Below are positions 1 through 64,000 of a stretch of DNA of 64,000 bases, in pieces; within the stretch, counting starts at the first letter, position 1; each line of letters begins with the position of its first letter. Made by a program: the position numbers and the translations under genes. The notes under the pieces are model-generated. The model ran no database searches. It saw only the letters and a program-made list of their open reading frames with translations, and was not told where the DNA came from. The DNA is taken from the NCBI RefSeq assembly GCF_024505085.1, contig NZ_JANIBC010000001.1:372001-436000 (forward strand), given 5' to 3'. The DNA comes from Parvularcula maris. Its GTDB lineage: Bacteria > Pseudomonadota > Alphaproteobacteria > Caulobacterales > Parvularculaceae.

Positions 1-2
1 CG

Positions 3-611
3 CATGAGGTGGCATCAAGGGACCGCGCGACCCTCGCCGTGCAGGAGCTCAACCACCGGGTCCGCAACATCATGTCGGTGGTGACCGCGCTGATCACGCT
101 CTCGGGCCGCTATGCCGAGGACGTCGAGGACTTCTCCAGGGCTACCCTTGGCCGGATCCAGGCGCTGAACGTCGCCTACTCGAACACCGGCATCGACCCT
201 ATCAACCCGCACCTTCTTCGCCAGACCGTGGATCTGCGGACCCTGGCCGAGGGGGTGCTGGCGCCCTTCGCCTACTCTAGGGCTTCGTTGTCTCTCTCCT
301 CCGCGCCCCTCTACCTGTCGCCCGGCCAGGCCTCGGCCGTGGGGCTGATCCTCTACGAGCTCGGCAGCAACGCCGCGGAGCACGGCGCGCTTCGCAGCCA
401 AGGGGGTAGGGTCTGTGTCGACTGGCAGAACCAAGGCCCGCGCTTTGAGATCACCTGGCGCGAGCGGGGCGGGCCGCAGGAAGAAGCGTTCGTCGACGGC
501 TTCGGCATCTCGATCATCAAGCTCTTCTGCCGCAACTACCTCAACGGCGAGGCCACCTGGGACCACAAGGACGGCGCCCTGACCGTAAGCCTGCGGGGCT
601 TCGAGAACTAG
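3..611 (+). CDS. HWE-family sensor histidine kinase, C-terminal part (5' end outside window)
   Basis: The reading frame is already open at the left edge, so the gene most likely begins upstream; the in-frame GTG at position 9 is not a convincing start. The protein shows the H-box ELNHRVRN, which carries the phospho-accepting His, then an N-box around ELGSNAAEHGAL, a WRERGGP segment that matches the W-x-E motif defining HWE kinases, and a G-box DGFGISIIK. HWE kinases autophosphorylate and pass phosphate to a response regulator; in alphaproteobacteria many feed the PhyR-type general stress pathway. No response regulator is visible in the window. A hairpin terminator follows. The kinase assignment is firm; the link to the nearby ECF sigma gene is inference from position. 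Confidence 0.88.
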   Translation, partial: HEVASRDRATLAVQELNHRVRNIMSVVTALITLSGRYAEDVEDFSRATLGRIQALNVAYSNTGIDPINPHLLRQTVDLRTLAEGVLAPFAYSRASLSLSSAPLYLSPGQASAVGLILYELGSNAAEHGALRSQGGRVCVDWQNQGPRFEITWRERGGPQEEAFVDGFGISIIKLFCRNYLNGEATWDHKDGALTVSLRGFEN

Positions 612-628
612 GGCCGAGCATACCTCAC

Positions 629-658
629 AAAAAAGGGCGGCCGGAGCCGCCCTTTTTT
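629..658. terminator. Bidirectional rho-independent terminator
   Basis: GGGCGGC-cgga-GCCGCCC stem flanked by an A run on the left and a T run on the right, so it can terminate both the histidine kinase gene (+) and the entericidin gene (-). Confidence 0.9.
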
Positions 659-678
659 CGTTTCAGTAGAAGTTCGGC

Positions 679-810
679 TCAGTTGCCGACTTCCTCGTCG
701 ATCTCTTCGCCGACGCTCTCGATGTCCCGGCCCGCGCCCTGGATCGTCTCGCAGGCACAGAGGCCGGCGGAGAAGAGGAGCAGGGCGAACAGGCTGGCCA
801 GTTTCTTCAT
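679..810 (-). CDS. Entericidin A/B family small lipoprotein
   Basis: This 43-residue ORF begins with a lysine-rich signal peptide (MKKLASLFALLLFSAGLCA). A lipobox LCAC places the lipidated cysteine at residue 20. The mature part, starting CETIQGAGRDIESVGEEI, matches the entericidin signature of a Cys followed by a GAGRDI-type amphipathic segment. Entericidins are tiny outer-membrane lipoproteins; in E. coli EcnB is linked to stationary phase and membrane lysis. The gene faces the histidine kinase terminator and is divergent from the ECF sigma gene. A GGAAC-N17-GGTT element about 30 bases upstream suggests control by an ECF or general-stress sigma factor (inference). The call rests on length, lipobox and motif. 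Confidence 0.85.
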   Translation of the reverse strand: MKKLASLFALLLFSAGLCACETIQGAGRDIESVGEEIDEEVGN

Positions 811-840
811 AGGATCGTTCCCTTGTTTGAACCTGTGACC

Positions 841-866
841 AACCCGCTCAACCCTGCGCCCGTTCC
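841..866 (-). promoter_or_regulatory. GGAAC-type stress promoter for the entericidin gene
   Basis: On the minus strand this reads GGAAC, 17 bases, GGTT, three of four matches to the alphaproteobacterial EcfG -10 core CGTT at allowed spacing. The predicted start site lies about 25 bases before the entericidin ATG. Confidence 0.55.
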
Positions 867-1027
867 GCAGCGCCGAGCCGCATGGTGACGAAAGCCCTTT
901 CCATCTGCCGATCTTAGTATGAGTGACATGAGTGGGTCATCCCTGTCACTCCGATCGGTGCGATGTGGTATAGTACTGAGAAGGTGTTCATAAGTGATGT
1001 CACCCATCATTATCAGGAAGATGAAGT

Positions 1028-1052
1028 GGAACGCTATCGGTTGGTAATAGTT
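1028..1052 (+). promoter_or_regulatory. GGAAC-type promoter candidate for the ECF sigma gene
   Basis: GGAAC (1028-1032), 16 bases, AGTT (1049-1052) resembles the ECF/EcfG consensus and lies about 85 bases before the sigma factor ATG, as expected for an autoregulated ECF gene. It diverges from the entericidin promoter. The rest of the 328-bp intergenic region 811-1138 shows no coding sequence. Confidence 0.45.
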
Positions 1053-1138
1053 CTAGCGTCGGTTCACCACGCGATACTCTTTGACGAAAAAACCTGGTTC
1101 GATTAATTCTTTCTTCAGACCAAAGGTCGGAGCAGAGA

Positions 1139-1669
1139 ATGACAAACCAAGCCAACACCATTTCCACCGAAGACCTCAACGCCTGCCTACCGGCGCTGTA
1201 CCGTTTCGCTTACACGCTGACGCGGAACGACGATCGGGCTTCGGACCTGGTGCAAGACTGCGTCGAGCGTTGCCTCCGCAAGCAGCACCTCTTCGATGGC
1301 CAGAACCTGCGCTCGTGGATGTTCACCGTCTGCCGCCGCGTGTTCCTGAACCAGATCCGCCGGGACAAAGTCCGCGGCGTCGCCGTGGACATGGAGGATG
1401 CCCCCCAGTCCAAACTCTCGATCAGTGCCTTTCAGGAGGAGAAAATGCACTACCAGGACGTCGTCGAAAGCTTCCGCGAGCTGCCCCATAACGACAAGGT
1501 GGTGCTCTCTCTCGTCGCCATCGAGGGCCTCAAATACGAAGAGGCCGCCGAGCTTCTCGAGGTTCCGGTCGGCACGGTGCGCTCGCGCCTCAGCCGCGCC
1601 CGCTCGCGCCTCCGTGATCTTCTGGAAAACTCGGGCGAGGAGGGAACCGTTGTTGCAGCCTCCGTGTAA
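1139..1669 (+). CDS. ECF-family RNA polymerase sigma factor
   Basis: This 176-residue protein has the two-domain ECF layout. A sigma-2 region spans about residues 18-80 (LYRFAYTLTRNDDRASDLVQDCVERCL, then the -10-binding NLRSWMFTVCRRVFLNQIRRDK). A sigma-4 region spans about 110-165 (LPHNDKVVLSLVAIEGLKYEEAAELLEVPVGTVRSRLSRAR, the helix-turn-helix). A GGAG Shine-Dalgarno precedes the ATG. It is followed after 8 bases by a small protein whose N-terminus resembles anti-sigma factors. It directs polymerase to a stress regulon, plausibly the GGAAC promoters nearby. It may be an EcfG-type general stress sigma or another ECF subgroup; neither nepR nor phyR is visible, so the subgroup is open. Confidence 0.9.
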   Translation: MTNQANTISTEDLNACLPALYRFAYTLTRNDDRASDLVQDCVERCLRKQHLFDGQNLRSWMFTVCRRVFLNQIRRDKVRGVAVDMEDAPQSKLSISAFQEEKMHYQDVVESFRELPHNDKVVLSLVAIEGLKYEEAAELLEVPVGTVRSRLSRARSRLRDLLENSGEEGTVVAASV

Positions 1670-1677
1670 ATGGAGGT

Positions 1678-1944
1678 ATGGACAATAAAGTTCACCTGAT
1701 TACCGAGCAGGACATCCACGCCTATATCGACGGCGAGCTTTCCGGAGAACGGAAGGCCGCCGTCGAAGTGTTTCTGGCGGAACGTGACCTCCCGCTCGAG
1801 AGGGCAGCCCGCTACCTGCGCAACAATTTCGACCTCAAGGCCGTGCGCGACGAGGTCTACAGGGACGAGAAGCTGAAGTCGGAGATCGACCGGCTTCTGG
1901 CACGGCGCAAACCGAGGCGGCACCTGATCGGGGCGAGCGCGTAG
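1678..1944 (+). CDS. Small soluble anti-sigma-like partner of the ECF sigma factor
   Basis: This 88-residue protein opens with ITEQDIHAYIDGELSGERKAAVEVFLAE, the helical N-terminal signature of the COG5662-type anti-sigma family (usually 'AYVDGxL...RRAxVExxL'). Those proteins normally continue through a membrane helix into a periplasmic domain. This one stops without any hydrophobic segment and ends in a basic tail. It has no Cys or His zinc cluster. The start lies 8 bases after the sigma stop, and the GGAGG is only one base from the ATG, so initiation probably depends on translational coupling. It most likely sequesters the ECF sigma factor; it does not look like NepR. Function is inferred from position and a short motif. 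Confidence 0.65.
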   Translation: MDNKVHLITEQDIHAYIDGELSGERKAAVEVFLAERDLPLERAARYLRNNFDLKAVRDEVYRDEKLKSEIDRLLARRKPRRHLIGASA

Positions 1945-2764
1945 CCGACCGGGTTCGGTTTGCGGTAGGAATCGATTGGTTTGCAAGACTTTCCGTCTGC
2001 GGTTTCGTTGCGTGAGTGGCCTGCGGTTGGTCATGGGTGATCGCTCAGCAGGCACGGCTTCCTTCTTTCGTCATTCCGGGACAGACGAAGCCTGAGCCTG
2101 GAACTCAGACTCGCTCCGGGTTGCCTTGCTGAGCGGCGCGCTTTTTTTCTACGGCTTCGATTCTGGATTCCGGGCTACGCTACGCGTCCCCGGAATGACG
2201 GCCCGTAGGGTGGACGCCGGCAGGCGGCCATCTTTGCTGGGCGGTACGGCTCCTTCCGCCGTCATCCCGGACAGCGAAGCTGATCCGGGACCCATGGCCT
2301 ACGGGTAGTCTTCTGAGCGGCACGTTGAGTTCTTGAGAGCTGACCGGTCCATGGGTCCCGGATAGCCTTCGGCTTCCGGGATGACGTCAGAAGGCACGCA
2401 ACACAACCATCCGCTTAGCGCGGACAGTTCATCGGAACGGGGGCCCGGCGCGCGGCGCTGCCGCAGCTTGGGTGTGAAACAAAGAAGGTGCTGCTGCATG
2501 AGGGAGGCCCATCTCCCTACGCCGCGCGCCAGCTTGGCGGGGCTCTGAACAGGGGCCAATCCTTAGCTCGCCCTGCTCGGGTCCAGTTACGGGTAGACGG
2601 TAAGCGGACGAGCATCTGCTGCGCCGCCCCCAGAACCACCCGCCCCGAAGCCTCACCAAGGCAGCAGACCGAAGTGGATGGCGCCCCCCGCCCCGAACGC
2701 CTGCTGCGATGGGGGGAACATAGGGGATGAGGAGAGGGCGGGGAGCGCTAGGGTGCAGCGAACA

Positions 2765-2840
2765 GTAGGGCGGCTTGCGAAGCGTGCCGCCTGCGACCGC
2801 AGTTCCTACGAACGGCGGCACGCTTCGCGAGCCGCCCTAC
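2765..2840. repeat. Long hairpin with 27-bp arms
   Basis: The left arm 2765-2791 (begins GTAGGGCGGCTTGCGAAGCG) and the right arm 2814-2840 are reverse complements with one mismatch in 27, separated by 22 bases. Confidence 0.8.
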
Positions 2841-2893
2841 GGGCATCCGCCTCTCCATCCGCTTTCCCACGGCGTAGCGAAGCGGAAGACCGA

Positions 2894-2975
2894 GGGACCC
2901 ATCTCCTGCCCGCGGCGCCTATCCTGCTGTTCGGAGATGGGTCCCGTGGATCGCTGCGCGACCATGGGAAGGCGT
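2894..2975. repeat. GGGACCCATCTCC family inverted repeat
   Basis: GGGACCCATCTCC (2894-2906) and GGAGATGGGTCCC (2933-2945) are perfect inverted repeats, followed by 'gatcgctgcgcgaccatgg' and GAAGGCG. Related copies occur at about 7300-7415 and 62645-62760. Confidence 0.75.
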
Positions 2976-3151
2976 GGAGGGGAGATGTGGGCTTTGGAGG
3001 AGAGGTGGGGCCGTAGGGTAGACCACCTTATCGGACTGACTAGGCAACGAATCGGCGAACCGCCCGAATGCCGCGATGAAAGGATGTTGCGGCGCGGGTA
3101 CCAAGACTGGGAGCCTGCCTGGCGAAAGCTGAGCAGAACAGGGGGCGAGGC

Positions 3152-4081
3152 ATGCTGACATGGGCATCCATCATTCAGATCGTTGTAGTCGCTTTGATCC
3201 TGGGCGGGCTCTTTCTGCTGCGATCCCGTTCGAGGGGGGAGGCCTGGATCAGGGTTGCGGCGGGTTGGACGGTTGTCCTCGGCCTCTTCGTGGCGGGGGT
3301 CTGGTACTATCCGCCGGGCTTTGCGCGCTGGGGGATTGCCGTTGCGATGGTTTTCGTCAGCATAGTGCACCTGAGAAAGCGAAGATCCGCAACCTCATCG
3401 GCCCGAGCCGTCTCGTTCGCCGTCCCCACCCTCTGCTCCTTTGCAGTGGGATCCGTGCTCCTCTGGCAGGGCGTGCGCGGGCACAGCCAGCCGGGTGGGC
3501 CGGTGATCGACCTGGCTTCCCCCATGGCGTTGTCCTCCAATATCTGCGTGCTGTCGGGCGGATCGTCCTTTGCGCTGAACCAGCACTTTCTCACCTCGGC
3601 CGTGCCGGGCGGAGCGTTCGAGAAGCACTCGGTCGATCTCGTCAAACACGACCGGTTCGGCAACCGTACGAGGGCCTTCAGCCCCGTTCCGCAACCTGAG
3701 AATGTGAAGACGTATCTGGCCTATGGCGAGCCTGTCACCGCGCCTTGCAATGGCTATGTGACCGCGATGGCGAACGACCGGCCGGACCACCCCGCCGGTG
3801 CGCGCTTTCGGGACCGATCGGGCAGCAACTACGTCATGTTGAGGTGCGAGGGGGCGGATGTCGTCCTTGCCCATCTGGCCCAGGGCTCGGTGAGCGTTCG
3901 GAAGGGAGAGGAGATTGCCGCCGGTGCCCCGATCGGCCGCATAGGCCACTCGGGCAACACCGAAGAGCCGCATCTGCACATCAATGCTCAAACCATCGTG
4001 CCGGAAGGTGAAGAGGCCGATCCGGAGCCCGTCATCATGACCTTCCAGGGGCGCTACCTGGCCAGGGGCGACTGCCTGTAG
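3152..4081 (+). CDS. Membrane-anchored M23-family (LytM) peptidase
   Basis: This 309-residue protein has three to four N-terminal hydrophobic segments (about 5-22, 36-55, 58-70 and 90-108). A C-terminal M23/LytM-type domain of about residues 125-300 follows. Visible signatures are KHSVDLV (first metal-binding His and Asp), VVLAHLAQGSV, GAPIGRIGHSGNTEEPHLHI and the HxH pair. M23 enzymes cut glycine- or mDAP-containing peptide cross-links in peptidoglycan; some are inactive activators of amidases. The HSVD spacing is one residue shorter than the usual H-x3-D, so activity should not be assumed. A GGGGGCGAGG ribosome-binding site precedes the ATG. The gene stands alone and converges on dps. Confidence 0.8.
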   Translation: MLTWASIIQIVVVALILGGLFLLRSRSRGEAWIRVAAGWTVVLGLFVAGVWYYPPGFARWGIAVAMVFVSIVHLRKRRSATSSARAVSFAVPTLCSFAVGSVLLWQGVRGHSQPGGPVIDLASPMALSSNICVLSGGSSFALNQHFLTSAVPGGAFEKHSVDLVKHDRFGNRTRAFSPVPQPENVKTYLAYGEPVTAPCNGYVTAMANDRPDHPAGARFRDRSGSNYVMLRCEGADVVLAHLAQGSVSVRKGEEIAAGAPIGRIGHSGNTEEPHLHINAQTIVPEGEEADPEPVIMTFQGRYLARGDCL

Positions 4082-4112
4082 GTCGGCGCCGAACGCGAAT
4101 CCGCCGCTAAAC

Positions 4113-4150
4113 GAAAGGAAGGCACCCGTTCGGATGCCTTCCTTCTTCGT
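4113..4150. terminator. Rho-independent terminator between M23 gene and dps
   Basis: AAGGAAGGCA (4115-4124) pairs with TGCCTTCCTT (4135-4144). T-rich and A-rich flanks make it usable in both directions for the convergent genes. Confidence 0.8.
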
Positions 4151-4169
4151 TCTCGGTCGTAAGCCCAGC

Positions 4170-4694
4170 TTACGGGGTGGGGGTGCGCTCGTCGCCCATG
4201 GCCAGGGCGGAGAGCATCCATGAGAACTCCTCATGGGTGCCGATGCGATCTGTGACGAAGTCGGCGGTGAAGCTGTCGCCGATCTCCTCGGCCTTCTCCA
4301 CGATCTTGCGCATGGAACCGGCGAGGTGCTGGTTGTCGAGGGCCAGCTCGCGGACCATCGTGCCGGCATCGGGGATGCCGGTGACGTCCTTGATGGTGCT
4401 GGTCTCGTAGTAGCTCTTCAGACCGATCGGGGCGGGGAAGCCGAGAGCGCGGATACGCTCGGCGATCTCGTCGATGGCCGCGGCGAGGTTCTGGTACTGC
4501 TCGTCGGTCATGTTGTGGACCGAGTAGAACAGCGGACCGGTGACGTTCCAGTGATAGGCGTGGGTCTTGTGGTAGAGCACATAGGTGCTGGCCAGCGCCT
4601 CGCCGAGCATGGAGCAGAGCTCCTTTCGGCCGTCGCGGTCGAGACCGCTCTCGACGACGTGCTCCGGCTGGTCGATATGGTGGGCTTCGGTCAT
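4170..4694 (-). CDS. dps: Dps-family ferritin-like DNA protection protein
   Basis: This 174-residue four-helix protein carries the Dps ferroxidase signature KTHAYHWNVTGPLFYSVHNMTDEQY...AIDEIAER, with likely iron ligands His48, His60, Asp64, Asp75 and Glu79. Dps dodecamers oxidise Fe(II) with peroxide and shield DNA during starvation and oxidative stress. I chose the internal ATG at 4694 because AGGAG lies seven bases upstream of it; an ATG at 4712 would add MKQENT, but that segment encodes the ribosome-binding site. The gene neighbours the DUF1328 protein and uvrB, a stress and DNA-protection context. No clear GGAAC-type promoter was found on its strand. Confidence 0.93.
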   Translation of the reverse strand: MTEAHHIDQPEHVVESGLDRDGRKELCSMLGEALASTYVLYHKTHAYHWNVTGPLFYSVHNMTDEQYQNLAAAIDEIAERIRALGFPAPIGLKSYYETSTIKDVTGIPDAGTMVRELALDNQHLAGSMRKIVEKAEEIGDSFTADFVTDRIGTHEEFSWMLSALAMGDERTPTP

Positions 4695-4797
4695 GGTGTT
4701 CTCCTGTTTCATCCGTGTGAGTCACAGGTAGCGCCCGCACCGGGGGTCGTCAGTGCGGTGGAACCTCCGCTCAAGCGTTCCTGAAGGCTGTAACGGC

Positions 4798-4965
4798 CTA
4801 TTTGGCTCGGCTCACCAGACGCATGACTAAGGAGACGGCGAAGAGCGCCAGGAAAACCCAGAACAGTACCACCGCGATGGAGGAGGCGGCTCCCGCCACC
4901 CCGCCAAAACCGAGGGCAGCAGCGATCAGTGCGATCAGTAGAAATGTCAGCGCCCATCCAAGCAT
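4798..4965 (-). CDS. DUF1328 (YtjA-like) small membrane protein
   Basis: This 55-residue, almost wholly hydrophobic protein has two transmembrane helices ([22 protein letters not shown] and [22 protein letters not shown]) joined by a small Gly/Ala turn. It matches the DUF1328/UPF0391 family of stress-associated inner-membrane proteins. A GGAG six bases before the ATG at 4965 fixes the start; a longer frame reaching 5013 lacks a ribosome-binding site. The molecular function is unknown. It lies between dps and uvrB and is transcribed in the same direction as dps, but 103 bases separate them. Confidence 0.85.
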
Positions 4966-5014
4966 GGCGATCTCCTTCGAATTGCAGGGAAAACGCTCCC
5001 CGTTCATGGTCAAG

Positions 5015-5040
5015 GGAACACGGGGGGCAGGCTTTGCGTT
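5015..5040 (+). promoter_or_regulatory. Consensus GGAAC-N17-CGTT stress promoter upstream of uvrB
   Basis: GGAAC at 5015-5019 and CGTT at 5037-5040 with 17 bases between is a full match to the alphaproteobacterial EcfG consensus, oriented toward uvrB. The predicted transcript starts near 5047, about 55 bases before the uvrB ATG. Confidence 0.65.
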
Positions 5041-5101
5041 GCCGCTACAACAGTTGGAAAGGCTACTGTCGCGAAGCCGTGATCGTAACTAGATAGGCAC
5101 C

Positions 5102-7282
5102 ATGTCCGAAGAGCTCATCCCTGACGGAACCGGTTTCTCCGAAGCCATCGCCACCTATCACGGGCGGCTGCAGCCCTTGGAGTGGACGCCGCACCGCCCC
5201 CAGCGGCCGTCCAAGTCCGAGGGCGGCAAGCGCTTCCAGGTGGTCTCCGACTACGAGCCCGCCGGCGACCAGCCCGCCGCCATCGAGGAGCTGGTGGACG
5301 GCATCAAGGTGCATGAGCGCGACCAAGTGCTTTTGGGCGTGACGGGCTCGGGCAAGACCTTCACCATGGCCAAGATCATCGAGGCGACCCAGCGGCCCGC
5401 TCTGATCCTGGCGCACAACAAGACACTGGCGGCCCAGCTCTACGGCGAGTTCAAGGCGTTCTTCCCGAACAACTCGGTGGAGTACTTCGTCAGCTACTAC
5501 GACTACTACCAGCCCGAAGCCTATGTGCCCCGGACCGATACCTATATCGAGAAGGAAAGCACCATCAACGAGCAGATCGACCGTATGCGGCACTCCGCGA
5601 CGAGGGCGCTCTTGGAGCGGGACGATGTCATCATCGTGGCCTCGGTGTCGTGTCTCTACGGTATCGGCTCGGTCGAGACCTATACGGCGATGGTGTTCGA
5701 TTTGAACGTAGGCGAACAGATCGAGCGCAAGCAGCTTCTGGCCGACCTCGTGGCGCTTCAGTATAAGAGGAACGATGCGGCCTTCACCCGCGGCACCTTC
5801 CGTGCGCGGGGGGACACGATCGAGATCTTCCCGGCGCACTACGAGGATGTGGCCTGGCGGGTGACCCTGTTCGGCGATGAGATCGAGGAGATCACCGAGT
5901 TCGACCCGCTGACGGGGAAGAAGACGCAGACCCTGCCCAAGGTTCGTCTCTACGCGAACAGCCACTATGTGACGCCGCGGCCGACGCTTTCCCGCGCCAT
6001 GAAATCGATCAAGGCGGAGCTGGAGCGTACGCTGCCGGTGCTGACGGCGGAGGGTAAGCTGATCGAGGCGCAGCGGCTGGAGCAGCGGGTGCAGTTCGAC
6101 CTGGAGATGATGCAGGCCACGGGGTCATGCCAGGGGATCGAGAACTATTCGCGGTACCTGACGGGCCGCAAACCCGGCGAGCCGCCGCCCACTCTGTTCG
6201 AGTACCTGCCGGAGAACGCCATTCTGTTCGCGGATGAAAGCCATGTGACGATCCCGCAGATCGGGGCCATGTTCAAGGGCGACTATGCGCGCAAGCGGAC
6301 CCTGGCGGAGTATGGCTTCCGCCTGCCGAGCTGCATGGACAACCGGCCCCTGAAGTTCGAGGAGTGGGACGCGATGCGTCCGCAGACGGTGCATGTCTCG
6401 GCGACGCCGGGCTCCTGGGAGCTCGACCGGACCGATGGTGTGTTCACGGAGCAGGTGATCCGCCCGACGGGGCTCGTCGATCCGCCGGTGGAGATCAGAC
6501 CGGTGGCGAAGGACAATTTCAGTCAGGTGGATGACGTCATCGACGAGGTGAAGAAGGTGGCGTCCGAGGGCGGGCGCTCCCTCGTTACTACACTGACGAA
6601 GAAGATGGCCGAGGACCTCACCGAGTACATGCACGAGCAGGGCGTGAAGGTCCGCTACATGCACTCCGATGTGGACACGGTGGAGCGGATCGAGATCATC
6701 CGTGATTTGCGTCTCGGCGTCTTCGATGTGCTGATCGGCATCAACCTCCTGCGCGAGGGGCTCGATATCCCCGAATGTAAGTTCGTGGCGATCCTCGATG
6801 CGGACAAGGAGGGTTTCCTCCGCTCCGAGACCTCCCTGGTGCAGACCATCGGCCGGGCGGCGCGGAACGTCGAGGGGCGGGTCATCCTCTACGCCGACAA
6901 GCGGACGGGCTCGATGGAGCGGGCGCTCGCCGAGACCGAGCGGCGGCGGACCAAGCAGCTAGCCCACAACGAAGAGCACGGCATCACGCCGAAGACCGTC
7001 TCGGCACGGATCGCCGAGATCGTAGATAGTGACGACGAGGCGGTGAAGGCTGCGGCGGGCACGACCTTCAGCTCGCAGAAGCTCACCGGCGGCGCGAAGT
7101 CCGGCATGGGCGGCATGGCCGAGGAGCGTGCAGCCTATGCTCCGGGTGCGAACATGCAGGCCCATATCAAGGGCCTCGAGAAGCAGATGCGCGAGGCGGC
7201 GGCGGACCTCGATTTTGAGAAAGCGGCGGAGCTACGGGATGAGATCAAGAAGCTGCAGGAGCTGGATCTGGCGACGGCTTGA
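5102..7282 (+). CDS. uvrB: UvrABC excinuclease subunit B
   Basis: UvrB is the damage-verification helicase of nucleotide excision repair; it is loaded by UvrA and then recruits UvrC. At 726 residues it is longer than E. coli UvrB, because about 45 residues precede the conserved [20 protein letters not shown]. Seen in order: Walker [11 protein letters not shown] (79-88), the beta-hairpin region [12 protein letters not shown], the Walker B box DESH, helicase motifs [13 protein letters not shown] and QTIGRAARN, and a C-terminal UVR domain (about 687-722, [15 protein letters not shown]) that contacts UvrC. The gene is single and preceded by a GGAAC-N17-CGTT promoter, suggesting stress-sigma control in addition to any SOS control; I saw no LexA box. 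Confidence 0.98.
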
Positions 7283-7299
7283 AGGTCCAGATCATCATC

Positions 7300-7494
7300 A
7301 TCGAGACGGTTCCCCACGGCTTGTCCGTGGGGTCCATCTTCTGGGGTTTGTCTTTTTCGCAGCGTGAGGAGTTGGGTCCCACGGATCGCTACGCGACCAT
7401 GGGAAGGCGTTTAGCTTAGACGAGATGGACACAGAACTCCTGACCACTCCCCCTCACCCCCGGCCCCTCTCCCCGGCGGGGAGAGGGGAGAAGT
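7300..7494. repeat. Intergenic repeat cluster after uvrB
   Basis: Two repeat types abut. About 7305-7415 carries 'CCCCACGGCTTGTCCGTGGGG', then GTTGGGTCCCACGGATCGCT and CATGGGAAGGCG, related to copies at 2894 and 62645. Then 7443-7494 is a 'CCCTCACCC...CTCTCCCCGGCGGGGAGAG' palindrome of the CTCTCCCG family found at 16978, 20140 and 28868. It may also act as a terminator for the convergent uvrB and M16 genes. Confidence 0.6.
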
Positions 7495-7496
7495 GT

Positions 7497-10214
7497 CTAC
7501 AGATCGCTTGCGTCGATCACCTCGACATCGCCGATGCCTGCGGCTTCGACTTCGTCCCTGATCTTCTCGGCATCGCCGACGATGAGCCAGATGAGCTGTT
7601 CGGGCTTCAGCACCTCCTTGGCTGCCGCGGTGATGTCGGCGGTGGAGAGGTTGCGGTAGCTCGCCGGCAGGGTCTCGGGGTAGTTGTACTCCCGCCCGTA
7701 GCGGCCCGACGACAGCAGGCTGCCGAGCACCGAACCGGAGGTCTCGTACTGTCCGGGTAGGGAGCGGACATTGTCGAGCACCACCCGCTCGAGCTCCTCA
7801 CGGGTGGCGGGTGTCTCACCGAGGAAGGCGGACAGCTCCCTCTGGATCTCCGCGATCGACGCGCCGGTCTGGTCGGTCTGCACCGGGGCGATAATGATGA
7901 AGGGCCGCTGACCTTCCGCACCCACCAGGGTGGAGAAGCTGCCGTAAGACCAGCCCTTGTCCTCGCGCAGGTTCGAGTTGATGCGGCTGTTGAAACCGCC
8001 GCCGATGATCTCGTTCATGGCCGAGATCTCGATATTGTTGTCGGCGCCTGTCGGCGGGGCGATGTGACCCGCGAGGATCGCCGATTGCGGCGAGCCCGGA
8101 CGGTTGACGATAACGACTTTCGGTTCGGCATAGCCGACCTCGGCCACGTTCTTGGTCGGCTTCTCGCCGGAGGCCCGCCACTTGCCGAAGGTCCGCTCCA
8201 GAACGGGCTGGATCTCCTCCATGGTGGTGTCGCCGACCACATAGAGCGTGCCGTTGTCGGGGCGCATCCAGGTGGAGCGGAAGTTCTCGAGGTCCGCCTT
8301 GGTGATGGAGGAGACGGCCTCCTCCGTACCCGAACCGGTGAGCGGTACGCCGTAGGCGTGGTCCTCGCCATACATCATCTGCGGCAGCATGCGGATGGCG
8401 ATGGCGGTGGGGTTCACCTTCTCCTGGCTGATGCCGGTGAGGATCTGCGTGCGCTGGCGCTCAATCTCCTCCTCGGGGAAGGTGGGGCGCTGGACCACAT
8501 CGGCAAGAAGGTCGAGGGAGGGGCGGAGGTTCTCCTTCAGCGCCGACATCTGCACCGTGGTGGTGTCGAGGCTGGAGCCTGCGCTGAGGGTGGTGCCCAG
8601 GCGCTCAAGCTCCGCCGCGAGCTCCAGCGCGTCGTACTTGCCCGCGCCCTCGTCCAGCATGGAGGTGGTGAAGTTGGCCAAACCCAGCTTGCCGCCAGCA
8701 TCCGCCGCATACCCCGCATCGAACTGCAGGGCGATGTTCACTACGGGGATGGTCGAGCGCTCGGCCAGGACCACCTGCATGTCGTTCGACAGCTCCGCCG
8801 TCTGAACGTCGGGGAAATCGAGCTCGGTCTCGCCGGACACGGGCGGAAGGCCGCTGCTGCGGTCGACTCCCCGGCTCGAGGCGGCGTACTCCTCGTTCGG
8901 CAGCACGGTAAGCTGGTAGTAGTTGTCGCCGAGCCACTCTTGCGCGGCTGCCTGGACGGCTTTCGGCGTAGCCTCGTCAAGCTCCTCAAGCTCGCGCTGG
9001 AAGAAGCCGGGGTCGCCGGCGACGAGCTCGCCCTGGGCCAGGGTCACGGCCTTGCCGCCGAAGCCGCCGACCTCTTCGAGGCCGCGGATGATGCCCGCGC
9101 GGGTCTTGGTGGCGACCAGCTCGACTTCGTCGCGGCGGGGCGCTTTGGAGAGGAAGCTCGCGATCTGACGGTCGAGGGCTTGTTCTACCTCCTCGACGCT
9201 CTCGCCATCCTTGACCGAGGCCGTGATGCCGAAGATGGACGCCATCTGAAGCTCGAGGTTGAAGACGCCGACATCGGTCGCGATCTGCTTGTCATAGACA
9301 AGATCCTTGTAAAGACGGCTGTTCTTGCCGTCGCCTAGGATTGAGGCGGCGATGGCGAGGTCCGTGGACTGCGGATCCGCGTCGCCCGGCGCTACCCAGA
9401 CGCGGTAGATGCGTGCCTGGGGCACGTTGTCCACCATGGTCTCGCGGCTGATCGCCTCGCGCTTCGGCACCCAGCTCTCCCATTTGGAGAGCGGCGGGCC
9501 TGCCTCGATATCGCCGAAATACTTGTCGACCAGGGGTCTGGCTTCTTCAGTATTGATATCGCCTGCAAGCACCAGAACGGCGTTGTTCGGGCCGTAATAC
9601 TCCTCGAACCAGGCCTTCACGTCCTCGAGGGAGGCGGCGTTGAGGTCCTCCATCGAGCCGATGACCGTGTGGCCGTAGGGGTGCTCGTCCGGGAACAGAC
9701 CTTCGATGATGTTGTTGAAGACCCGTCCGTAGGGAGCGTTCTCGCCCTGGCGCTTCTCGTTCTGGACGACGCCTCTCTGCTCGTCGAGTTTCTCCTGGGT
9801 GACCGCGCCGAGGAAGTGGCCCATGCGGTCCGATTCCATCCACAAGATGCGGTCGAGCGCCGGTGTGGGCACGGTCTGGAAGTAGTTGGTGCGGTCGAAA
9901 TTCGTCGTGCCGTTGAGGCCCGTTGCGCCGATCTCCTGCAGCGGCAGGAACCACTCGCCGTCATAGTTCTCCGAGCCGTTGAACATCAGGTGCTCGAAGA
10001 GGTGGGCGAAGCCGGACTTGCCCTCGGGCTCGTCCTTGGAGCCGACCTTGTACCAGACGCTGACCGCCACCACGGGGGCCTTGCGGTCCTCATGGACGAT
10101 GACGGTGAGGCCGTTATCGGTCTCGAACTTCTCGAAGGGGATGGCGATGTCCTGGGCGAGGGCCGAGGCCATCAGGGCGACGCCGCTGGAGGCGAGGGAT
10201 AGTAGGCGTTTCAA
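7497..10214 (-). CDS. Secreted two-repeat M16 family zinc metallopeptidase
   Basis: This 905-residue insulinase/pitrilysin-like peptidase has a signal peptide (MKRLLSLASSGVALMASALA) that predicts export. The N-terminal half carries the inverted zinc motif HLFEH (His71, Glu74, His75) with a downstream acidic ligand region. The C-terminal half repeats the fold (FPDVQTAELSNDMQVVLAERSTIPVVNIALQF...) without HxxEH, as is usual for M16B pairs in which only one half is catalytic. It probably degrades periplasmic peptides. The start codon is TTG at 10214, supported by AGGAG six bases upstream. It is monocistronic and diverges from the GPP34 gene. Confidence 0.92.
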   Translation of the reverse strand: MKRLLSLASSGVALMASALAQDIAIPFEKFETDNGLTVIVHEDRKAPVVAVSVWYKVGSKDEPEGKSGFAHLFEHLMFNGSENYDGEWFLPLQEIGATGLNGTTNFDRTNYFQTVPTPALDRILWMESDRMGHFLGAVTQEKLDEQRGVVQNEKRQGENAPYGRVFNNIIEGLFPDEHPYGHTVIGSMEDLNAASLEDVKAWFEEYYGPNNAVLVLAGDINTEEARPLVDKYFGDIEAGPPLSKWESWVPKREAISRETMVDNVPQARIYRVWVAPGDADPQSTDLAIAASILGDGKNSRLYKDLVYDKQIATDVGVFNLELQMASIFGITASVKDGESVEEVEQALDRQIASFLSKAPRRDEVELVATKTRAGIIRGLEEVGGFGGKAVTLAQGELVAGDPGFFQRELEELDEATPKAVQAAAQEWLGDNYYQLTVLPNEEYAASSRGVDRSSGLPPVSGETELDFPDVQTAELSNDMQVVLAERSTIPVVNIALQFDAGYAADAGGKLGLANFTTSMLDEGAGKYDALELAAELERLGTTLSAGSSLDTTTVQMSALKENLRPSLDLLADVVQRPTFPEEEIERQRTQILTGISQEKVNPTAIAIRMLPQMMYGEDHAYGVPLTGSGTEEAVSSITKADLENFRSTWMRPDNGTLYVVGDTTMEEIQPVLERTFGKWRASGEKPTKNVAEVGYAEPKVVIVNRPGSPQSAILAGHIAPPTGADNNIEISAMNEIIGGGFNSRINSNLREDKGWSYGSFSTLVGAEGQRPFIIIAPVQTDQTGASIAEIQRELSAFLGETPATREELERVVLDNVRSLPGQYETSGSVLGSLLSSGRYGREYNYPETLPASYRNLSTADITAAAKEVLKPEQLIWLIVGDAEKIRDEVEAAGIGDVEVIDASDL

Positions 10215-10365
10215 GAGCTTCTCCTAGGCCGCCTTGTTGCGGCTTTTCGAAAAACGATAAGGGCTCTTAGGGTAAAGACGACCGGGAAACAACGCGGTGC
10301 GGTGTCCTCCGCTGCTCTTTCGGCAGGCCCCCAGCGTTCCTATCTCTATGGTAAGGAGAGGTTCG

Positions 10366-11034
10366 ATGCGTGATCTCAGCTTGAGTGAGGAACTGTTGGT
10401 TCTGCTGACCGGAGAGAACGGGCGGTCTCTTTCATCCTCGGTCGATCTGGCGCTGGCTGGCTGTGTGCTGGCAGAGCTGCTGCTGGACGGTCACCTCCGG
10501 GTAGAGGGGGAGGGGCGCCGCTCGCGGGTCCACGAGGTGAAGCCGCTGGTCACGGATCATCCGTTCTACGTTTCGGCATGGGCGGCCATGGCCAAGAAGG
10601 GTTTCGGCAAGAAGCCCTCGACGCTCGTCACGGCGGTAGGAAGCGGCAAGCGGACGAAGCTGCTGCGTGAAGCACTGGCTTCGGAAGGCATGCTTCAGCG
10701 AGAGGCTAGGCGGTTTCTCTTCTTCCGCTGGAACCACTATACGCTGAACGATGCGGCGGTGCGCACGGGGATCATAGACGAGCTGAAGAACGCGCTGTCC
10801 TCGGACGGACCTGTCGACGACGGAGCGGCCGTGCTGATCGCGCTTCTTTCGGTGACGGGCACCGCGAAGAGGGTACTAGGCAGGGAGTTTGCCAGGGAAC
10901 ACCGTGCCAGGATCAAGGACATGGCCGACGAGGCCGGTCACGCCGCCGAGGCTGTGAAGCAGGCCATTGCCGCGGTGCAGGCCAGCGCTGCGGTCATCGC
11001 CAGCACCGCCGCAGTGGGGGCTGCTTCGGGTTGA
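10366..11034 (+). CDS. GPP34 (Golgi phosphoprotein 3-like) family protein
   Basis: This 222-residue protein shows the GPP34 pattern: LSLSEELLVLLTGENGR at the N-terminus, ALAGCVLAELLLDGHLRVEG, an all-helical core and a segment (SGKRTKLLREALASEGMLQREARRFLFFRWNHYTLND) with a basic hairpin. In eukaryotes this fold binds phosphatidylinositol-4-phosphate; bacterial members are uncharacterised. A C-terminal Ala-rich helix (about 190-220) could lie on a membrane. The ATG at 10366 is chosen for the AAGGAG nine bases upstream; an ATG at 10297 lacks a ribosome-binding site. The gene stands alone. Confidence 0.82.
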   Translation: MRDLSLSEELLVLLTGENGRSLSSSVDLALAGCVLAELLLDGHLRVEGEGRRSRVHEVKPLVTDHPFYVSAWAAMAKKGFGKKPSTLVTAVGSGKRTKLLREALASEGMLQREARRFLFFRWNHYTLNDAAVRTGIIDELKNALSSDGPVDDGAAVLIALLSVTGTAKRVLGREFAREHRARIKDMADEAGHAAEAVKQAIAAVQASAAVIASTAAVGAASG

Positions 11035-11048
11035 TCTCGCAAGACGGC

Positions 11049-11804
11049 CTACGTGCTGCGCGTGTCGCCGAAGAGGCGGATATGCTGGCGGTCGGTGAGG
11101 TTGAAGCCTGCGTCGAGGACCGCCGGGGTGATGGTCGTGAGATGACGGTCGAGTTCGGCGGGAGAGCGTCCCTCCGGCATGATCCAGATGCGGTTGGTCT
11201 CGATCCCACCGGTAAGCCTACGGACTGTCTCGACATCACCGGGGGTCTTCGCGACGAACTTGAACACGGCGCGCGGGTTGCCTCGGTGGTTGGCCAGGGC
11301 GGGGGCGGCGACGTCCTCCTCGTGACCTGCATGGGGCAGCTTGGGTGAGACGACGAAGAGGTCGACGAGTTGCTCCAAGGTCTGGGACGGTTTGAGCGTG
11401 CCGTTGGTTTCGACCTCCAGGCGGTAGTCCGGCTGGCCGCTCTTTGTCTGTTGGCAGAACGCCTCCAGCGCCTTAGGCTGCATCAGCGGCTCGCCGCCGG
11501 TGATGACTACCCCCGGCGCGGCAAGGGCGAGGACGCTGGCCGCTGCCTCTTCGACCGGTAGCCGTAGCATCTCCTGCGCCGGGGCAAACTTCTCTCCGTC
11601 CACATGCTCGTAGTCGGTGCCCTGCCAGTTCCAGGTATAGGGCGTGTCGCACCAGCGGCAGTGGAGGTTGCAGCCCGACAGGCGGATGAAAGCCCGGACC
11701 TGCCCCGCCACCGGCCCTTCGCCCTGGAAGGAGCGGAAGATCTCAGGCCCGCCGTCCTTGCCGACGGCGAGGCGGAGCTGGTGGGAGGGCGGGGCGGTGG
11801 GCAT
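11049..11804 (-). CDS. queE: 7-carboxy-7-deazaguanine synthase (radical SAM)
   Basis: QueE converts 6-carboxytetrahydropterin to 7-carboxy-7-deazaguanine in queuosine biosynthesis. The protein starts MPTAPPSHQL and contains IFRSFQGEGPVAGQVRAFIRLSGCNLHCRWCDTPYTWNW. The three cysteines (45, 49, 52) of the CxxxCxxC cluster bind the 4Fe-4S centre that cleaves S-adenosylmethionine, and VVITGGEPLMQP is the GGEP SAM-binding motif. Its length of about 251 residues is typical. I prefer the ATG at 11804 because the 24 residues upstream of it do not look conserved. No other queuosine gene (queC, queD, queF) lies in the window. It converges on the GPP34 gene with a 14-base gap. Confidence 0.93.
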   Translation of the reverse strand: MPTAPPSHQLRLAVGKDGGPEIFRSFQGEGPVAGQVRAFIRLSGCNLHCRWCDTPYTWNWQGTDYEHVDGEKFAPAQEMLRLPVEEAAASVLALAAPGVVITGGEPLMQPKALEAFCQQTKSGQPDYRLEVETNGTLKPSQTLEQLVDLFVVSPKLPHAGHEEDVAAPALANHRGNPRAVFKFVAKTPGDVETVRRLTGGIETNRIWIMPEGRSPAELDRHLTTITPAVLDAGFNLTDRQHIRLFGDTRST

Positions 11805-11872
11805 GCTGAGTCCTATCGTAGCTACGGTGGGGAAGGGCAAGCACCGGCCCTGATTTGCCAAGCTGTGCGCAA

Positions 11873-11890
11873 ACACATATATGTATGTGT
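11873..11890. promoter_or_regulatory. AT-rich near-palindrome at the start of the RHH gene
   Basis: ACACATATATGTATGTGT is nearly self-complementary and abuts the ATG at 11891. Ribbon-helix-helix repressors often autoregulate through such short AT-rich palindromes, so this is a candidate operator (inference). Confidence 0.35.
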
Positions 11891-12226
11891 ATGAGTATAA
11901 CCGCGACCCGCCCCAAACGCATCAACCTCCTCGTCAGCGAGGAAGAGAAGCAGGCCATCGACGCCAAGGCCAAGGCGGCTGGAATATCTTCTAGTGAGCT
12001 GATCCGCCGCGCGGTGGAGTTTTACGAGCCGGATGTCGATTGGGAAGAGCTGTCCTATCTCGCTGACGAGCTCGGAAACATGGCCGACCGCATGGAAGCG
12101 AAGTTGGATGCGCTCGCCGAACGAACAAAGGCGAGGAGGGCTGAGCTGGAAGAGCTGCGGAAAGCCGCTCCTACGCTCACCGCAACCTCTTGGCCGTTCC
12201 CGCTACCGGAAAAAGCCGATGTTTGA
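11891..12226 (+). CDS. Ribbon-helix-helix (CopG/MobC-like) DNA-binding protein
   Basis: This protein is about 111 residues. The N-terminus RPKRINLLVSEEEKQAIDAKAKAAGISSSELIRRAVEFYEP is a classic RHH module: a beta strand (KRINLLV) then two helices, as in CopG/Arc repressors and MobC-type relaxosome proteins. A charged coiled coil follows (about 60-100, DELGNMADRMEAKLDALAERTKARRAELEELRK), which could mediate oligomerisation or partner binding. No clear Shine-Dalgarno is seen; ATGs at 11885 and 11891 are both possible. It overlaps the next gene by 8 bases, implying coupled translation. The RHH fold is clear; whether it is a regulator, an antitoxin or a plasmid-mobilisation remnant is not. Confidence 0.7.
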   Translation: MSITATRPKRINLLVSEEEKQAIDAKAKAAGISSSELIRRAVEFYEPDVDWEELSYLADELGNMADRMEAKLDALAERTKARRAELEELRKAAPTLTATSWPFPLPEKADV

Positions 12227-12404
12227 GAGCCTCATGAGCAATCTGAGGCGTGTTCTGCTTCTGCAGGACAAGCTCGACGGTATCTCCAAAGATATCAACG
12301 AGATCCAAGGCGATCTGAAAGATCACGAAAAGCGGCTGATGCGCATCGAACTGCTGATCGAGATGGGGTTCAAAGCGCAATCCCGAGGGCTGCCCCCAGA
12401 ATAA
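12219..12404 (+). CDS. Small coiled-coil protein paired with the RHH protein
   Basis: This 61-residue protein (starts MFESLMSNLRRVLLLQDKLDGISKDI) is predicted to be almost entirely helical, with heptad-like hydrophobics (LDGISKDINEIQGDLKDHEKRLMRIELLIEM). I do not recognise a family. The ATG lies inside the last codons of the RHH gene (8-base overlap), and the four-base gap to the convergent nuoI stop leaves no room for more genes. The coupling and the coiled coil in both proteins suggest a complex. A longer reading of the same frame back to 12033 is a shadow of the RHH gene. Confidence 0.55.
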   Translation: MFESLMSNLRRVLLLQDKLDGISKDINEIQGDLKDHEKRLMRIELLIEMGFKAQSRGLPPE

Positions 12405-12407
12405 CCC

Positions 12408-12896
12408 TTACCGGTAGGGCGCATCCAGCTCGATGTTGCGCGCGATCTCGCGCTCCCAGCGGTCGCCGTTGGCGAGCAGCTTCTCCTTGTTGTAGAAGAG
12501 CTCCTCACGGGTCTCGGTGGCGAACTCCAGGTTCGGGCCTTCGACGATGGCGTCCACCGGGCAGCTTTCCTGGCAGTAGCCGCAATAGATGCACTTGGTC
12601 ATATCGATGTCGTAGCGCGTGGTGCGGCGGGAGCCGTCGCCTCGGGGTTCGGCCTCGATGGTGATCGCCTGGGCCGGGCAGACCGCCTCGCAGAGCTTGC
12701 AGGCGATGCAGCGCTCTTCCCCGTTGGGGTAGCGGCGGAGGGCGTGCTCACCGCGGAAGCGGGGCGAGATGGCGCCGCGCTCATAGGGGTAGTTCACGGT
12801 GAATTTCGGCCGGAAATAATATTTCAGGCCGAGCCAGAAGGCGGAGGCGAAGTCGGTGAGGAGGGCGCCTTTGAGGGCCTGGGCGATGCGGGCCAT
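12408..12896 (-). CDS. nuoI: NADH-quinone oxidoreductase subunit I
   Basis: This 162-residue subunit of complex I has two 4Fe-4S motifs, [12 protein letters not shown] and [12 protein letters not shown], that carry electrons through clusters N6a and N6b toward quinone. The N-terminal helix-rich segment ([19 protein letters not shown]) is typical. The ATG overlaps the nuoH stop by one base (TAATG), so the two are translationally coupled. The downstream neighbour on this strand is not nuoJ; the genes beyond are convergent, so the unit ends here. A much longer frame reaching 13655 is an antisense-like artefact within nuoH. Confidence 0.97.
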
Positions 12897-13960
12897 TAGG
12901 TTCTCCAGGAGTGGAAGAGGTTGTCGAGGCCGGGCACGAAGAGCAGCGCCCCGGCCACCAGCACGAGATAGGCGATGGAGGTCGGCAGGAACAGCTTCCA
13001 GCCGATGCGCATGAGCTGGTCGTAGCGGTAGCGCGGCACGATGGCCTTCACCATCGCGAACATGAAGAAGACGAAGACCACCTTGATCGCGAACCAGAAG
13101 GGGCCGAGCCATGCGGCGTTGAGGCCGAGGAGGTCGCCGAAGGGGCTGAGCCAGCCGCCCATGAACAGGATCACCGTCATCGAGCACATGAGGACGATAT
13201 TCATGTACTCGCCGATCATGAAGAGGAGGTACGGCGTCGAGCTGTACTCCACCTGGTAGCCGGCGACGAGCTCGGATTCGGCCTCCGGCAAGTCGAAGGG
13301 CGGGCGGTTGGTCTCGGCCAGGGCCGAGATGAAGAACATCACGAAAAGCGGGAAGAGTGGGATGAAGTGCCAGTTGAGGATCCCAAGCCCGCGGTCCTGG
13401 CTGAGGACGATGTGGCTGAGGTTCATCGAGCCGACGAGGAGCAGCACCGAGATGATGATGAACCCAAGGCTGACCTCGTAGCTCACCATCTGCGCGGCGG
13501 ACCGCAGCGCGCCGAGGAAGGGGTATTTCGAGTTCGACGCCCAGCCCCCCATGATGATGCCGTAAACGCCCAAGGAGCTCACCGCGAAGAGGTAGAGGAT
13601 GCCGACATTGATGTCGGACACGACCAGCCCCGCGCCCACCGGGATCACCGCCCAAGAGATCACCGCCAGAACGAAGCTGATCATCGGCGCGATCAGGAAG
13701 ACGGTCTTGTCCGCACCATCGGGAATCACCGCCTCCTTGAAGGCGAACTTGAAGAAGTCGGCGAAGGACTGAAACAGGCCGAACGCGCCCACCACATTGG
13801 GGCCTTTCCTCATCTGCACCGCCGCCCAGACCTTGCGGTCGAAGAGCAGCAGGAAGGCGAGGCTGACGAGGATCGCCAGGAGCAGGATAAGGGCCTGAAC
13901 GAAGGTGGTCGCGGTCCCGAGGAAGGGGTTCGTCCAGTCGCGGGTCGTGAAGAAATCCAT
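12896..13960 (-). CDS. nuoH: NADH-quinone oxidoreductase subunit H
   Basis: This 354-residue membrane subunit of complex I forms part of the quinone chamber between the peripheral arm and the proton-pumping arm. It has about eight transmembrane helices. Conserved loops are visible: [32 protein letters not shown], the acidic [26 protein letters not shown] loop and [17 protein letters not shown]. It is the first gene of a two-gene nuoHI unit. The canonical upstream gene nuoG is absent and the upstream 300 bases are repeat-rich, so the nuo operon appears to be split in this genome. Confidence 0.97.
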
Positions 13961-14021
13961 GGCGCGGCGGATAGCCTAGGGCTCGCCGGGAGGAAAGGGG
14001 TTTCGGCGCGGCTCTTTATCT

Positions 14022-14195
14022 TGGCGCTACCGGCCCGCTACCCGCGGGCCTACTTGAGCGCTGGTTCGACTTCGCTGCGCTACGCTCGCGTTCTTGGCGG
14101 GTGAGGTTTGTACCTTGTAGGGTGGACGGCGGCAGTCGGCCACCTTTCGTGTTGACCTGCGCTGGCCAGGTGGCCGCTGCTCGCGTCCACCCTAC
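14022..14195. repeat. Composite palindromic repeats upstream of nuoH
   Basis: 14022-14100 carries 'TTGAGCGCTGGTTCGACTTCG' then a CTGCGCTACGCTCGCGTTC segment, also found at 23192-23285. 14117-14195 is a hairpin whose arms both begin with GTAGGGTGGACG when read inward from each end; a related half-site lies near 2206. Confidence 0.65.
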
Positions 14196-14263
14196 GGGGG
14201 TGATCGTCTAGAGGGCTGCGCTGGTGAGTTCCGCCCCGCCTTCAACCCGGCTACCACCCATCC

Positions 14264-15598
14264 ATGCTCACTCTCCTCTCCGCTCTGCTCCTCACCCTTC
14301 TCCAGCCCGCCACCACGGGGGAGCGTGCCGAGGTTATGCCGGTCCTCCCCGAGCGCGAGCGAGCGGCGCTGCGCAATGCGCTTCTGGAGGACCGGCTGGA
14401 GAACCTGCTGCCGGGTCTGATGGAGGCGCGCGGCATCGACCTCTGGGTGCTGGTGGCGCGGGAGTACAATGAGGACCCGGTGGTCGAGACCATGCTGCCC
14501 GCCACCTGGCTCTCGGCGCGGCGGCGGACCATCCTGGTCTTCGCCCGTGAGGGGGACGAGGTGCGACGCTACGCCGTGGCGCGCTACCCGGTGGGGACGA
14601 TGTTCCCCTCCGCCTGGAACCCCGAGGAGGAGCCCGACCAGTGGGCCGCCCTCGCCGCGCTGATCGAGGGGCACGACCCGCAAGCGATCGGCATCAACGT
14701 CTCCGAGAAGCATGGCCTCGCCGACGGCCTCAGCCACCAGCAGCACCAGGAGCTGATGGCTGCCCTGCCGAAGAAGCTGCGCGGGCGGGTCAGGAGCGCC
14801 GATCAGCTCGCCCTCGACTGGCTGGAGACGAGGACGCAGCGGGAGATGGAGGTCTACCCCCGCATCGTCCGCATCGCCCACGACATCATCGACGAGGCGT
14901 TCTCGGAAGCCGTCATCACCCCCGGCGAGACCACCACGGATGATGTACGCTGGTGGATGCGGGACAAGGTGACGGAGCTCGGCATGGAGGTCTGGTTCCA
15001 TCCCTCGGTCACCATTCAGCGGGCGGAGCGCGAGGCGGTGCAGGACGCGGCCAAGCTGAAGCCCGACGAGGTGATCCGCCCCGGCGACCTCCTATGGGTG
15101 GATTTTGGCATCACCTATCTGGGGCTCAACACGGATACCCAGCAGCACACCTATGTCCTGCGGCCCGGCGAGACCGAGGCGCCGGAAGGGCTGCGCGAGG
15201 GGCTGGCTGCGCTGAACCGGACCACGGATCATCTGACCGAGGCGTTCGAGGTGGGACGCAAGAGCAACGACATTCTGAAGGCGGCCCGGCGTGCCGCCAC
15301 GGGGGAGGGCCTGCGCCCCAGCTACTACAGCCACGGCATAGGCTATCACGGGCACGGCGGGGGCAGCCCCATCGGCTGGTGGGACGATCAGGGCACCGAC
15401 CACCCCATGGGCTACCGGCCTCTGCGGCCCATGACCGCGTGGTCGATCGAGCTGAACAACGCCTTCGCCGTCGCCGAATGGGGCGGGCAGGACGTCAGCT
15501 TTCGTGCGGAGGAAGAGGCGTTCTTCGATGGCGAAACGGTCCGGTTCATGGACGGTCGCCAGACCCGGTTTCACCTGATCCCTTCGGCCACGGAGTAG
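14264..15598 (+). CDS. Secreted M24 (Xaa-Pro aminopeptidase-like) metallopeptidase
   Basis: This 444-residue protein starts with a signal peptide (MLTLLSALLLTLLQPATT). An N-terminal creatinase-like domain and a C-terminal pita-bread M24 domain follow. The expected metal ligands are visible: Asp in LLWVDFGITYLGL, Asp in NTDTQQH, His in YYSHGIGYHGHGGG, Glu in WSIELNN and Glu in FRAEEEAFFDG. These enzymes remove N-terminal residues preceding proline; export predicts a periplasmic peptide-scavenging role. No good Shine-Dalgarno precedes the ATG. Its 3' end overlaps the convergent lipoprotein gene by 28 bases. Confidence 0.88.
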   Translation: MLTLLSALLLTLLQPATTGERAEVMPVLPERERAALRNALLEDRLENLLPGLMEARGIDLWVLVAREYNEDPVVETMLPATWLSARRRTILVFAREGDEVRRYAVARYPVGTMFPSAWNPEEEPDQWAALAALIEGHDPQAIGINVSEKHGLADGLSHQQHQELMAALPKKLRGRVRSADQLALDWLETRTQREMEVYPRIVRIAHDIIDEAFSEAVITPGETTTDDVRWWMRDKVTELGMEVWFHPSVTIQRAEREAVQDAAKLKPDEVIRPGDLLWVDFGITYLGLNTDTQQHTYVLRPGETEAPEGLREGLAALNRTTDHLTEAFEVGRKSNDILKAARRAATGEGLRPSYYSHGIGYHGHGGGSPIGWWDDQGTDHPMGYRPLRPMTAWSIELNNAFAVAEWGGQDVSFRAEEEAFFDGETVRFMDGRQTRFHLIPSATE

Positions 15599-16926
15599 AG
15601 GTCGGCGATGGCGTCCGCCGCGTCCGGCTGAGGCTGGGTGATGAAGCCGCGCAGGGCTGCGATGCCTTCCTCCCGCGCGCCTGCTGTTTCGAGAGCACCG
15701 AAGAAGGCTTCGGTGGTGAAGGGCTTCGTGCGGCCGTACGCCTCCCCCGCTTCCGTCCAGAAGGCTTCGAGGCGCATGGGGGTGAGGAGGTCGGTGATCT
15801 CGGCGATCACCGCGCCGCAATCATAGGCGATCTGGTAGGTCCCGCCGCCGCCGTCGATGGTGACGCCATCGCTTTCCGAAAGGGTCTCCGCGCAGTTCGC
15901 CGCCGACTTGTCCTGGGACTGACGAAAACCGCCATGGCCTGGAGACAGCTCTTCGGTGATGCGGTTGGCGAGGTAGCTGGCAGCGCCCTCATGCATCCAA
16001 GCCTCGGGCGCGTTGCTGACAGGCGTGCCCGCATCGTTCTGGTAGAGGTGTGCCGCTTCATGGGCGTAGAACCAGGTGAGGTAGTCGCGGATGGCCGGGT
16101 TCGGCCTCAAAAGAGACCTGCCGCTGAGGGACGCGCCGAGCACCCGTCCGGCGACGGAGCCCTGGCTCGAAAAGCCGTCCTTCTCGGCGCCCCTGAAGGC
16201 GAGGAAGAGAAGGGCGCCATCGGCAAGCCTCCGCCCCCACCCCTCAGTATGCGCATCGAACACCTTCGCCAGCGCCGTATCTAGATCGTCCGTCAGCCAA
16301 GGCGGCAGACCCGGATCGGTGACCAGGGTCAGGTTGCCGCTCTCGAAGGGTTCGATGCCGCCCACATAGACGAAGGTGCCGCCCTCTGTCTCGTAGGTGC
16401 GGCCGGGCTCGATCACCCCATCGGTCGTCACCATGGGCCGGTCGGCGGTGATCCGTGTAAGGAGGGGGAACTGCACCCCTTGTGAGCGGGAAAGGTCACC
16501 GCCCATGGCTTCGATGGCCGCGACGTTCTCGGCCGAAAGGAGCCCGAACTGCCCGGTGAAGAGCGCGGCGCTGCCATCGGAGAAGGGGATGAAGGGGGTG
16601 TAGTCCTGGCGGATGGGCTCCGTGTGGGGCAGGACGCGGAAGGACAGCTCCGTCAGCGGCCTATCCGACGTGACCGCATCGAAGCCGCCGATGTTCTGGA
16701 GGGAGGCACCCTCGGTCAGCAGCGCCCAACGCTCGGCCCTCGTCCCAAGGGCGCGGTCGAAGAGCACGGCTTGCGCCTCCATAGGGAGCATGAGGTCCGC
16801 CTGCCACTGCCCATCGCTCAGCTCCACGTCGGCCACCATGGCTACCGATGCACGGTCGGAAGACGGCGTCTCCGGCTCGGTGGCGGTGCAGGCGGCAAGG
16901 AGAAGGAGGGCTAGCATTCGGTACAT
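15571..16926 (-). CDS. Gluzincin-like HExxH lipoprotein (putative metalloprotease)
   Basis: This 451-residue protein starts MYRMLALLLLAAC, a lipoprotein signal with the modified Cys at residue 13. The N-terminal 200 residues look beta-rich and resemble the domain that precedes M61/M1-like catalytic domains. The core has FYAHEAAHLYQND (HEAAH, 289-293) and a second zinc-ligand candidate Glu313 in AWMHEGAASYLA, the gluzincin HExxH...E arrangement. I do not recognise a named subfamily. The start at 16926 is set by the signal peptide; the frame upstream runs through the repeat element at 16978-17206 and is not coding. The stop lies inside the 3' end of the convergent M24 gene. Confidence 0.7.
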   Translation of the reverse strand: MYRMLALLLLAACTATEPETPSSDRASVAMVADVELSDGQWQADLMLPMEAQAVLFDRALGTRAERWALLTEGASLQNIGGFDAVTSDRPLTELSFRVLPHTEPIRQDYTPFIPFSDGSAALFTGQFGLLSAENVAAIEAMGGDLSRSQGVQFPLLTRITADRPMVTTDGVIEPGRTYETEGGTFVYVGGIEPFESGNLTLVTDPGLPPWLTDDLDTALAKVFDAHTEGWGRRLADGALLFLAFRGAEKDGFSSQGSVAGRVLGASLSGRSLLRPNPAIRDYLTWFYAHEAAHLYQNDAGTPVSNAPEAWMHEGAASYLANRITEELSPGHGGFRQSQDKSAANCAETLSESDGVTIDGGGGTYQIAYDCGAVIAEITDLLTPMRLEAFWTEAGEAYGRTKPFTTEAFFGALETAGAREEGIAALRGFITQPQPDAADAIADLYSVAEGIR

Positions 16927-16977
16927 GTGGGCAGCTTGGCTGGGGCGGACGGGGTCCGCAAGGCGGGCGGGACGTGG

Positions 16978-17206
16978 GTAGTGTCTCAGTTCGAAAGCCT
17001 GGCAAGTACCGCCTCCCTCTCCCGCGCCGCGGGAGAGGGACCGAGGGTGAGGGGGTTCTGAGCGCCGTTCGCGATGGTAAGCGCAGCAGAACGGCTTCGC
17101 CGAGGCCCTCACCCAAAGCCTGCTACGCAGCCTTTGACCTCTCCCGCAGGCGGGAGAGGTGGGCATTGAGCAAATCTCTCGGACAGGATCCAAACTGAGA
17201 CACTAC
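16978..17206. repeat. 229-bp MITE-like element with 14-bp perfect terminal inverted repeats
   Basis: The ends are GTAGTGTCTCAGTT (16978-16991) and AACTGAGACACTAC (17193-17206). Inside are nested palindromes: CCCTCTCCCG...CGGGAGAGGG, GGTGAGGG paired with CCCTCACCC, and a second CCTCTCCCG...CGGGAGAGG. No ORF is present. Truncated or rearranged copies of the interior occur at 7443-7494, 17211-17295, 20140-20322, 28868-29060 and 29826-29935. Confidence 0.75.
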
Positions 17207-17210
17207 CGGG

Positions 17211-17295
17211 AGCTGAGCGCGCTCGATGAACGCCCTCACCCGAAGCCTGCTTTGGCAGCCTTCGACCTCTCCCGGAGGGAGAGGTGAGATAAGGC
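17211..17295. repeat. Partial copy of the CTCTCCCG-family element
   Basis: Carries 'CGCCCTCACCCGAAGCCTGC' and CGACCTCTCCCGGAGGGAGAGG, the right half of the element at 16978-17206, without the terminal repeats. Together the two elements fill most of the gene-free stretch 16927-17369. Confidence 0.65.
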
Positions 17296-17369
17296 CGCGA
17301 ATGAGAGAAGCTGCGGCAGCCCTATCACCGCCCCTTGCCTTTCCTTGCGTGCGGGTAATCTAACATGCG

Positions 17370-18743
17370 ATGCGAACGTTCCTTATCAGCCTCATCCGTC
17401 AGGTCCGCGCGAGCTACTGGTTCCTTCCGAGCGTCATGGTGCTGCTGGCGTTCGTCCTGGCGAGCGGGACGCGCCGCCTCGACCTCGTGATCGACGCCGA
17501 AGCGCTGCGCGGTTTCGGGCCGCTTTCGGTGGCCTCGCCCGGCGGCGCGCGGGCGATCCTGTCGGCCATTGCCGGCTCGATCATCTCGGTGGCTGGGGTG
17601 ACCTTCTCGATCACCATCGCCACGGTCAGCTTCGCCAGCGGGAACTACGGCCCGCGCCTGATCGGCAACTTCATGCGCGACCGGGCCAACCAGGCGACCT
17701 TGGGCATCTTCATCGCCACCTTCGTCTACGCCATCCTCATCCTGGGCTCCGTGCGCCAGTCTGGCGAGGCGGGGGAGATCGAGGCGTTCATCCCCTACGC
17801 CTCGCTGCTCGTGACCCTGGTGCTGGCGCTGATCTCGATCGGCATGCTGATCTACTTCTTTCACCACGTGCCTGAGTCCATCGATATCCAGCACCTGACG
17901 ACGGAGATCGGCGGTCAGCTTCGCGACAAGATGACCGACCTCTTCCCCAACGACTACGACGGCAGCGACGAGGTCGAGGCGCTCGGCGAGGACTTCGACA
18001 AGGCGGCGGAGGGGCGGGAGCGCATCTCGATCGCGGCGGGCAAGGACGGCTATGTCGAGACGATCGACACTGCCTCCATCGAGAGGCTGGCCGAGGAAGA
18101 GGACCTGCTGATCGACCTTCAGTACGCCCCCGGCGACTTTCTGACGAGAGAGGACGTGCTGATGGATGTCATGCCGCCGGCGGGTGTTTCCGAGGGCGTC
18201 GCGGACAAGCTCCGCAGCATGTTCTCGGTGGGCAAGCAGAAGACCCCCGACCAGAACGTCCTCTTCCTTGTGGATACGCTGGTGGAGATCGCAGGCAGGG
18301 CGCTCTCCCCCGGCATCAACGATCCGCAGACCGCGGCGGCGTGCTTCAACTGGCTGCATGTGGGCGCCAACGCCTACGGGTCGAGAGACGAAGAGGCGGG
18401 GCACGGACCGCACCGGGTGAAGATCTCCACAATGACCTTCGACCAGTTCGTCAGCCGCAGCTTCAGCGCGGTCAGGCCCTATGCAGCCACCGACCGCAAC
18501 GCGGCGCTGCATCTTGTCACGGTGCTGACGGAGGTGGCGGTAAGGCTGCCTGCAGGAAGGCGACTGGCTCGGATCGAGGAGGAGCTCCGCTCCCTGGTGG
18601 ACGAGGTCGAGGCGCTGAATGGAAACGCCACCTGGACCTCGGAGGTGAACGAGCGCTTCAAGCTGGCTCAAAGAGCACTGCGGTCGCAGGATGCGCGGCT
18701 GGCGCTGAGAAACGAGGCGGCCTGGTTCGAGGGACGGGCGTAG
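17370..18743 (+). CDS. DUF2254 membrane protein
   Basis: This 457-residue protein matches the DUF2254 family of predicted inner-membrane proteins. Four hydrophobic segments occupy the first 170 residues (about 16-33, 64-88, 106-128 and 142-166), including the recognisable AIAGSIISVAGVTFSITIATVSFASGNYGPRLIGNFMRDRANQ. A soluble, mostly helical C-terminal domain follows, with the conserved SPGINDPQTAAACFNWL. The function is unknown; the fold has been suspected to be channel-like, which is inference. The Shine-Dalgarno is weak. No operon partner: a repeat lies upstream and folA converges downstream. Confidence 0.85.
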   Translation: MRTFLISLIRQVRASYWFLPSVMVLLAFVLASGTRRLDLVIDAEALRGFGPLSVASPGGARAILSAIAGSIISVAGVTFSITIATVSFASGNYGPRLIGNFMRDRANQATLGIFIATFVYAILILGSVRQSGEAGEIEAFIPYASLLVTLVLALISIGMLIYFFHHVPESIDIQHLTTEIGGQLRDKMTDLFPNDYDGSDEVEALGEDFDKAAEGRERISIAAGKDGYVETIDTASIERLAEEEDLLIDLQYAPGDFLTREDVLMDVMPPAGVSEGVADKLRSMFSVGKQKTPDQNVLFLVDTLVEIAGRALSPGINDPQTAAACFNWLHVGANAYGSRDEEAGHGPHRVKISTMTFDQFVSRSFSAVRPYAATDRNAALHLVTVLTEVAVRLPAGRRLARIEEELRSLVDEVEALNGNATWTSEVNERFKLAQRALRSQDARLALRNEAAWFEGRA

Positions 18744-18781
18744 GGCGGAGGGGGCACCTTTCTCTAAGCGAGCCTCATTGC

Positions 18782-19303
18782 TCAGTGCACCGCCCGTGAC
18801 CAGATCTCGATCCTTGCGTCGTGATCGTCCTTGTCCGACGCCTCGATGCGGGTGGCGGGCTGGATGTGCCACTCCTCGGGGTCGAGCTCGGGGAAGGAGG
18901 TGTCGCCCTCGATCTCCTCCTCGATGGTGGTGAGGTAGATGCGGGCGGCCTTGGGCAGGGCCTCGAGATAGATCTCGCCGCCGCCGATGACGCAGAGCTC
19001 GTCCTGGCCGTTCTGCTGGGCGTCCATCTCGGCGATGCGCAGGGCTCGCTCCAGGCCGTGCACGACCAGAACGCCCTCGACCTCGTAGTCGCCCTGGCGG
19101 GTGACGACGATGTTGGTGCGGCCCGGCAGGGGTCCGCCGATGCTCTCGAAGGTCTTGCGCCCCATGATGACCGGCTTGCCGCTGGTCACGGTCTTGAACC
19201 AGCGCAGGTCGGACTTCATCTGCCACGGCATGTCGCCGCTGCGGCCGATGGTGCCGTTCTTCGCGCGGGCGGCCACTAGGGCGATACGGATGTTCTCGTT
19301 CAT
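18782..19303 (-). CDS. folA: Dihydrofolate reductase
   Basis: This 173-residue enzyme reduces dihydrofolate to tetrahydrofolate with NADPH, regenerating the cofactor oxidised by ThyA. Visible signatures are [47 protein letters not shown], in which Asp24 of GDMPW is the substrate-protonating acid, and the NADPH-binding VIGGGEIY. The ATG overlaps the thyA stop by four bases (ATGA), so thyA-folA is one translationally coupled unit, the common bacterial arrangement. Confidence 0.97.
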
Positions 19304-20094
19304 ACAGCTATCGGCGCCTTGATCGCCGGATGGGGGTCGTAACCCGCCACCTCGATATCTTCGTAGCGGAAGGCGGTAACATCCCGCACTTCCTCGTTGA
19401 GGCGCAGGGTGGGCAGCGGCCTCTCCTCTCGGGAGAGCTGCAGCTTCGCCTGTTCCTCATGGTTCATATAGAGGTGCGCATCGCCGAGGGTATGGACAAA
19501 CTCGCCCACGCCGAGCCCGGTGGCCTGCGCCATCATGTGGGTGAGGAGCGCGTAGGAGGCGATGTTGAAGGGCACGCCGAGGAAGATGTCCGCCGAGCGC
19601 TGGTAGAGCTGGCAGGAGAGCTTGCCGTCAGCGACGTAGAACTGGAACAAACAGTGGCAGGGCGGCAGGGCCATCTCGTCCACCAGCGCCGGGTTCCAGG
19701 CGGAAACCACGTGGCGGCGCGAGTGCGGGTTCTGGCGGATCGCCTCTTGGACGCGGGCGATCTGGTCCACCGTGCCGCCGTCATAGTCAGGCCAGGAGCG
19801 CCACTGGGCGCCGTAGACAGGGCCAAGCTCGCCGTCCTCGTCGGCCCACTCGTCCCAGATGCTGACGCCGACCTCCTGAAGAGGCCTGACATTCGTTTCG
19901 CCGCGCAGGAACCAGAGAAGCTCGTGGATCACCGATTTCCTGTGCACGCGCTTAGTGGTGAGGAGCGGGAAGCCCTCCTGCAGGTCGAAGCGCATCTGAT
20001 GGCCGAACACCGAGCGGGTGCCAGTGCCCGTGCGGTCGTCGCGAACGATGCCGGTCTCGAGAACGCGGGTGAGGAGGTCGTGATAGGCGCGCAT
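19300..20094 (-). CDS. thyA: Thymidylate synthase
   Basis: ThyA methylates dUMP to dTMP with methylenetetrahydrofolate. The 264-residue protein has the family landmarks in order: [19 protein letters not shown] (phosphate-binding Arg), [22 protein letters not shown], the nucleophile loop [33 protein letters not shown] and the final [11 protein letters not shown]. It is the first gene of the thyA-folA unit, with a 230-bp repeat-filled gap to the next gene upstream. Confidence 0.98.
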
Positions 20095-20139
20095 GGATGG
20101 GAGTTAGCGCCGATTCGGGGGAGGGGGATGGCTGAGTTA

Positions 20140-20322
20140 TGAACGGTGCCACTAGCGCCTCCCTCTCCCGCTGGCGGGGTTGGGCGTATACGACCGACGG
20201 ACCGAGGGTGAGGGCTGCTGAGATCGGTTTTAGCGTACCAGCCGTCGTTACGGCTTCGCCGAGGCCCTCACCCGAAATCAGTAGATTTCGACCTCTCCCG
20301 TGAACGGGAGAGGTAAGAACGA
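20140..20322. repeat. CTCTCCCG-family palindromic element
   Basis: Contains 'CCTCCCTCTCCCGCTGGCGG', GACCGAGGGTGAGGG, GCCCTCACCCG and CCTCTCCCGTGAACGGGAGAGG in the same order as the interior of the 16978-17206 element. It occupies the thyA to M15 gap. Confidence 0.7.
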
Positions 20323-20324
20323 CC

Positions 20325-21257
20325 CTACCGCCCCCACCTTGCGGGCGTGCCCCGCGTGTCGATATGCACGAACGGCCCATGCGCCGCGTTGGCGGCGTAG
20401 CTGCCGATGCCTCCCTTGATGCTGACCTCGGTGTTCGCGGAGGCCATGCGCTCGACCGCATCGTAAAGGTGGTTGGCGTCAGCCTTGTCCACCGTGCCGT
20501 CGCCGTTGAGGTCGTCCATGACGCCGTTCTTCGGCCTGATATCGACGAAGACGTCCGCCGCGTCGCCGTAGAGATGGCGCGAATAGCTCGTCGTGTTGCC
20601 GATCGCCTTGTTGTACCACGGCGTCCGGTAGCCGCTCATGACGTAGAGCGTGCCGACGTCGAAGCCCTCGTCCTGGATGAGATCGACGGCCTGCTCGAGC
20701 TTCAGGAGAAGCTCGGGCCGCAGGACCACATAGCGCGCCTCGGCATCGGTCTCCTGCTTGCAGATGAACTGGCCGAGGCGGAAATGCGGTGAGACCTGGA
20801 CGTCCTTCGTCTCCTCGCTCACCTCGATGAAGCCCTCGGGGGGCAGGTAGGTGTCCTGGCCGCGCAGGGGCTGCTCTTCGTACTGGCCGATCTTGTAGCC
20901 GTTGAGGGCGCCGTCCTCGATATCGCTCTTCGGATAGCCCACCAGCACGTTGAGGGTGAAGCGGTCCCCGGTGGTCTCGTCGGTGATGGTGAGGGGGTAG
21001 TGGCCTGGCTCGTCCGGAGCCTTCCAGGCCAGCTTCATCTCGCCTTCCAGCGCCTCGCCGCGGTCCGGTGCGTCGAAGCGGATCTCGTTCTCGCTGGGCC
21101 GACCCATGACCTGAAGGTCGAGCACCTCGCCGGGGATCATGGGCGCGAAAAAGACCTCGTACTCGACCGTCAGATCCTGGACCTGAACCTTGAGCGGCTC
21201 GGCCAGGGCGGGTGTGGCTGCGGCAAAAAGGGCGGAAAAGAGGGGGGCGAGGCGCAT
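20325..21257 (-). CDS. Secreted M15-like (D-Ala-D-Ala peptidase fold) protein with Ca-binding loop insert
   Basis: This 310-residue protein has a signal peptide (MRLAPLFSALFAAATPALA) and a beta-rich N-terminal domain (about 25-110). The C-terminal domain has the zinc-ligand pattern of M15/DUF882 peptidases: SGYRTPWYNK, SRHLYGDAADVFVD (His and Asp) and HGPFVHIDTRG (His). Between the last two motifs sits DDLNGDGTVDKADANHL, an EF-hand/dockerin-type calcium loop (DxNxDGxxDxxD). M15 enzymes trim peptidoglycan stem peptides; the calcium loop suggests metal-dependent structure. AAGGAG precedes the ATG. It diverges from the CBM-like gene. Confidence 0.78.
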   Translation of the reverse strand: MRLAPLFSALFAAATPALAEPLKVQVQDLTVEYEVFFAPMIPGEVLDLQVMGRPSENEIRFDAPDRGEALEGEMKLAWKAPDEPGHYPLTITDETTGDRFTLNVLVGYPKSDIEDGALNGYKIGQYEEQPLRGQDTYLPPEGFIEVSEETKDVQVSPHFRLGQFICKQETDAEARYVVLRPELLLKLEQAVDLIQDEGFDVGTLYVMSGYRTPWYNKAIGNTTSYSRHLYGDAADVFVDIRPKNGVMDDLNGDGTVDKADANHLYDAVERMASANTEVSIKGGIGSYAANAAHGPFVHIDTRGTPARWGR

Positions 21258-21469
21258 GACGCGGGCTCCTTGGCGAGAGGACGTAAGGGCTCAACACGCC
21301 TCGCGCTCTGGGCTCGCGTGCCGTCCGCGCCTTGTGAACCCCACCATGGCTAACCCGCATTAACCGAGCGGTCGTTATTTTATACCGAACCTTTTACGCC
21401 CCGCTGCAACCTAGGCGAGCTCCCGAACCAACCAGCAATCTCTGTTACGGGGAGAGAAAGGAAGCAGTC

Positions 21470-22759
21470 ATGACGAGTTTCACCTCGATCGCCAGCGGTT
21501 CGCTGTACGGATCGAACAATTACGACCCCTATGCATCGTCCCTCTACGACCGGATCAAGGCGCAGGAACTGGCCACGCTGGAAAAATCAGCGGAGCTGAA
21601 AAGCCTTCAGAACACGGCCGCCCGGCTGACGGTCTCGAGCGAGATCGACCTCGCCAAAAGTTTCCTCGAGGGGCTCGGCCAGGCCTCCTACCGCACGGTG
21701 GTCAGCGACGAGGACCGCTACGAGGCGCTGTCGGCCAAGCTTGCCGAGCTGGACAGCTTCACCGCCTCGGTCACCGAGGCGAGCGTGGACGGGGAGGTCT
21801 CGCTGTCGGGACTTAGCCGCCCCGAAGAGCTGGCTGTTGGCCTCACCGCGCTGGAGGATGCAACGAGACCCGACGAGCTGACCTATATCGCGGGCAACGA
21901 CGCGGTCATCGTCGACGCCGAGCAGTACACGGCCAACAACGCAGGCGCGGACGGTGCGCCGGTCTGGGTGGCGAACTCCGCCAATGACCGGATGTACGCC
22001 ACCGAGGTCGCAGGCACCTACCAGTACCGCGACGCCGATGACGTGACCGCCAACGCGGCCCGCCTCGACTACAAGATCGACTTCGAGGAGGCAGGAACCT
22101 ACACCGTCTGGGTCCGCGGCCATGCAGGCTGGTACGGCGACACGGACAGCAACTCCGTCCATGTGGGCCTGAACGGCGAGGTCTCCACGGGCGAGGGCGG
22201 CATCGCGCTGAGCACCACCGCCATGACTTGGGAGACCGGCGACACCTTCACCGGCCAGGCGGTGACCATCAATGTGGCGGAGGCGGGCACCCAGACCCTG
22301 AACCTCTGGGTCCGCGAGGACGGTACGGCGGTGGACGCCCTGATGCTGACCAAACAGGCGGGCTTCGACCCGAACGGCGCTTCGGGCCTCGCGCTGAGCG
22401 AGATCACCACCACCAAGGGCGCTGCCGGTGCGGTAAGCTCCGAAGCGGTGCTAAGCGCAGCCGCCGAGGCCCGCCAGGCGATCCTTGCCGAGATGGAAGG
22501 CCTGAAGACCACCGAGAAGGTGGAGTACGGCCCCAACCCCTATCTCGACAAGGTGATCGAGGCCCAGGAGCGGGGGCTGGCGCGCCTTCAGGAGCTGGCC
22601 GCCCAGACCAAGGAGCAGCTCGCGGATCAGCGCGGCACCGATCCCGGCAGCTACCGGCAGGTCAACGGCTTTGCAGCCCTCGGGCTCTTCTACTCCTACG
22701 ACATCACCTCGATGTTCCTGGAGAAGATGCAGGCTCAGGCTCTCGACAAGGAGGCCTAG
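21470..22759 (+). CDS. Coiled-coil protein with an embedded CBM6/35-like beta-sandwich domain
   Basis: This 429-residue protein was not recognised as a whole. The N-terminus (MTSFTSIASGSLYGS) is not a signal peptide. Residues 25-135 and 325-390 are charged helices likely to form coiled coils. Between them, about 145-300, lies a domain resembling carbohydrate-binding modules of the CBM6/35 or GH115 C-terminal type: AEQYTANNAG, LDYKIDFEEAGTYTVWVRGHAGWYG, DSNSVHVGLNGE and TLNLWVREDGTAVDALMLTKQAG. The helix-module-helix layout without a secretion signal is unusual. AAGGAAG precedes the ATG and a strong terminator follows. A cell-surface or filament role is speculation. Confidence 0.65.
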   Translation: MTSFTSIASGSLYGSNNYDPYASSLYDRIKAQELATLEKSAELKSLQNTAARLTVSSEIDLAKSFLEGLGQASYRTVVSDEDRYEALSAKLAELDSFTASVTEASVDGEVSLSGLSRPEELAVGLTALEDATRPDELTYIAGNDAVIVDAEQYTANNAGADGAPVWVANSANDRMYATEVAGTYQYRDADDVTANAARLDYKIDFEEAGTYTVWVRGHAGWYGDTDSNSVHVGLNGEVSTGEGGIALSTTAMTWETGDTFTGQAVTINVAEAGTQTLNLWVREDGTAVDALMLTKQAGFDPNGASGLALSEITTTKGAAGAVSSEAVLSAAAEARQAILAEMEGLKTTEKVEYGPNPYLDKVIEAQERGLARLQELAAQTKEQLADQRGTDPGSYRQVNGFAALGLFYSYDITSMFLEKMQAQALDKEA

Positions 22760-22786
22760 CTCTCACCGTGTGTTTCATGGGAGCGA

Positions 22787-22824
22787 ACCCGCCGCGAGCC
22801 CCTTCCCTCGCGGCGGGTTTTCCT
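22787..22824 (+). terminator. Rho-independent terminator after the CBM-like gene
   Basis: ACCCGCCGCGAG (22787-22798) and CTCGCGGCGGGTTTT form a 10-11-bp GC stem followed by a T run. Confidence 0.88.
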
Positions 22825-22865
22825 CATTGGTCTGGTCAAACCGAGCTCCCGCCCCTATATGAACA

Positions 22866-23152
22866 GGGCTGCTTCGGCAGATATGACGATAAATGGCGTT
22901 CGTAATAAGCGGACTGGACCCGGGGGCGGTACCCGGCGGCTCCACCAGAGGCCCTGCGGAAGCGGGGGTTCCGGCGGGGCCGACATAGCATCGACAGACG
23001 TGTAAAGGCTCTGCTTTCGTTCGGATGGTCTCCGTCATTGGACCGTTTTGATAGTTGCAAACGACAACTACGATGAAGGTTTCGCTCTCGCTGCGTAGCA
23101 GCGCGGGAAAACCGACCTTAAAGCCCTAGTGCCTTATCAGCGCTAGGCGGGG
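22866..23152 (+). ncRNA. ssrA: Circularly permuted two-piece tmRNA (tag ANDNYDEGFALAA)
   Basis: tmRNA rescues stalled ribosomes and tags the nascent peptide for proteolysis. The gene is permuted as in other alphaproteobacteria. The acceptor piece comes first and ends CGGCTCCACCA (22937-22947). About 28 bases of spacer follow. The coding piece then begins GGGGCCGACA at 22976. GGGGCCG pairs with CGGCTCC over seven positions, including the G-U third pair that AlaRS recognises. The resume codon is GCA at 23057, preceded by ATAGTT. The tag is A-N-D-N-Y-D-E-G-F-A-L-A-A, then TAG at 23096-23098. A helix (CCTAGTGC...GCGCTAGG, 23128-23148) follows. A TATAT at 22856-22860 is a possible -10 box. The outer ends are approximate; the core is unambiguous. 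Confidence 0.93.
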
Positions 23153-23154
23153 CC

Positions 23155-23190
23155 GCCGGGGGCCTGGCAACAGAACCCCGGCACTTTCTC
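23155..23190 (+). terminator. Rho-independent terminator of ssrA
   Basis: GCCGGGG (23155-23161) pairs with CCCCGGC (23176-23182), followed by a T/C-rich tail. Confidence 0.7.
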
Positions 23191-23191
23191 T

Positions 23192-23345
23192 CTTATTTAT
23201 GGCGCTACCGTCGGCCTGACCGGCCTCCTACTTGAGCGCTGGCTCGACTTCGCTTTCGCTTCGCTCGCGTTCATAGCGGGAGAGGTGGGACTGCTGCTTC
23301 CTCCCCCTACTAGGGGGAGGTGCCCGAAGGGCGGAGGGGGACTGT
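23192..23345. repeat. Two intergenic repeat types downstream of ssrA
   Basis: 23192-23285 matches the composite repeat at 14022-14100 ('TTGAGCGCTGGCTCGACTTCG' then CTTCGCTCGCGTTC). 23296-23345 is a copy of the 'CCTCCCCC...GGGGGAGGTGCCCGAAGGGCGGAGGGGG' repeat also found at 24017, 33943 and 54312. Confidence 0.65.
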
Positions 23346-23426
23346 CCGCTAGCACCCCACCCTACAAGTCGGATGGGCGGCATATCGTCGGATGTCGTGG
23401 CCGCCTGAACGAGGCTATCAGACAAC

Positions 23427-24008
23427 ATGGCCGACCTTCCCGATAATCCCGCCTTCATCCGCCGTTTGGCAGCCCACCGTGAGAGCTGGATGGATGCGCC
23501 TCATCCAGCGCATATCGAAACCCCTGGCCCTGGTCAGGAGAGCGTCTGGGACTATCCACGCCCGCCTGAGGTGCGCGAGGCCGAGGCACCGCTGAAGGTG
23601 GTGTTCGGCGGCGAGGTGGTGGCCGAGACCTCGCGCGGGCTGAAGGTCGTCGAGACGGCCGGGGCGCCGGTCTACCACTTCCCGCCCGAAGACGTTCGCA
23701 AGGAGCTGCTGACGCCCTCGCCGGGTAGCACCTTCTGCGAATGGAAGGGGGAGGCAGCTTACTTTGATCTCACCGTGAACGGACAGACGGCGAAGCGAGC
23801 GGTCTACTGCTATCCCGACCCGTTGGACGATCTGGGGCAAGGCTTCTCCCGCATCGCCGGATGGTACGTGTTCTACGCGGGCGCTATGGACGAGGTATGG
23901 GTGGGGGAGGAGAGGGCCACGCCCCAGCCCGGCGGCTACTACGCAGGCTGGGTGACGAGCCGGATCACGGGGCCGATCAAGGGTGCTCCGGGTTCGGAGG
24001 GGTGGTAG
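23427..24008 (+). CDS. DUF427 domain-containing protein
   Basis: This 193-residue soluble protein matches DUF427: ESVWDYPRPPEVREAEAPLKVVFGGEVVAETSRGLKVVETAGAPVYHFPPEDVRKELLTPSPGSTFCEWKGEAAYFDL is the family core. A second half repeats parts of the pattern (RIAGWYVFYAGAMDEVWVGEE). DUF427 is a compact beta-barrel-like fold of unknown function, sometimes annotated as a possible nucleotidyltransferase without proof. The gene stands alone between repeat clusters, with no strong Shine-Dalgarno at its ATG. Confidence 0.88.
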   Translation: MADLPDNPAFIRRLAAHRESWMDAPHPAHIETPGPGQESVWDYPRPPEVREAEAPLKVVFGGEVVAETSRGLKVVETAGAPVYHFPPEDVRKELLTPSPGSTFCEWKGEAAYFDLTVNGQTAKRAVYCYPDPLDDLGQGFSRIAGWYVFYAGAMDEVWVGEERATPQPGGYYAGWVTSRITGPIKGAPGSEGW

Positions 24009-24016
24009 TTTTCTAG

Positions 24017-24133
24017 TCCTCCCCTTCAGGGGAGGTGTCAGCGAAGCTGACGGAGGGGAGTTGCAATTAGCGACTTCGCTAGAGCATGGTCCCCCTCCGC
24101 CCTTCGGGCACCTCCCCCTGGAAGGGGGAGGGG
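24017..24133. repeat. Pair of inverted CTCCCC-family repeats
   Basis: CTCCCCTTCAGGGGAGG with 'GTCAGCGAAGCTGACGGAGG' (24017-24060), then the reverse-oriented 'CCCCCTCCGCCCTTCGGGCA' and CCTCCCCCTGGAAGGGGGAGG (24091-24133). The unit at 33943-34053 has the same layout. Confidence 0.7.
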
Positions 24134-24140
24134 AACCGGC

Positions 24141-25637
24141 CTACCCCTCAGCACTCTCCTGCTCAAGCTCCACGTCGTAGCCCCAGAGGAACCGTAGGTG
24201 CCCCAGCACGGCGTCCTTGGTTTTCTTGTCCAGCACACGGTCCTTGTACACCGTATGGCGGATCTTCAGGGTGCGGTCGCCCTCTAGGTCCGCGCCGGTG
24301 ACCTGGAGGTTCGGCTCGTGCATGCCGAGGTCGTACATGGTGGCGAGGGCGTCTCTCGTGTCGCGGTAGCCCGCCTCATCATGGATGGAGGCGACGCGGT
24401 AGTAGGGCTTCTTGCCGTCATCGCCCAGGGCGAAGAGGCGGAAGTCGCGGATGACCTTGGGCGAGAGGTACTGCTGGATGAAGCTCTCGTCGCGGAAGTT
24501 CGCCCAGGCGTCCTTGAGCTCGCCGCGCCAGTCGCCGTGGCCAGCCATGGCGGGGAACCACTCGCGGTCTTCGTCCGTCGGGTCGGTCACGATGCGGACG
24601 ATATCCTCCATCATGGCGAAGCCAAGCGCATAGGGGTTGATGCCGGAATAGCGGCGGTCGTCGAATTCCGGCTGGAACACCACGGAGGAGTGGGAGTGCA
24701 GGAACTCGAGGATCGCCCCGTCGGAGATCTGCCCCCTACGGTGCATCTCGTTCATGATGTAGTGGTGAACGAAGGTAGCGCAGCCCTCGTTCATCACCTT
24801 GGTCTGCTTCTGCGGATAGAAATACTGGCTGACATTCCTCACGATACGGATCAGCTCGCGCTGCCAGGGGCGCAAGGAGGGTGAGGCCTTCTCCACGAAG
24901 TAGAGGATGTTCTCCTCGGGTAGCTTGATGTTCTTGACTTCGCCTAGGCGCGCCTCGACGGCCTCGTCGCTCTCTTCCTTCTGCGGCAGAGTGCGCCAGA
25001 GGTCGTTGAAGTTCTCGCGCTCATGTTCGAGGCGTGCCTGCACCTTGGCGGCGGCTTCGGTCTGGGAGAGCTTGGGCGGGCGGTTGTAGCGGAATACGCC
25101 TTGGTCCTGAAGGGCATGGGCGGCGTCCAGGGTCTGCTCGACCTCCTCCCATCCGTACTCGTCCTCGCACCGCGTGATATACTTCTTGGCGAAGTCGAGA
25201 TAGGTGAGGATGGACCCTGCATCCGTCCACTGACGGAAGAGGTAGTTGTTCTTGAAGAAGTGGTTGTGACCGAAACAGGCATGGGCCATGACCAGCGCCT
25301 GCATGGTCATGGAGTTCTCCTCCATCAGATAGGCGATACACGGATCACTGTTGATGACGATCTCATAGGCGAGGCCCGTATAGCCCTTCTGGTAGTTCAT
25401 CGAGTCGCGTGCGAACGCCTTGCCGAAGCTCCAGTGCCGATACATGAGCGGCATGCCGTGGGAGGAGTAGGCGTCGAGCATCTGCTCGGAGGTGATGATC
25501 TCGATCTGGTTCTTATAGACGTCGAGGCCGAGATCATTGAGGCCGATATCCTCGATGGCATCGAAGGTGCGCTGCAGGTCCTCGAAGGTCCAGGCGGCCT
25601 CGTCGAACAGAAGCTGTGTCTTCGGTGTCGCGCTCAT
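24141..25637 (-). CDS. SpoVR family protein
   Basis: This 498-residue protein is a clear SpoVR/YcgB homologue. The conserved core is visible in EDIGLNDLGLDVYKNQIEIITSEQMLDAYSSHGMPLMYRHWSFGKAF, YEIVINSDPCIAYLMEENSM, HACFGHNHFFKNNYLF, RQWTDA and EGCATFVHHYIMNEMHRRG. Originally linked to spore cortex formation in Bacillus, the family is widespread in non-sporulating Proteobacteria, where it is usually in an operon with the kinase gene prkA and yeaH (DUF444) and is induced by starvation and stress. Here yeaH lies upstream on the same strand but is separated by about 1.15 kb of low-GC inserted sequence, and no prkA is present. Confidence 0.95.
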   Translation of the reverse strand: MSATPKTQLLFDEAAWTFEDLQRTFDAIEDIGLNDLGLDVYKNQIEIITSEQMLDAYSSHGMPLMYRHWSFGKAFARDSMNYQKGYTGLAYEIVINSDPCIAYLMEENSMTMQALVMAHACFGHNHFFKNNYLFRQWTDAGSILTYLDFAKKYITRCEDEYGWEEVEQTLDAAHALQDQGVFRYNRPPKLSQTEAAAKVQARLEHERENFNDLWRTLPQKEESDEAVEARLGEVKNIKLPEENILYFVEKASPSLRPWQRELIRIVRNVSQYFYPQKQTKVMNEGCATFVHHYIMNEMHRRGQISDGAILEFLHSHSSVVFQPEFDDRRYSGINPYALGFAMMEDIVRIVTDPTDEDREWFPAMAGHGDWRGELKDAWANFRDESFIQQYLSPKVIRDFRLFALGDDGKKPYYRVASIHDEAGYRDTRDALATMYDLGMHEPNLQVTGADLEGDRTLKIRHTVYKDRVLDKKTKDAVLGHLRFLWGYDVELEQESAEG

Positions 25638-25763
25638 ATCTCAAGCCCCAGGGTTCACCCGCAGCTTTCTTGCCGCGCGGGCAGCCGTTCTAGCATACAT
25701 GGTTAACGGCAAACAGGGTGTGAAGATCGGGGAAGGTTGGGCTGGGCGGCGGCGGAGGCGGTT

Positions 25764-26066
25764 CTAGGAGCTGATCTCTTCAGCGTGGAACTCGCCGATC
25801 GGTCCGTCGTGCGTCGTGGCCATGGGGATATAGAAATGGCCCTGGGCGTGCTCTCCGTTGATGTGGAGAAGGCCTGCGAGGCCCATGAGGACCTGCGCCA
25901 CACCGAAAAAGTTCTCCGTGTTGCCCTTGAGGAGAGCGGGGTCGATGGAGCCTGAGGTGGTGAGGGTGGCGCCGGTTTGCTCACGGATGAATTCGGCGCG
26001 GATGCTAGCGGCTTCGGGGGTGGTGTTGTCGGACGGGTCGCGGGGGATGCGGGGCGGAACGGTCAC
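25764..26066 (-). pseudogene. Truncated HMG-CoA reductase-like N-terminal fragment
   Basis: This 100-residue ORF begins with a GTG five bases downstream of the preceding gene. IRAEFIREQTGATL, LLKGNTENFFGVAQVLMGLAGLL and INGEHAQGHFYIPMATT match the start of hydroxymethylglutaryl-CoA reductases (family form: GNIENFIGVAQVPIGLAGPL...GEHAQGEFYVPMATTEGTLVAS). Right after MATT the sequence diverges (HDGPIGEFHAEEISS, then stop). The catalytic Glu of TTEG and all the remaining roughly 300 residues are therefore missing. It cannot be an active reductase. It may be a decayed gene or a fragment carried in with the AT-rich pair upstream. The homology call is from memory of the family. Confidence 0.6.
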
Positions 26067-26070
26067 CAGT

Positions 26071-26436
26071 CTATGTCCTAGAAAGAGCTTTGATCCGGTC
26101 AGCTGAGTGATCTATTGTAAGCAGCTCCAAACCATTCAGCTTCGACTCAGCCTCGGCAATCGTATCGGGATCAGCAGAGTTTTCTCGAAGCGTCGAAACA
26201 GATTTGCGAGCACGCTTTTTCTCACCCTCAATAGTCTGGTCTGCAAGCCAGTTACCAAACCTGATCTTCAGGTAAGACCAAGCAAGCCCTAGTAGCTGAG
26301 ATACTGGGGGCGTAATAAGTAATAGTATTGTTTTTGTTATTCCATCTGGAATCTGAACAAGTATGGCCGTAATTCCGGTTCCTGCTGCCCCGCCAACGAT
26401 TAGAGCGTCATTTGTTCCACGGCTATCCTTACCCAT
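26071..26436 (-). CDS. Hypothetical small membrane protein with C-terminal coiled coil (low-GC cassette, gene 2)
   Basis: This 121-residue protein was not recognised. Two hydrophobic segments are visible: ALIVGGAAGTGITAILVQI (about 11-29) and ITKTILLLITPPVSQLLGLAWSYL (about 33-56). A basic and acidic helix follows (TIEGEKKRARKSVSTLRENSADPDTIAEAESKLNGLELL) that could be a cytoplasmic coiled coil. AAGGA eight bases before the ATG and an 8-base overlap with the upstream gene indicate coupled translation. The local base composition (about 43 % GC by eye) is well below the surrounding 62-65 %, suggesting recent acquisition. A frame extending to 26523 is a shadow of the upstream gene. Confidence 0.6.
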   Translation of the reverse strand: MGKDSRGTNDALIVGGAAGTGITAILVQIPDGITKTILLLITPPVSQLLGLAWSYLKIRFGNWLADQTIEGEKKRARKSVSTLRENSADPDTIAEAESKLNGLELLTIDHSADRIKALSRT

Positions 26437-26755
26437 CAACAATATCCTTGAGGGTAACGCCATTTTTGCTGAGCCGATTAATCGGGGACTCTTCAAGACG
26501 CGAGAGTGCGTCGTGAAGCTCATCCAGTCGTTTTTGCATACGCTGCAAATCCTCTGAGGAAAGACCAGGCTCCTTAGTAGCGCTATCTATCTCCTTGAGC
26601 TCTTGAGTTATTTCTTCTCTAATATTATTCCACCTCTGAATTATAACCGTTCCACGGAAGGTAAACAGAGATCGAGCCATATAGGCAGTAACAAAACCAA
26701 AGGAAAACGCAGCTACTAAAGTAAGAACCAAACTTATATTGACGCTTTCAACCAT
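26429..26755 (-). CDS. Hypothetical single-pass membrane protein with coiled coil (low-GC cassette, gene 1)
   Basis: This 108-residue protein was not recognised. One N-terminal transmembrane helix (about 5-28, ISLVLTLVAAFSFGFVTAYMARSL) is followed by RWNNIREEITQELKEIDSATKEPGLSSEDLQRMQKRLDELHDALSRLEES, a helical coiled-coil-like segment. It overlaps the next gene by 8 bases. The two proteins share a membrane-helix plus cytoplasmic coiled-coil design and probably form a complex. They sit between yeaH and spoVR, genes normally adjacent, in a low-GC stretch. A function cannot be given. Confidence 0.6.
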   Translation of the reverse strand: MVESVNISLVLTLVAAFSFGFVTAYMARSLFTFRGTVIIQRWNNIREEITQELKEIDSATKEPGLSSEDLQRMQKRLDELHDALSRLEESPINRLSKNGVTLKDIVDG

Positions 26756-26792
26756 CTATTCATGTCCAATGCCGCGTAAACGCTAACTTAGT

Positions 26793-28103
26793 CTAAGCCG
26801 CCGCGCCCTTCTTCTCCTTGCTGAACAGCTCACGGAACACCGGGAAGATGTCCCTGGGGTGTGCGATCCGCGTCTGCGCAAATCTTGGGTCCTGGATGCT
26901 GCGATAGGCGCGCCAGAGCTCCGCCCCTGCGTCGGGGTCGCTGAACACGTCCATCTCGCGCTCGTCCAGGATCTCGATATAGGCGTAGTACTGAAGGATC
27001 GGCAGGACTTCCTCATTGAGGAGCTGCACGCAGCGCTGGGCGTCGCCTGACTGGGTGTAGCCGTCCGAGGCCTGGGCGACGTAGATGTTCCAGTCGTCCG
27101 TCGGGTAGCGGTCGCGCTGGATGTCCTGCATCACTTCGATCGCGGTGCTGACGATCGTGCCGCCCGACTGGCGAGAGTAGAAGAAGGTCTCCTCGTCCAC
27201 CTCCTCGGCATGGTGCGTGTGCCGAATGAAGACAACATCCACCTTCTCGTAGCGCTTCTGCAGGAAAAGGTAGAGAAGCATGTAGAAGCGCTTGGCGAGG
27301 TCCTTCTCGCGCTCGCCCATCGAGCCCGAGACGTCCATCAGGCAGAACATGACCGCCGCCGTGGTCGGCACGGGCTGGGGCGCGAAGGCGTTGTAGCGCA
27401 CGTCCAGCGGGTCGATATAGGGCGCCCACCGCCTGCGTGCTTCGAGCTCTTCGAGCTTCGCGAGCACGGCCTTGATCTCCGCCCGCTGATCTTCGTCCGG
27501 CTGGTCGATGCGTTCGAGAGCGAAGAGGCGCTCCTTCAGCTCGTTGATCTCCGCGCCCGAAGGGCGTTTGAGCGCCAGGCGCCGCCCGTGGGCGTTCTTC
27601 ATGGTGCGGACGAGGTTGAGGTTGGTCGGCGCGCCGGTCACGGTGACGCCCGCCCGGCGCCACTTCCACGCCGTCATCTCCTTGAGGGAGGTTTTGACGA
27701 GGTTGGGCAGCTCCAGGTCCTCGAAGAAGATGTCGAGAAACTCTTCCTGGGTGAGGGTGAAGGAGAAGCTGTCCTCGCCGTCCCCTGAGTCCGAGGCATC
27801 CTTGCCGCCGCGCCCGCCGCCCGAGGGGGGCTTTCTCAAACGGTCGCCGGTGGTGAACTCCTTGTTGCCTGGGTGCACGTGGTGCCGTCGCCCGGAAGCG
27901 CCGTCGAGGCGGAAGCGCGGCTCGGCGGTGGATTTCGCCGGGATCGAGATCTTGCCCGACTTGTCCAGCTCCTTGACCGAGCGGTCACGCAAGGAGCGGT
28001 TCACCGCCTCCTTGATCTGCCCCTTGGCCCTTCGGAAGAACCGCTGGCGGTTTCCTAGCGACTTACCCTTGGGGTTGAGGCGGCGGTCGATAAAGTGGGA
28101 CAT
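26793..28103 (-). CDS. YeaH/YhbH family protein (DUF444)
   Basis: This protein of about 436 residues matches DUF444, the partner of the PrkA kinase and SpoVR. The N-terminus FIDRRLNPKGKSLGNRQRFFRRAKGQIKEAV and the HHVHPGNKEFTTGDRLRKP segment are diagnostic. The C-terminal von Willebrand A-like domain has an intact MIDAS-type motif DVSGSMG followed by FIRHTHHAEEVDEETFFYSRQSGGTIVSTA. A Gly-rich linker (about 92-108) separates the halves. In enterobacteria the yeaG-yeaH pair functions in starvation and nitrogen stress. Here the kinase gene is absent; the next gene upstream is an unrelated XRE operon. An ATG one codon earlier (28106) is also possible. Confidence 0.93.
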   Translation of the reverse strand: MSHFIDRRLNPKGKSLGNRQRFFRRAKGQIKEAVNRSLRDRSVKELDKSGKISIPAKSTAEPRFRLDGASGRRHHVHPGNKEFTTGDRLRKPPSGGGRGGKDASDSGDGEDSFSFTLTQEEFLDIFFEDLELPNLVKTSLKEMTAWKWRRAGVTVTGAPTNLNLVRTMKNAHGRRLALKRPSGAEINELKERLFALERIDQPDEDQRAEIKAVLAKLEELEARRRWAPYIDPLDVRYNAFAPQPVPTTAAVMFCLMDVSGSMGEREKDLAKRFYMLLYLFLQKRYEKVDVVFIRHTHHAEEVDEETFFYSRQSGGTIVSTAIEVMQDIQRDRYPTDDWNIYVAQASDGYTQSGDAQRCVQLLNEEVLPILQYYAYIEILDEREMDVFSDPDAGAELWRAYRSIQDPRFAQTRIAHPRDIFPVFRELFSKEKKGAAA

Positions 28104-28139
28104 CACCGAACATGGTAAACGCTTTTCCTTGGCGAAGCG

Positions 28140-28373
28140 CTAACTTTTTGGACGGTTCGGCTCTTCTTCGGCGCTTCCGCGATAGGGATTGCTGAAGAGC
28201 GCCTCGGTCTCGCAATCGAAGACCGCCGCCAGCCGGTAGGCAAGGTCCAGGGACGGCTTGTGTTTACCGGTCTCCAGCGCGTTGATGGCCTGGCGCGAGA
28301 CCCCGACGCGTTCGCCGAGGTCCTTCTGGGTGAGGCCCTTCTCCTCCCGCCTTTCGCGCAGGGTGGTTCTCAC
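28140..28373 (-). CDS. XRE-family transcriptional regulator
   Basis: This 77-residue HTH_3 repressor reads TTLRERREEKGLTQKDLGERVGVSRQAINALETGKHKPSLDLAYRLAAVFDCETEALF, with the recognition helix around SRQAINALE. It resembles the short XRE proteins that accompany a small integral-membrane protein. The start is a GTG at 28373 that overlaps the upstream stop by four bases (GTGA), so the pair is coupled. Two inverted repeats upstream of the operon (28776-28822) are likely its operators, giving negative autoregulation. The inducing signal is unknown. Confidence 0.88.
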   Translation of the reverse strand: MRTTLRERREEKGLTQKDLGERVGVSRQAINALETGKHKPSLDLAYRLAAVFDCETEALFSNPYRGSAEEEPNRPKS

Positions 28374-28756
28374 GAGCGGCTCGTGTTCACGACCGGCGTA
28401 GCTATGCCGTAGAAGAACCAGAGGAGGGGGTAGATCAGCCAGGCGGGGGCGGCGGCGACGCCTGCGAACTCCGTCAGAAACCCCCACCCCGTGAAGACCG
28501 CGATGGCCAGGGTGGCGCCCACGATGAAGGGCCGGACGACGGTGCCCGCCACATACTCGTCGGCATGGCGCATCAGGCTCAAGACCGCCCAGAGCTGCCC
28601 CACCACCGGCGCGGTCACCGCGAGGGCGAGGACGTAAGAGCCGGGCGCCCGAATATCGTCAAAGGCTCCGAAGATGAGCGCCACCATGATGGCGACATAG
28701 CCGCCCATGAACAGGACGGTGCGGATGACGTAGCTGCGGGTCGGGTTCTTCTGCAT
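28370..28756 (-). CDS. Small integral membrane protein in XRE operon
   Basis: This 128-residue protein has four predicted transmembrane helices: about 12-30 (VLFMGGYVAIMVALIFGAF), 38-60, 76-98 and 105-120 (WLIYPLLWFFYGIATPVV). GGAGG precedes the ATG. It is the first gene of a two-gene operon with the XRE regulator. Such membrane-protein/XRE pairs are common in bacteria; the function is unknown and I cannot name the family. The regulator may sense the state of this protein or of the membrane (inference). Confidence 0.75.
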   Translation of the reverse strand: MQKNPTRSYVIRTVLFMGGYVAIMVALIFGAFDDIRAPGSYVLALAVTAPVVGQLWAVLSLMRHADEYVAGTVVRPFIVGATLAIAVFTGWGFLTEFAGVAAAPAWLIYPLLWFFYGIATPVVNTSRS

Positions 28757-28775
28757 GGTGGACCTCCAAGTCTGA

Positions 28776-28822
28776 TGTCAGGTTATCCTGACACGCCGGA
28801 GTGTGTCAAGTCGACCTGACAC
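28776..28822 (-). promoter_or_regulatory. Tandem XRE operators TGTCAGG...CCTGACA
   Basis: A perfect inverted repeat TGTCAGGttatCCTGACA (28776-28793) lies 20 bases before the membrane-protein ATG. A second, near-perfect one, GTGTCAaGTCGACcTGACAC, lies at 28803-28822. Spacing between dyad centres is about 28 bases. They are probable binding sites of the XRE repressor. Confidence 0.7.
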
Positions 28823-28867
28823 TGGGTGGTTGTCCTGATGAATCCAATTCACAAGGTTTGTTTGACG

Positions 28868-29060
28868 CCCACCTCTCCCGCCCGCGGGAGAGGTCAAAGG
28901 CTGCGTAGCAGGCTTTGGGTTAGGGTTTCGGCGAAGCCGTTCTGCAAGGCTTGCCATCACGACCTGCGCTCAGAACCCCCTCACCCTCAGTCCCTCTCCC
29001 GTAAACGGGAGAGGGAGGCGGTACTTGCTAGGTTTTCGAACTGAGAGGGTGCCTAGCACT
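28868..29060. repeat. CTCTCCCG-family element, reverse orientation
   Basis: CACCTCTCCCGCCCGCGGGAG, GCTGCGTAGCAGGC, CCCCCTCACCC and CCCTCTCCCGTAAACGGGAG, ending 'TTCGAACTGAGA' (29035-29046), which matches part of the terminal repeat of the 16978-17206 element. It fills most of the 28757-29073 gap. Confidence 0.7.
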
Positions 29061-29073
29061 GTGCACTGTTCGC

Positions 29074-29775
29074 CTACTCGCGGCGCAGCAGCGTCTCGGT
29101 AAGGAAGCTGCCCAGGGGTTGGGGTTCGAAGCTGGCCTTGACGGCGTCGCGGTCGTAGCGGCTGTGGACCCAGCCCAGGAAATGCTCGCGGTTCGGCTGG
29201 GTACCGTCTGCCCTCGCATCGGCCTCGTAGGTGTCGATGAAGTGGTCGAGGACGCCGGTCTTGCCGCCCCTGATGTGCCCGTAGCGCAAGGAAAGCTGCT
29301 CTCGCGCCTCGCTCAGCGGCTGGCCCAGTTTGAGGAAGGCGTAGAGGAACGCGCCGAGGCCTGCCCGGTCCGCGCCGGACTTGCAGTGCATCAGCGCGGG
29401 ATAGGCGATGGTGCGAAAGAGCTGGTCGATCTCCTCGATGAACTGAGGCTTGGGCGCCTCGCGGGAGTAGGCGCGCAGGTCGACGAGCTCGATCCCGTGC
29501 TTCGCCGCCGCCTCGCGCTCCAGGTGCCAGAAGCCGGGCTGGCGCTCGTTGTTGCGCAGTCCGCGCAGGTTGATGATGGTGCGGAAGCCTCGCGCTGCCA
29601 GCCTCTCGATGTCGCCGGGGGAGGGCTGGGCCGAGCGCCACATCCCGCCGCCGATCTCGTGCTCGTTGCGGTGGACCTTGCGCAGGAAGCCGTGGTCCTC
29701 GAGCCATAAGGATCGCGCCGCGCCCCTTCGTCCCTGAGGGCTGTCGAACTCTTCGGGGAGGAGGAAGGTACCCAT
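29074..29775 (-). CDS. Protein tyrosine/dual-specificity phosphatase family protein
   Basis: This 233-residue protein contains the catalytic P-loop HCKSGADRAG (C-x5-R; Cys nucleophile and Arg), preceded by GMWRSAQPSPGDIERLAARGFRTIINLRG. That lead-in is typical of the bacterial dual-specificity and SSU72-like 'tyrosine phosphatase family' proteins. A general acid Asp may be in ELVDLRAYSR. Substrates may be phosphotyrosine, inositol phosphates or an envelope component. An N-terminal basic segment (RKVHRNEHEIGGG) precedes the domain. The gene is single, with repeats on both sides. Confidence 0.85.
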   Translation of the reverse strand: MGTFLLPEEFDSPQGRRGAARSLWLEDHGFLRKVHRNEHEIGGGMWRSAQPSPGDIERLAARGFRTIINLRGLRNNERQPGFWHLEREAAAKHGIELVDLRAYSREAPKPQFIEEIDQLFRTIAYPALMHCKSGADRAGLGAFLYAFLKLGQPLSEAREQLSLRYGHIRGGKTGVLDHFIDTYEADARADGTQPNREHFLGWVHSRYDRDAVKASFEPQPLGSFLTETLLRRE

Positions 29776-29825
29776 CGGCGGCGCGCTTAGGGGCTGCCGG
29801 GCGGGGCGGCAAGGGAGGCCCGGAC

Positions 29826-29935
29826 AGGGTGGTGTTTCAGTTCAAAGGTTTGGCAACGAGCGCCTCTCCCCAGCCTGCGGAAGAGGTGGTTTCGAAGCAA
29901 ACCACTTGAATTGAACTCAAATCGAGACACTGCCC
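29826..29935. repeat. Degenerate copy of the terminal-inverted-repeat element
   Basis: Starts GGTGTTTCAGTTCAAAGGTTTGGCAA-like and ends near AATCGAGACACTGCC, recalling the GTGTCTCAGTT...AACTGAGACAC ends of the 16978-17206 element. The interior is shorter (CTCTCCCCAGCCTGCGG). Confidence 0.5.
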
Positions 29936-30010
29936 CCACCCAACCAGCTTGCCGAAACAGTAACTTCGCCTTAATCTTTACCCCAGGCGGCACAGGGCGG
30001 TTGGGTAGTC

Positions 30011-31471
30011 ATGGTCAAGGTCATCACGGTGCATGGGACGTTCGCCCATCGCGACAGCGACCACGGCGATAGCTGGTGGCAGGTCGGCTCGCCCTTTCAG
30101 AAGCTGCTGCAGAACCTCATTCAGGAGCCCCTGGACGTCGAGCCCTTCCACTGGTCGGGGGCCAACTCCGAGGTGCAGCGCCGCAAGACCGGCGCGCGGC
30201 TGGCCAAGGTCATCGGCCGCTCGGAGGAGCCGCCCCTGGTGATCGGCCACAGCCATGGCGGCTCGGCGGCCATCCAGGCGCTGCTGCTGCTCTACCTTCA
30301 GAAGGGCAAGCGCTCCTGCGCGGCGCTGCGGGGCATCGCCACCATCGGCACGCCCATGTTCCGCTTCCGCTGGAACAGGAACCCCTTCTCCCGTTTCGAC
30401 GTGATGGGGAGGCTGATGCTGCTCTTCGCCATCGGGCTCCTGGGTATGAAGGGCGGAGACCTCGCCAACCAGCGCACGCCGGACGACCTCTTCACCGGGG
30501 TGCAGCTTCTGCGGCAGTTTTTCGTCTCGGTGGAGGTGGCGTTCGCCAGCCTGATCCTCTTCCTCCTCTACGCCTACAGCTACCGCAACGCGAAGCGGCA
30601 GGATCTCTTTCGGCTGAACACCCTCTTCGGCAGCTACTCGGACTGCTACGTCGCGCTGAACCACGAGCGGGACGAGGCGATCAACGGCCTGCGCAGCGTG
30701 AAGATCCTGAAGCCCAAACTGATCAAGACCCACTCGGTCTTCGTCAGCCTGTTCTCCTTTCTGAGCCTTCTTCTGGTGGCGGTCTTCTTCGTGGCGCAGC
30801 TTCTGAAAGCGGCGGCGCTTCAGTTCCCGCCGCTGCTCGAGACGGTCTACCAGGGCATGCGGTCCTTACTGATCACGCCCACGGAAGCGGCGATCGAGCG
30901 CAATGTTCCAGGCGCCAACAGCGGAGGAATGGTGCAGGAGCTCGCCGAGGCGCTGAACGTGGTGCCGATCCTGGCCATTGTGGGTTTCTCGGCAGCGATC
31001 TCCTTCGTCATCGCGGCCATCATCACCCCGAACCTCGCCAGCTTCGTCGCGCAGCAGATCAAGGGACAGAGCTTCGGCGATGACGGCTTCGGCGAGACGA
31101 TCATGCATGTGGCGCCCGGCCTCGACTTCGAGCAGGAGCAGGTCGGCACCCTGCCCCAGGAGGTGGAGGACGAGATGCAGGAGCACTCGCTGGAGGACGC
31201 CACCGACGCCATCGCCCGTCTGAGGGAGCTTCTGTCCTCGGGCGAGCTTCTCGACCGGGAGGGCGCCGACCTGATGGCCCAGGCCACCAAGTTCGAGAAG
31301 TCCGAGCTGATCCACAACGCCTACTTCCACTCGCGCCTCTTCGTCAGCTACCTCGCTGCCGTCCTGGTCCACCGTTTCGGCCTCAACCCCAGCGACGCCT
31401 TCCACCGGGACAACGCGGCCATGAGCTTTCTTCACGAACTCGAGGGCAGCGCCTCGCCGCTTGAGGGTTGA
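30011..31471 (+). CDS. Membrane-associated alpha/beta-hydrolase-like protein
   Basis: This 486-residue protein has an N-terminal alpha/beta-hydrolase-like half. KVITVHGTF (oxyanion strand), a HWSGANSEVQRRKTGARLAKVI segment and the nucleophile elbow GHSHGG, in which the usual nucleophile Ser is present, followed by ATIGTPMFRF, resemble lipases and PGAP1-like proteins. About four hydrophobic segments follow (about 137-150, 174-196, 245-270 and 318-345). A C-terminal helical tail of about 140 residues ends the protein. There is no signal peptide, so the hydrolase probably faces the cytoplasm. No known family could be assigned. A small membrane protein gene follows after 25 bases. Confidence 0.65.
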   Translation: MVKVITVHGTFAHRDSDHGDSWWQVGSPFQKLLQNLIQEPLDVEPFHWSGANSEVQRRKTGARLAKVIGRSEEPPLVIGHSHGGSAAIQALLLLYLQKGKRSCAALRGIATIGTPMFRFRWNRNPFSRFDVMGRLMLLFAIGLLGMKGGDLANQRTPDDLFTGVQLLRQFFVSVEVAFASLILFLLYAYSYRNAKRQDLFRLNTLFGSYSDCYVALNHERDEAINGLRSVKILKPKLIKTHSVFVSLFSFLSLLLVAVFFVAQLLKAAALQFPPLLETVYQGMRSLLITPTEAAIERNVPGANSGGMVQELAEALNVVPILAIVGFSAAISFVIAAIITPNLASFVAQQIKGQSFGDDGFGETIMHVAPGLDFEQEQVGTLPQEVEDEMQEHSLEDATDAIARLRELLSSGELLDREGADLMAQATKFEKSELIHNAYFHSRLFVSYLAAVLVHRFGLNPSDAFHRDNAAMSFLHELEGSASPLEG

Positions 31472-31496
31472 AGCGAAGTACGGGTAACCCGGCCCG

Positions 31497-31781
31497 ATGA
31501 CCGACAGCCAACTGCCCGAAGACGCCCCCGCCGCCAGCGATGAGAGGCGCGACGCCTTTCGCAAGGCGCGGGCCATGGTGGTCTGGACCGTGGCCGTGGT
31601 GCTCGCGGCGATCACGGCGGTGGTCGTCTTCGCCCCGCCCGCCTTCATGGAGTTCAGGCTGTCCGTTCTGCTCAAGCTGGGCGCGGGCGTGGTGGCGACC
31701 GTGGTGCTCGCCTCGGTCCTGATGGCGGCGAGCTTCTACTCGAACCGCACCGGCCATGACGACGAGCCTTCGGGCCACTGA
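31497..31781 (+). CDS. Small two-helix membrane protein
   Basis: This 94-residue protein has two predicted transmembrane helices (about 27-47, MVVWTVAVVLAAITAVVVFAP, and 57-80, LLKLGAGVVATVVLASVLMAASFY), flanked by an acidic N-terminus and a short C-terminal tail. It follows the hydrolase gene by 25 bases and precedes lemA by 88 bases, so it may be co-transcribed with either. The family is not recognised. Confidence 0.6.
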   Translation: MTDSQLPEDAPAASDERRDAFRKARAMVVWTVAVVLAAITAVVVFAPPAFMEFRLSVLLKLGAGVVATVVLASVLMAASFYSNRTGHDDEPSGH

Positions 31782-31869
31782 CCCGCCGAAGAAGACGTGC
31801 TCTGCCGCTGCCTCTGGCATGTACGGGCGAAGCGCCTAGATAGATGTCACACCGGTAAGGGAGAGCTTC

Positions 31870-32457
31870 ATGCGGATGGTTTTGGTGGTGCTGGCGGCGG
31901 TCACGCTGTCGGCTTGCGGTATCAACGACGTGCCGGAGAAGAAGAACAACCTCGACGCCTCTTGGTCGGAGGTGCAGAACCAGTACCAGCGCCGCGCGGA
32001 TTTGATCCCCAACCTGGTCAACACCGTCGAGGGCTTCGCCCAGCAGGAGCGGGACGTGCTGCGCGAGGTGGTCGAGGCCCGCTCCCGCGCCTCCTCGATC
32101 CAGCTTTCGGCGGACGACCTCACCGATCCGGCCAAGGTGCAGCAGTTCCAAGCGGCGCAGGAGCAGCTCTCCGGCGCCCTGTCGCGGCTTCTCGTGACGG
32201 TGGAGCGCTACCCCGATCTCAAATCGAACCAGAACTTCCTGGCGCTCCAGTCGCAGCTCGAAGGCACGGAGAACCGCATCGCCATTGCGCGGCGCGACTA
32301 CATCGCGACGGTCCAGGACTACAACCGCGAGTTCATGGTGCTGCCCGACCGCTGGGTGGCGGCCATCTTCAACGGCTCCTACGAGCGCGCCGCCACCTTC
32401 GAGGCGCCTGCCGAGGCGCAGAGCGCGCCCAGGGTCGAGTTCGGGCGGGATAGCTGA
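31870..32457 (+). CDS. lemA: LemA family lipoprotein
   Basis: This 195-residue protein starts with the lipoprotein signal MRMVLVVLAAVTLSAC (lipidated Cys16). The LemA core follows: NNLDASWSEVQNQYQRRADLIPNLVNTVEGFAQQERDVLREVVEARSRA and VERYPDLKSNQNFLALQSQLEGTENRIAIARRDYIATVQDYNREF. LemA proteins form a helical bundle of unknown function and are almost always encoded next to TPM-domain proteins, as here. AAGGGAG lies upstream of the ATG. The first gene of a lemA-tpm-tpm operon. Confidence 0.95.
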   Translation: MRMVLVVLAAVTLSACGINDVPEKKNNLDASWSEVQNQYQRRADLIPNLVNTVEGFAQQERDVLREVVEARSRASSIQLSADDLTDPAKVQQFQAAQEQLSGALSRLLVTVERYPDLKSNQNFLALQSQLEGTENRIAIARRDYIATVQDYNREFMVLPDRWVAAIFNGSYERAATFEAPAEAQSAPRVEFGRDS

Positions 32458-32465
32458 TCCTTCCC

Positions 32466-33311
32466 GTGCGGTTCTTCATCGGCCTTGCCGCGCTGATTGT
32501 CCTGGTGCTGCCTGCCTCGGCGCAGGTGGTCACGGAGGAGAACGCGCCCAAGCTGACGGGCCGGGTGGTGGACGAGGCGAACATCCTCAGCCCCCAGACC
32601 GAGGCGCTTCTGACCACCAAGCTGCAGGCTTGGGAAGACCAGTCCTCGGACCAGGTGGTGGTGGTGACCGTCCCCGACCTCGGCGGTTCGGACATCCAGA
32701 CCTACAGCTACCAGCTAGGCCGCGTCTGGGGCATCGGCGTCGGTGAGGATGAGGAAGGGCGCGACCTCGACAATGGCGTCCTCCTGGTCATCGCGCCGAA
32801 CGAGCGCGAGGTCCGCATCGAGGTGGGCTACGGGCTGGAGCCGCAGCTCACCGATGCGAAGTCCTCGCTCATCATTCAGAGCGGCATCCTTCCCGCCTTC
32901 CGCTCCGGCGACTTCGACGGCGGCGCCATCAGGGGGGTGGACGGCATCGTCGGTGTGCTGTCGGGTGACGAAGCGGAGTGGATGGACCGCAGGCGGAGGG
33001 CGGGCGAGCGGCCTGTCTCCGAAGGGGAGGGGAGCTTTCCCTGGCCGCTTCTCATCTTCGTCGTTCTCTTCGTGCTGCCGAGACTCTTCGGCAGGAAGCA
33101 TCGCGGCCGCATCCTCTACGACAGCGATCGGCGCAGGCGCCGCCGCTACGGCGATCCGGGTGCGGACGCCCTCGCCTGGATCATCGCCTCGCAGATGGCG
33201 GGCGGCGGCAGGCGAGGCGGCGGCGGTTTCGGCGGGGGCGGCGGCTTTGGCGGCGGTTTCTCAGGGGGCGGGGGCAGTTTCGGCGGCGGAGGCGCATCGG
33301 GCTCATGGTAG
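32466..33311 (+). CDS. TPM-domain protein with Gly-rich tail
   Basis: This 281-residue protein has a signal peptide (RFFIGLAALIVLVLPASAQ). A TPM_phosphatase domain covers about 28-155 (LTGRVVDEANILSPQTEALLTTKLQAWEDQSSDQVVVVTVPDLGG...VEIRVGYGLEPQLTD). A transmembrane helix (about 195-212) and a basic stretch RRRRRRYGD follow. The tail is a Gly/Phe repeat (GGGGFGGGGGFGGGFSGGGGSFGGGGASGSW). This matches the YgcG/TPM3 architecture linked to photosystem repair in plants and of unclear role in bacteria. The start is GTG at 32466. It overlaps the next gene by 7 bases. Confidence 0.92.
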   Translation: MRFFIGLAALIVLVLPASAQVVTEENAPKLTGRVVDEANILSPQTEALLTTKLQAWEDQSSDQVVVVTVPDLGGSDIQTYSYQLGRVWGIGVGEDEEGRDLDNGVLLVIAPNEREVRIEVGYGLEPQLTDAKSSLIIQSGILPAFRSGDFDGGAIRGVDGIVGVLSGDEAEWMDRRRRAGERPVSEGEGSFPWPLLIFVVLFVLPRLFGRKHRGRILYDSDRRRRRRYGDPGADALAWIIASQMAGGGRRGGGGFGGGGGFGGGFSGGGGSFGGGGASGSW

Positions 33312-33919
33312 AGGTGTTCACGGACGAAGAACGGGCTGAACTGGAGGCGGCGGTCGCCGCGGCCGAGGCCAGGACCAGTGCGGAGATCGTCGTCATGGTA
33401 GTGCGCTCCGCCACCGACTATCGCACGGCGGAGATCATGGCGGCGGCCATCGCGTCCCTCGCCCTGCCCGCAGCCCTTCTTCCGTTCACGGCCATTCCGG
33501 CCTTCGTCATCTGGATCGCGCAACTGGCGCTGTTCGTCGGGCTGGCCCTTCTGTTGCCTGCCATGTCGGCGGGACGCTTTCTGGTAGGACGCTCGCGCGT
33601 TGCCGAGGACGTCGCTGCCAGAGCGAGGGCCGAGTTCTTCGCCCACGGCCTACGGCGCACGGAGAAACGCGCGGCCGTGCTGATCTTCGTGGCCTTGGCC
33701 GAGCATGTAGTGGAGATCCTACCCGACGACGCAGCGGCAGAGGCGGTGAGCGCGGAGGATTGGGGCAAGGTCGCGGGTGACCTAGCGGCAGCCATCAAGA
33801 GCGGCAAACTCGTCGACGGCCTGAAGGCTGCCAGCGATCAGACAGCGGATCTTCTCAGCGGCACCATGCCTGCAGGGGAAGACAAGCGGGACGAGCTGCC
33901 TAACGTGATTACGGCCTAG
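33305..33919 (+). CDS. Second TPM-domain membrane protein
   Basis: This 204-residue protein carries a second TPM domain: FTDEERAELEAAVAAAEARTSAEIVVMVVRSATDYR at the start, and RRTEKRAAVLIFVALAEHVVEILPDDA with AEAVSAEDWGKVAGDLAAAIKSGKLVDGLKAA at the end. Two transmembrane helices (about 43-63 and 68-88) interrupt it. It corresponds to the TPM2-type partner usually found after lemA and the Gly-rich TPM gene. The ATG lies within the last codons of the preceding gene. A longer upstream frame is a shadow. The operon ends here. Confidence 0.88.
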   Translation: MVEVFTDEERAELEAAVAAAEARTSAEIVVMVVRSATDYRTAEIMAAAIASLALPAALLPFTAIPAFVIWIAQLALFVGLALLLPAMSAGRFLVGRSRVAEDVAARARAEFFAHGLRRTEKRAAVLIFVALAEHVVEILPDDAAAEAVSAEDWGKVAGDLAAAIKSGKLVDGLKAASDQTADLLSGTMPAGEDKRDELPNVITA

Positions 33920-33942
33920 GCTGCGCGGTCATCAGCGGACCC

Positions 33943-34200
33943 TCCTCCCCTTCAGGGGAAGAAGGCCACGGCAATGGATGCCATCAAGGACTTCGCTAGC
34001 GGACAGTCCCACTCCGCCCTTCGGGCACCTTCCCCTGAAGGGGGGAGGGAAGCCGCACTGTAGCAAAGACCCTTCGAAGCTGGACGATGCCGCGGGAAGG
34101 CACCCGGCCGGGTGCCCGGCGCCACTGCGCCGCCCCGCCGGAGCGCCTTGGCGCGTGAGGCAAAAGAACAGCGAAGCAAGGCACCCGACCGGGTGTCCGG
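33943..34200. repeat. CTCCCC-family repeat pair and two GGCACCCG palindromes
   Basis: 33943-34053 is a 'CCTCCCCTTCAGGGGAAG...CCCTTCGGGCACCTTCCCCTGAAGGGG' pair related to 24017-24133. GGCACCCGGCCGGGTGCC (34099-34116) and GGCACCCGACCGGGTGTCC (34180-34198) are two near-identical palindromes 81 bases apart, possibly terminators for the convergent TPM and rpoH genes. Nothing coding is seen in 33920-34247. Confidence 0.6.
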
Positions 34201-34247
34201 ACCGGTCAGGTCCGCCCCATCGGAGGCGCCGCGCGCCGTGAGATCAG

Positions 34248-35159
34248 TCAGTGCACCGTGCCCTGGCGCATCTCCTTGTCGAGCTTCTTCATCGCCTTCT
34301 GCAGCTTCTCGAAGGCGCGGACCTCGATCTGGCGGATGCGCTCGCGGCTGACGCCGTACTCGCCGGAGAGCTCCTCCAGGGTCTTGGGCTCTTCGGTGAG
34401 GCGCCGCTCGGTCAGGATGTGCTGCTCGCGCTCGTTCAGCGAACCCATGGCCTCGGTGAGAAGCTCCATGCGGGTGTCGAACTCGTCATCCTTCGCAAGC
34501 TGACTCTCCGCGTTCACCGCGTTCTCGTCGACGAGCCAGTCCTGCCACTCCGCCGTGCCCTCGCCGTCGCCGCGCATGGGCGAGTTGAGGGAGTTGTCGC
34601 CGCCCGCCATGCGGCGGTTCATCGACACCACCTCGTCATGGGTGACGCCGAGCTTGGTGGCGATGTGCTCGACTTCGGCAGGCTTGAGGTCGCCCTCGTC
34701 GACGGCGTCGATCTGGCCCTTGATCTTGCGCAGGTTGAAGAAGAGCTTCTTCTGCGCCGCCGTGGTGCCGATCTTCACGAGGCTCCAGGAGCGCAGGATG
34801 TACTCCTGGATCGCCGCCCTGATCCACCACATGGCGTAGGTCGAGAGGCGGAAGCCCTTATCCGGGTCGAACTTCTTCACCGCCTGCATGAGGCCCACAT
34901 TGCCCTCGGAGATGACCTCGCCGGTGGGAAGGCCGTAGCCGCGGTAGCCCATAGCGATCTTGGCCACGAGGCGGAGGTGGGAGGTGATGAGCCTGCGCGC
35001 GGCCTCGGGATCGTCATGCTCCAAGAAGCGCTTGGCCAGCATGAACTCCTCGTCCTTCTCCAGCATGGGGAACTTGCGGATCTCGGACAGGTAGCGGCTG
35101 AGGCCGCCCTCGGGGGTGAGGGGGGCGCCGCTGGTCGTGGTCAGTGCGTTTCCGGCCAT
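34248..35159 (-). CDS. rpoH: RNA polymerase sigma factor RpoH (sigma-32)
   Basis: This 303-residue heat-shock sigma factor has region 1.2/2 GLSRYLSEIRKFPMLEKDEEFMLAKRFLEHDDPEAARRLITSHLRLVAKIAMGYRGYGLP and GFRLSTYAMWWIRAAIQEYILRSWSLVKIGTTAAQ. The RpoH box KKLFFNLRKIK follows. Region 4 has LEELSGEYGVSRERIRQIEVRAFEKLQ, which binds the -35 element. The start at 35159 (MAGNALTTTSGAPLTPEGG) gives the normal family length; an ATG at 35216 and the frame to 35354 would add a non-conserved extension. It directs transcription of chaperones and proteases after heat or protein stress. No DnaA- or RpoE-type promoter could be assigned. Confidence 0.96.
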   Translation of the reverse strand: MAGNALTTTSGAPLTPEGGLSRYLSEIRKFPMLEKDEEFMLAKRFLEHDDPEAARRLITSHLRLVAKIAMGYRGYGLPTGEVISEGNVGLMQAVKKFDPDKGFRLSTYAMWWIRAAIQEYILRSWSLVKIGTTAAQKKLFFNLRKIKGQIDAVDEGDLKPAEVEHIATKLGVTHDEVVSMNRRMAGGDNSLNSPMRGDGEGTAEWQDWLVDENAVNAESQLAKDDEFDTRMELLTEAMGSLNEREQHILTERRLTEEPKTLEELSGEYGVSRERIRQIEVRAFEKLQKAMKKLDKEMRQGTVH

Positions 35160-35320
35160 GGGTTCGCCTACGGTTCCTTCCGCAGCGGGAGATGCCCGCC
35201 GCTCTGTTCTCGTCATGGTTGCTGGTCGCTTTGGTGCTCCCAACACAAAGCGATGTTCGTTCTCTCCGCCTAAATGGTGACGCTTCGGCGAGAATGGAAC
35301 CCCTGATGGAGAGCGACGCA

Positions 35321-35350
35321 CGAAAAACGGCGGACCCGAAGGCCCGCCGT
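35321..35350 (-). terminator. Rho-independent terminator of the matrixin-like gene
   Basis: On the minus strand CGGCGGGCC-ttcg-GGTCCGCCG is followed by TTTTTC, 30 bases after the protease stop codon. A related hairpin ends the M36 protease gene at 55366-55396. Confidence 0.85.
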
Positions 35351-35379
35351 TCATGGTTTCCAGCAGTGCTGGTGTCTCT

Positions 35380-37284
35380 TTACTCGGCAGCGGAGACGGT
35401 GGCGATGTCCATCAGCCAGACGCCGGAGCCGAGGGGTGCATAGTCGGCGCCGTCCACCGAGAGGAAGGAGCTGCCCGGTGCCGTCTCGTTGTCGATGGCC
35501 ACGAAGGCCGGGGGGAAGCCCGAGGGGCCGGCGACGAGGTTATCGGCCTCGGCGATCAGGATGAGGTCCAGTGTCGGGTCCGCCTGGAGCAGGAACTTGG
35601 CCTGCCAGGTGGCGAACAGCGTGCTGTTGAAGACGACCGGAGCGGTGTCACTGTCCTGGCCGAAGCTCTTCCTGACGGTTTGCAGGTCCTTGACGACCTC
35701 CAGCGCGCCGGTCTCCTCGTTCACCCGGCCGACGGACAGGCGCAGGCGGTCGAACTGGACGGGGAGGGACGCATCGAGCGTGCCGGTGCGAATGTTGCCG
35801 CTGACTAGGGCGGTGGAGCCGTCGAGGGCTGCAAGAACGGCCTCGCCGTCGAACACCTCTGCGTAGCCGAGCGACGTGGCACCGAAGATCGCACCGGTGC
35901 CGATGAAGTTCACCGTGCCGTCATTGTTCGAGATCAGCCCCTCTTCGTTGAGGACGAAATCGACTTTCTGGCTGAAATAGCCGGAAGAGTAGACGACGCC
36001 GTCGAGGTCGGGACGAAGCTCACGGTCATCCTCGAAGAAGCTGCTCCAGCCCTCTTCGGGGAAGTTGGTCTGACCGAGAATGTCGCCGATGATGGCGTTG
36101 GTGCTGATATTGCCAGCGGCGGCGGGGTCGCCGTCGAGGGCCTGCATGTCCAGGGCGAAGGCCTGGCGGCGTGCCACCACCAGCTCGTACTCGCCGCTGA
36201 GTGCGCCCTCGGGGAAGGCGAACAGGCCGACACCGGGAAGCTCGAAGGCAGCCGAACGGCCGCTATAGGTCATGTTGGAGCGCCGACCCTCGCGGTTCGT
36301 GGCGGTGATCGCCGCGCCGAGAATGTTGGTGCCCTCGCCGTCGGTCACTTCGCCGCGGATGACGTCGTAGACACGGTTGAAGCGCTTGTCGCCGCGCTGG
36401 ATGGCGGCGATGCCGCGGCGGGACGAGCCTTCGGGGTAGATGAACGCCGAGACGGCAAGATCATCTGTGTGCAGCTCCCGCGTCGCCAGCTCGGCCTGGG
36501 GGTCGCCGGTGTCGATGAAGGGGAACATGGTCGAGCTGGTGCCGTCCTCATCCGAGATCTGGTTGATCAGGGCGTGGTTGAGGCCGTGGCTGTGGCCGAA
36601 CTCGTGGGTGGAGACGGCGTCGATGTCCGCAGCGGTGCTGGCGGTGGGCTCGGTCTCCCAGAGCACGGTGCTGCTGAACTGGACGTCGTTGTCGAGGATG
36701 GTGCCGGCCTTGTAGTCGCCTGCGGGGAACTCGATGTCACCGTCGCCATCCGCGTCGAAGCAGGTGTTGCGGCCTTCGGCTGCCGGATCGAAGACGTCGG
36801 AGTCGCCGTCGAGGTCGAGGTCGTCGCCAGCGTTGAAGGTGCTGTCGGCCGAGAGGGAGGTGGAAGGCGAGCTGGCCAGCGCCCCGAAGCCCGGAGCGGT
36901 GACGAAGGTCACCTCGTTGATGAAGTCACCGGCCACGCGGGGACGGTCGCCGAGATCACGCTGCTCGGTAACGTTCAGCTCGATGAACGAGGCGGGGTTG
37001 GCGTTCCAGCGGTCGAGGCCCGTCTGAATGATGGCGACGGTCTCGTCGGCGCTGATCGGGGCGCCGAAGGCTGCGTTCGGTGCGCCCGCAGTGTTGTAGG
37101 TGTACTCGACGGAGGCGCAGCGCTCGTCCCAGAAGATGCCGACGATCGGAGCGACGCCGAACTCGGTGCCGTCGATGACCTGCGTCTCGGTCGGCACGGC
37201 GATGATGTCGAGCTGCCTGCCGGTTTGGGCGTGCGAAGCGCCCAGCGCCGCCAGAACGGCGGTCGTGGAAAGAAGATATTTCAT
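35380..37284 (-). CDS. Secreted matrixin-like (metzincin) metalloprotease
   Basis: This 634-residue exported protein has a signal peptide (MKYLLSTTAVLAALGASHA) and the metzincin zinc motif HEFGHSHGLNH (227-237; three His ligands and catalytic Glu). An expected downstream Met-turn candidate lies in TSSTMFPFID. Two calcium-binding-like DxDxDGD runs, DLDLDGDSD and DADGDGDIE, lie between the prodomain region and the zinc site. About 330 residues of C-terminal beta-rich sequence follow, possibly for adhesion or substrate binding. It is the second gene of an operon, 27 bases after a small secreted protein, and ends at a strong terminator. It probably degrades extracellular protein; the substrate is unknown. 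Confidence 0.85.
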   Translation of the reverse strand: MKYLLSTTAVLAALGASHAQTGRQLDIIAVPTETQVIDGTEFGVAPIVGIFWDERCASVEYTYNTAGAPNAAFGAPISADETVAIIQTGLDRWNANPASFIELNVTEQRDLGDRPRVAGDFINEVTFVTAPGFGALASSPSTSLSADSTFNAGDDLDLDGDSDVFDPAAEGRNTCFDADGDGDIEFPAGDYKAGTILDNDVQFSSTVLWETEPTASTAADIDAVSTHEFGHSHGLNHALINQISDEDGTSSTMFPFIDTGDPQAELATRELHTDDLAVSAFIYPEGSSRRGIAAIQRGDKRFNRVYDVIRGEVTDGEGTNILGAAITATNREGRRSNMTYSGRSAAFELPGVGLFAFPEGALSGEYELVVARRQAFALDMQALDGDPAAAGNISTNAIIGDILGQTNFPEEGWSSFFEDDRELRPDLDGVVYSSGYFSQKVDFVLNEEGLISNNDGTVNFIGTGAIFGATSLGYAEVFDGEAVLAALDGSTALVSGNIRTGTLDASLPVQFDRLRLSVGRVNEETGALEVVKDLQTVRKSFGQDSDTAPVVFNSTLFATWQAKFLLQADPTLDLILIAEADNLVAGPSGFPPAFVAIDNETAPGSSFLSVDGADYAPLGSGVWLMDIATVSAAE

Positions 37285-37311
37285 AAGATGTCCCTAACCC
37301 TGATCGTCAGA

Positions 37312-37803
37312 TTACTTGTCGGCTTTTTCGCGCGCGACGGCGCTCTTGGCCTTGTCCAGGCTCACCATGCCGCCCTTGTCGTTGGGCAGAGCGACCTTGC
37401 CGGTGACGACCGGGAAGATGCCTTGGTTGTAGCCGACCACGTTCAGGCCGTCAGCGGACTGATCGAGCAGCAGCAGCGCCTCGCTGTTGACGAAGAAGGA
37501 GGGCGAGCCCGCCACGACTTCGCCCATCGGGACGAGGGTGTTCTGAAGGCGGCCACCGGGGAAGCGGACGGAGAACGTCCCGCCGACCTGACCGAAGACC
37601 GTGTCCTGGGTGTCGAACTCGGTGACCGTGTAGACCTGGCCGTCGCTCTCGACGATGGAGCTGCCTGTGACCTTGCCGACGACGGCGATGTCGGCCGCGT
37701 CGACGGCCTCCGCGAAGGTCAGCTTCTCGAGCGTCTCAGCACCGGCCGTCGATGCGAGCGCCGCGACCGCGGCGGCGATCGCCATGCTAGTTTTGATCTT
37801 CAT
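37312..37803 (-). CDS. Small secreted protein paired with matrixin-like protease
   Basis: This 163-residue protein has a clear signal peptide (MKIKTSMAIAAAVAALASTAGA). The mature part is beta-rich: ADIAVVGKVTGSSIVESDGQVYTVTEFDTQDTVFGQVGGTFSVRFPGG, then PSFFVNSEALLLLDQ, VVGYNQGIFPVV. I recall this 'VVGxV...YT...V...GG...G...LLL....VGxxQGxF' pattern from uncharacterised proteins encoded beside matrixin-type proteases in other bacteria, but cannot verify it here. It is the first gene of the operon, 27 bases before the protease. Possible roles are inhibitor, chaperone or processing partner (inference). Confidence 0.65.
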   Translation of the reverse strand: MKIKTSMAIAAAVAALASTAGAETLEKLTFAEAVDAADIAVVGKVTGSSIVESDGQVYTVTEFDTQDTVFGQVGGTFSVRFPGGRLQNTLVPMGEVVAGSPSFFVNSEALLLLDQSADGLNVVGYNQGIFPVVTGKVALPNDKGGMVSLDKAKSAVAREKADK

Positions 37804-38101
37804 TCTGTCCCCGTTAGATTTGCTGATGAACCAGTGCCGCAGCCTCCTCGCCCAGCGTGTCGGACGGCGACGATTTCATGGCACAAACAAGCATCATACA
37901 CAAACTTTTAACCCTTGATCGTAGCCACTTATTCCAGCGCGAAAAGTTTTTGTGACTTTATCTTATTTCTTGACAGATTGATTACGTTGCTCGAACGTTT
38001 CGGCAAGGGCCGGGCAGAGAGAAACTTCATTGAACGTTCGGCGTGCGGGTTGCCTGACATCTTTTGGGCGACAATGTATTCAGCCCGTCAGGGGCTAGGG
38101 A
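37804..38101. other. Divergent intergenic region between the two metzincin units
   Basis: A 298-bp AT-richer region with no ORF that must hold the promoters of both units. TTGACA at 37970-37975 is a candidate -35 box toward the right-hand gene, but no good -10 box sits at standard spacing. Confidence 0.4.
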
Positions 38102-39754
38102 ATGGGAACTGAGTCTGTGAAAAAAACAAGAAACACGGCAATCTCCACCGTTCTGCTTGCTGGCGTCTCTATGCCTGCTTTCGCGCAGACCGGGGTCGAT
38201 GCTTCGCAGTACCAACTTGAAGTGCTCAACGACTGCGTTACCGAGTGCGGCCTGCCCTCTTTCGAGAGTAAGGAGCAGGCGATGGACTACCTACGCAGCA
38301 TCGCAGCCGCAGCAGGTGTGGGCACGGCTCCGGTCACGGCGGGCGGCTCGCCTGAGCAGTTCGGCAAACCCGGCAACGGTATCGGTCTCGGTCTTGGTCT
38401 GCGCAACAATGCGCCCCAGACCGTCTACCTGAACTTCCAGCCTGGCGACCCTACCTACACGTTCAGTCTGTTCGGCATCACGCTGACGTTGCCTGATTTC
38501 GAGTATACCGAAGCAGACAAAGAGGAGGTACGTGACCGCATCGCCGCCGACTACGCGCCGTATAACTACGAGTTCGTGCTCGAGCGGCCGACCGAGGGTG
38601 AGTATGTCGAGCTGCAGTTCAACTCGAACGATGCACCCGGCGCCGGTACCGCTGGCGTCCTTCCCTCCGGCGGCATTCTCTTCGGCTCTGCCGGCCAGAT
38701 TGATTTTGGTAATGACGATCGCTCCGTCGTAGCGATCAATGACGCCAACCTCTGGCCGTTCCTGACCGCCCTCGACCCTTTCCTCGGTCTTCCATCCGGC
38801 TTCTTGCTGGAGAACAACTCCGGTATCGACGTTCAGGGTGTTCTCAGTGACGGTCCCGATGCCCTTCCGGTGGACGAAGCCGTCCGTTTGGCGGTGATCA
38901 ACCAGTCCGCCAACACGGGTGCGCACGAACTCGGCCACGGTGTCGGTCTGCGCCATTACGACGCTTGGGGTCCAGTTGGCGGCGGTCTGCCCAATACCGG
39001 TCAACCCGAGCCGACCTCGTTCTTCCCCTACTACACCCATGGCCAGAACGCCGATGAGAGCACGCTTCATGTGATGGTTTCCGGGGCGAGCGCGGGTTCC
39101 ACCCTCGCGGACTCGGCCAACCGCGACCGCTTCTTCTCGGAGCGCTCTACGATCAAGCTCGCGATCAACCAGCGTGGCCGCTTCATCACCGACGAGCAGG
39201 CGAATGCCGGCAAGGCTGGTCTGAAGAAGCTTCAAGTCGTCAGCCAGATCGAAGAGGGCGACAACGCGGACGGGCGCTACGACGTCCGCAACATCGTCGT
39301 CGAAGGCGAGATCGAAACCATCGGCGAGGTCGATACCCTGACCTTCGATGCCAAGGCTGGTCAGATCTTCAACGCCGAGATGATCTCGGATGTCGAAAGC
39401 TCGTTCTTCCCCAACTTCGACGTCATCTTCCCCGCGCTGACGCTTTTCCTGAAGAACGACGATGGTTCGCTAACCGAGGTGGCCTACAACTCTGATGAGT
39501 TTGAAAGCTTCGACGCCTTCATGCTCGATGTAGAGCTACCGGAGACCGGCACCTACGTACTGCAGATGGAAGCTCCAGCTGACGTCTTCCTGGGGAATAC
39601 GACCGCGACCGGAGAGCCGATCACCATCCCGCTGGCAGCGTTCGGTGCGGCGACGGAGGCTTTCTACCGTACCGGACAGTACATCACCAACGCCTATATT
39701 GTAGAACCGAAAAACGGTCGCGGCCCAAAGAAGATTGGCGGTCCCAGCAAGTAG
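38102..39754 (+). CDS. Second secreted metzincin-like metalloprotease with PPC-like C-terminal domain
   Basis: This 550-residue protein begins with a signal peptide (VKKTRNTAISTVLLAGVSMPAFA; either the ATG at 38102 or a GTG at 38117 could be the start). The zinc motif is HELGHGVGLRH (275-285). The C-terminal 150 residues (VEGEIETIGEVDTLTFDAKAGQIFNAEMISD...DGSLTEVAYNSDE...LPETGTYVLQMEAPA) resemble bacterial pre-peptidase C-terminal domains. Two Cys (45 and 49) lie near the mature N-terminus. It is transcribed divergently from the first matrixin-like operon, and the shared regulatory region suggests a common function. A terminator follows. Confidence 0.85.
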   Translation: MGTESVKKTRNTAISTVLLAGVSMPAFAQTGVDASQYQLEVLNDCVTECGLPSFESKEQAMDYLRSIAAAAGVGTAPVTAGGSPEQFGKPGNGIGLGLGLRNNAPQTVYLNFQPGDPTYTFSLFGITLTLPDFEYTEADKEEVRDRIAADYAPYNYEFVLERPTEGEYVELQFNSNDAPGAGTAGVLPSGGILFGSAGQIDFGNDDRSVVAINDANLWPFLTALDPFLGLPSGFLLENNSGIDVQGVLSDGPDALPVDEAVRLAVINQSANTGAHELGHGVGLRHYDAWGPVGGGLPNTGQPEPTSFFPYYTHGQNADESTLHVMVSGASAGSTLADSANRDRFFSERSTIKLAINQRGRFITDEQANAGKAGLKKLQVVSQIEEGDNADGRYDVRNIVVEGEIETIGEVDTLTFDAKAGQIFNAEMISDVESSFFPNFDVIFPALTLFLKNDDGSLTEVAYNSDEFESFDAFMLDVELPETGTYVLQMEAPADVFLGNTTATGEPITIPLAAFGAATEAFYRTGQYITNAYIVEPKNGRGPKKIGGPSK

Positions 39755-39777
39755 GTACCGACCTCTAACCCTATGGA

Positions 39778-39811
39778 AGAGGCCCCGTCCCCAAAAGGCG
39801 GGGCCTCTTTT
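39778..39811 (+). terminator. Rho-independent terminator
   Basis: AGGCCCCG (39780-39787) pairs with CGGGGCCT (39799-39806), followed by CTTTTAT. Confidence 0.88.
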
Positions 39812-39846
39812 ATAGGTCTCATACGAATTTATAGGTCTCATACGAA
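39809..39846. repeat. Tandem 19-bp direct repeat
   Basis: TTTATAGGTCTCATACGAA occurs twice head to tail (39809-39827 and 39828-39846) between the metzincin terminator and the rluD stop. Confidence 0.95.
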
Positions 39847-39851
39847 GATTG

Positions 39852-40859
39852 CTAAAGCGCCCGCAGCGACTTCCGCAGCCAGGCGAAATCCTCAGGCGCC
39901 TCGGTCGTGAAGCTCAGCTCCTCCCCCGTGACCGGGTGCTCGAAGCCGAGCGTGTGGGCGTGCAGGGCCTGGCGCTTGAAGGCGCGGACGGCTTCTCTGG
40001 CGGTGACCACCGCTTCTTCCTCGCCGCCTAGCCCCGCAATGCCCGCCTTGCCGTAGAGCCTGTCGCCGATGAGCGGGTGGCCGGTGGTGCTCATATGCAC
40101 GCGGATCTGGTGGGTGCGGCCAGTCTCGAGGCGGCATTCGACGAGGCTGGCGACGGGCTCGCCTGCGACTTTTCCGCGCCCCGCGCCGTAGGCCTCCAGC
40201 CGCTTGTAGTGGGTCACGGCCTCCTTCGCGTCGGGCCGCTCGAAGCTCCAATCGGCCTCGCGCTTGAGGCGGTCCTTGCGCGAGCGGGCGATGGGGATGT
40301 CGATCGTGCCCGAAGCGGGTCTCGGATCGGCGTGGCAGAGGGCGAGATAGGCGCGCTCGATGTCGTGGACGGAGAAGAGGCGCCGGAGCCCCCGGTGGGC
40401 CTCGTCGTTCTTCGCTACGACCATCACGCCGGAGGTGTCCTTGTCGAGGCGGTGGACGATGCCCGGCCTCGCCACCCCGCCAATCCCGGAGAGGCTGCCG
40501 CGGCAGTGGTGGAGGAGGGCGTTGACCAGCGTGCCGTCCCAGTTCCCCGCCGCCGGATGCACGACCAGCCCTGCGGGCTTGTCGAGGACGATCAGGTGCT
40601 CGTCCTCGAACAGGATATTGAGGGGGATGTCCTGCGCCTCGGGCGCCGCCTCCTTCACCGGGGGAGGGGTGAGGGCGATGACGTCGCCGAGGGCCACCTT
40701 GCGGGTGGGGTCCGTCATGGCCTCGCCGCCGACGGTGAGGGCGCCCTCCTTGATGAGGTTCTTGACCTGCGTGCGGGAGGGGTCGGCGCGGTCCGCAACC
40801 CAGCGGTCGATGCGCTCGCCCTCGCCCTCCTCGACGTTCAGCTCGATAGGTTCTTTCAT
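39852..40859 (-). CDS. rluD: 23S rRNA pseudouridine synthase, RluA/RluD family
   Basis: This 335-residue enzyme has an N-terminal S4 RNA-binding domain (RIDRWVADRADPSRTQVKNLIKEGALTVGG). The catalytic domain holds the signature GIVHRLDKDTSGVMVVAK, in which the Asp after HRL is the nucleophile, plus ECRLETGRTHQIRVHM and HPLIGDRLYG. RluD modifies uridines of helix 69 in 23S rRNA; I favour RluD over other RluA members because of the S4 domain and length. The start MKEPIELNV (40859) has GGGGGG upstream; an ATG at 40874 adds five residues. It is divergent from a small membrane protein gene. Confidence 0.9.
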   Translation of the reverse strand: MKEPIELNVEEGEGERIDRWVADRADPSRTQVKNLIKEGALTVGGEAMTDPTRKVALGDVIALTPPPVKEAAPEAQDIPLNILFEDEHLIVLDKPAGLVVHPAAGNWDGTLVNALLHHCRGSLSGIGGVARPGIVHRLDKDTSGVMVVAKNDEAHRGLRRLFSVHDIERAYLALCHADPRPASGTIDIPIARSRKDRLKREADWSFERPDAKEAVTHYKRLEAYGAGRGKVAGEPVASLVECRLETGRTHQIRVHMSTTGHPLIGDRLYGKAGIAGLGGEEEAVVTAREAVRAFKRQALHAHTLGFEHPVTGEELSFTTEAPEDFAWLRKSLRAL

Positions 40860-40903
40860 CGGCCCCCCGTGCAAAGCGGGAGGCTTTCTGTCAAACGGCG
40901 CGG

Positions 40904-41212
40904 ATGGAAAACGAACCTGCCGCGCCTCCTGCCCCTAGCCACGCCGCCGCCAAGGGGCTGGCCCTAGGACTGGGCGTGCTGCTCCTCGGCGGCACGGCGC
41001 TCCTGATCGCTTTGCTCGTCACGCGGGAAAGTGAGACGCAGGTTCGTGACATACCTAGGATTGAACTGGGCGAGGGAGAGCGGGTGGTGAGCGTCTCCAG
41101 CGATGACGGCGTTCTGACTTTGCTTGTCGAAACAACGACTAACCAGCAACGTATCATCGTTCTCGACTCTGCAACCGGAAGGCGAACTGAGGTGGAGGTT
41201 CACACCCCTTGA
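40904..41212 (+). CDS. Small single-pass membrane protein divergent from rluD
   Basis: This 102-residue protein has a Pro/Ala-rich N-terminus, a transmembrane helix (about 16-40, AKGLALGLGVLLLGGTALLIALLV) and a periplasmic beta-rich tail ending RIIVLDSATGRRTEVEVH. A similar protein, which I recall as DUF6476, lies next to rluD in other alphaproteobacteria; the name is from memory. The function is unknown. A terminator follows. Confidence 0.65.
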   Translation: MENEPAAPPAPSHAAAKGLALGLGVLLLGGTALLIALLVTRESETQVRDIPRIELGEGERVVSVSSDDGVLTLLVETTTNQQRIIVLDSATGRRTEVEVHTP

Positions 41213-41221
41213 ACGAAACGT

Positions 41222-41245
41222 AACCCTGTCACGGGGTTCTTTTTT
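41222..41245 (+). terminator. Rho-independent terminator
   Basis: AACCC(tgtcac)GGGGTT stem followed by CTTTTTT. Confidence 0.8.
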
Positions 41246-41287
41246 CGCTCCTGTCTGCCATGTGATTTGCGAGGGTCGTTTTCGACT

Positions 41288-42244
41288 CTAGGCGGGGCGC
41301 CGCTCCCCTCGTTCCCCCTCAAGGTGCCCCGCCGCTCTTTCCCTTCTCTCCCGCCGTCTGACCTGGCCCTGCCGTATCGCGTCGAGGGCGAAGACCGCTG
41401 CCGCCGTCCAGATGAAGGCGAAGCAGATCTGATGGGGGCGGCTGAAGTCCTCTCCGTCGATCAGGCCCACCACGAACTGCAGGGTGGGGCCGATGAACTG
41501 CATGAAGCCCAGCGTGCTGAGCGACAGCCGCCTTGCGGCGATGGCGAAGCAGAGAAGGGGGAAGACGGTGACCGGCCCCGCCGCGACCAGCATGGCGGTG
41601 ATGCCTGCGCCGTCGCCGAAGGCGAGCTTCGAGGGATCGACCCAGAGAAGATAGACGAGAGCGAAGGGACTAAGCAGCAGGGTCTCGATGAAGAGGCCTG
41701 GCATCGCGCCGACGGGGGTCTGCTTCCTGAGGTAGCCGTAGGCGGTGAAGGTGACGGCCAGGACCAGCGCCACCGCCGGGAACTTGCCGCCGTAGAAGGT
41801 CAGCACCGTGACCCCGATGGCGGCGAGAAGCACGGCGAGCTGCTTGCCGCGGCTCAGCTTCTCCCGCAGCACCACGACGCCCACCAGCACGTAGACCAGC
41901 GGGTTGATATAGTAGCCGAGCGCCGCCTCGAAGAGGTTCCGGTTGTCGACCGCGATGATGTAGATAAGCCAGTTGATGGCGATCATGGCCGAGCTGCCCG
42001 CCAGCGCCATCACCACGCGAAGGTTTCTGAGCGCGCTCACCACCTCCGGCCACTGCGAGCGGAAGGCGATGATCGCCGCGCCGAAGGGGACCGACCAGAG
42101 GACCCGGTGCGCCAGGACCTCCTCCGGCGCGGTGCCGCGGAGCGCGATCAGGAAGACCGGCAGCAGCGCCCCCCACCAGCCATAGGCGAGGACGGCGGCG
42201 ATCAGTCCCGTCTTGGCGGTGTTTTCCGGCGGTTTCTCGGTCAT
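41288..42244 (-). CDS. rarD: RarD protein, EamA/DMT superfamily transporter
   Basis: This 318-residue protein has ten hydrophobic segments in two EamA repeats. TGLIAAVLAYGWWGALLPVFL at the start and the conserved EVLAHRVLWSVPF, NWLIYIIAVDNRNLFEAALGYYINPLVYVLVGVVVLREKLSRGKQ and TLGFMQFIGPTLQFVVG are RarD hallmarks. RarD-type proteins are putative drug/metabolite exporters; the original phenotype is chloramphenicol-related, but the true substrate is unknown. A basic C-terminal tail (about 25 residues) is longer than usual. The gene stands alone. Confidence 0.92.
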   Translation of the reverse strand: MTEKPPENTAKTGLIAAVLAYGWWGALLPVFLIALRGTAPEEVLAHRVLWSVPFGAAIIAFRSQWPEVVSALRNLRVVMALAGSSAMIAINWLIYIIAVDNRNLFEAALGYYINPLVYVLVGVVVLREKLSRGKQLAVLLAAIGVTVLTFYGGKFPAVALVLAVTFTAYGYLRKQTPVGAMPGLFIETLLLSPFALVYLLWVDPSKLAFGDGAGITAMLVAAGPVTVFPLLCFAIAARRLSLSTLGFMQFIGPTLQFVVGLIDGEDFSRPHQICFAFIWTAAAVFALDAIRQGQVRRRERRERAAGHLEGERGERRPA

Positions 42245-42400
42245 GGAGCGGCGCGTAGCACTGCGGGGGCGATGGGCAAGAGTTAATGCTGTGCGCCGCT
42301 TCCCGCCTCGAGTGCGGAACGCTCTTCACAGCTCCTTTACCGTGCAAACGAAGTGCCTGCTTCGCCTGTCTCCTTCCCGTCGCAACTTTGAGAGAACATC

Positions 42401-43120
42401 ATGGCCGATACCACATCGACCCCCGACACCGGGAGCACCGCGCCGAACGCGACGGCGCAGGACCCCGTGTGGAAGGACAAACAGCACGAGGTCGAAGCCG
42501 AAGCCAAGCAGACTGCCAAGCGCGCTGGCTCGCTCGCCTCGAACACCGCCGCCAGGAAGATCGACGAGCACAAGTCGGAGCTTCAGCGCACCATCGAGAA
42601 CGTCGCTTCGGGCCTCGAAAAGGGCCAGGAAGAGCTCGACCGCTCGCAGCTTCAGGATCTGACGCTGAGCGCCGCCGAGCAGCTTCGCCGCTTCGCATCG
42701 AACCTCGACACCACCGACGGGCAGGCGCTGATGCAGCGTCTCGGTCAGGAATCGCGCAAGCGTCCCGTCAGCTCCGCGCTCGCCGGCGCCATCGCCGGTT
42801 TCGCCATGGGCCGTGCCCTGAGGGCCACCCCGCAGACCGCCGATAGCTACCCGCAAACGGGTGACCGTCAGCCCACCGACAACCAGTTCGGCAGCGCCTC
42901 GACATCGAGTTTCGGCGACACGGCTGCGGCTTCGCCCTCAACGTCCAGCACCTACGGCGCCGCCTCGCCGTCGGTCAGCACGCCGACTCCCAGCCCCGCG
43001 GCCACCACGTCCGGCACTTCGCCGAGCGCGTCCTTCGCGGACAACGATATCCAGTCCGAAGCCCCGGTCGACCCCGACAGGCCCGCCGCCGCTTCGCCGA
43101 CCATCAAAAGCACCGACTAA
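42401..43120 (+). CDS. Stress-associated protein with single hydrophobic segment (nutrient-deprivation-induced-like)
   Basis: This 239-residue acidic protein has a helical N-terminal half with coiled-coil character (KDKQHEVEAEAKQTAKRAGSLASNTAARKIDEHKSELQRTIENVASGLEKGQEELD). A short hydrophobic stretch (PVSSALAGAIAGFAMGRAL, about 122-140) follows. The tail of about 100 residues is low-complexity Ser/Thr/Pro/Ala. It resembles rhizobial nutrient-deprivation-induced proteins that partner a holin-family membrane protein. It leads a three-gene unit. A GGAAC (42316-42320) lies upstream but lacks a matching -10 box. Confidence 0.6.
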   Translation: MADTTSTPDTGSTAPNATAQDPVWKDKQHEVEAEAKQTAKRAGSLASNTAARKIDEHKSELQRTIENVASGLEKGQEELDRSQLQDLTLSAAEQLRRFASNLDTTDGQALMQRLGQESRKRPVSSALAGAIAGFAMGRALRATPQTADSYPQTGDRQPTDNQFGSASTSSFGDTAAASPSTSSTYGAASPSVSTPTPSPAATTSGTSPSASFADNDIQSEAPVDPDRPAAASPTIKSTD

Positions 43121-43131
43121 GGGAGCCCTTC

Positions 43132-43587
43132 ATGTCCGAGACGACCTACACCAACGGCGCATCCGACACGGGCTACCGTGCCGAGACCGCCTATCGCAGC
43201 GACACGGCGCCGCGCCGCGGCATCACCGACATCCTTGCCTCGATCACCCAGAACGCAGCGGACCTTGCCTCGGCGGAAGTCCGTCTGGCTAGGGACGAAG
43301 CGATCGACACCGGCAAGGAGAGCATCACCGGCGGCATCCTGACCCTGTTCGCAGGCGTCATCGGTATCCCGGTACTGATCTTCCTCGGCCTGGCCCTTTC
43401 CGCAGGCCTGATCGGCCCGCTCGGCCCGGTCGCCGCCAACCTCATCACCGCAGCCGTCTTCACGGTGGTCGCCCTCGTTCTCTACTTCGTAGGCAAGAGC
43501 AAGATCGGCGGCACCGGCGAGCCCCTCCACCGCACGCGTGAGAACCTTCGCCAGGACCGTGAAACCGTCAGGGAGAACCTTCACTAA
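43132..43587 (+). CDS. Phage-holin-family (DUF1469-like) membrane protein
   Basis: This 151-residue protein has an amphipathic helix (ITDILASITQNAADLASAEVRLARDEA) before two adjacent transmembrane helices (about 63-88 and 95-122, GILTLFAGVIGIPVLIFLGLALSAGLIGPLGPVAANLITAAVFTVVALVLYF). This matches the Phage_holin_3_6/DUF1469 family. Despite the family name it is a chromosomal envelope-stress protein here, not a phage gene. It overlaps the next gene by one base. Its role may be membrane remodelling under stress (inference). Confidence 0.75.
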   Translation: MSETTYTNGASDTGYRAETAYRSDTAPRRGITDILASITQNAADLASAEVRLARDEAIDTGKESITGGILTLFAGVIGIPVLIFLGLALSAGLIGPLGPVAANLITAAVFTVVALVLYFVGKSKIGGTGEPLHRTRENLRQDRETVRENLH

Positions 43588-44570
43588 TGACCCAGACCCG
43601 CAAATATGACAGTGTCGCCGATGCCAAGCGCCATGCCCTGGCCAGCGACCTCGCCGAGCTGAAGGACCGCCTTCGCGCCACCGATCTCATCGGCACGCTG
43701 GGCCGTCAGATCGGCGTCGATGTGGACGGCTTCAAGCGCTCCACCGGGGCCGACAGCAAGACCATGCCCTACGCCCTGATCGGTGTCGGCACCGCGCTTC
43801 TGGCGGGCCGCTACTATGAGGAGCAGAAGGCTCAGCCCGATACGGACGGTCTGCATGAGGATGACTATCATGCTGCCTCCGATATCGGCCTGGCTCACCG
43901 CCGTCTCCGCCGCCGCGAGAACGAGACGGACGACCTCTACGCTCGCCGCACCTATGAAGAGTACGGCCGTAGGCTGAACGTCGAGCGCTACGACAATGAG
44001 GACGATCACGGCTTCTTCGACCGCGTCGATGATGCCCTCCACGGCCTGTCCGCCCGCGTCAAAGGCGGCGCACGGGCTACTGGCTCGGCCGTCTCGAGCG
44101 CTGGCAGCTCCGTCGCCCACGGCGCGGCAGCCGCAGGCCGCGGCACCAAGAACGTTGCGACCTCCATCGGCAGCGGTACGGCCTCGGCCGCCTCGAGCGC
44201 CGCTTCGGGAACACGGAACGCCGCATCCGCCACCAAGCGCAGCCTGTCCGAAAGGGCTCGCTGGCTGAACGACCACGCCGCCGCCACGAGCCGCGGTGCT
44301 CAGGACCGTCTGGCGCAAGCGAGAATGCGCAGCGAGCAGCAGCTCTCCAAACTGAAGTCCGCCCATGAGGACAACCCCGCGGTCGGTACCGGCCTCGGCA
44401 TGGCCCTAGGCCTTCTCCTGGGTGCGCTGACACCGCCGACCAACCGCGAGAAGCGGGCGACGGACGGTCTCGCCGATGCCCTGATGGACGCCGCTCAGGG
44501 CGCCCTGGCGAAGATGAACGAGAACATCTCGCATCTCGAACAGCAGGAGCAGGCGGAAACCCGCCACTAA
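43587..44570 (+). CDS. DUF3618-like stress/membrane protein with Ala-Ser-rich middle
   Basis: This 327-residue protein begins with a helical segment (YDSVADAKRHALASDLAELKDRLRATDLIGTLG) recalling DUF3618 proteins that accompany the holin-family gene. A central low-complexity region follows (GSAVSSAGSSVAHGAAAAGRGTKNVATSIGSGTASAASS). A hydrophobic Gly-rich segment (NPAVGTGLGMALGLLLGALTPP) lies near the C-terminus. It starts on the last base of the preceding stop (TAATG), so translation is coupled. A strong terminator follows. The family call is tentative; it probably works with the two upstream proteins at the membrane. Confidence 0.55.
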   Translation: MTQTRKYDSVADAKRHALASDLAELKDRLRATDLIGTLGRQIGVDVDGFKRSTGADSKTMPYALIGVGTALLAGRYYEEQKAQPDTDGLHEDDYHAASDIGLAHRRLRRRENETDDLYARRTYEEYGRRLNVERYDNEDDHGFFDRVDDALHGLSARVKGGARATGSAVSSAGSSVAHGAAAAGRGTKNVATSIGSGTASAASSAASGTRNAASATKRSLSERARWLNDHAAATSRGAQDRLAQARMRSEQQLSKLKSAHEDNPAVGTGLGMALGLLLGALTPPTNREKRATDGLADALMDAAQGALAKMNENISHLEQQEQAETRH

Positions 44571-44599
44571 CGCTTCCGCTGACAAGCTACAGTGAGAAG

Positions 44600-44630
44600 A
44601 GGGCCTGGGCGTTGACCCAGGCCCTTTTTC
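44600..44630 (+). terminator. Rho-independent terminator
   Basis: AGGGCCTGGG-cgttga-CCCAGGCCCT followed by TTTTC, ending the three-gene stress cassette. Confidence 0.92.
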
Positions 44631-44668
44631 GTTCGTAGGGCCGGGCTCGAGAATGTTGGAGATTCGCG

Positions 44669-45103
44669 ATGGCCAGCCCCGTTCCGCAACTGTCTGCGCA
44701 GGAAGCGATCATCTACCTGATGGTGATGGCATCGGCCGTGGACGGCTCCATCAACCCCTCCGAGCTGATGACCATCGGCCGGGTGGTCAGATCCTTCCCG
44801 CTCTTCTCGAAGGACCATGAGGACAAGCTCGTCGAGATCTCCGAGGAGGCCGGCGCGCTAATGGGTTCGGATGGGGGGCTTCACAAAGTCATCCACGCCG
44901 CTGCCGAGGCGTTGCCCGAGCACCTCGCGGAGACCGCCTATGCGGCGGTTGTCGATGTTGTGACCGCCGATGAGAGCCTCAACCCCGAAGAAATCCGTAT
45001 GCTGGAGCTGATCCGCGACGGCCTCAAGATCTCCGATGACGGCGCGGCAGCGATCGAACACGCCGCCCGCGCGCGGCACATGACCATGGAGGCGCCGCTT
45101 TGA
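44669..45103 (+). CDS. TerB-like (TerB/DjlA fold) domain protein
   Basis: This 144-residue all-helical protein has LSAQEAIIYLMVMASAVDGSINPSELMTIGRVVRSFPLFS and AAVVDVVTADESLNPEEIRMLELIRDGLKIS. The paired acidic motifs (DGSINPSE and DESLNPEE) are characteristic of TerB-type metal-binding helical bundles. No other ter genes are present, so tellurite resistance is not implied. It is the first gene of an operon; the next gene starts at a TTG overlapping its stop by four bases (TTGA). The coupling links it to ribosomal protein S6 modification (inference). Confidence 0.8.
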   Translation: MASPVPQLSAQEAIIYLMVMASAVDGSINPSELMTIGRVVRSFPLFSKDHEDKLVEISEEAGALMGSDGGLHKVIHAAAEALPEHLAETAYAAVVDVVTADESLNPEEIRMLELIRDGLKISDDGAAAIEHAARARHMTMEAPL

Positions 45104-46500
45104 CCCTGGAACTCGGTTGGGAAGAATGGATCAGCCTGCCCGCCCTCGGCCTGCCGGCCATGAAGGCGAAGGTGGATACGGGTGCGAAGACATCGAGCCT
45201 GCACGCCTTCACCGTCGAGCCCTTCGGGCCGGCGAGCAAGCCGAAGATACGCTTCGGCATCCACCCGATCCCGGAGCGGCCCGACATCGAGGTCTACTGC
45301 TCCGCAGACGTCATCGACAAGCGTGACGTCACCTCCTCCAACGGCGAGACCGAGCGGCGCTGGACGATCAGCACGGAGATCGAGATAGGCGGCCAGAAAT
45401 GGCCCATCCTTCTGACGCTGACGGACCGGGAGGGGATGACCTTCCACATGCTCCTCGGTCGGCAGGCGCTGGAGAGCTATCCGGGGGAGGCGCCCAGGGT
45501 CAGCCCTACGGAGAGCCATCTGCAGCCCGAGCTGAACTACGACGCCTACCAGAAGATGCTGGCGCAGGCGCCGAAGAAACGTGCTCTGCGCGTGGCGGTC
45601 TTGACCAAGGAGCCTAACATCTACTCGACCCGCCGCCTGATCGAGGCAGGGGAGGCGAGGGGGCACGTGGTCGAGCCGATCGACACGTCGCGCTGCTACA
45701 TGCTGATCAACGCCGAGAAGCCCGAGGTCCATTATGACGGGCGCGCGCTGCCGAGCTACGACGCCGTGATCCCCCGCATCGGCGCGTCGATCACCGCCTA
45801 CGGAACGTCCGTGGTCAGGCAGTTCGAGACGACGGGCGCCTACTGCGTCAACCGCTCCGATGCGATCCTGATGAGCCGCGACAAGCTGCACGCCCACCAG
45901 ATTCTCGCGCGCGAGGGCATCAACATGCCCACCACGGCCTTTGCCTCCAGCCCCAAGGACACGGACAGCATCGTCGATCTGATGGGCACGCCGCCGATCA
46001 TTCTGAAGCTGCTTGAGTCGACCCAAGGCAAGGGCGTGGTGCTGGCCGAGACCAAGAAGGCGGCTCAGTCGGTCATCTCGGCCTTCCGTAACCTGAAAGC
46101 CGACTTCCTGGTGCAGGAGTTCGTCAAGGAGGCGGGCGGCGAGGATGTCCGCTGCCTCGTGGTGGGCAACAAGGTGGTCGCCGCGATGAAGCGCACGGCG
46201 GCGGCTGGCGATTTCCGCTCCAACCTCCACCAGGGCGGCACCGCCAAGGTCGAGCGCATCAGCAAGGAGGAGCGCGAGGTGGCCGTGCGGGCAGCCAAGG
46301 CGCTCGGTCTTGGCTTCGCCGGTGTGGACCTCCTGCGATCGAGCAGCGGCGCGAAGGTGCTGGAGGTGAACTCGAGCCCCGGCCTCGAGGGCATCGAGAA
46401 GTCGTCCAAGAAGGACGTGGCCGACCTCGTCTTCCAGCATATCGAGCGCCGCGCTGCGAGCACGGTCAAGCGTCGCCGCCGCGTCAGCGCTGCTGCCTGA
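45100..46500 (+). CDS. rimK: RimB-RimK fusion: retropepsin-like domain plus S6 glutamate ligase
   Basis: This 466-residue protein joins two domains. Residues about 1-145 form a RimB-like retropepsin-fold domain (LPAMKAKVDTGAKTSSLHAF, with the DTGA motif at 26-29, and FHMLLGRQAL). Residues about 160-455 form a RimK ATP-grasp ligase (AVLTKEPNIYSTRRLIEAGEARGHVVEPIDTSRCYM, RIGASITAYGTSVVRQFE, QEFVKEAGGEDVRCLVVG, FAGVDLLRSS, LEVNSSPGLEGIE). RimK adds glutamates to the C-terminus of S6; RimB, usually separate, modulates the process. The start is TTG at 45100 inside the terB stop. pyrD follows after 5 bases. Confidence 0.92.
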   Translation: MTLELGWEEWISLPALGLPAMKAKVDTGAKTSSLHAFTVEPFGPASKPKIRFGIHPIPERPDIEVYCSADVIDKRDVTSSNGETERRWTISTEIEIGGQKWPILLTLTDREGMTFHMLLGRQALESYPGEAPRVSPTESHLQPELNYDAYQKMLAQAPKKRALRVAVLTKEPNIYSTRRLIEAGEARGHVVEPIDTSRCYMLINAEKPEVHYDGRALPSYDAVIPRIGASITAYGTSVVRQFETTGAYCVNRSDAILMSRDKLHAHQILAREGINMPTTAFASSPKDTDSIVDLMGTPPIILKLLESTQGKGVVLAETKKAAQSVISAFRNLKADFLVQEFVKEAGGEDVRCLVVGNKVVAAMKRTAAAGDFRSNLHQGGTAKVERISKEEREVAVRAAKALGLGFAGVDLLRSSSGAKVLEVNSSPGLEGIEKSSKKDVADLVFQHIERRAASTVKRRRRVSAAA

Positions 46501-46505
46501 GGACG

Positions 46506-47537
46506 ATGAGCAAGCTAGGCGTCCGTGCACTGAGCCTGCTGCCGCCCGAGAAGGCCCATGAGGCGACGATCAGGCTTCTGCGTTCACCCCTTGCGCCGAG
46601 GCCGAAGGTGGTTTCGGATGCTATCTTACGGACGGAAATAGCGGGGCTCGACCTCCCCAACCCCCTCGGCATGGCCGCCGGGTTCGACAAGAACGCCGAG
46701 GTTCCGGATAAGCTGCTTCGCTTGGGTTTCGGCTTCGTCGAGGTGGGCGCTGTCACACCCAAGCCCCAACCCGGCAACGCCAAGCCGCGTGTCTTCCGCT
46801 TGCGGAAGGACGAGGCGGTCATTAACCGCTACGGTTTCAACAATGACGGGCTGGAGGCCATCGGCGAGCGCCTCGCCGCGCGTGCGGGCACGCCAGGGGT
46901 GGTCGGCATCAATCTCGGCGCCAACAAAGACAGCAGTGACCGGGCGGAGGACTATGTGAAGGGGCTCGTCGCCCTCGAACCCCATGTCTCCTTCCTCACC
47001 GTGAATGTCAGCTCACCGAACACGCAAGGGCTGCGAGATCTTCAGGGCAAAGCGGCCCTCGGCGAACTTCTAGGCCGGGTCCTCAGGGCGCGGAAGACGG
47101 ACAAGCCCGTCTTCGTCAAAGTGGCGCCGGACCTCATCGACGAGGACAAGGCTGACATCCTGGACGCGGCCACCGAGGCAGGCATCAGCGGTCTCATCGT
47201 CTCCAACACCACCCTGTCGCGCGAGGGGGTGAGCGGGCCGGACGCCCATCAGAAGGGCGGGCTGTCGGGCAAACCGCTCTTCGAGCGATCAACCGCGGTG
47301 CTGCGCGACTTCGCCGTGGCCAGCGAGGGCAAGATGCCGCTGATCGGGGTCGGCGGAGTGGCCTCTGCCGAGGACGCGCTCACCAAGATCAAGAACGGCG
47401 CCTCCGCCGTGCAGCTCTACACCGCCCTCGTCTATCAGGGGCCGGGGCTCGCCAAGACCATCATCGAAGAGCTGCCGGACCTTCTGAGGCGCGACGGTTT
47501 CACAAATGTGGCGGACGCGGTAGGAGCGGCGCTGTAA
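46506..47537 (+). CDS. pyrD: Quinone-dependent dihydroorotate dehydrogenase
   Basis: This 343-residue class 2 enzyme oxidises dihydroorotate to orotate in pyrimidine synthesis, passing electrons to quinone. The membrane-associating N-terminal helices (LGVRALSLLPPEKAHEATIRLLRS) identify class 2. FMN and substrate motifs are NPLGMAAGFDKNAE, VGAVTPKPQPGN, NRYGFNNDGLE, LTVNVSSPNTQGLRDLQ (with the catalytic Ser), FVKVAPDL, IVSNTTLSRE, GGLSGKPL and GVGGVASAEDAL. GAGGA precedes the ATG, five bases after the rimBK stop. It is in an operon with terB, rimBK and the amidohydrolase. Confidence 0.98.
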   Translation: MSKLGVRALSLLPPEKAHEATIRLLRSPLAPRPKVVSDAILRTEIAGLDLPNPLGMAAGFDKNAEVPDKLLRLGFGFVEVGAVTPKPQPGNAKPRVFRLRKDEAVINRYGFNNDGLEAIGERLAARAGTPGVVGINLGANKDSSDRAEDYVKGLVALEPHVSFLTVNVSSPNTQGLRDLQGKAALGELLGRVLRARKTDKPVFVKVAPDLIDEDKADILDAATEAGISGLIVSNTTLSREGVSGPDAHQKGGLSGKPLFERSTAVLRDFAVASEGKMPLIGVGGVASAEDALTKIKNGASAVQLYTALVYQGPGLAKTIIEELPDLLRRDGFTNVADAVGAAL

Positions 47538-47553
47538 CGAAAGGGGCCGCCCC

Positions 47554-49206
47554 ATGATCACCGCTGTCTTCTCGCTGCTCGCCCAGGGCGCCTGCGACGT
47601 GACCGTCATCCAAGGGCGGATCGAAACGCCGACCAAGACCCACGAGGCGCTCGCCATCGCCTCGGGCCGGGTGCGGCAGATCGGGACCATGGCCCAGATG
47701 CCGAGCGTGGAGGAGGGGTGCCTCATCGAGCTGGCTGACGACGAGACCGCTTTTCCGGGACTTACCGACAGCCACGTGCACCTCATCGGTATCGGCTTTC
47801 GCGAGATGGAGCTGAACCTCGACCAGGCCCGCTCGGTGAGAGACGTCCAGGAGGCGCTGCGCCGGAAGGCTACAGAGCAGCTCGAGGGCATCATCGCCGG
47901 ACGCGGCTGGATCGAGACGGCCTGGCCGGAAGGGCGTGCACTGAACGCTGCCGACCTGGACGCCGTGGTCAGCGACCGCCCGGTCTTCCTAGTCCGAGCG
48001 GACGGGCACGCAGCGGCTCTCAACAGCGCAGGGCTGGAGGCGGCTCAGATCACGGACGATACCCCCGACCCCGTGGGCGGCAGGATCGTGCGCGACGCGG
48101 ACGGCAAGGCCACCGGCTATCTGATCGACGCAGCCATGGACCTCGTCTCGCCGCTCCTGCCGCAGGTGGATGACGAGCGGCGGCGCGAGGCGCTGCGGCG
48201 GGGCGCCGAGGTCTACGCATCGCGCGGCTGGACCTCCGTGCACAATATGTCGGTGGGCGCTGAGGAGCTGCGCCTGATGGAGGAGCTCGCGGCCAGCGGG
48301 GAGCTGCCCTTGCGGGTCGCCAACTTCGTGACCCAGGACGCTATGCCGGGCCTTATAGAGGCTGGGCCGGGCTGTGACGAGACGGGGCTTGTCTGCCATC
48401 TCGGCGTCAAGTTCTACGCGGACGGCGCGCTTGGCTCACGCGGCGCGCTCTTGAAAGAGCCCTATGCGGACGAGCCGGGAACGATAGGCCTCCGCCTCCT
48501 GACGGAAGACGATGCCAAGAAGGCTTATCGTCAAGCCGTCGATGGAGGGCTCCAGGTTACCACCCATGCCATCGGCGACCGGGCCAACGCCGACGTCCTC
48601 TCCTGGTACGAAGAGCTGCGCGAGGACTACCCTCGTGCCGTCTTCCGCATCGAGCATGCCCAGATCGTCAGCCCGTCCGACATCGAGCAGTTCTCGGAAG
48701 TGGGCGTCATCGCCTCCATGCAGCCAAGCCACGCCGTCGGCGATCTTCACTTCGCGGAGGACCGTCTGGGCGAGGAGCGTCTTGAGGGCGCCTATGCCTG
48801 GAACAGCCTGGCTAGCGAGGGCACACTGATCGTCTTCGGCTCCGACGCTCCGGTGGAGCAGGGCGACCCGCGCATCGAGCTCTACGCCGCCTCCGAACGC
48901 CGCGACCTCAGCGGTTTCTCCGGTGAGAACTGGCACCCTGAAGAGGCGCTCGGCCGGGCTGAGACACTCGCGCTCTTCACCACCGCGCCTGCGCTTGCCA
49001 TCGGCAGGGGAGGCAGCCTCGGCACGCTGGCGCCGGGCTTCGCCGCCGATCTCTCCGTGTTCCGCGGCGACCCCTTCGCCGGGCCCGAAGAGGCCGAGGC
49101 GGTGGCCACCATGATCGGCGGGGCCTGGGTCTCAGGCCGCTACGCTCCGCCCCCCGCGCCGGTTGAGGACGAAGAGGTCGAGGAGGATGCCGAGGACGGT
49201 CGCTAG
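47554..49206 (+). CDS. Exported YtcJ-like amidohydrolase family 3 protein
   Basis: This 550-residue metal-dependent hydrolase has the amidohydrolase_3 layout. The N-terminal beta-sandwich (VTVIQGRIETPTKTHEALAIASGRVRQIGT) is followed by metal-binding TAFPGLTDSHVHLIGIGF (HxH), HAIGDRANADVL, FRIEHAQIVSP and FGSDAPVEQGDPRIELYAA (Asp). AGTLAPGFAADLSVF-type sequence closes the sandwich. YtcJ enzymes hydrolyse N-acyl or imino bonds of varied small molecules; the substrate is not predictable. The N-terminus MITAVFSLLAQGA could be a short signal. The last 75 bases overlap the convergent membrane-protein gene. It is the last gene of the operon. Confidence 0.9.
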   Translation: MITAVFSLLAQGACDVTVIQGRIETPTKTHEALAIASGRVRQIGTMAQMPSVEEGCLIELADDETAFPGLTDSHVHLIGIGFREMELNLDQARSVRDVQEALRRKATEQLEGIIAGRGWIETAWPEGRALNAADLDAVVSDRPVFLVRADGHAAALNSAGLEAAQITDDTPDPVGGRIVRDADGKATGYLIDAAMDLVSPLLPQVDDERRREALRRGAEVYASRGWTSVHNMSVGAEELRLMEELAASGELPLRVANFVTQDAMPGLIEAGPGCDETGLVCHLGVKFYADGALGSRGALLKEPYADEPGTIGLRLLTEDDAKKAYRQAVDGGLQVTTHAIGDRANADVLSWYEELREDYPRAVFRIEHAQIVSPSDIEQFSEVGVIASMQPSHAVGDLHFAEDRLGEERLEGAYAWNSLASEGTLIVFGSDAPVEQGDPRIELYAASERRDLSGFSGENWHPEEALGRAETLALFTTAPALAIGRGGSLGTLAPGFAADLSVFRGDPFAGPEEAEAVATMIGGAWVSGRYAPPPAPVEDEEVEEDAEDGR

Positions 49207-49719
49207 ATAGATCGCCGCAACCGTCAGCGGAATGACGACCAGGCGGTCGTCGGGGAAGGCGTGCCACAACCAGCCGCAGAGCACTGCTCGGGCCACGGCG
49301 TGGGCGCTGTAGAGCGCGGTCCTGCCATAAGTCCAGCCGATGACGGGCCAGTGCCCGGACATGCCAACCGCGAGGATCAGCACGATCATCTCGGGCGCGG
49401 CGGAGACGGCGGCCGGAATGAACGACCAGAAGAGCAGCATGCTGATGAAGGCTGGCAGAAGCGCGCTGCCTACCGCTGCCTTGTCCTTCAGGAACTCCAC
49501 ACCGAAGAGCTTCGAGAACAAAACGGCCATCGGAAAGATCAGCCCGCTGCCGTAGAACGCCGCCATGGCCCAGCTTCCAAGCTGCCAGATGGTGCCGAGA
49601 TAGGCGAGCGCCAGCCAGTAGACCGCGCCGGCCAAGGGAATGGGGAAGCCGCCGCGCAGCCGGTAATAGGTGGCGATACGGCTTTCTTTCAGTGCCAGCC
49701 TCAGTTCATCGTCGGTCAT
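49132..49719 (-). CDS. Predicted integral membrane protein (DUF7010-like)
   Basis: This 195-residue protein has about six transmembrane helices: 28-47, 52-74, 88-105, 108-128, 140-155 and 165-185. The N-terminus MTDDELRLALKESRIATYYRLRGGFPIPLAGAVYWLALAYLG resembles a family I recall as DUF7010; this is tentative. GGTAGGGG upstream supports the ATG at 49719 over one at 49791. Its 3' end overlaps the convergent amidohydrolase gene by 75 bases, an unusually long tail-to-tail overlap. The function is unknown. Confidence 0.65.
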   Translation of the reverse strand: MTDDELRLALKESRIATYYRLRGGFPIPLAGAVYWLALAYLGTIWQLGSWAMAAFYGSGLIFPMAVLFSKLFGVEFLKDKAAVGSALLPAFISMLLFWSFIPAAVSAAPEMIVLILAVGMSGHWPVIGWTYGRTALYSAHAVARAVLCGWLWHAFPDDRLVVIPLTVAAIYLATVLGILLDLFVLNRRGGRSVAA

Positions 49720-49839
49720 GAATACCCCTACCTTTCTGCAAGGCCGTTCTAGGCCGACCGGCCCTCGTAAACCAAGCTTGGTGCGCCGCATGAGCTTGCC
49801 TGCTTGCTCACCGCGCGGCCTCTGCTAGAGGCCAGGGTC

Positions 49840-50484
49840 ATGTCAGAGCCGCTGATCATCGCCATCGACGGACCCGCCGCCAGCGGGAAGGGGACGCTGT
49901 CCCGCAGGCTGGCTAGCTTCTACGGCCTACGCCATCTCGACACCGGCACGCTCTATCGCGGGGTCGCCTGGATCATGCTGCGCGACGGGTTTGAGCCGCG
50001 CGACGAGGCGGCCGCCGTGAAGGTGGCGCGGGCCTTCGACCCGGAGATCCTAGGCTCGGCCGACCTTCGCACCCCAGCCGTGGGGCGCAGCGCCAGCCTG
50101 GTTGCCGTCCATGAGGGGGTGCGCAAGGCCCTGTTCGACTTCCAGCGAAGCTTCGGCCTTCAGAAGCCTGGCGCCGTGCTGGACGGGCGCGATATCGGCA
50201 CTGTGATCTTCCCCGACGCCACGGTGAAGTTCTTCATCACCGCCAGCCCCGAGGAGCGCGCCCAGCGCCGCTATCTCGAGCTGCGCGCCTCGGACGAGGG
50301 CGTCACCTATGAGGGGACCCTCGCCGAGCTCAAACGCCGCGACGAGCGCGACCAGAGCCGCGAGGAAGCCCCTCTCAAACCGGCGGCGGAGGCGGAGATT
50401 ATCGACACCTCCAAACTGACCCCCGACGAGGTCATGGCGCGGGCCGTGCGGATCATCGACAATGTGGTGCGGGGGCGTACGTAG
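49840..50484 (+). CDS. cmk: Cytidylate kinase
   Basis: This 214-residue enzyme phosphorylates CMP and dCMP. The P-loop IAIDGPAASGKGTLSRRLA, the CMP-binding HLDTGTLYRG, the conserved GRDIGTVIFPDA and the lid RRYLELRASDEGVTYEGTLAELKRRDERDQSRE are all present. The ATG at 49840 (MSEPLIIAIDGPA) is preceded by GAGG; an upstream ATG at 49804 is not needed. In alphaproteobacteria cmk usually lies directly before rpsA; here about 1.2 kb with a C-terminal-sorting protein gene intervenes. Confidence 0.96.
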   Translation: MSEPLIIAIDGPAASGKGTLSRRLASFYGLRHLDTGTLYRGVAWIMLRDGFEPRDEAAAVKVARAFDPEILGSADLRTPAVGRSASLVAVHEGVRKALFDFQRSFGLQKPGAVLDGRDIGTVIFPDATVKFFITASPEERAQRRYLELRASDEGVTYEGTLAELKRRDERDQSREEAPLKPAAEAEIIDTSKLTPDEVMARAVRIIDNVVRGRT

Positions 50485-50746
50485 AACCATCCGTATGCAG
50501 TGGAGCTCGGTCCGCACTGCGGCGGGTGACTCGGACGGGCCTACTGGTCCGGCACTAGTATCTCACCTCATCAAGAGGCTGAAACTCAGACCGCGCCGGA
50601 CCTTCAGAGAAGTTTTCCGTGCGCGAATGCGACGAACCCGTTGGTATCCGCGACGAGGGCAGGACCCACGATATTGATGACTTGACGCTTCCTGATCACA
50701 ACTTTGTGAGGCCGTCATCAAGGCGCCGTTTCACCAGCTAGGAGGC

Positions 50747-51412
50747 ATGAGGGTGGGTAGATTTTCCAACAGTGTATTGAAGGGTCTCGTCGCGGGCATC
50801 GGGCTTTCAGCCTGGAGCAACGCAGCGGCTTCACCGGTGACGATCGACTTCGAGAACGTGGATCTGAGCAAAGAGCAAGAGCCAGGGCAGGCCATTTTCG
50901 ATTCCGGTGAGACCATGCTGGTTCAGGACGGCTTTGTGGTGGAAGCTAGCGGCGTCTCGCAGGCTCATGTCAACGGTCCGGACCACTGGCTGGGAACGCC
51001 AACGGGTTCGAACTACAGTCTTCTTCGCGCGTTTGGGAACACCCCTAACTACAACGGTTTCTCTGTCCGGTCACAGGACGGTAGCAGCTTCAGCCTGACA
51101 TCCTTCATTGCGGTCACCGCGCTGCGGGACGCGGATGCACGCTTCCAAGTGAACTTCGAGTTGGAAGATGGCTCGTTCGGGACGACGGGTCCTTTCCAGC
51201 TCACCGGTTCCCTGCAAACGATCTTTCCGCAGCTCTCCGGAATCGTAAGTGCCGCCTTCTTCGCTGTGCCGGACTCGAATGGTTTTACGTCCAGTATTGC
51301 CATCGACGATATCGTCCTCAACGGCGTTTCCAGTGTGCCGGTTCCGGCAGCGGCTTTTCTCTTCCCGTTGGGTATCGGAGGTTTTCTCGCTTCTCGCCGC
51401 CGAAGAGGCTAA
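50747..51412 (+). CDS. Secreted VPxPA-CTERM sorting domain protein
   Basis: This 221-residue protein has an N-terminal signal (GLVAGIGLSAWSNAAA). The beta-rich mature domain begins SPVTIDFENVD. A C-terminal tripartite sorting tail completes it: VPVPAAAFLFPLG (motif plus hydrophobic helix) then SRRRRG. This matches the VPLPA/PEP-CTERM signals processed by exosortases, so an exosortase should exist elsewhere in the genome. The mature domain (QDGFVVEASG...SNYSLLRAFG...FSLTSFIAVTALRDAD) resembles the jelly-roll domains common in such exported proteins. It separates cmk from rpsA. The 262 bases before it hold no recognisable gene. Confidence 0.82.
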   Translation: MRVGRFSNSVLKGLVAGIGLSAWSNAAASPVTIDFENVDLSKEQEPGQAIFDSGETMLVQDGFVVEASGVSQAHVNGPDHWLGTPTGSNYSLLRAFGNTPNYNGFSVRSQDGSSFSLTSFIAVTALRDADARFQVNFELEDGSFGTTGPFQLTGSLQTIFPQLSGIVSAAFFAVPDSNGFTSSIAIDDIVLNGVSSVPVPAAAFLFPLGIGGFLASRRRRG

Positions 51413-51427
51413 GTCTCGGCAAAATAG

Positions 51428-51456
51428 GCAAGGGAGCAGGTCCGCTCCCTTGCCAT
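51428..51456 (+). terminator. Rho-independent terminator of the CTERM gene
   Basis: GCAAGGGAGC (51428-51437) pairs with GCTCCCTTGC (51444-51453). The following T run is short. Confidence 0.75.
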
Positions 51457-51660
51457 TTCGCCGCTTTTGTGCCTAAGCGTGCCCTGTTCGCGGCGCTATT
51501 TTGCGCCGGGCAGGGTTTGATGGAGGAAGAGCGCTAGCAGCCGATCGTCCCGAGCAGCCCGCCCGGCTTCGATCCAGCGCTTTGTTCCATCGCCCCTCTA
51601 GCCGCAATCCTTGCAGTCCGGGGCCTCAACCCAAGCGGCTCTGCCGCACTGAAGGCTGAT

Positions 51661-53361
51661 TTGTCTGAAACCCTAAGCCCCTCGGTCGAAGATTTCGCCG
51701 AGATGTTCGAAGCCTCCGTCGTTGACCGCGACAGCTTCGAGCAAACCGTCGTCAAAGGCACCATCACCGGTATCGAGAAGGACATGGCGATCGTCGATGT
51801 CGGTCTCAAAACCGAAGGCCGCGTCCCCCTCCGCGAGTTCGGTCTCAAGGAAGGCGAGCCTACCGTGTCCGTCGGCGACGAGGTCGATGTCTTCATCGAC
51901 CGTGTCGAGAACGCCCATGGCGAGGCGGTCATCTCCCGCGAGAAGGCCCGCCGCGAGGAAGCCTGGGAGCGTCTCGAGAAGGAATTCGAAGGCGACGAGC
52001 GCGTCAACGGCGTGATCTTCAACCGCGTCAAAGGCGGCTTCACCGTAGATCTCGGCGGCGCCGTGGCCTTCCTGCCCGGCTCCCAGGTCGACATCCGCCC
52101 CGTGCGCGATGCGACCCCGCTGATGAACCTCGAGCAGCCGTTCAAGATCCTCAAGATGGACAAGCGCCGCGGCAACATCGTCGTCTCGCGCCGGTCCGTC
52201 CTTGAAGAGGACCGTGCCGAGCATCGCCAGGAAGTCGTCCGTGACCTGAACGAGGGTGACGAGCGCGACGGCGTGGTGAAGAACATCACCGATTACGGCG
52301 CCTTCGTCGAGCTGGCGCCCGGCGTCGACGGCCTCCTGCACGTGACCGACATGAGCTGGTCGCGCGTCAACCATCCGTCGGAAGTGCTCAACGTCAACGA
52401 CACCGTCCGGGTCAAGATCATCAAGATCAACCCCGAGACGAGCCGCATCAGCCTCGGCATGAAGCAGCTCCAGCCCGACCCCTGGGAAGGCGTGCAGGCC
52501 AAGTACCCGGTCGGCGCTGTCTTCAAGGGCAAGGTCACGAACATCACCGATTACGGTGCCTTCGTGGAGATCGAGGACGGCATCGAAGGCCTGGTCCACG
52601 TCTCCGAGATGTCCTGGGTCAAGAAGAACATGCCCCCGAGCTCCATCGTCGAGCCCGGCCAGGAAGTCGACGTCATGGTGCTCGAAGTGGACGAGTACAA
52701 GCGCCGCGTCTCCCTGGGCCTTAAGCAGACCCTGGACAATCCGTGGGAAGCCTTCGCCGAGAAGCACCCCATCGGCACGATCCTCGAAGGCGAGGTCAAG
52801 AACATCACCGAGTTCGGCCTGTTCGTCGGCATCGACGAGAACATGGACGGCATGGTGCACCTCTCCGACCTCGACTGGGACCGCTCCGGCGACCAGGCGA
52901 TCGGCGACTACGAGAAGGGCCAGCAGGTCCAGGTCAAGGTCCTCGACGTCGATCCGGACAAGGAGCGTATCTCCCTCGGCATCAAGCAGGTCGACAACGA
53001 CCCGATGGATGCCATCGGTGAGCTGAAGAAAGGTGACGACGTGACCTGTGAGGTCTCGGCCGTCGAGAACGGCGGCATCGAGGTGCGCGTCGGCGGCGAT
53101 GGCGGCCCCAAGGCCTTCATCCGCAAGTCCGACCTCTCCCGCGACCGCAACGAGCAGCGCCCCGAGCGCTTCGCCGTCGGCGACAAGATCGACGCCCGCA
53201 TTGTGGCGATCGACCGTCAGTCCCGCCGCCTCTCCCTCTCCATCAAGGCCCGCGAGATGGCCGAGGAGAAGGAAGCCGTGGAACAGTACGGCTCGGCCGA
53301 CTCGGGCGCGTCGCTCGGCGACATCCTGGGCGCCGCCCTCAAGGACACCGACGACGCGTAA
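51661..53361 (+). CDS. rpsA: 30S ribosomal protein S1
   Basis: This 566-residue protein has six S1 OB-fold repeats (starting near residues 24, 112, 196, 283, 370 and 457; repeated signatures are ITDYGAFVE and LHVTDMSW/LVHVSEMSW). S1 binds mRNA leaders on the 30S subunit. No ATG or GTG exists between the upstream in-frame TAG (51535) and the conserved N-terminus SETLSPSVEDFAEMFEAS, so initiation must use TTG at 51661. AAGG six bases upstream supports it. A strong terminator follows. The leader (51460-51660) could hold a regulatory structure for S1 autoregulation, but I cannot define one. Confidence 0.97.
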   Translation: MSETLSPSVEDFAEMFEASVVDRDSFEQTVVKGTITGIEKDMAIVDVGLKTEGRVPLREFGLKEGEPTVSVGDEVDVFIDRVENAHGEAVISREKARREEAWERLEKEFEGDERVNGVIFNRVKGGFTVDLGGAVAFLPGSQVDIRPVRDATPLMNLEQPFKILKMDKRRGNIVVSRRSVLEEDRAEHRQEVVRDLNEGDERDGVVKNITDYGAFVELAPGVDGLLHVTDMSWSRVNHPSEVLNVNDTVRVKIIKINPETSRISLGMKQLQPDPWEGVQAKYPVGAVFKGKVTNITDYGAFVEIEDGIEGLVHVSEMSWVKKNMPPSSIVEPGQEVDVMVLEVDEYKRRVSLGLKQTLDNPWEAFAEKHPIGTILEGEVKNITEFGLFVGIDENMDGMVHLSDLDWDRSGDQAIGDYEKGQQVQVKVLDVDPDKERISLGIKQVDNDPMDAIGELKKGDDVTCEVSAVENGGIEVRVGGDGGPKAFIRKSDLSRDRNEQRPERFAVGDKIDARIVAIDRQSRRLSLSIKAREMAEEKEAVEQYGSADSGASLGDILGAALKDTDDA

Positions 53362-53387
53362 GCGATCTGAAGGTTAAGAGAACGAGA

Positions 53388-53416
53388 AAAGGCCCCGCTT
53401 CGGCGGGGCCTTTTTG
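53388..53416 (+). terminator. Rho-independent terminator of rpsA
   Basis: AAGGCCCCGC-ttcg-GCGGGGCC stem with a stable UUCG tetraloop followed by TTTTTG. Confidence 0.95.
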
Positions 53417-53475
53417 TTGCGGTTCTGTCCATCTCGCTTAACGCATGCTTAACGGCGGGGCGGGCAGATAGCTCT

Positions 53476-54246
53476 ATGCTCGAACTCGTCCTTCTCACTG
53501 GCAACCTCGCCATCAGCTCGAACTGGATGCAGACCGGCACCATCGAGGCCGAGGAAGATCAGTGGTCGGGAGCGGTAAGGTTCAACCTCTCTTCCGCGAC
53601 GGGCAACACGGACAATACCGTTCTGGGCGGGAAGGTGATCCTCGCCAGAAAGTACGGCGCCATCACCCACGCGATCGAGGGGGGCGGCAACTTCACCGAG
53701 ACCACGACGGTGGACCAGGACGGCGCCGAGAACACCTCCACCACCCAGAACAACTGGTTCAGCCAGTACCGGATCGAGGTGCAGACAGGCGACCGGACCT
53801 TCCTCTTCGGCAGGCTGCGCTACGAAGAGGACCAGTTCTCCGGCTTCGACCGGAAGGCGTTCGCAGGCGCCGGTATCGGCCACGCGATCTACGAGCGCGA
53901 GACCCGCGACCTACGCATCCTCGCCGGCCCCGGCGTGCAGTATTTCGAACGCACGAGGCCGCTGCCGCTCCCCGAGGACTTCGAACAGGAAGAGACCAGC
54001 CTCGCCTTCTTCTTCGGGCAGACTTTCCGTCAGCAGATCGTAGAGAATGTCGAGTTCGCCCAGAGCTTCGATGCCACCTGGGCTTCGGAGAACTCGACCA
54101 TTGCTCCCGCCTTCGAGGTGAAGTCCGACCTTACCGATAAGATCAGTCTGCGCACGGTATACACGGTCAAGCACGAGACCGACCCGCCCGAGGGGCGGGA
54201 GAAGACCGACACGCTCCTCAGCGTCGCCATCGGCTACGAGTTCTAG
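53476..54246 (+). CDS. DUF481 family outer-membrane protein
   Basis: This 256-residue protein shows the DUF481/YdiY pattern: WSGAVRFNLSSATGNTDNTVLGGKVILARKYG at the start, alternating beta strands with aromatic girdles (WFSQYRIEVQTGDRTFLFGRLRYEEDQFSGFDRKAFAGAGIGHAIYE) and a C-terminal barrel strand ending AIGYEF with a terminal Phe typical of outer-membrane porin-like barrels. The N-terminus (MLELVLLTGNLAISS) is a weak signal peptide; a longer start is not available. Some members are salt-induced; the function is otherwise unknown. It is monocistronic after rpsA. Confidence 0.85.
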   Translation: MLELVLLTGNLAISSNWMQTGTIEAEEDQWSGAVRFNLSSATGNTDNTVLGGKVILARKYGAITHAIEGGGNFTETTTVDQDGAENTSTTQNNWFSQYRIEVQTGDRTFLFGRLRYEEDQFSGFDRKAFAGAGIGHAIYERETRDLRILAGPGVQYFERTRPLPLPEDFEQEETSLAFFFGQTFRQQIVENVEFAQSFDATWASENSTIAPAFEVKSDLTDKISLRTVYTVKHETDPPEGREKTDTLLSVAIGYEF

Positions 54247-54311
54247 GACGCTGCCTCTCAAGAAGAGCGTTTGTATTGTTTGCAAACGGGCGGAGGCGTC
54301 AGCGCTGCTTG

Positions 54312-54545
54312 CGCCTCCCCCTCAGCCTGCCGGCAGCTCCCCCTCTAGAGGGGGAGCGACACAAGTTGCGAAGCTGCCTTCTTTCTCCCTCCCCCACTTC
54401 GAAGCCGGTTCAACGAAGGTGAAAGAAAAGGTCCGGGGGACCTTTTCTAGGCGAAGAAGGCCACGGCAGTGGCGGGGGGAGGTGCCCGAAGGGCGGAGGG
54501 GGCCGCCTGCGCTTCTAAAAGATACAAGCGTCGAGAGAGGACTTC
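54312..54545. repeat. CTCCCC-family repeat cluster
   Basis: Two copies in inverse orientation (about 54315-54365 and 54470-54505, GAGGTGCCCGAAGGGCGGAGG) surround an A/T-flanked 'GAAAAGGTCCGGGGGACCTT' palindrome near 54425-54450. No gene is seen in 54247-54546. Confidence 0.6.
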
Positions 54546-54546
54546 G

Positions 54547-55281
54547 CTAGCTGCTCAGCCGCTCCAGATCGAAGAGCAGCACTTCGGCATCGTGACCGTC
54601 TGAAAGGACGATCTCGCCCGGCTCCAGTACCGCTAGGCCGTCGCCTCGGCGCAAGGTCTCGCCGTTCACCGTGACCTCACCGCGAGCCACCTGAACCCAG
54701 GCCCGGCGGCCTTTCCGCAGACTGAACGACGTCTCTTGATCGCCGTCCAGCGTCGCCGCGTAGACTTCGGCAGGTGCCAGCGTGTTGATCGAGCCCTCCC
54801 GCCCGTCCGCAGAAATGATCAGCGCAAGCCTGCCATCCTTCTCCTCGGGCGCAACGTCGAGAGTCTGGTAGCCAGGCTCGGCGCCGCGCTCCTTGGGCAG
54901 AAGCCAGATCTGCAGGAAGCGGACCTTCTCATCCTCGCTCGGATTGAACTCCGAATGGGTGACCCCGGTGCCGGCGGTCATGTACTGCACGCCGCCGGCC
55001 CTCACCACCGAGCCGTTGCCCAAGCTGTCCTTGTGCTCCAGCGCGCCGTCGAGAACGTAGGAGAAGATCTCGAAATCCGCATGGGGATGCATGGGGAAGC
55101 CCGCGCCGCCCGCCACCTCGTCGTCATTGATCACGCGCAGGGCCTCGAAGCCCATATGGCGCGGGTCGTGGTAGCTCGCGAAGCTGAAGCTGTGTGCCGA
55201 GCGCAGCCAGCCGTGATCGGCCATGCCCCGCTCCTCGGCGGGCCTGAGAATGGTGCGGGGCGTATCGCTTTGGGTTTGCAT
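54547..55281 (-). CDS. Pirin family protein
   Basis: This 244-residue bicupin has the pirin signature HDPRHMGFEALRVINDDEVAGGAGFPMHPHADFEIFSYVLDGALEHKDSLG, with the metal ligands His-x-His (HPH) and a later His/Glu pair in GVTHSEFNP. The C-terminal cupin is degenerate. Pirins include redox-sensing cofactors and quercetinases; bacterial members can inhibit pyruvate dehydrogenase or act on aromatic substrates. AGGAGG precedes the ATG. The gene is single and divergent from nothing; the M36 protease terminator lies just upstream. Confidence 0.95.
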   Translation of the reverse strand: MQTQSDTPRTILRPAEERGMADHGWLRSAHSFSFASYHDPRHMGFEALRVINDDEVAGGAGFPMHPHADFEIFSYVLDGALEHKDSLGNGSVVRAGGVQYMTAGTGVTHSEFNPSEDEKVRFLQIWLLPKERGAEPGYQTLDVAPEEKDGRLALIISADGREGSINTLAPAEVYAATLDGDQETSFSLRKGRRAWVQVARGEVTVNGETLRRGDGLAVLEPGEIVLSDGHDAEVLLFDLERLSS

Positions 55282-55365
55282 CTTGTGCCTCCTGTCGTTG
55301 GAGGAGATGTCGGGAGGCGGCGCTGCTTCGCAACCTCAGGTTTGCGCAAAGCAGCGGTGCCGCAA

Positions 55366-55396
55366 ACGAAAACGGGGACCCGAAGGCCCCCGTTTC
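55366..55396 (-). terminator. Rho-independent terminator of the M36 protease gene
   Basis: On the minus strand AAACGGGGGCC-ttcg-GGTCCCCGTTTTCG forms a stable stem followed by T-rich sequence; nearly the same loop closes the terminator at 35321-35350. Confidence 0.85.
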
Positions 55397-55415
55397 CCCA
55401 TTGATGTTGCCGGAC

Positions 55416-57416
55416 CTAGCGGCGGTAGGAGTAGGGTCCCTCGCTGGCGAGGTTCCCTGCAGCGTCCTGACCCTCGAAGTAGAAGCTGTAGGTCGTCCCG
55501 CAGGAGCCGTTGAAGGTCACGGAGTGCGACGTCTTCAGCGTGTTGTCGGAGTAGGTATAGTTGTAGTCCGGGAACCGCACCTGGCTCGTCGCAGGCTCGT
55601 TGGAGTTCCAGGTCAGCCTGAAGCGGCAGGAGGAGAGCCTGCGTGCCCCGAAGTTGGAAAGATCCGGGGGCGTCGTGTCGGTGTTGCCGCCACCTCCGCC
55701 GCCGCCGCAGGTGGAGGGCAGGGCGTAGCTCGGCGAGGCGCTTCGCGAACCCATGGAGGAGCCAACCCCCATGCCGAACTCGGCAAAGGCTTCCCAGACC
55801 AGACAGTCCTTCGCGCCGCCGACGGCGTCGAGGATGCCGTCCCGCATGTCCATGTAGTCAGGGCCCGGCGCGGTGAAGTTCATGCCGTCCACGAGGTCGC
55901 CCATGAGCTGGTCCGCGGTGTAACCGTTGGCCTCGTAGAGAGCCTTCAGCCTCCAGATGGTCGCGGCGTAGATCTCGCCGTCGCGGTGCACGGAGGTGCC
56001 GGTGAAGTCGCCGATATCCTTCGGGTAGTTCGTGTACCTGGCCGAGCGGATACCGTTCGGGTTCGCCGCGCTGTACTCGCCGACGCGGTCGTCATTGTTG
56101 ATGAGGATCGACAGCACGTCCGCCATGCCCTCGCCGATGGCGCCCGAGATCGAGCCCGACATGTTGCCGATCATCCGCCAGGTGAGACCGTGGCCGTACT
56201 CGTGGTAGACGATGTCGCTGTCGAGGTCCCCGTCGCGATAGGGGTTCGTCAGGTTCCAGATATACATCTGCATGCGCGGGTTCGAGCCGTCGCCGGGGGT
56301 GGCGAAGTTGGCGTTGTTGAACCCGCCGCCGTCCTGCGCCTCGGCGTTGACGCTGTCCGAGCCGAAACCGCCCTTGCCGAAATTGTTCTCCTGGAAGTTG
56401 CCCGCGCTCTCGGTGAAGCCGTGGGTGTAGAGAATGTCGTGGATGCGGTTGTTCAGGTAGAAGAGGTTCTGGATCGCCACATACTGGTTCGATGTGGTCG
56501 AGGGGTCCTGGTTCAGGCTCGCCGCCGTGGTGAACACACCGTTGGTCACCGCGCCGCTGGAGGTGTCGGGCGCGTTATTGTTGTTCCGGTCGAGATAGGC
56601 TGAGACGTTGTTGCCGCGGATATAGTTCCTGTACTGCGTGCCGGAGAAGAGCCAGCCGTTGGGCGACTGTGCGTTGCCCGAGCCTGGGCCGTTGACGACC
56701 ACCTGGTTGCTGTTGCCCGGATGATCGGGGAAAATCGCGTACTGATCGCGCGAGGTCCTGTCCTCGACGTTCAGCACCCGGCCGTTCGGCCCGATGAGCG
56801 TATGGAACAGCTCGTTGCTGTCCGCGCTCCAAAGCTTCACTTCGTAGCCGATGACGTTGCGGCCACGGCGAGCGATGACGACCTCCTCGACCTCGGGGGC
56901 CTGGTAGTAGAAGTCGTTCTCGGCGAAGGTGGTGACGAAGCCTTCGGTCGACGCCGCGGAGACGTCGGGAGCCGCGGGGAAGTGCCGCTGACGCGCGATC
57001 TCCAGGGCGTCGACCGCGCTGATACCTGCGCGGCGGGCCTTGCCGTTCCTGCGGTCACGCAGGCGGTTGCGCAGCTTTTTGAGGTCACCGTCCTCACCGA
57101 AGTTCGCCGTCACCGATGCGCCGTAGACCCGGCGGCCATCCACCACCTGCTCGAAGCGCTGGTGCACCCGGCCCTTGCCGTCCCTGTGCTCGCGGACGAG
57201 CACGAGTTCGGCGTCCTGGCCGATATCGCCGCGCTTTCTGAGAGCACCGCGTACCCGCTCGGCCCTGCTGCCGCGAAGAGAGGAGGCGTTCAGCTCCTCC
57301 GCGGTGACGACCGTGGGTTTCGTATCGAGAAGAATGTCCTGCTCCTGCGCGTGGGCAGCAGCGGTGGAGACGGCAAGGATCGCCGCCCCGCTGAGGAGGC
57401 GTTTTTGAAGGTTCAT
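55416..57416 (-). CDS. Secreted M36 family (fungalysin-like) metalloprotease
   Basis: This 666-residue protein has a signal peptide (MNLQKRLLSGAAILAVSTAAAHA). The propeptide region of about 25-220 contains an FTP-like stretch (VHQRFEQVVDGRRVYGASVTANFGEDGDL). The M36 catalytic domain has DIVYHEYGHG (HEYGH 405-409) and the third ligand Glu429 in GEGMAD. A Gly-rich linker (about 586-592, GGGGGGG) precedes a C-terminal fibronectin/CBM-like beta domain (TSQVRFPDYNYTYSDNTLKTSHSV). It is likely secreted, activated by propeptide removal, and degrades protein. The ATG at 57416 is chosen because the 17 residues before it are not signal-like. The 338 bases upstream hold only its promoter region and the rpsU terminator. 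Confidence 0.9.
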   Translation of the reverse strand: MNLQKRLLSGAAILAVSTAAAHAQEQDILLDTKPTVVTAEELNASSLRGSRAERVRGALRKRGDIGQDAELVLVREHRDGKGRVHQRFEQVVDGRRVYGASVTANFGEDGDLKKLRNRLRDRRNGKARRAGISAVDALEIARQRHFPAAPDVSAASTEGFVTTFAENDFYYQAPEVEEVVIARRGRNVIGYEVKLWSADSNELFHTLIGPNGRVLNVEDRTSRDQYAIFPDHPGNSNQVVVNGPGSGNAQSPNGWLFSGTQYRNYIRGNNVSAYLDRNNNNAPDTSSGAVTNGVFTTAASLNQDPSTTSNQYVAIQNLFYLNNRIHDILYTHGFTESAGNFQENNFGKGGFGSDSVNAEAQDGGGFNNANFATPGDGSNPRMQMYIWNLTNPYRDGDLDSDIVYHEYGHGLTWRMIGNMSGSISGAIGEGMADVLSILINNDDRVGEYSAANPNGIRSARYTNYPKDIGDFTGTSVHRDGEIYAATIWRLKALYEANGYTADQLMGDLVDGMNFTAPGPDYMDMRDGILDAVGGAKDCLVWEAFAEFGMGVGSSMGSRSASPSYALPSTCGGGGGGGNTDTTPPDLSNFGARRLSSCRFRLTWNSNEPATSQVRFPDYNYTYSDNTLKTSHSVTFNGSCGTTYSFYFEGQDAAGNLASEGPYSYRR

Positions 57417-57686
57417 GCTGTTCTGTCCCTGATGGCGACGCGGAAACGGGGGGATTGCGCCAACCAAGAGCAGAAGCTGTCAGAGTTGCGGGCTCGTAAG
57501 CAAGCGGAATGTCAGCGGATATTATCCGCAAACGGTTAAAACAGATCACGCCAATGCGGCAAAATGGCGTGGAACCAAACCGCGGTTCCTTACAAACCGT
57601 AACATTCTGCAACGTGCTGTGTTAGGCGGTTTGCCTTAGGTTAAGATACGCGCTGTGGTTGCGCCGAGCGCCGAGGAGCCTGACGC

Positions 57687-57722
57687 AGCAAAAAGCCGCC
57701 TCGGCGGGGCCGGGCGGCTTAT
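57687..57722 (-). terminator. Rho-independent terminator of rpsU
   Basis: On the minus strand AAGCCGCC...GGCGGCTTTTTG: 8-bp stem (57693-57700 with 57713-57720) followed by a T run, 34 bases after the rpsU stop. Confidence 0.85.
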
Positions 57723-57754
57723 TAGGGTCGTGTGAAAGCTGCCGGGGCGGCTGG

Positions 57755-57964
57755 TTAGGCCAGCCCCTCGCGCTGCATCTTCTTCCGCTGCAGCTTGCGG
57801 GCCCGGCGCACGGCTTCGGCCTTCTGACGAGCGCGCTTCTCGGAAGGCTTCTCGTAGAACTTGCGGGCTTTCATCTCACGGAAGGTCCCCTCGCGCTGCA
57901 TCTTCTTTTTCAGCGCGCGCAGGGCCTGTTCGACATTGTTGTCGCGGACGACGATGTTAACGAT
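57755..57964 (-). CDS. rpsU: 30S ribosomal protein S21 with apparent AUC start codon
   Basis: This 69-residue protein reads (M)[68 protein letters not shown], here described as a standard S21: [17 protein letters not shown] and [10 protein letters not shown] are invariant marks. An in-frame TGA lies five codons before VN, and no ATG, GTG or TTG occurs between it and the conserved body. GGAG eight bases upstream points exactly to ATC at 57962-57964 as the initiator. S21 helps 16S rRNA bind mRNA leaders. It is divergent from coq9, a conserved alphaproteobacterial arrangement. The missing canonical start makes automatic gene finders likely to skip it. Confidence 0.9.
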
Positions 57965-58064
57965 GGGTCTAACTCCTCAAAGGTGGCAGCTTTCGCGAAG
58001 GGTAGCGCCATAGTGGCGAATGGCGCTCTTGTCGAGGCTTTGCGGTACGGAATAGAGCATTGTC

Positions 58065-58763
58065 ATGGACCAATCCCAAGCTGAGCCGAGAGACCCCGAA
58101 GAGCAGCGCCGCGAAGTGCTGGAGATGCTGCTGAGCGAGGCGGCCTTCGACGGCTTCACCGAGACCACGCTGAAGCGCGCCGCACGCCAGGCGGGGCTGG
58201 AGGAGAAGGCGCTGGCCGACGGTCTTCTCCACCGCCTCTTCCCCCGAGGCGTGCAGGACGCGCTGGCCTTCTGGTCCGAGGAGGAGGACCGGCGCATGGC
58301 GGAGAGCTTTAAGGCGCTGGAAGCCACGCCCCACGGGGTCACCGACAAGATCAGGTGGCTCATCAAGGACCGGATCGAGGGGCTCGACTGGAACCGCGAG
58401 GCGGCTAGGCGCGCAGCCTCCACCCTGGCGCTGCCTCAACACGCCGGGACCGGGGCGAAGCTCGTCTGGCAGACCGCGGATAAGATGTGGCGGACCATCG
58501 GCGACACCAGCACCGACTTCAACTGGTACACCAAGCGCACGAGCCTGTCGGTGATCTACGGCGCGACCCTCTCCCACTGGTTCCAGAACGACGGCGATGC
58601 CGCCGCGGACGATCCCTATGCCGAGACCTGGGCGTTCCTGGACCGGCGGCTGTCGGACCTGATGAAGTTCGAGAAGGCCAAGGGGAAGGCGATCAAGGCT
58701 GCGCCAGACCCCGCTGGCATCGTAGGATTTCTGGGGCGTTTGCGCTACGGCTCGGGCAAATAA
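58065..58763 (+). CDS. coq9: COQ9 family ubiquinone biosynthesis protein
   Basis: This 232-residue protein has a TetR-like helical fold. REVLEMLLSEAAFDGFTETTLKRAARQAGLEEKALADGLLHRLFPRGVQDALAFW at the N-terminus and WQTADKMWRTIGDTSTDFNWYTKRTSLSVIYGATLSHWFQ are COQ9 signatures. COQ9 binds lipid and presents ubiquinone intermediates to Coq7-type hydroxylases at the membrane. It is divergent from rpsU with a 100-base gap. A serine hydrolase gene follows 26 bases downstream and may be co-transcribed. Confidence 0.95.
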   Translation: MDQSQAEPRDPEEQRREVLEMLLSEAAFDGFTETTLKRAARQAGLEEKALADGLLHRLFPRGVQDALAFWSEEEDRRMAESFKALEATPHGVTDKIRWLIKDRIEGLDWNREAARRAASTLALPQHAGTGAKLVWQTADKMWRTIGDTSTDFNWYTKRTSLSVIYGATLSHWFQNDGDAAADDPYAETWAFLDRRLSDLMKFEKAKGKAIKAAPDPAGIVGFLGRLRYGSGK

Positions 58764-58789
58764 CAACGAGAACCTGGGGGGCCGCCACG

Positions 58790-60016
58790 ATGCGCCGACT
58801 TTTCTTCATCCTCTTCTGCGCGCTCTGCGCTGCCGTGGTCGGGGCCTCGGTCTACTTCTTCAGGCCCTTCTCGGAGTTCTCGCCCCAGGAGGTCGTCTCC
58901 ATGGTGGACACCCCGGACCGGCGCGAGGCCTACCGCATGATGGAGAAGATCTACCCCTCCAAGAACCTCGGCAGGGCGGAGCAGGTGACCACCTTCGAGC
59001 GGGACCTGAGGGAGCTCGACCTCACCTATAAGTGGCAGGGCGAGCCCCGCGACTTCGAGACCTTCGCCGAGGAGCGCAACGTCCAGGGCATGATGGTGCT
59101 GAAGGACGGCAGGGTCGTCTATGAACGCTATCTGGGCGAGGCCGAGCGGGGCAGCGGCTTCACCTCCTGGTCGGTGGCCAAGAGCGTCACCGCCAGCCTG
59201 ATCGGGATCGCCCTGGCCGAGGGGGTGATCGACAGCCTCGACGACCGGGCGGCCCGCTACGCCGTCCAGTATGCCGGCACCGATTACGGCGACACGAGCA
59301 TCCGCCACCTCCTGATGATGTCCTCGGGCATCGACTTCAACGAGGACTACGAGGCCGAGGGGTCCGACATTAGGAACCTCTTCATTAATACCTTCCTCTT
59401 CAACAAGGATGTGGACGGTGTGCTGAAGCCCTATGAGAGGAACCGCGAGCCGGGGGAGGATTTCGACTACATCTCCTCGAACACCCAAGTCCTCGGTGCA
59501 GTGCTGCGCGGCGCCTATGACGGCCGGGATCTCGGCAGCCTGTTCCGGGAGAAGCTGGGCGAGCCTCTAGGGATCTCCTCCGGCACCTGGCTGACCGACC
59601 GCCAGGGACCTGCGGGCAAGGTGCTGGCCTATTGCTGCCTGCAGCTCACCCTCGAGAACTACGCCAAGCTCGGCCAGCTCTACGTCCAGGACGGTGTGGT
59701 GGGCGAGACCCGCGTCTTGCCCGAAGGCTGGCGCGACTTCGTCCGCACGGCGCCGACCGAGGACCACGAGGCCAAGAACGAGATCGGCTCCATGGGCTAC
59801 GGCCACCATTTCTGGCTCCACGGCGCGGATGAGGGCGCCTTCTCCATGCAGGGCTATGACGGCCAGTACGTCCACATGGACCCCGAAGAGGGGGTCGTCA
59901 TCGTCATGGCCTCCGCCGACCGCTCCGGCCAGCGCTGGGAACACCCGGCGCTCTTCAGGGCCATCAAGGACCAGCTCCGGGACGGCGAGGAAGGCAGGCG
60001 GGCGTCGCGGGGGTAA
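58790..60016 (+). CDS. Serine hydrolase (beta-lactamase/class C-like)
   Basis: This 408-residue protein has an N-terminal signal anchor (RRLFFILFCALCAAVVGASVYFF). A serine-beta-lactamase-like fold follows: SWSVAKSV holds the S-x-x-K catalytic pair, and DYISSNTQ is the Y-S-N-type second motif. SMGYGHHFWLHG near the C-terminus lies where a K/H-T-G triad is expected but is not a clean match. Such proteins act as esterases or D-aminopeptidases on envelope or small-molecule substrates; a true beta-lactamase is unlikely. The ATG at 58790 has GGGGGG upstream. It follows coq9 by 26 bases. Confidence 0.85.
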   Translation: MRRLFFILFCALCAAVVGASVYFFRPFSEFSPQEVVSMVDTPDRREAYRMMEKIYPSKNLGRAEQVTTFERDLRELDLTYKWQGEPRDFETFAEERNVQGMMVLKDGRVVYERYLGEAERGSGFTSWSVAKSVTASLIGIALAEGVIDSLDDRAARYAVQYAGTDYGDTSIRHLLMMSSGIDFNEDYEAEGSDIRNLFINTFLFNKDVDGVLKPYERNREPGEDFDYISSNTQVLGAVLRGAYDGRDLGSLFREKLGEPLGISSGTWLTDRQGPAGKVLAYCCLQLTLENYAKLGQLYVQDGVVGETRVLPEGWRDFVRTAPTEDHEAKNEIGSMGYGHHFWLHGADEGAFSMQGYDGQYVHMDPEEGVVIVMASADRSGQRWEHPALFRAIKDQLRDGEEGRRASRG

Positions 60017-60037
60017 CGTCCTTTGCTTGAAGGGGGG

Positions 60038-60754
60038 TCAGAACTCGATCCGCTCCCCTGCATAGTCGAACACGTCGCCCGACTGTTCGGGCGCTAGGCC
60101 ATCGACCACCTTCAGCATGGCCTCTGCCGAGTACCGAGGTGTGAAGAGCTTCCCCTCCGGCACGTTGCCCTGGAACGGCTCGGAGAGGGCCGTGTCCACC
60201 GTGCCTGGGTGCAGCCCTGCAATCACCGCGCCCTTGTTCCGCCTAGCCGTCTCGATGGCGATGTTCCTGAGCAGCATGTTCAGCGCCGCTTTGGATGCGC
60301 GGTAGCTGTGCCAGCCGCCTAGGCGGTTGTCGGAGATGCTGCCGACCCTAGCTGACAGAGCCGCGAAGACCGAGCAATCCTTGGCGAGATGCGGCACGAC
60401 CGCCTTGGCGATCAGCGCGGGCAGGAGGGCGTTGGTCCGCATGACCGAGAGGAACGCCTCCTCCTCAAGCTGACGCAGCGCCTTTTCCGGCTGGTAGCGC
60501 TCGGCGTGCAGCGTGCCGATCGCGCAAAGGACGAGATGCAGCGGTCCGCCGCTGGCCGCCTCTTCAGCGGCCGCTTCGATCGAGCTTTCATCCTCGGGGT
60601 CGTAGCGAACGCCGCTGCCCGAGCGGCTGACCCTTACGAGGCTGCCGCATCGCGGGTCGCCCTCCAGCGCATCGCAGAAGGCCTGTCCGATCCCGCCGGA
60701 GGCCCCCCAGACCAATGCGCGGTAGCCCTCGGGCAGGGAAGTCATCGAGATCAC
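60038..60754 (-). CDS. Short-chain dehydrogenase/reductase (CsgA-like SDR)
   Basis: This 238-residue SDR has the cofactor-binding [14 protein letters not shown] (GxxxGxG), a catalytic [31 protein letters not shown] region with Ser, Tyr and Lys (YRASK), and [13 protein letters not shown]. The start is a GTG at 60754: AAGGAG lies five bases upstream, and it overlaps the DUF2256 stop in a GTGA tetranucleotide. The ATG at 60745 is an alternative. The substrate is unknown. SDR and DUF2256 genes of this type often neighbour photolyase/cryptochrome genes in other Proteobacteria (from memory); none is seen here. Confidence 0.88.
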
Positions 60755-60915
60755 GGCTGCTCCTTCGGTCTCTCGCGGCGGCAGCGGTCGGAGCAGTACA
60801 GCACCTCTTCCCAGACCCGCTCCCACTTCTTGCGCCAAGTGAAGGGCCGTCCACAGGTGCGGCAGTCCTTTTCGGGCAGGTCGCCCTTCCTCACCGTCTT
60901 GCCACTTCGTTTCAT
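60751..60915 (-). CDS. DUF2256 small zinc-finger-like protein
   Basis: This 54-residue basic protein ([20 protein letters not shown]...) contains [31 protein letters not shown], a C-x2-C...C-x3-C arrangement expected to bind zinc, with the tryptophan-rich middle typical of DUF2256. The family is often next to cryptochrome/photolyase genes. It is translationally coupled to the SDR (4-base overlap). It is too short for most ORF filters. The function is unknown; nucleic acid binding is plausible. Confidence 0.85.
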
Positions 60916-61035
60916 GAAGGGGAGCTAGCGCACCGGCGCGACGTTTCGAGCGGGACAGCTTGACGCGCAAAGCATGGACGGGGGGTGTTACAACGGCTAG
61001 CTGCAGTTCCATTGGTTCACATTCGAAGGAACGCC

Positions 61036-62640
61036 ATGATCCAGCTCACAAAGCCCGCCCTCGGGCTCCTCGCCTCGGTCAGCCTGATCGCCTGCGCCTC
61101 CGTGCCGGGTCTTGGTGGGGGCTCCCTCGACGAGCGGCTGGAGGCCCATGTGGCCACCATGGCTTCCGATGAGTTCGGCGGCCGCGACACGGGCAGCGAG
61201 GGCTACGACCTGGCAGCCGACTACGTGGCGGGTTTCATGCGCGAGGCGGGGCTCGAGCCTGCGGCGCCGGACTACTTCCAGACCGTCCCCCTTTACCGCA
61301 CCGACCCTCAGTCCATTCAGGGGGAGCTGACGCTTCAGGCGGGCGGCGAGACCATCGAGCTCACCCCCGGCGAGACCGTGGCCTTCTACCCAGGCTCCGA
61401 CATGCCTGACGGGTCTGAGACGCTTGTGTCCGGCGATCTCGTCTTCGTCGGCGACGGGGTGGTGGCGCCGGCTCTGGGCATGGATGCCTATGAGGGCGTC
61501 GATGTGCGCGGCAAGATTGTCGTCTTCTTCTCCGGCACGCCGAAGATTGAGGACAACCCCGCCGCCGTCCATCTCCGCCGCTTCGACGTGAAGCTGGCCG
61601 AGGCCGAGAAGCGGGGCGCGGCGGGCGTGATCTATCTCGACGCCAGCGACCGTGCCATCGGTCAGTATGCCCGCTATCTCGGGCGCGCCTCGGAAGGGCC
61701 GATCTCCATCGGGGCGGGCTTCGACCGCCAGGTGCCCACGGCTCTTCTCGGCATGGAGCCGGCCAAAGAGCTCTTCGCTGCTTCGGGCCGAGACCTCGAC
61801 GAGGTTGTCGAGCAGGTGAAAGCGGGTACGGCGCAGAGCTTCGCTCTGGACGCCAGTGCCGCCATCTCGGTCACGGCGGAGGCTGCGCCGGTGAAAGCCT
61901 ACAACGTCATCGGCAAGATCGAGGGCACCGATCCGAGCTTGCGGGGCAAGGCGGTGGTGGTCACCGCTCACCTCGACCATGTCGGCACCCGCGACGACGG
62001 CGACCCGGAGACCGACGACATCTATAACGGCGCCCTCGACAACGCGACGGGCACGGCGATCATCATGGAGGCCGCGCGGATGCTGGCTAAGGAAGGCGGC
62101 CACAAGCGCACCATCATCGTCGCTGCCCTGACCGGCGAAGAGAAGGGCCTGCTCGGCGCGGCGCATCTCGCGCGCAATGTGCAGGAGCTCGGCTACGAGC
62201 CGGTGGCCAACGTCAATATCGACATGCCGGTGCTCACCTATCCGGTGCGCGACATGATCGCTTTTGGTGCGAAGTACTCGACCCTCGGTCCGGTCTTCGA
62301 CGCGGCGGCGGGCGAGGTGGGGCTGCGCGCCACCCCCGACCCGGTGCCGGAGATGAGCCTCTTCGTCCGCTCCGACCACTACCGCTTCGTGCAGGAGGGC
62401 ATTCCCTCCCTCTTCCTCTTCAACGGCATGGAAGGGGAGGGGCTGGAAGGCTTCCAGGCCTTCATGGCAACCCACTACCACAAGCCGTCCGACGACATGT
62501 CCCTGCCCATCAACTGGGAGGACGGCGCGAAGTTCACCGAGCTGACCGCCGAGATCGTCGGCCGCATCGCCGATATGGATGAGCGCCCGCGCTGGAACGA
62601 GGGCGTGGTGTTCGCCAAGGATGAGGGGCCTCGGGGGTAG
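61036..62640 (+). CDS. M28 family peptidase lipoprotein with PA domain
   Basis: This 534-residue protein starts with a lipoprotein signal (MIQLTKPALGLLASVSLIAC, lipid Cys20). A protease-associated (PA) insert lies at about 135-270 (GDLVFVGDGVVAPALGMDAYEGVDVRGKIVVFFSG...GAAGVIYLDAS). The M28 catalytic core shows zinc ligands and catalytic acids: VVTAHLDHVG, NGALDNATGTA, ALTGEEKGLLGA, NVNIDMPV and THYHKPSDD. It is an aminopeptidase anchored in the envelope. AAGGA precedes the ATG at 61036; an upstream ATG at 60985 is not signal-like. It is a single gene followed by repeats. Confidence 0.92.
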   Translation: MIQLTKPALGLLASVSLIACASVPGLGGGSLDERLEAHVATMASDEFGGRDTGSEGYDLAADYVAGFMREAGLEPAAPDYFQTVPLYRTDPQSIQGELTLQAGGETIELTPGETVAFYPGSDMPDGSETLVSGDLVFVGDGVVAPALGMDAYEGVDVRGKIVVFFSGTPKIEDNPAAVHLRRFDVKLAEAEKRGAAGVIYLDASDRAIGQYARYLGRASEGPISIGAGFDRQVPTALLGMEPAKELFAASGRDLDEVVEQVKAGTAQSFALDASAAISVTAEAAPVKAYNVIGKIEGTDPSLRGKAVVVTAHLDHVGTRDDGDPETDDIYNGALDNATGTAIIMEAARMLAKEGGHKRTIIVAALTGEEKGLLGAAHLARNVQELGYEPVANVNIDMPVLTYPVRDMIAFGAKYSTLGPVFDAAAGEVGLRATPDPVPEMSLFVRSDHYRFVQEGIPSLFLFNGMEGEGLEGFQAFMATHYHKPSDDMSLPINWEDGAKFTELTAEIVGRIADMDERPRWNEGVVFAKDEGPRG

Positions 62641-62644
62641 GAAC

Positions 62645-62760
62645 CCTTTCAGACGCTTTCCTATGGTCGCGCAGCGATCCATAGGACCCATCTCCTGACG
62701 GGTTACCCAGTTGAAGCCGCAGGAGTTGGGTCCCACGGACAAGCCGTGGGAAGGCGTCGA
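62645..62760. repeat. GGGTCCCA-family inverted repeat between the M28 gene and recN
   Basis: GACGCTTTCCTATGG... and ...CGTGGGAAGGCGTC form the outer arms; AGGACCCATCTCCTG and CAGGAGTTGGGTCC form the inner arms. Related to 2894-2975 and 7305-7415. Confidence 0.7.
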
Positions 62761-62826
62761 TATAAATGCCCTCCCCACGCCTTGAGTTGACGAGCGCCCC
62801 GGCTTGGCCTTTCACCTCTTTCGTCT

Positions 62827-64000
62827 ATGCTGATCGAACTGACCATCCAGGACATCGTCCTGATCGACCGTCTGACCCTTCCCCTTGGTGGAGGGCTCAG
62901 CGCGCTGACTGGGGAGACCGGGGCGGGCAAGTCGATCCTCCTCGATAGCCTCGGCCTCGCTGTCGGCGGCAAGGCCGAGCGGGGCCTCGTGCGCCAGGGG
63001 GCGGAGCAGGGCTCGGTCCAGGCCGTCTTCGAAGTTGCTGATGTCCATCCCGTCTGGGCGCTCCTCGAAGAAGAAGGCCTCACACCCGAGGACGACCTCG
63101 TCATCCTGCGCCGTATCCAGAAGGCCGACGGCAAGTCCCGCGCCTTTGTCGGCGATCGGACGGTGCCCGTCAGCATGCTGCGCCGCATCGGGCAGAGCCT
63201 GATCGAGGTGCACGGCCAGCACGAAAGCCAGGGCTATCTCGACCAGTCCGTGCACCGCGCTCTTTTAGATGATTACGCCGCCCTGGAGCGCGACCGGGAG
63301 GGGGTGAAGGCCGCCTTCCGTGAGCTGAAAGCCATCCGTTCGGAGATAGCCGAGCGCGAGGAGCAGCAGGACCGCGCCGTGCGCGAGGCGGACTATCTGC
63401 GCCACGTGGCGGGGGAGCTCGAAAAGCTCGCTCCAGAGCCGGGCGAAGAGGCTGAGCTTGCCGAGCGGCGCGCCGTGCTGCAGGCGGCGGAGAAAGTGTC
63501 CGAAGACCTCTCTTCCGCCATCGCGGCGCTCGGAGATGACGGGTTAGAGGCCAAACTGTCCTCCGCCGCCGGACGGATCGAGCGGGCGGCCAGTCGGCTC
63601 GGCGAAGACGCCGCTGCGCCGCTGATCGAGGCAGCCACCCGCTTGGACGCAGCGCTCAGCGAGTTCGGCGAGGCGCGTTCGGCGGTCTTGGATGCCGCCG
63701 AAGCCTTCACCCAGGACGAGGACGCCCTGGGCGAGACCGAGGAGCGGCTCTTTGCGCTCAGGGCGGCGGGCCGCAAATATGGGCGTGCTCCCGATGACCT
63801 TCATGCGTATCGGGAGGAAGTGGAGCAGCAGCTCACCCTCCTCGACGAAGGCGAAGCCAGCTTCGAGGAGTTGCGGGGCCGGGAGAAGTTGGCCGCTGGT
63901 GCCTATGCCGAGAAAGCCGCTAAGCTCTCCGCCAAGCGCCAGAAGGCGGCAGGAAGGTTCGCGAAAGAGGTAATGGGCGAGCTCGCCCCCCTCAAGCTCG
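62827..64000 (+). CDS. recN: DNA repair protein RecN, N-terminal part (3' end outside window)
   Basis: The frame begins MLIELTIQDIVLIDRLTLPL and is open to the right edge (391 codons seen). RecN is an SMC-like ATPase acting early in double-strand break repair. The Walker A motif GETGAGKSILLDSLGLAVGGKA is followed by VRQGAEQGSVQAVFEV and QSLIEVHGQHESQGYLDQSVHRALLDDYA, both diagnostic of RecN. A long coiled-coil arm rich in Glu, Ala and Arg begins near residue 155. In many alphaproteobacteria recN follows bamD; here an M28 peptidase and a repeat precede it. Confidence 0.97.
   Translation, partial: MLIELTIQDIVLIDRLTLPLGGGLSALTGETGAGKSILLDSLGLAVGGKAERGLVRQGAEQGSVQAVFEVADVHPVWALLEEEGLTPEDDLVILRRIQKADGKSRAFVGDRTVPVSMLRRIGQSLIEVHGQHESQGYLDQSVHRALLDDYAALERDREGVKAAFRELKAIRSEIAEREEQQDRAVREADYLRHVAGELEKLAPEPGEEAELAERRAVLQAAEKVSEDLSSAIAALGDDGLEAKLSSAAGRIERAASRLGEDAAAPLIEAATRLDAALSEFGEARSAVLDAAEAFTQDEDALGETEERLFALRAAGRKYGRAPDDLHAYREEVEQQLTLLDEGEASFEELRGREKLAAGAYAEKAAKLSAKRQKAAGRFAKEVMGELAPLKL

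Follow-up and report, generated by a model that had tools for sequence, protein, structure and literature searches.

An apparent AUC start codon of rpsU in Parvularcula maris and the scarcity of ATG at this position in Alphaproteobacteria

The rpsU gene of Parvularcula maris, which codes for the ribosomal protein bS21, has ATC at the position of its start codon. A weak codon at this position is conserved among its relatives, and ATG is scarce at the start of rpsU throughout the alphaproteobacterial genomes that were read. From the comparison of these sequences we infer that rpsU is probably translated from AUC, and that a weak start is held there by selection and throttles the synthesis of bS21. 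The weak codon of the relatives suggests that the cells hold their bS21 output back.

The rpsU locus

The gene is located on the minus strand of the window, by which we mean the whole stretch of 64,000 nucleotides that was analysed (positions 372,001 to 436,000 of contig NZ_JANIBC010000001.1). Its parts and its divergent neighbour are the following:

57755..57964, minus strand: rpsU (bS21) with apparent ATC start, 69 codons plus TAA; profiles match, and the coding pattern runs from codon 2
57962..57964, minus strand: putative ATC start codon of rpsU, from direct reading and relatives
57973..57976, minus strand: Shine-Dalgarno core GGAG, 8 bases before ATC; the relatives are G-rich at codons -5 to -4
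57977..57979, minus strand: in-frame TGA closing the rpsU frame upstream, from direct reading
57757-57755, minus strand: rpsU stop codon TAA
57690..57718, minus strand: probable intrinsic terminator of rpsU, GCCGCC ... GGCGGC followed by T5, inferred by direct reading
58065..58763, plus strand: COQ9 family gene, divergent neighbour of rpsU (PF08511; TIGR02396 'diverge_rpsU', E 3.8e-37)

Direct reading of the minus strand gives TGA GGA GTT AGA CCC ATC GTT AAC ATC GTC GTC CGC GAC AAC AAT... for the 5' region of rpsU. Between the in-frame TGA, five codons upstream, and the conserved body of the gene there is no ATG, GTG or TTG. The original prediction had described exactly this arrangement, an ATC at the start position behind a TGA with GGAG eight bases before it, and direct reading confirmed it in all points. 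The gene had also been judged to be intact and unlikely to be a pseudogene. This is borne out by the profile searches, in which the bS21 families PF01165 (73.4 bits, cut-off 27, E 1.2e-20) and TIGR00030 (71.5 bits, cut-off 28.95, E 3.6e-20) matched, and by a coding signature that runs from codon 2 in 25 genomes of the family. The first in-frame ATG of rpsU in the window is codon 22, which lies within the conserved body; a list of open reading frames with ATG, GTG or TTG starts therefore contains just a 48-residue fragment of the gene that begins at this codon. Gene finders that use these three codons only can overlook rpsU of this group or predict it too short.

The name 'diverge_rpsU' of the family that matches the COQ9 neighbour is taken by us to mean a position divergent to rpsU. 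Downstream of rpsU, at 55416-57467 of the minus strand, a fungalysin-type M36 metallopeptidase with an FTP propeptide is encoded. A match to the RcsR1 sRNA of Rfam covers the end of rpsU and the terminator (57689-57781, minus strand). Its score in the window is 29.1 bits, where the gathering score is 60, and one of eight rpsU loci searched (L002) gave 32.2 bits; we discarded RcsR1 as a chance match on the terminator. Folding of four rpsU leaders gave z values of -0.49 to -1.12, and nothing unusual was seen in their structure.

Start codons of rpsU in relatives and across the class

The gene was present in all 41 genomes that were searched (the own genome and relatives). The relatives sample, with members of the genus, the family and the order, comprises 40 loci (L001-L030 and L220-L229); the 41st genome, G026, was read in the class sample as L124 and has CTG. 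Codon 1 is ATC in all ten genus genomes drawn, so that a sequencing error at the ATC of the window is excluded. The original prediction had proposed to compare the 5' codon of rpsU among relatives, and neither ATG nor GTG stands at this position in any of 25 family genomes, which have ATC (15), TTG (5) or CTG (5). The middle T of codon 1 is invariant in these genomes and the outer bases covary (A with C, C or T with G); the codon is thus always exactly one mismatch away from AUG and never two. With no in-frame AUG, GUG or UUG before the body of the gene in the window and with non-AUG codons in the relatives, rpsU has two features of genes with a conserved near-cognate start.

The mean pairwise difference among the 25 family genomes is 0.068, 0.040 and 0.446 for positions 1, 2 and 3 of codons 2-21, and 0.74 at each position of codons -20 to -7. 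Such a pattern is characteristic of a frame that codes for protein from codon 2 onward, and codon 1 would then be the start. The whole relatives sample is in agreement with this assignment: codon 1 is ATC in 23, CTG in 11, TTG in five and ATG in one of the 40 loci, so that 39 have a non-AUG codon. Codon 2 is GTT, GTA or GTC in all 40 and GTG in none. An in-frame ATG, GTG or TTG within 12 codons upstream was found in ten of the 34 loci of this sample with ATC, ATA, CTG or ATT as codon 1, and in five of 20 such loci of the class sample; several of these upstream codons are located within the Shine-Dalgarno site or next to it.

The search of the class covered 153 genomes and gave a match in 147, of which 120 were read with one locus each; the 27 that were left out have mostly the lowest-scoring and most divergent S21 proteins. 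By a simple rule, the start of rpsU in the 120 genomes is GTG in 62, ATG in 18, TTG in 17, ATC in 11, CTG in four, ATA in four and ATT in one, with three uncalled. Eighteen ATG codons are thus opposed to 99 other start codons, and GTG or TTG accounts for 79 of the 120 genomes. The presence of ATG in 18 genomes means that a weak start of rpsU is not indispensable.

Two registers can be distinguished in the class sample. In the first one, codon 2 is ATG, GTG or TTG (88 loci: GTG 60, ATG 15, TTG 13), and codon 1 is hardly restricted. It is a start or near-cognate codon, defined as ATG, GTG, TTG, CTG, ATC, ATA or ATT, in only four of the 88, in which both codons are thus possible starts. In the second register, codon 2 is none of the three (32 loci), and 29 of these loci have a start or near-cognate codon as codon 1. 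The three exceptions are L216, with ATG one codon further up, L236, with TTG at the same place, and L238, which has none. With 29 of 32 against four of 88 loci, start codons at codon 1 appear to be more frequent than expected by chance. In two loci of divergent class genomes, L234 and L239, two consecutive near-cognate codons are found where rpsU starts (ATT ATT and ATC ATA, respectively).

A similar division is seen among the named loci, which are the best 80 of 527 matches. Twelve of them (L031-L042) fall into the family group by sequence and start with TTG (6), ATC (3) or CTG (3); among these, L031 of Parvularcula oceani JLT2013 is a 96% match. The other 68 belong to other Alphaproteobacteria, mainly relatives of Rhizobium, Bosea, Microvirga and Bartonella; here the start is located one codon later and is GTG in 64, TTG in four and ATG in none. 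In six Bartonella loci (L066, L067, L071, L079, L081 and L110) the GTG of rpsU is immediately preceded by ATC or ATA, which in turn directly follows an in-frame stop codon; the start is therefore ambiguous between two weak codons in these six.

Control genes, Shine-Dalgarno sites and other taxa

For comparison, the S10-spc-alpha cluster was analysed in 20 genomes; its 23 genes, which code for 21 ribosomal proteins, SecY and Adk, amount to 460 cases. The cluster was located via S3 (PF00189), and the other genes were named from their translations and their order. Only three of the 460 cases are without ATG, GTG or TTG near the start; all three are rpsE, and we take their N-terminus to be misplaced. 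ATG is present near the start in 430 cases and missing in 30, of which 16 are rpsM. In the same 20 genomes rpsU is without ATG, GTG or TTG in seven and without ATG in 19. Among the 23 control genes, rpsM (uS13) alone is without ATG near the start in most genomes (16 of 20). Its start is GTG in 14 and TTG in three of the 20 alphaproteobacterial genomes (L270-L289), according to an alignment in which the start columns of rplE, rplR, rpsJ and rplX are misaligned. As start codons GTG and TTG are nothing unusual, and their use by rpsM in 17 of 20 genomes has to be counted against a special status of rpsU.

The possibility that a strong Shine-Dalgarno site compensates for the weak start was rejected, as no consistent extreme was found in 20 genomes. 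In the window, the rpsU site has a pairing energy of -8.1 kcal/mol and takes rank 15 among the 24 genes of this genome that were compared. The mean over the 20 genomes is -10.3 kcal/mol for rpsU versus -8.3 kcal/mol for the controls, whose starts were chosen by rule; the median rank of rpsU is 6.5, and rank 1 was reached in three of the 20 genomes.

A search of the phylum covered 120 genomes. Twenty-five of the 30 best loci are from outside the class, and ATG is present in all 25. Twenty further loci from outside the class, chosen from the other matches, have ATG (8), GTG (10) or, at the homologous position, TTG (2), and both TTG loci have another possible start a few codons upstream. The ten GTG loci (L342, L344-L347, L352-L355 and L359) code for an alpha-like S21 (D/ENNVDQAIRVLKKKM.REGMFREMK); the first two codons are GTG AGG in nine of them and GTG CGC in one. 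They may perhaps represent a sister lineage that has the weak rpsU start in common with the class. Strictly speaking, scarcity of ATG is thus no class trait, and the division into ATG and GTG outside the class indicates that, in the loci read, it follows the alpha-type bS21 and not the phylum.

In a quick tree of 20 genomes, based on a concatenation of 18 proteins (SecY and 17 ribosomal proteins), there are at least ten changes of the rpsU start codon and at least four changes of the AUN state. None of the 20 was scored as ATG, where G066 (TTG GTG) was scored as GTG; in G157, an ATG is present in frame ten codons before the ATC. ATC or ATA is found in the order of the window's genome and also in a clade apart from it (G157, G125, G052 and G072; support 87).

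Phage-borne S21 genes were read in four of eight phage records; these are few and mixed and were kept out of the evidence. HTVC008M has ATG, Melnitz-3 probably has ATG (the record is annotated from further upstream), Mosig probably has TTG and one unverified scaffold has GTG. Of four viral contigs, the three other than L367 have the same N-terminus and start with ATG.

Possible functions of a weak rpsU start

If AUC is the start codon of rpsU, the fMet-tRNA would pair with two of its three bases, assisted by the GGAG of the Shine-Dalgarno site. A codon with one mismatch to AUG (GUG, UUG, CUG, AUC or AUA) would be functional, yet would initiate below the full rate, and selection would maintain this weakness. 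Throttled initiation on the short, stand-alone rpsU, which we regard as the most likely role of the weak codon, would keep bS21 at or under the supply of 30S subunits and would let it track the conditions of initiation. In genomes with AUC, AUA or CUG, the synthesis of bS21 would in addition depend on IF3 and run parallel to that of infC.

The infC gene of E. coli has a start of the AUU/AUA/AUC type and is autoregulated through IF3. The original prediction had proposed an IF3-sensitive control for rpsU, too. The apparent infC start in the window's genome (L290, G000:C2:118000-119200), assigned by homology, is also ATC (GGAGACCGCCCC-ATC / GAAGGAGACCGCCCC-ATC), with GGAG eight bases before it, much as in rpsU, and with an ATG at codon 6. 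Counted from the IF3 domain, codon -13 to -19 is ATA (30), ATC (12) or ATT (3) in 45 of 50 infC loci; in 13 of these 45 an ATG, GTG or TTG is present within 19 codons as well. The infC start of Staphylococcus aureus is AUA (passages of PMC13009471). According to PMC4611024, AUG, GUG and UUG are exempt from discrimination by IF3, and other triplets including AUU, AUC and AUA are subject to it. From such established work, the apparent AUC start of rpsU is likely to be sensitive to IF3.

An alternative function would be an IF3 switch of the infC type, in which AUC is rejected by IF3 and bS21 is produced when there is little free IF3 in relation to the 30S subunits; the supply of both bS21 and IF3 would thereby be coupled to new 30S subunits. 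We regard this as possible but rather doubtful, and it overlaps with throttling. The rpsU gene of the window has the AUN start of infC-type genes and shares with infC the near-cognate codon beside a Shine-Dalgarno site and a product that binds to the 30S subunit. It differs in that its product is a ribosomal protein and not a factor that reads start codons, and in that relatives have CTG or TTG instead of ATC. The part of the original prediction that stood is the AUN codon in an intact gene, and an infC that apparently starts with ATC is in line with it; IF3-sensitive control itself is not established, and a codon discriminated by IF3 is not kept across the family, in which five of the 25 genomes have TTG and another five CTG. 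As GUG and UUG are reported not to be discriminated by IF3, such a sensor would have to be lost or gained several times. Since TTG occurs within the family, and since 79 of the 120 class genomes have GTG or TTG, the function that is conserved cannot be IF3 sensing. Relatives exchange ATC for TTG, which IF3 reportedly does not reject; the conserved property is accordingly weakness as such.

A second alternative, which we consider unlikely, is autoregulation. Ribosomes whose 30S subunits lack bS21 would be less strict on start codons, would translate an rpsU with a weak start better and would thereby refill the bS21 pool; the weak start would be a sensor of bS21-free ribosomes, and selection would keep the codon exactly one mismatch off AUG, with its identity drifting among GUG, UUG, CUG, AUC and AUA. 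Autoregulation of bS21 by ribosomes that lack it is reported for Flavobacterium johnsoniae, where an extended Shine-Dalgarno site of rpsU serves as the signal (passages of PMC9976891), and in Alphaproteobacteria rpsU would again be the carrier of an unusual translation-initiation signal. The difference is that the start codon is the unusual element here: the Shine-Dalgarno site is ordinary in the window's genome, without the exceptional strength of the Flavobacterium type, and it is not exceptional by its median rank in the 20 genomes either. Throttling and the sensing of bS21 shortage are readings that would cover all rpsU codons seen.

Neutral drift, by which any start with one mismatch suffices beside a decent Shine-Dalgarno site, appears improbable. 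The frequent changes among weak codons in the tree would be expected from drift. However, ATG, which predominates in the controls and could be reached by a single substitution from any of the codons observed, is absent from all 25 family members and from all 68 named loci outside the family group (among the best 80 of 527 matches). The force of this objection is limited by the 18 class genomes in which ATG does occur. That rpsU starts elsewhere, at an upstream codon hidden by an error or internally at codon 22 (ATG in all 25 family members), or that the gene is broken, can be dismissed in view of the strong protein-level selection on codons 2-21, of the TGA that no start codon separates from the body of the gene in the window, and of the ATC in all ten genus genomes read.

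Other conserved near-cognate starts that lower initiation are those of ccpN (AUA) and cvfC1 (AUU) of S. aureus (passages of PMC13009471). In contrast to rpsU, these genes code for a metabolic repressor and a small protein, have extended Shine-Dalgarno sites and do not include a ribosomal protein gene. Closer in product is rpsT (bS20) of enterobacteria, likewise a gene for an abundant 30S protein with a weak start codon; this start is UUG, not AUC, and was proposed to be relevant to control, while alphaproteobacterial rpsT uses AUG (passages of PMC10931766). The same source states that the regulation of rpsU in E. coli is still unknown. Among the mapped coding sequences of Caulobacter crescentus, 0.7% start with CTG and 0.25% with other near-cognate codons (passages of PMC4117421); by word counts, the main text of that article has no mention of rpsU or S21. 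Our literature search, largely limited to papers available without subscription and without bioRxiv preprints, found no AUC-type or class-wide weak rpsU start in Alphaproteobacteria. Near-cognate starts (infC, ccpN, cvfC1) and the UUG of rpsT are thus known, and we found no report of the AUC-type and class-wide weak start of rpsU described here.

The class-wide tendency of rpsU towards one-mismatch starts reaches AUC and AUA in separate lineages and points to start-codon strength as a possible control point.
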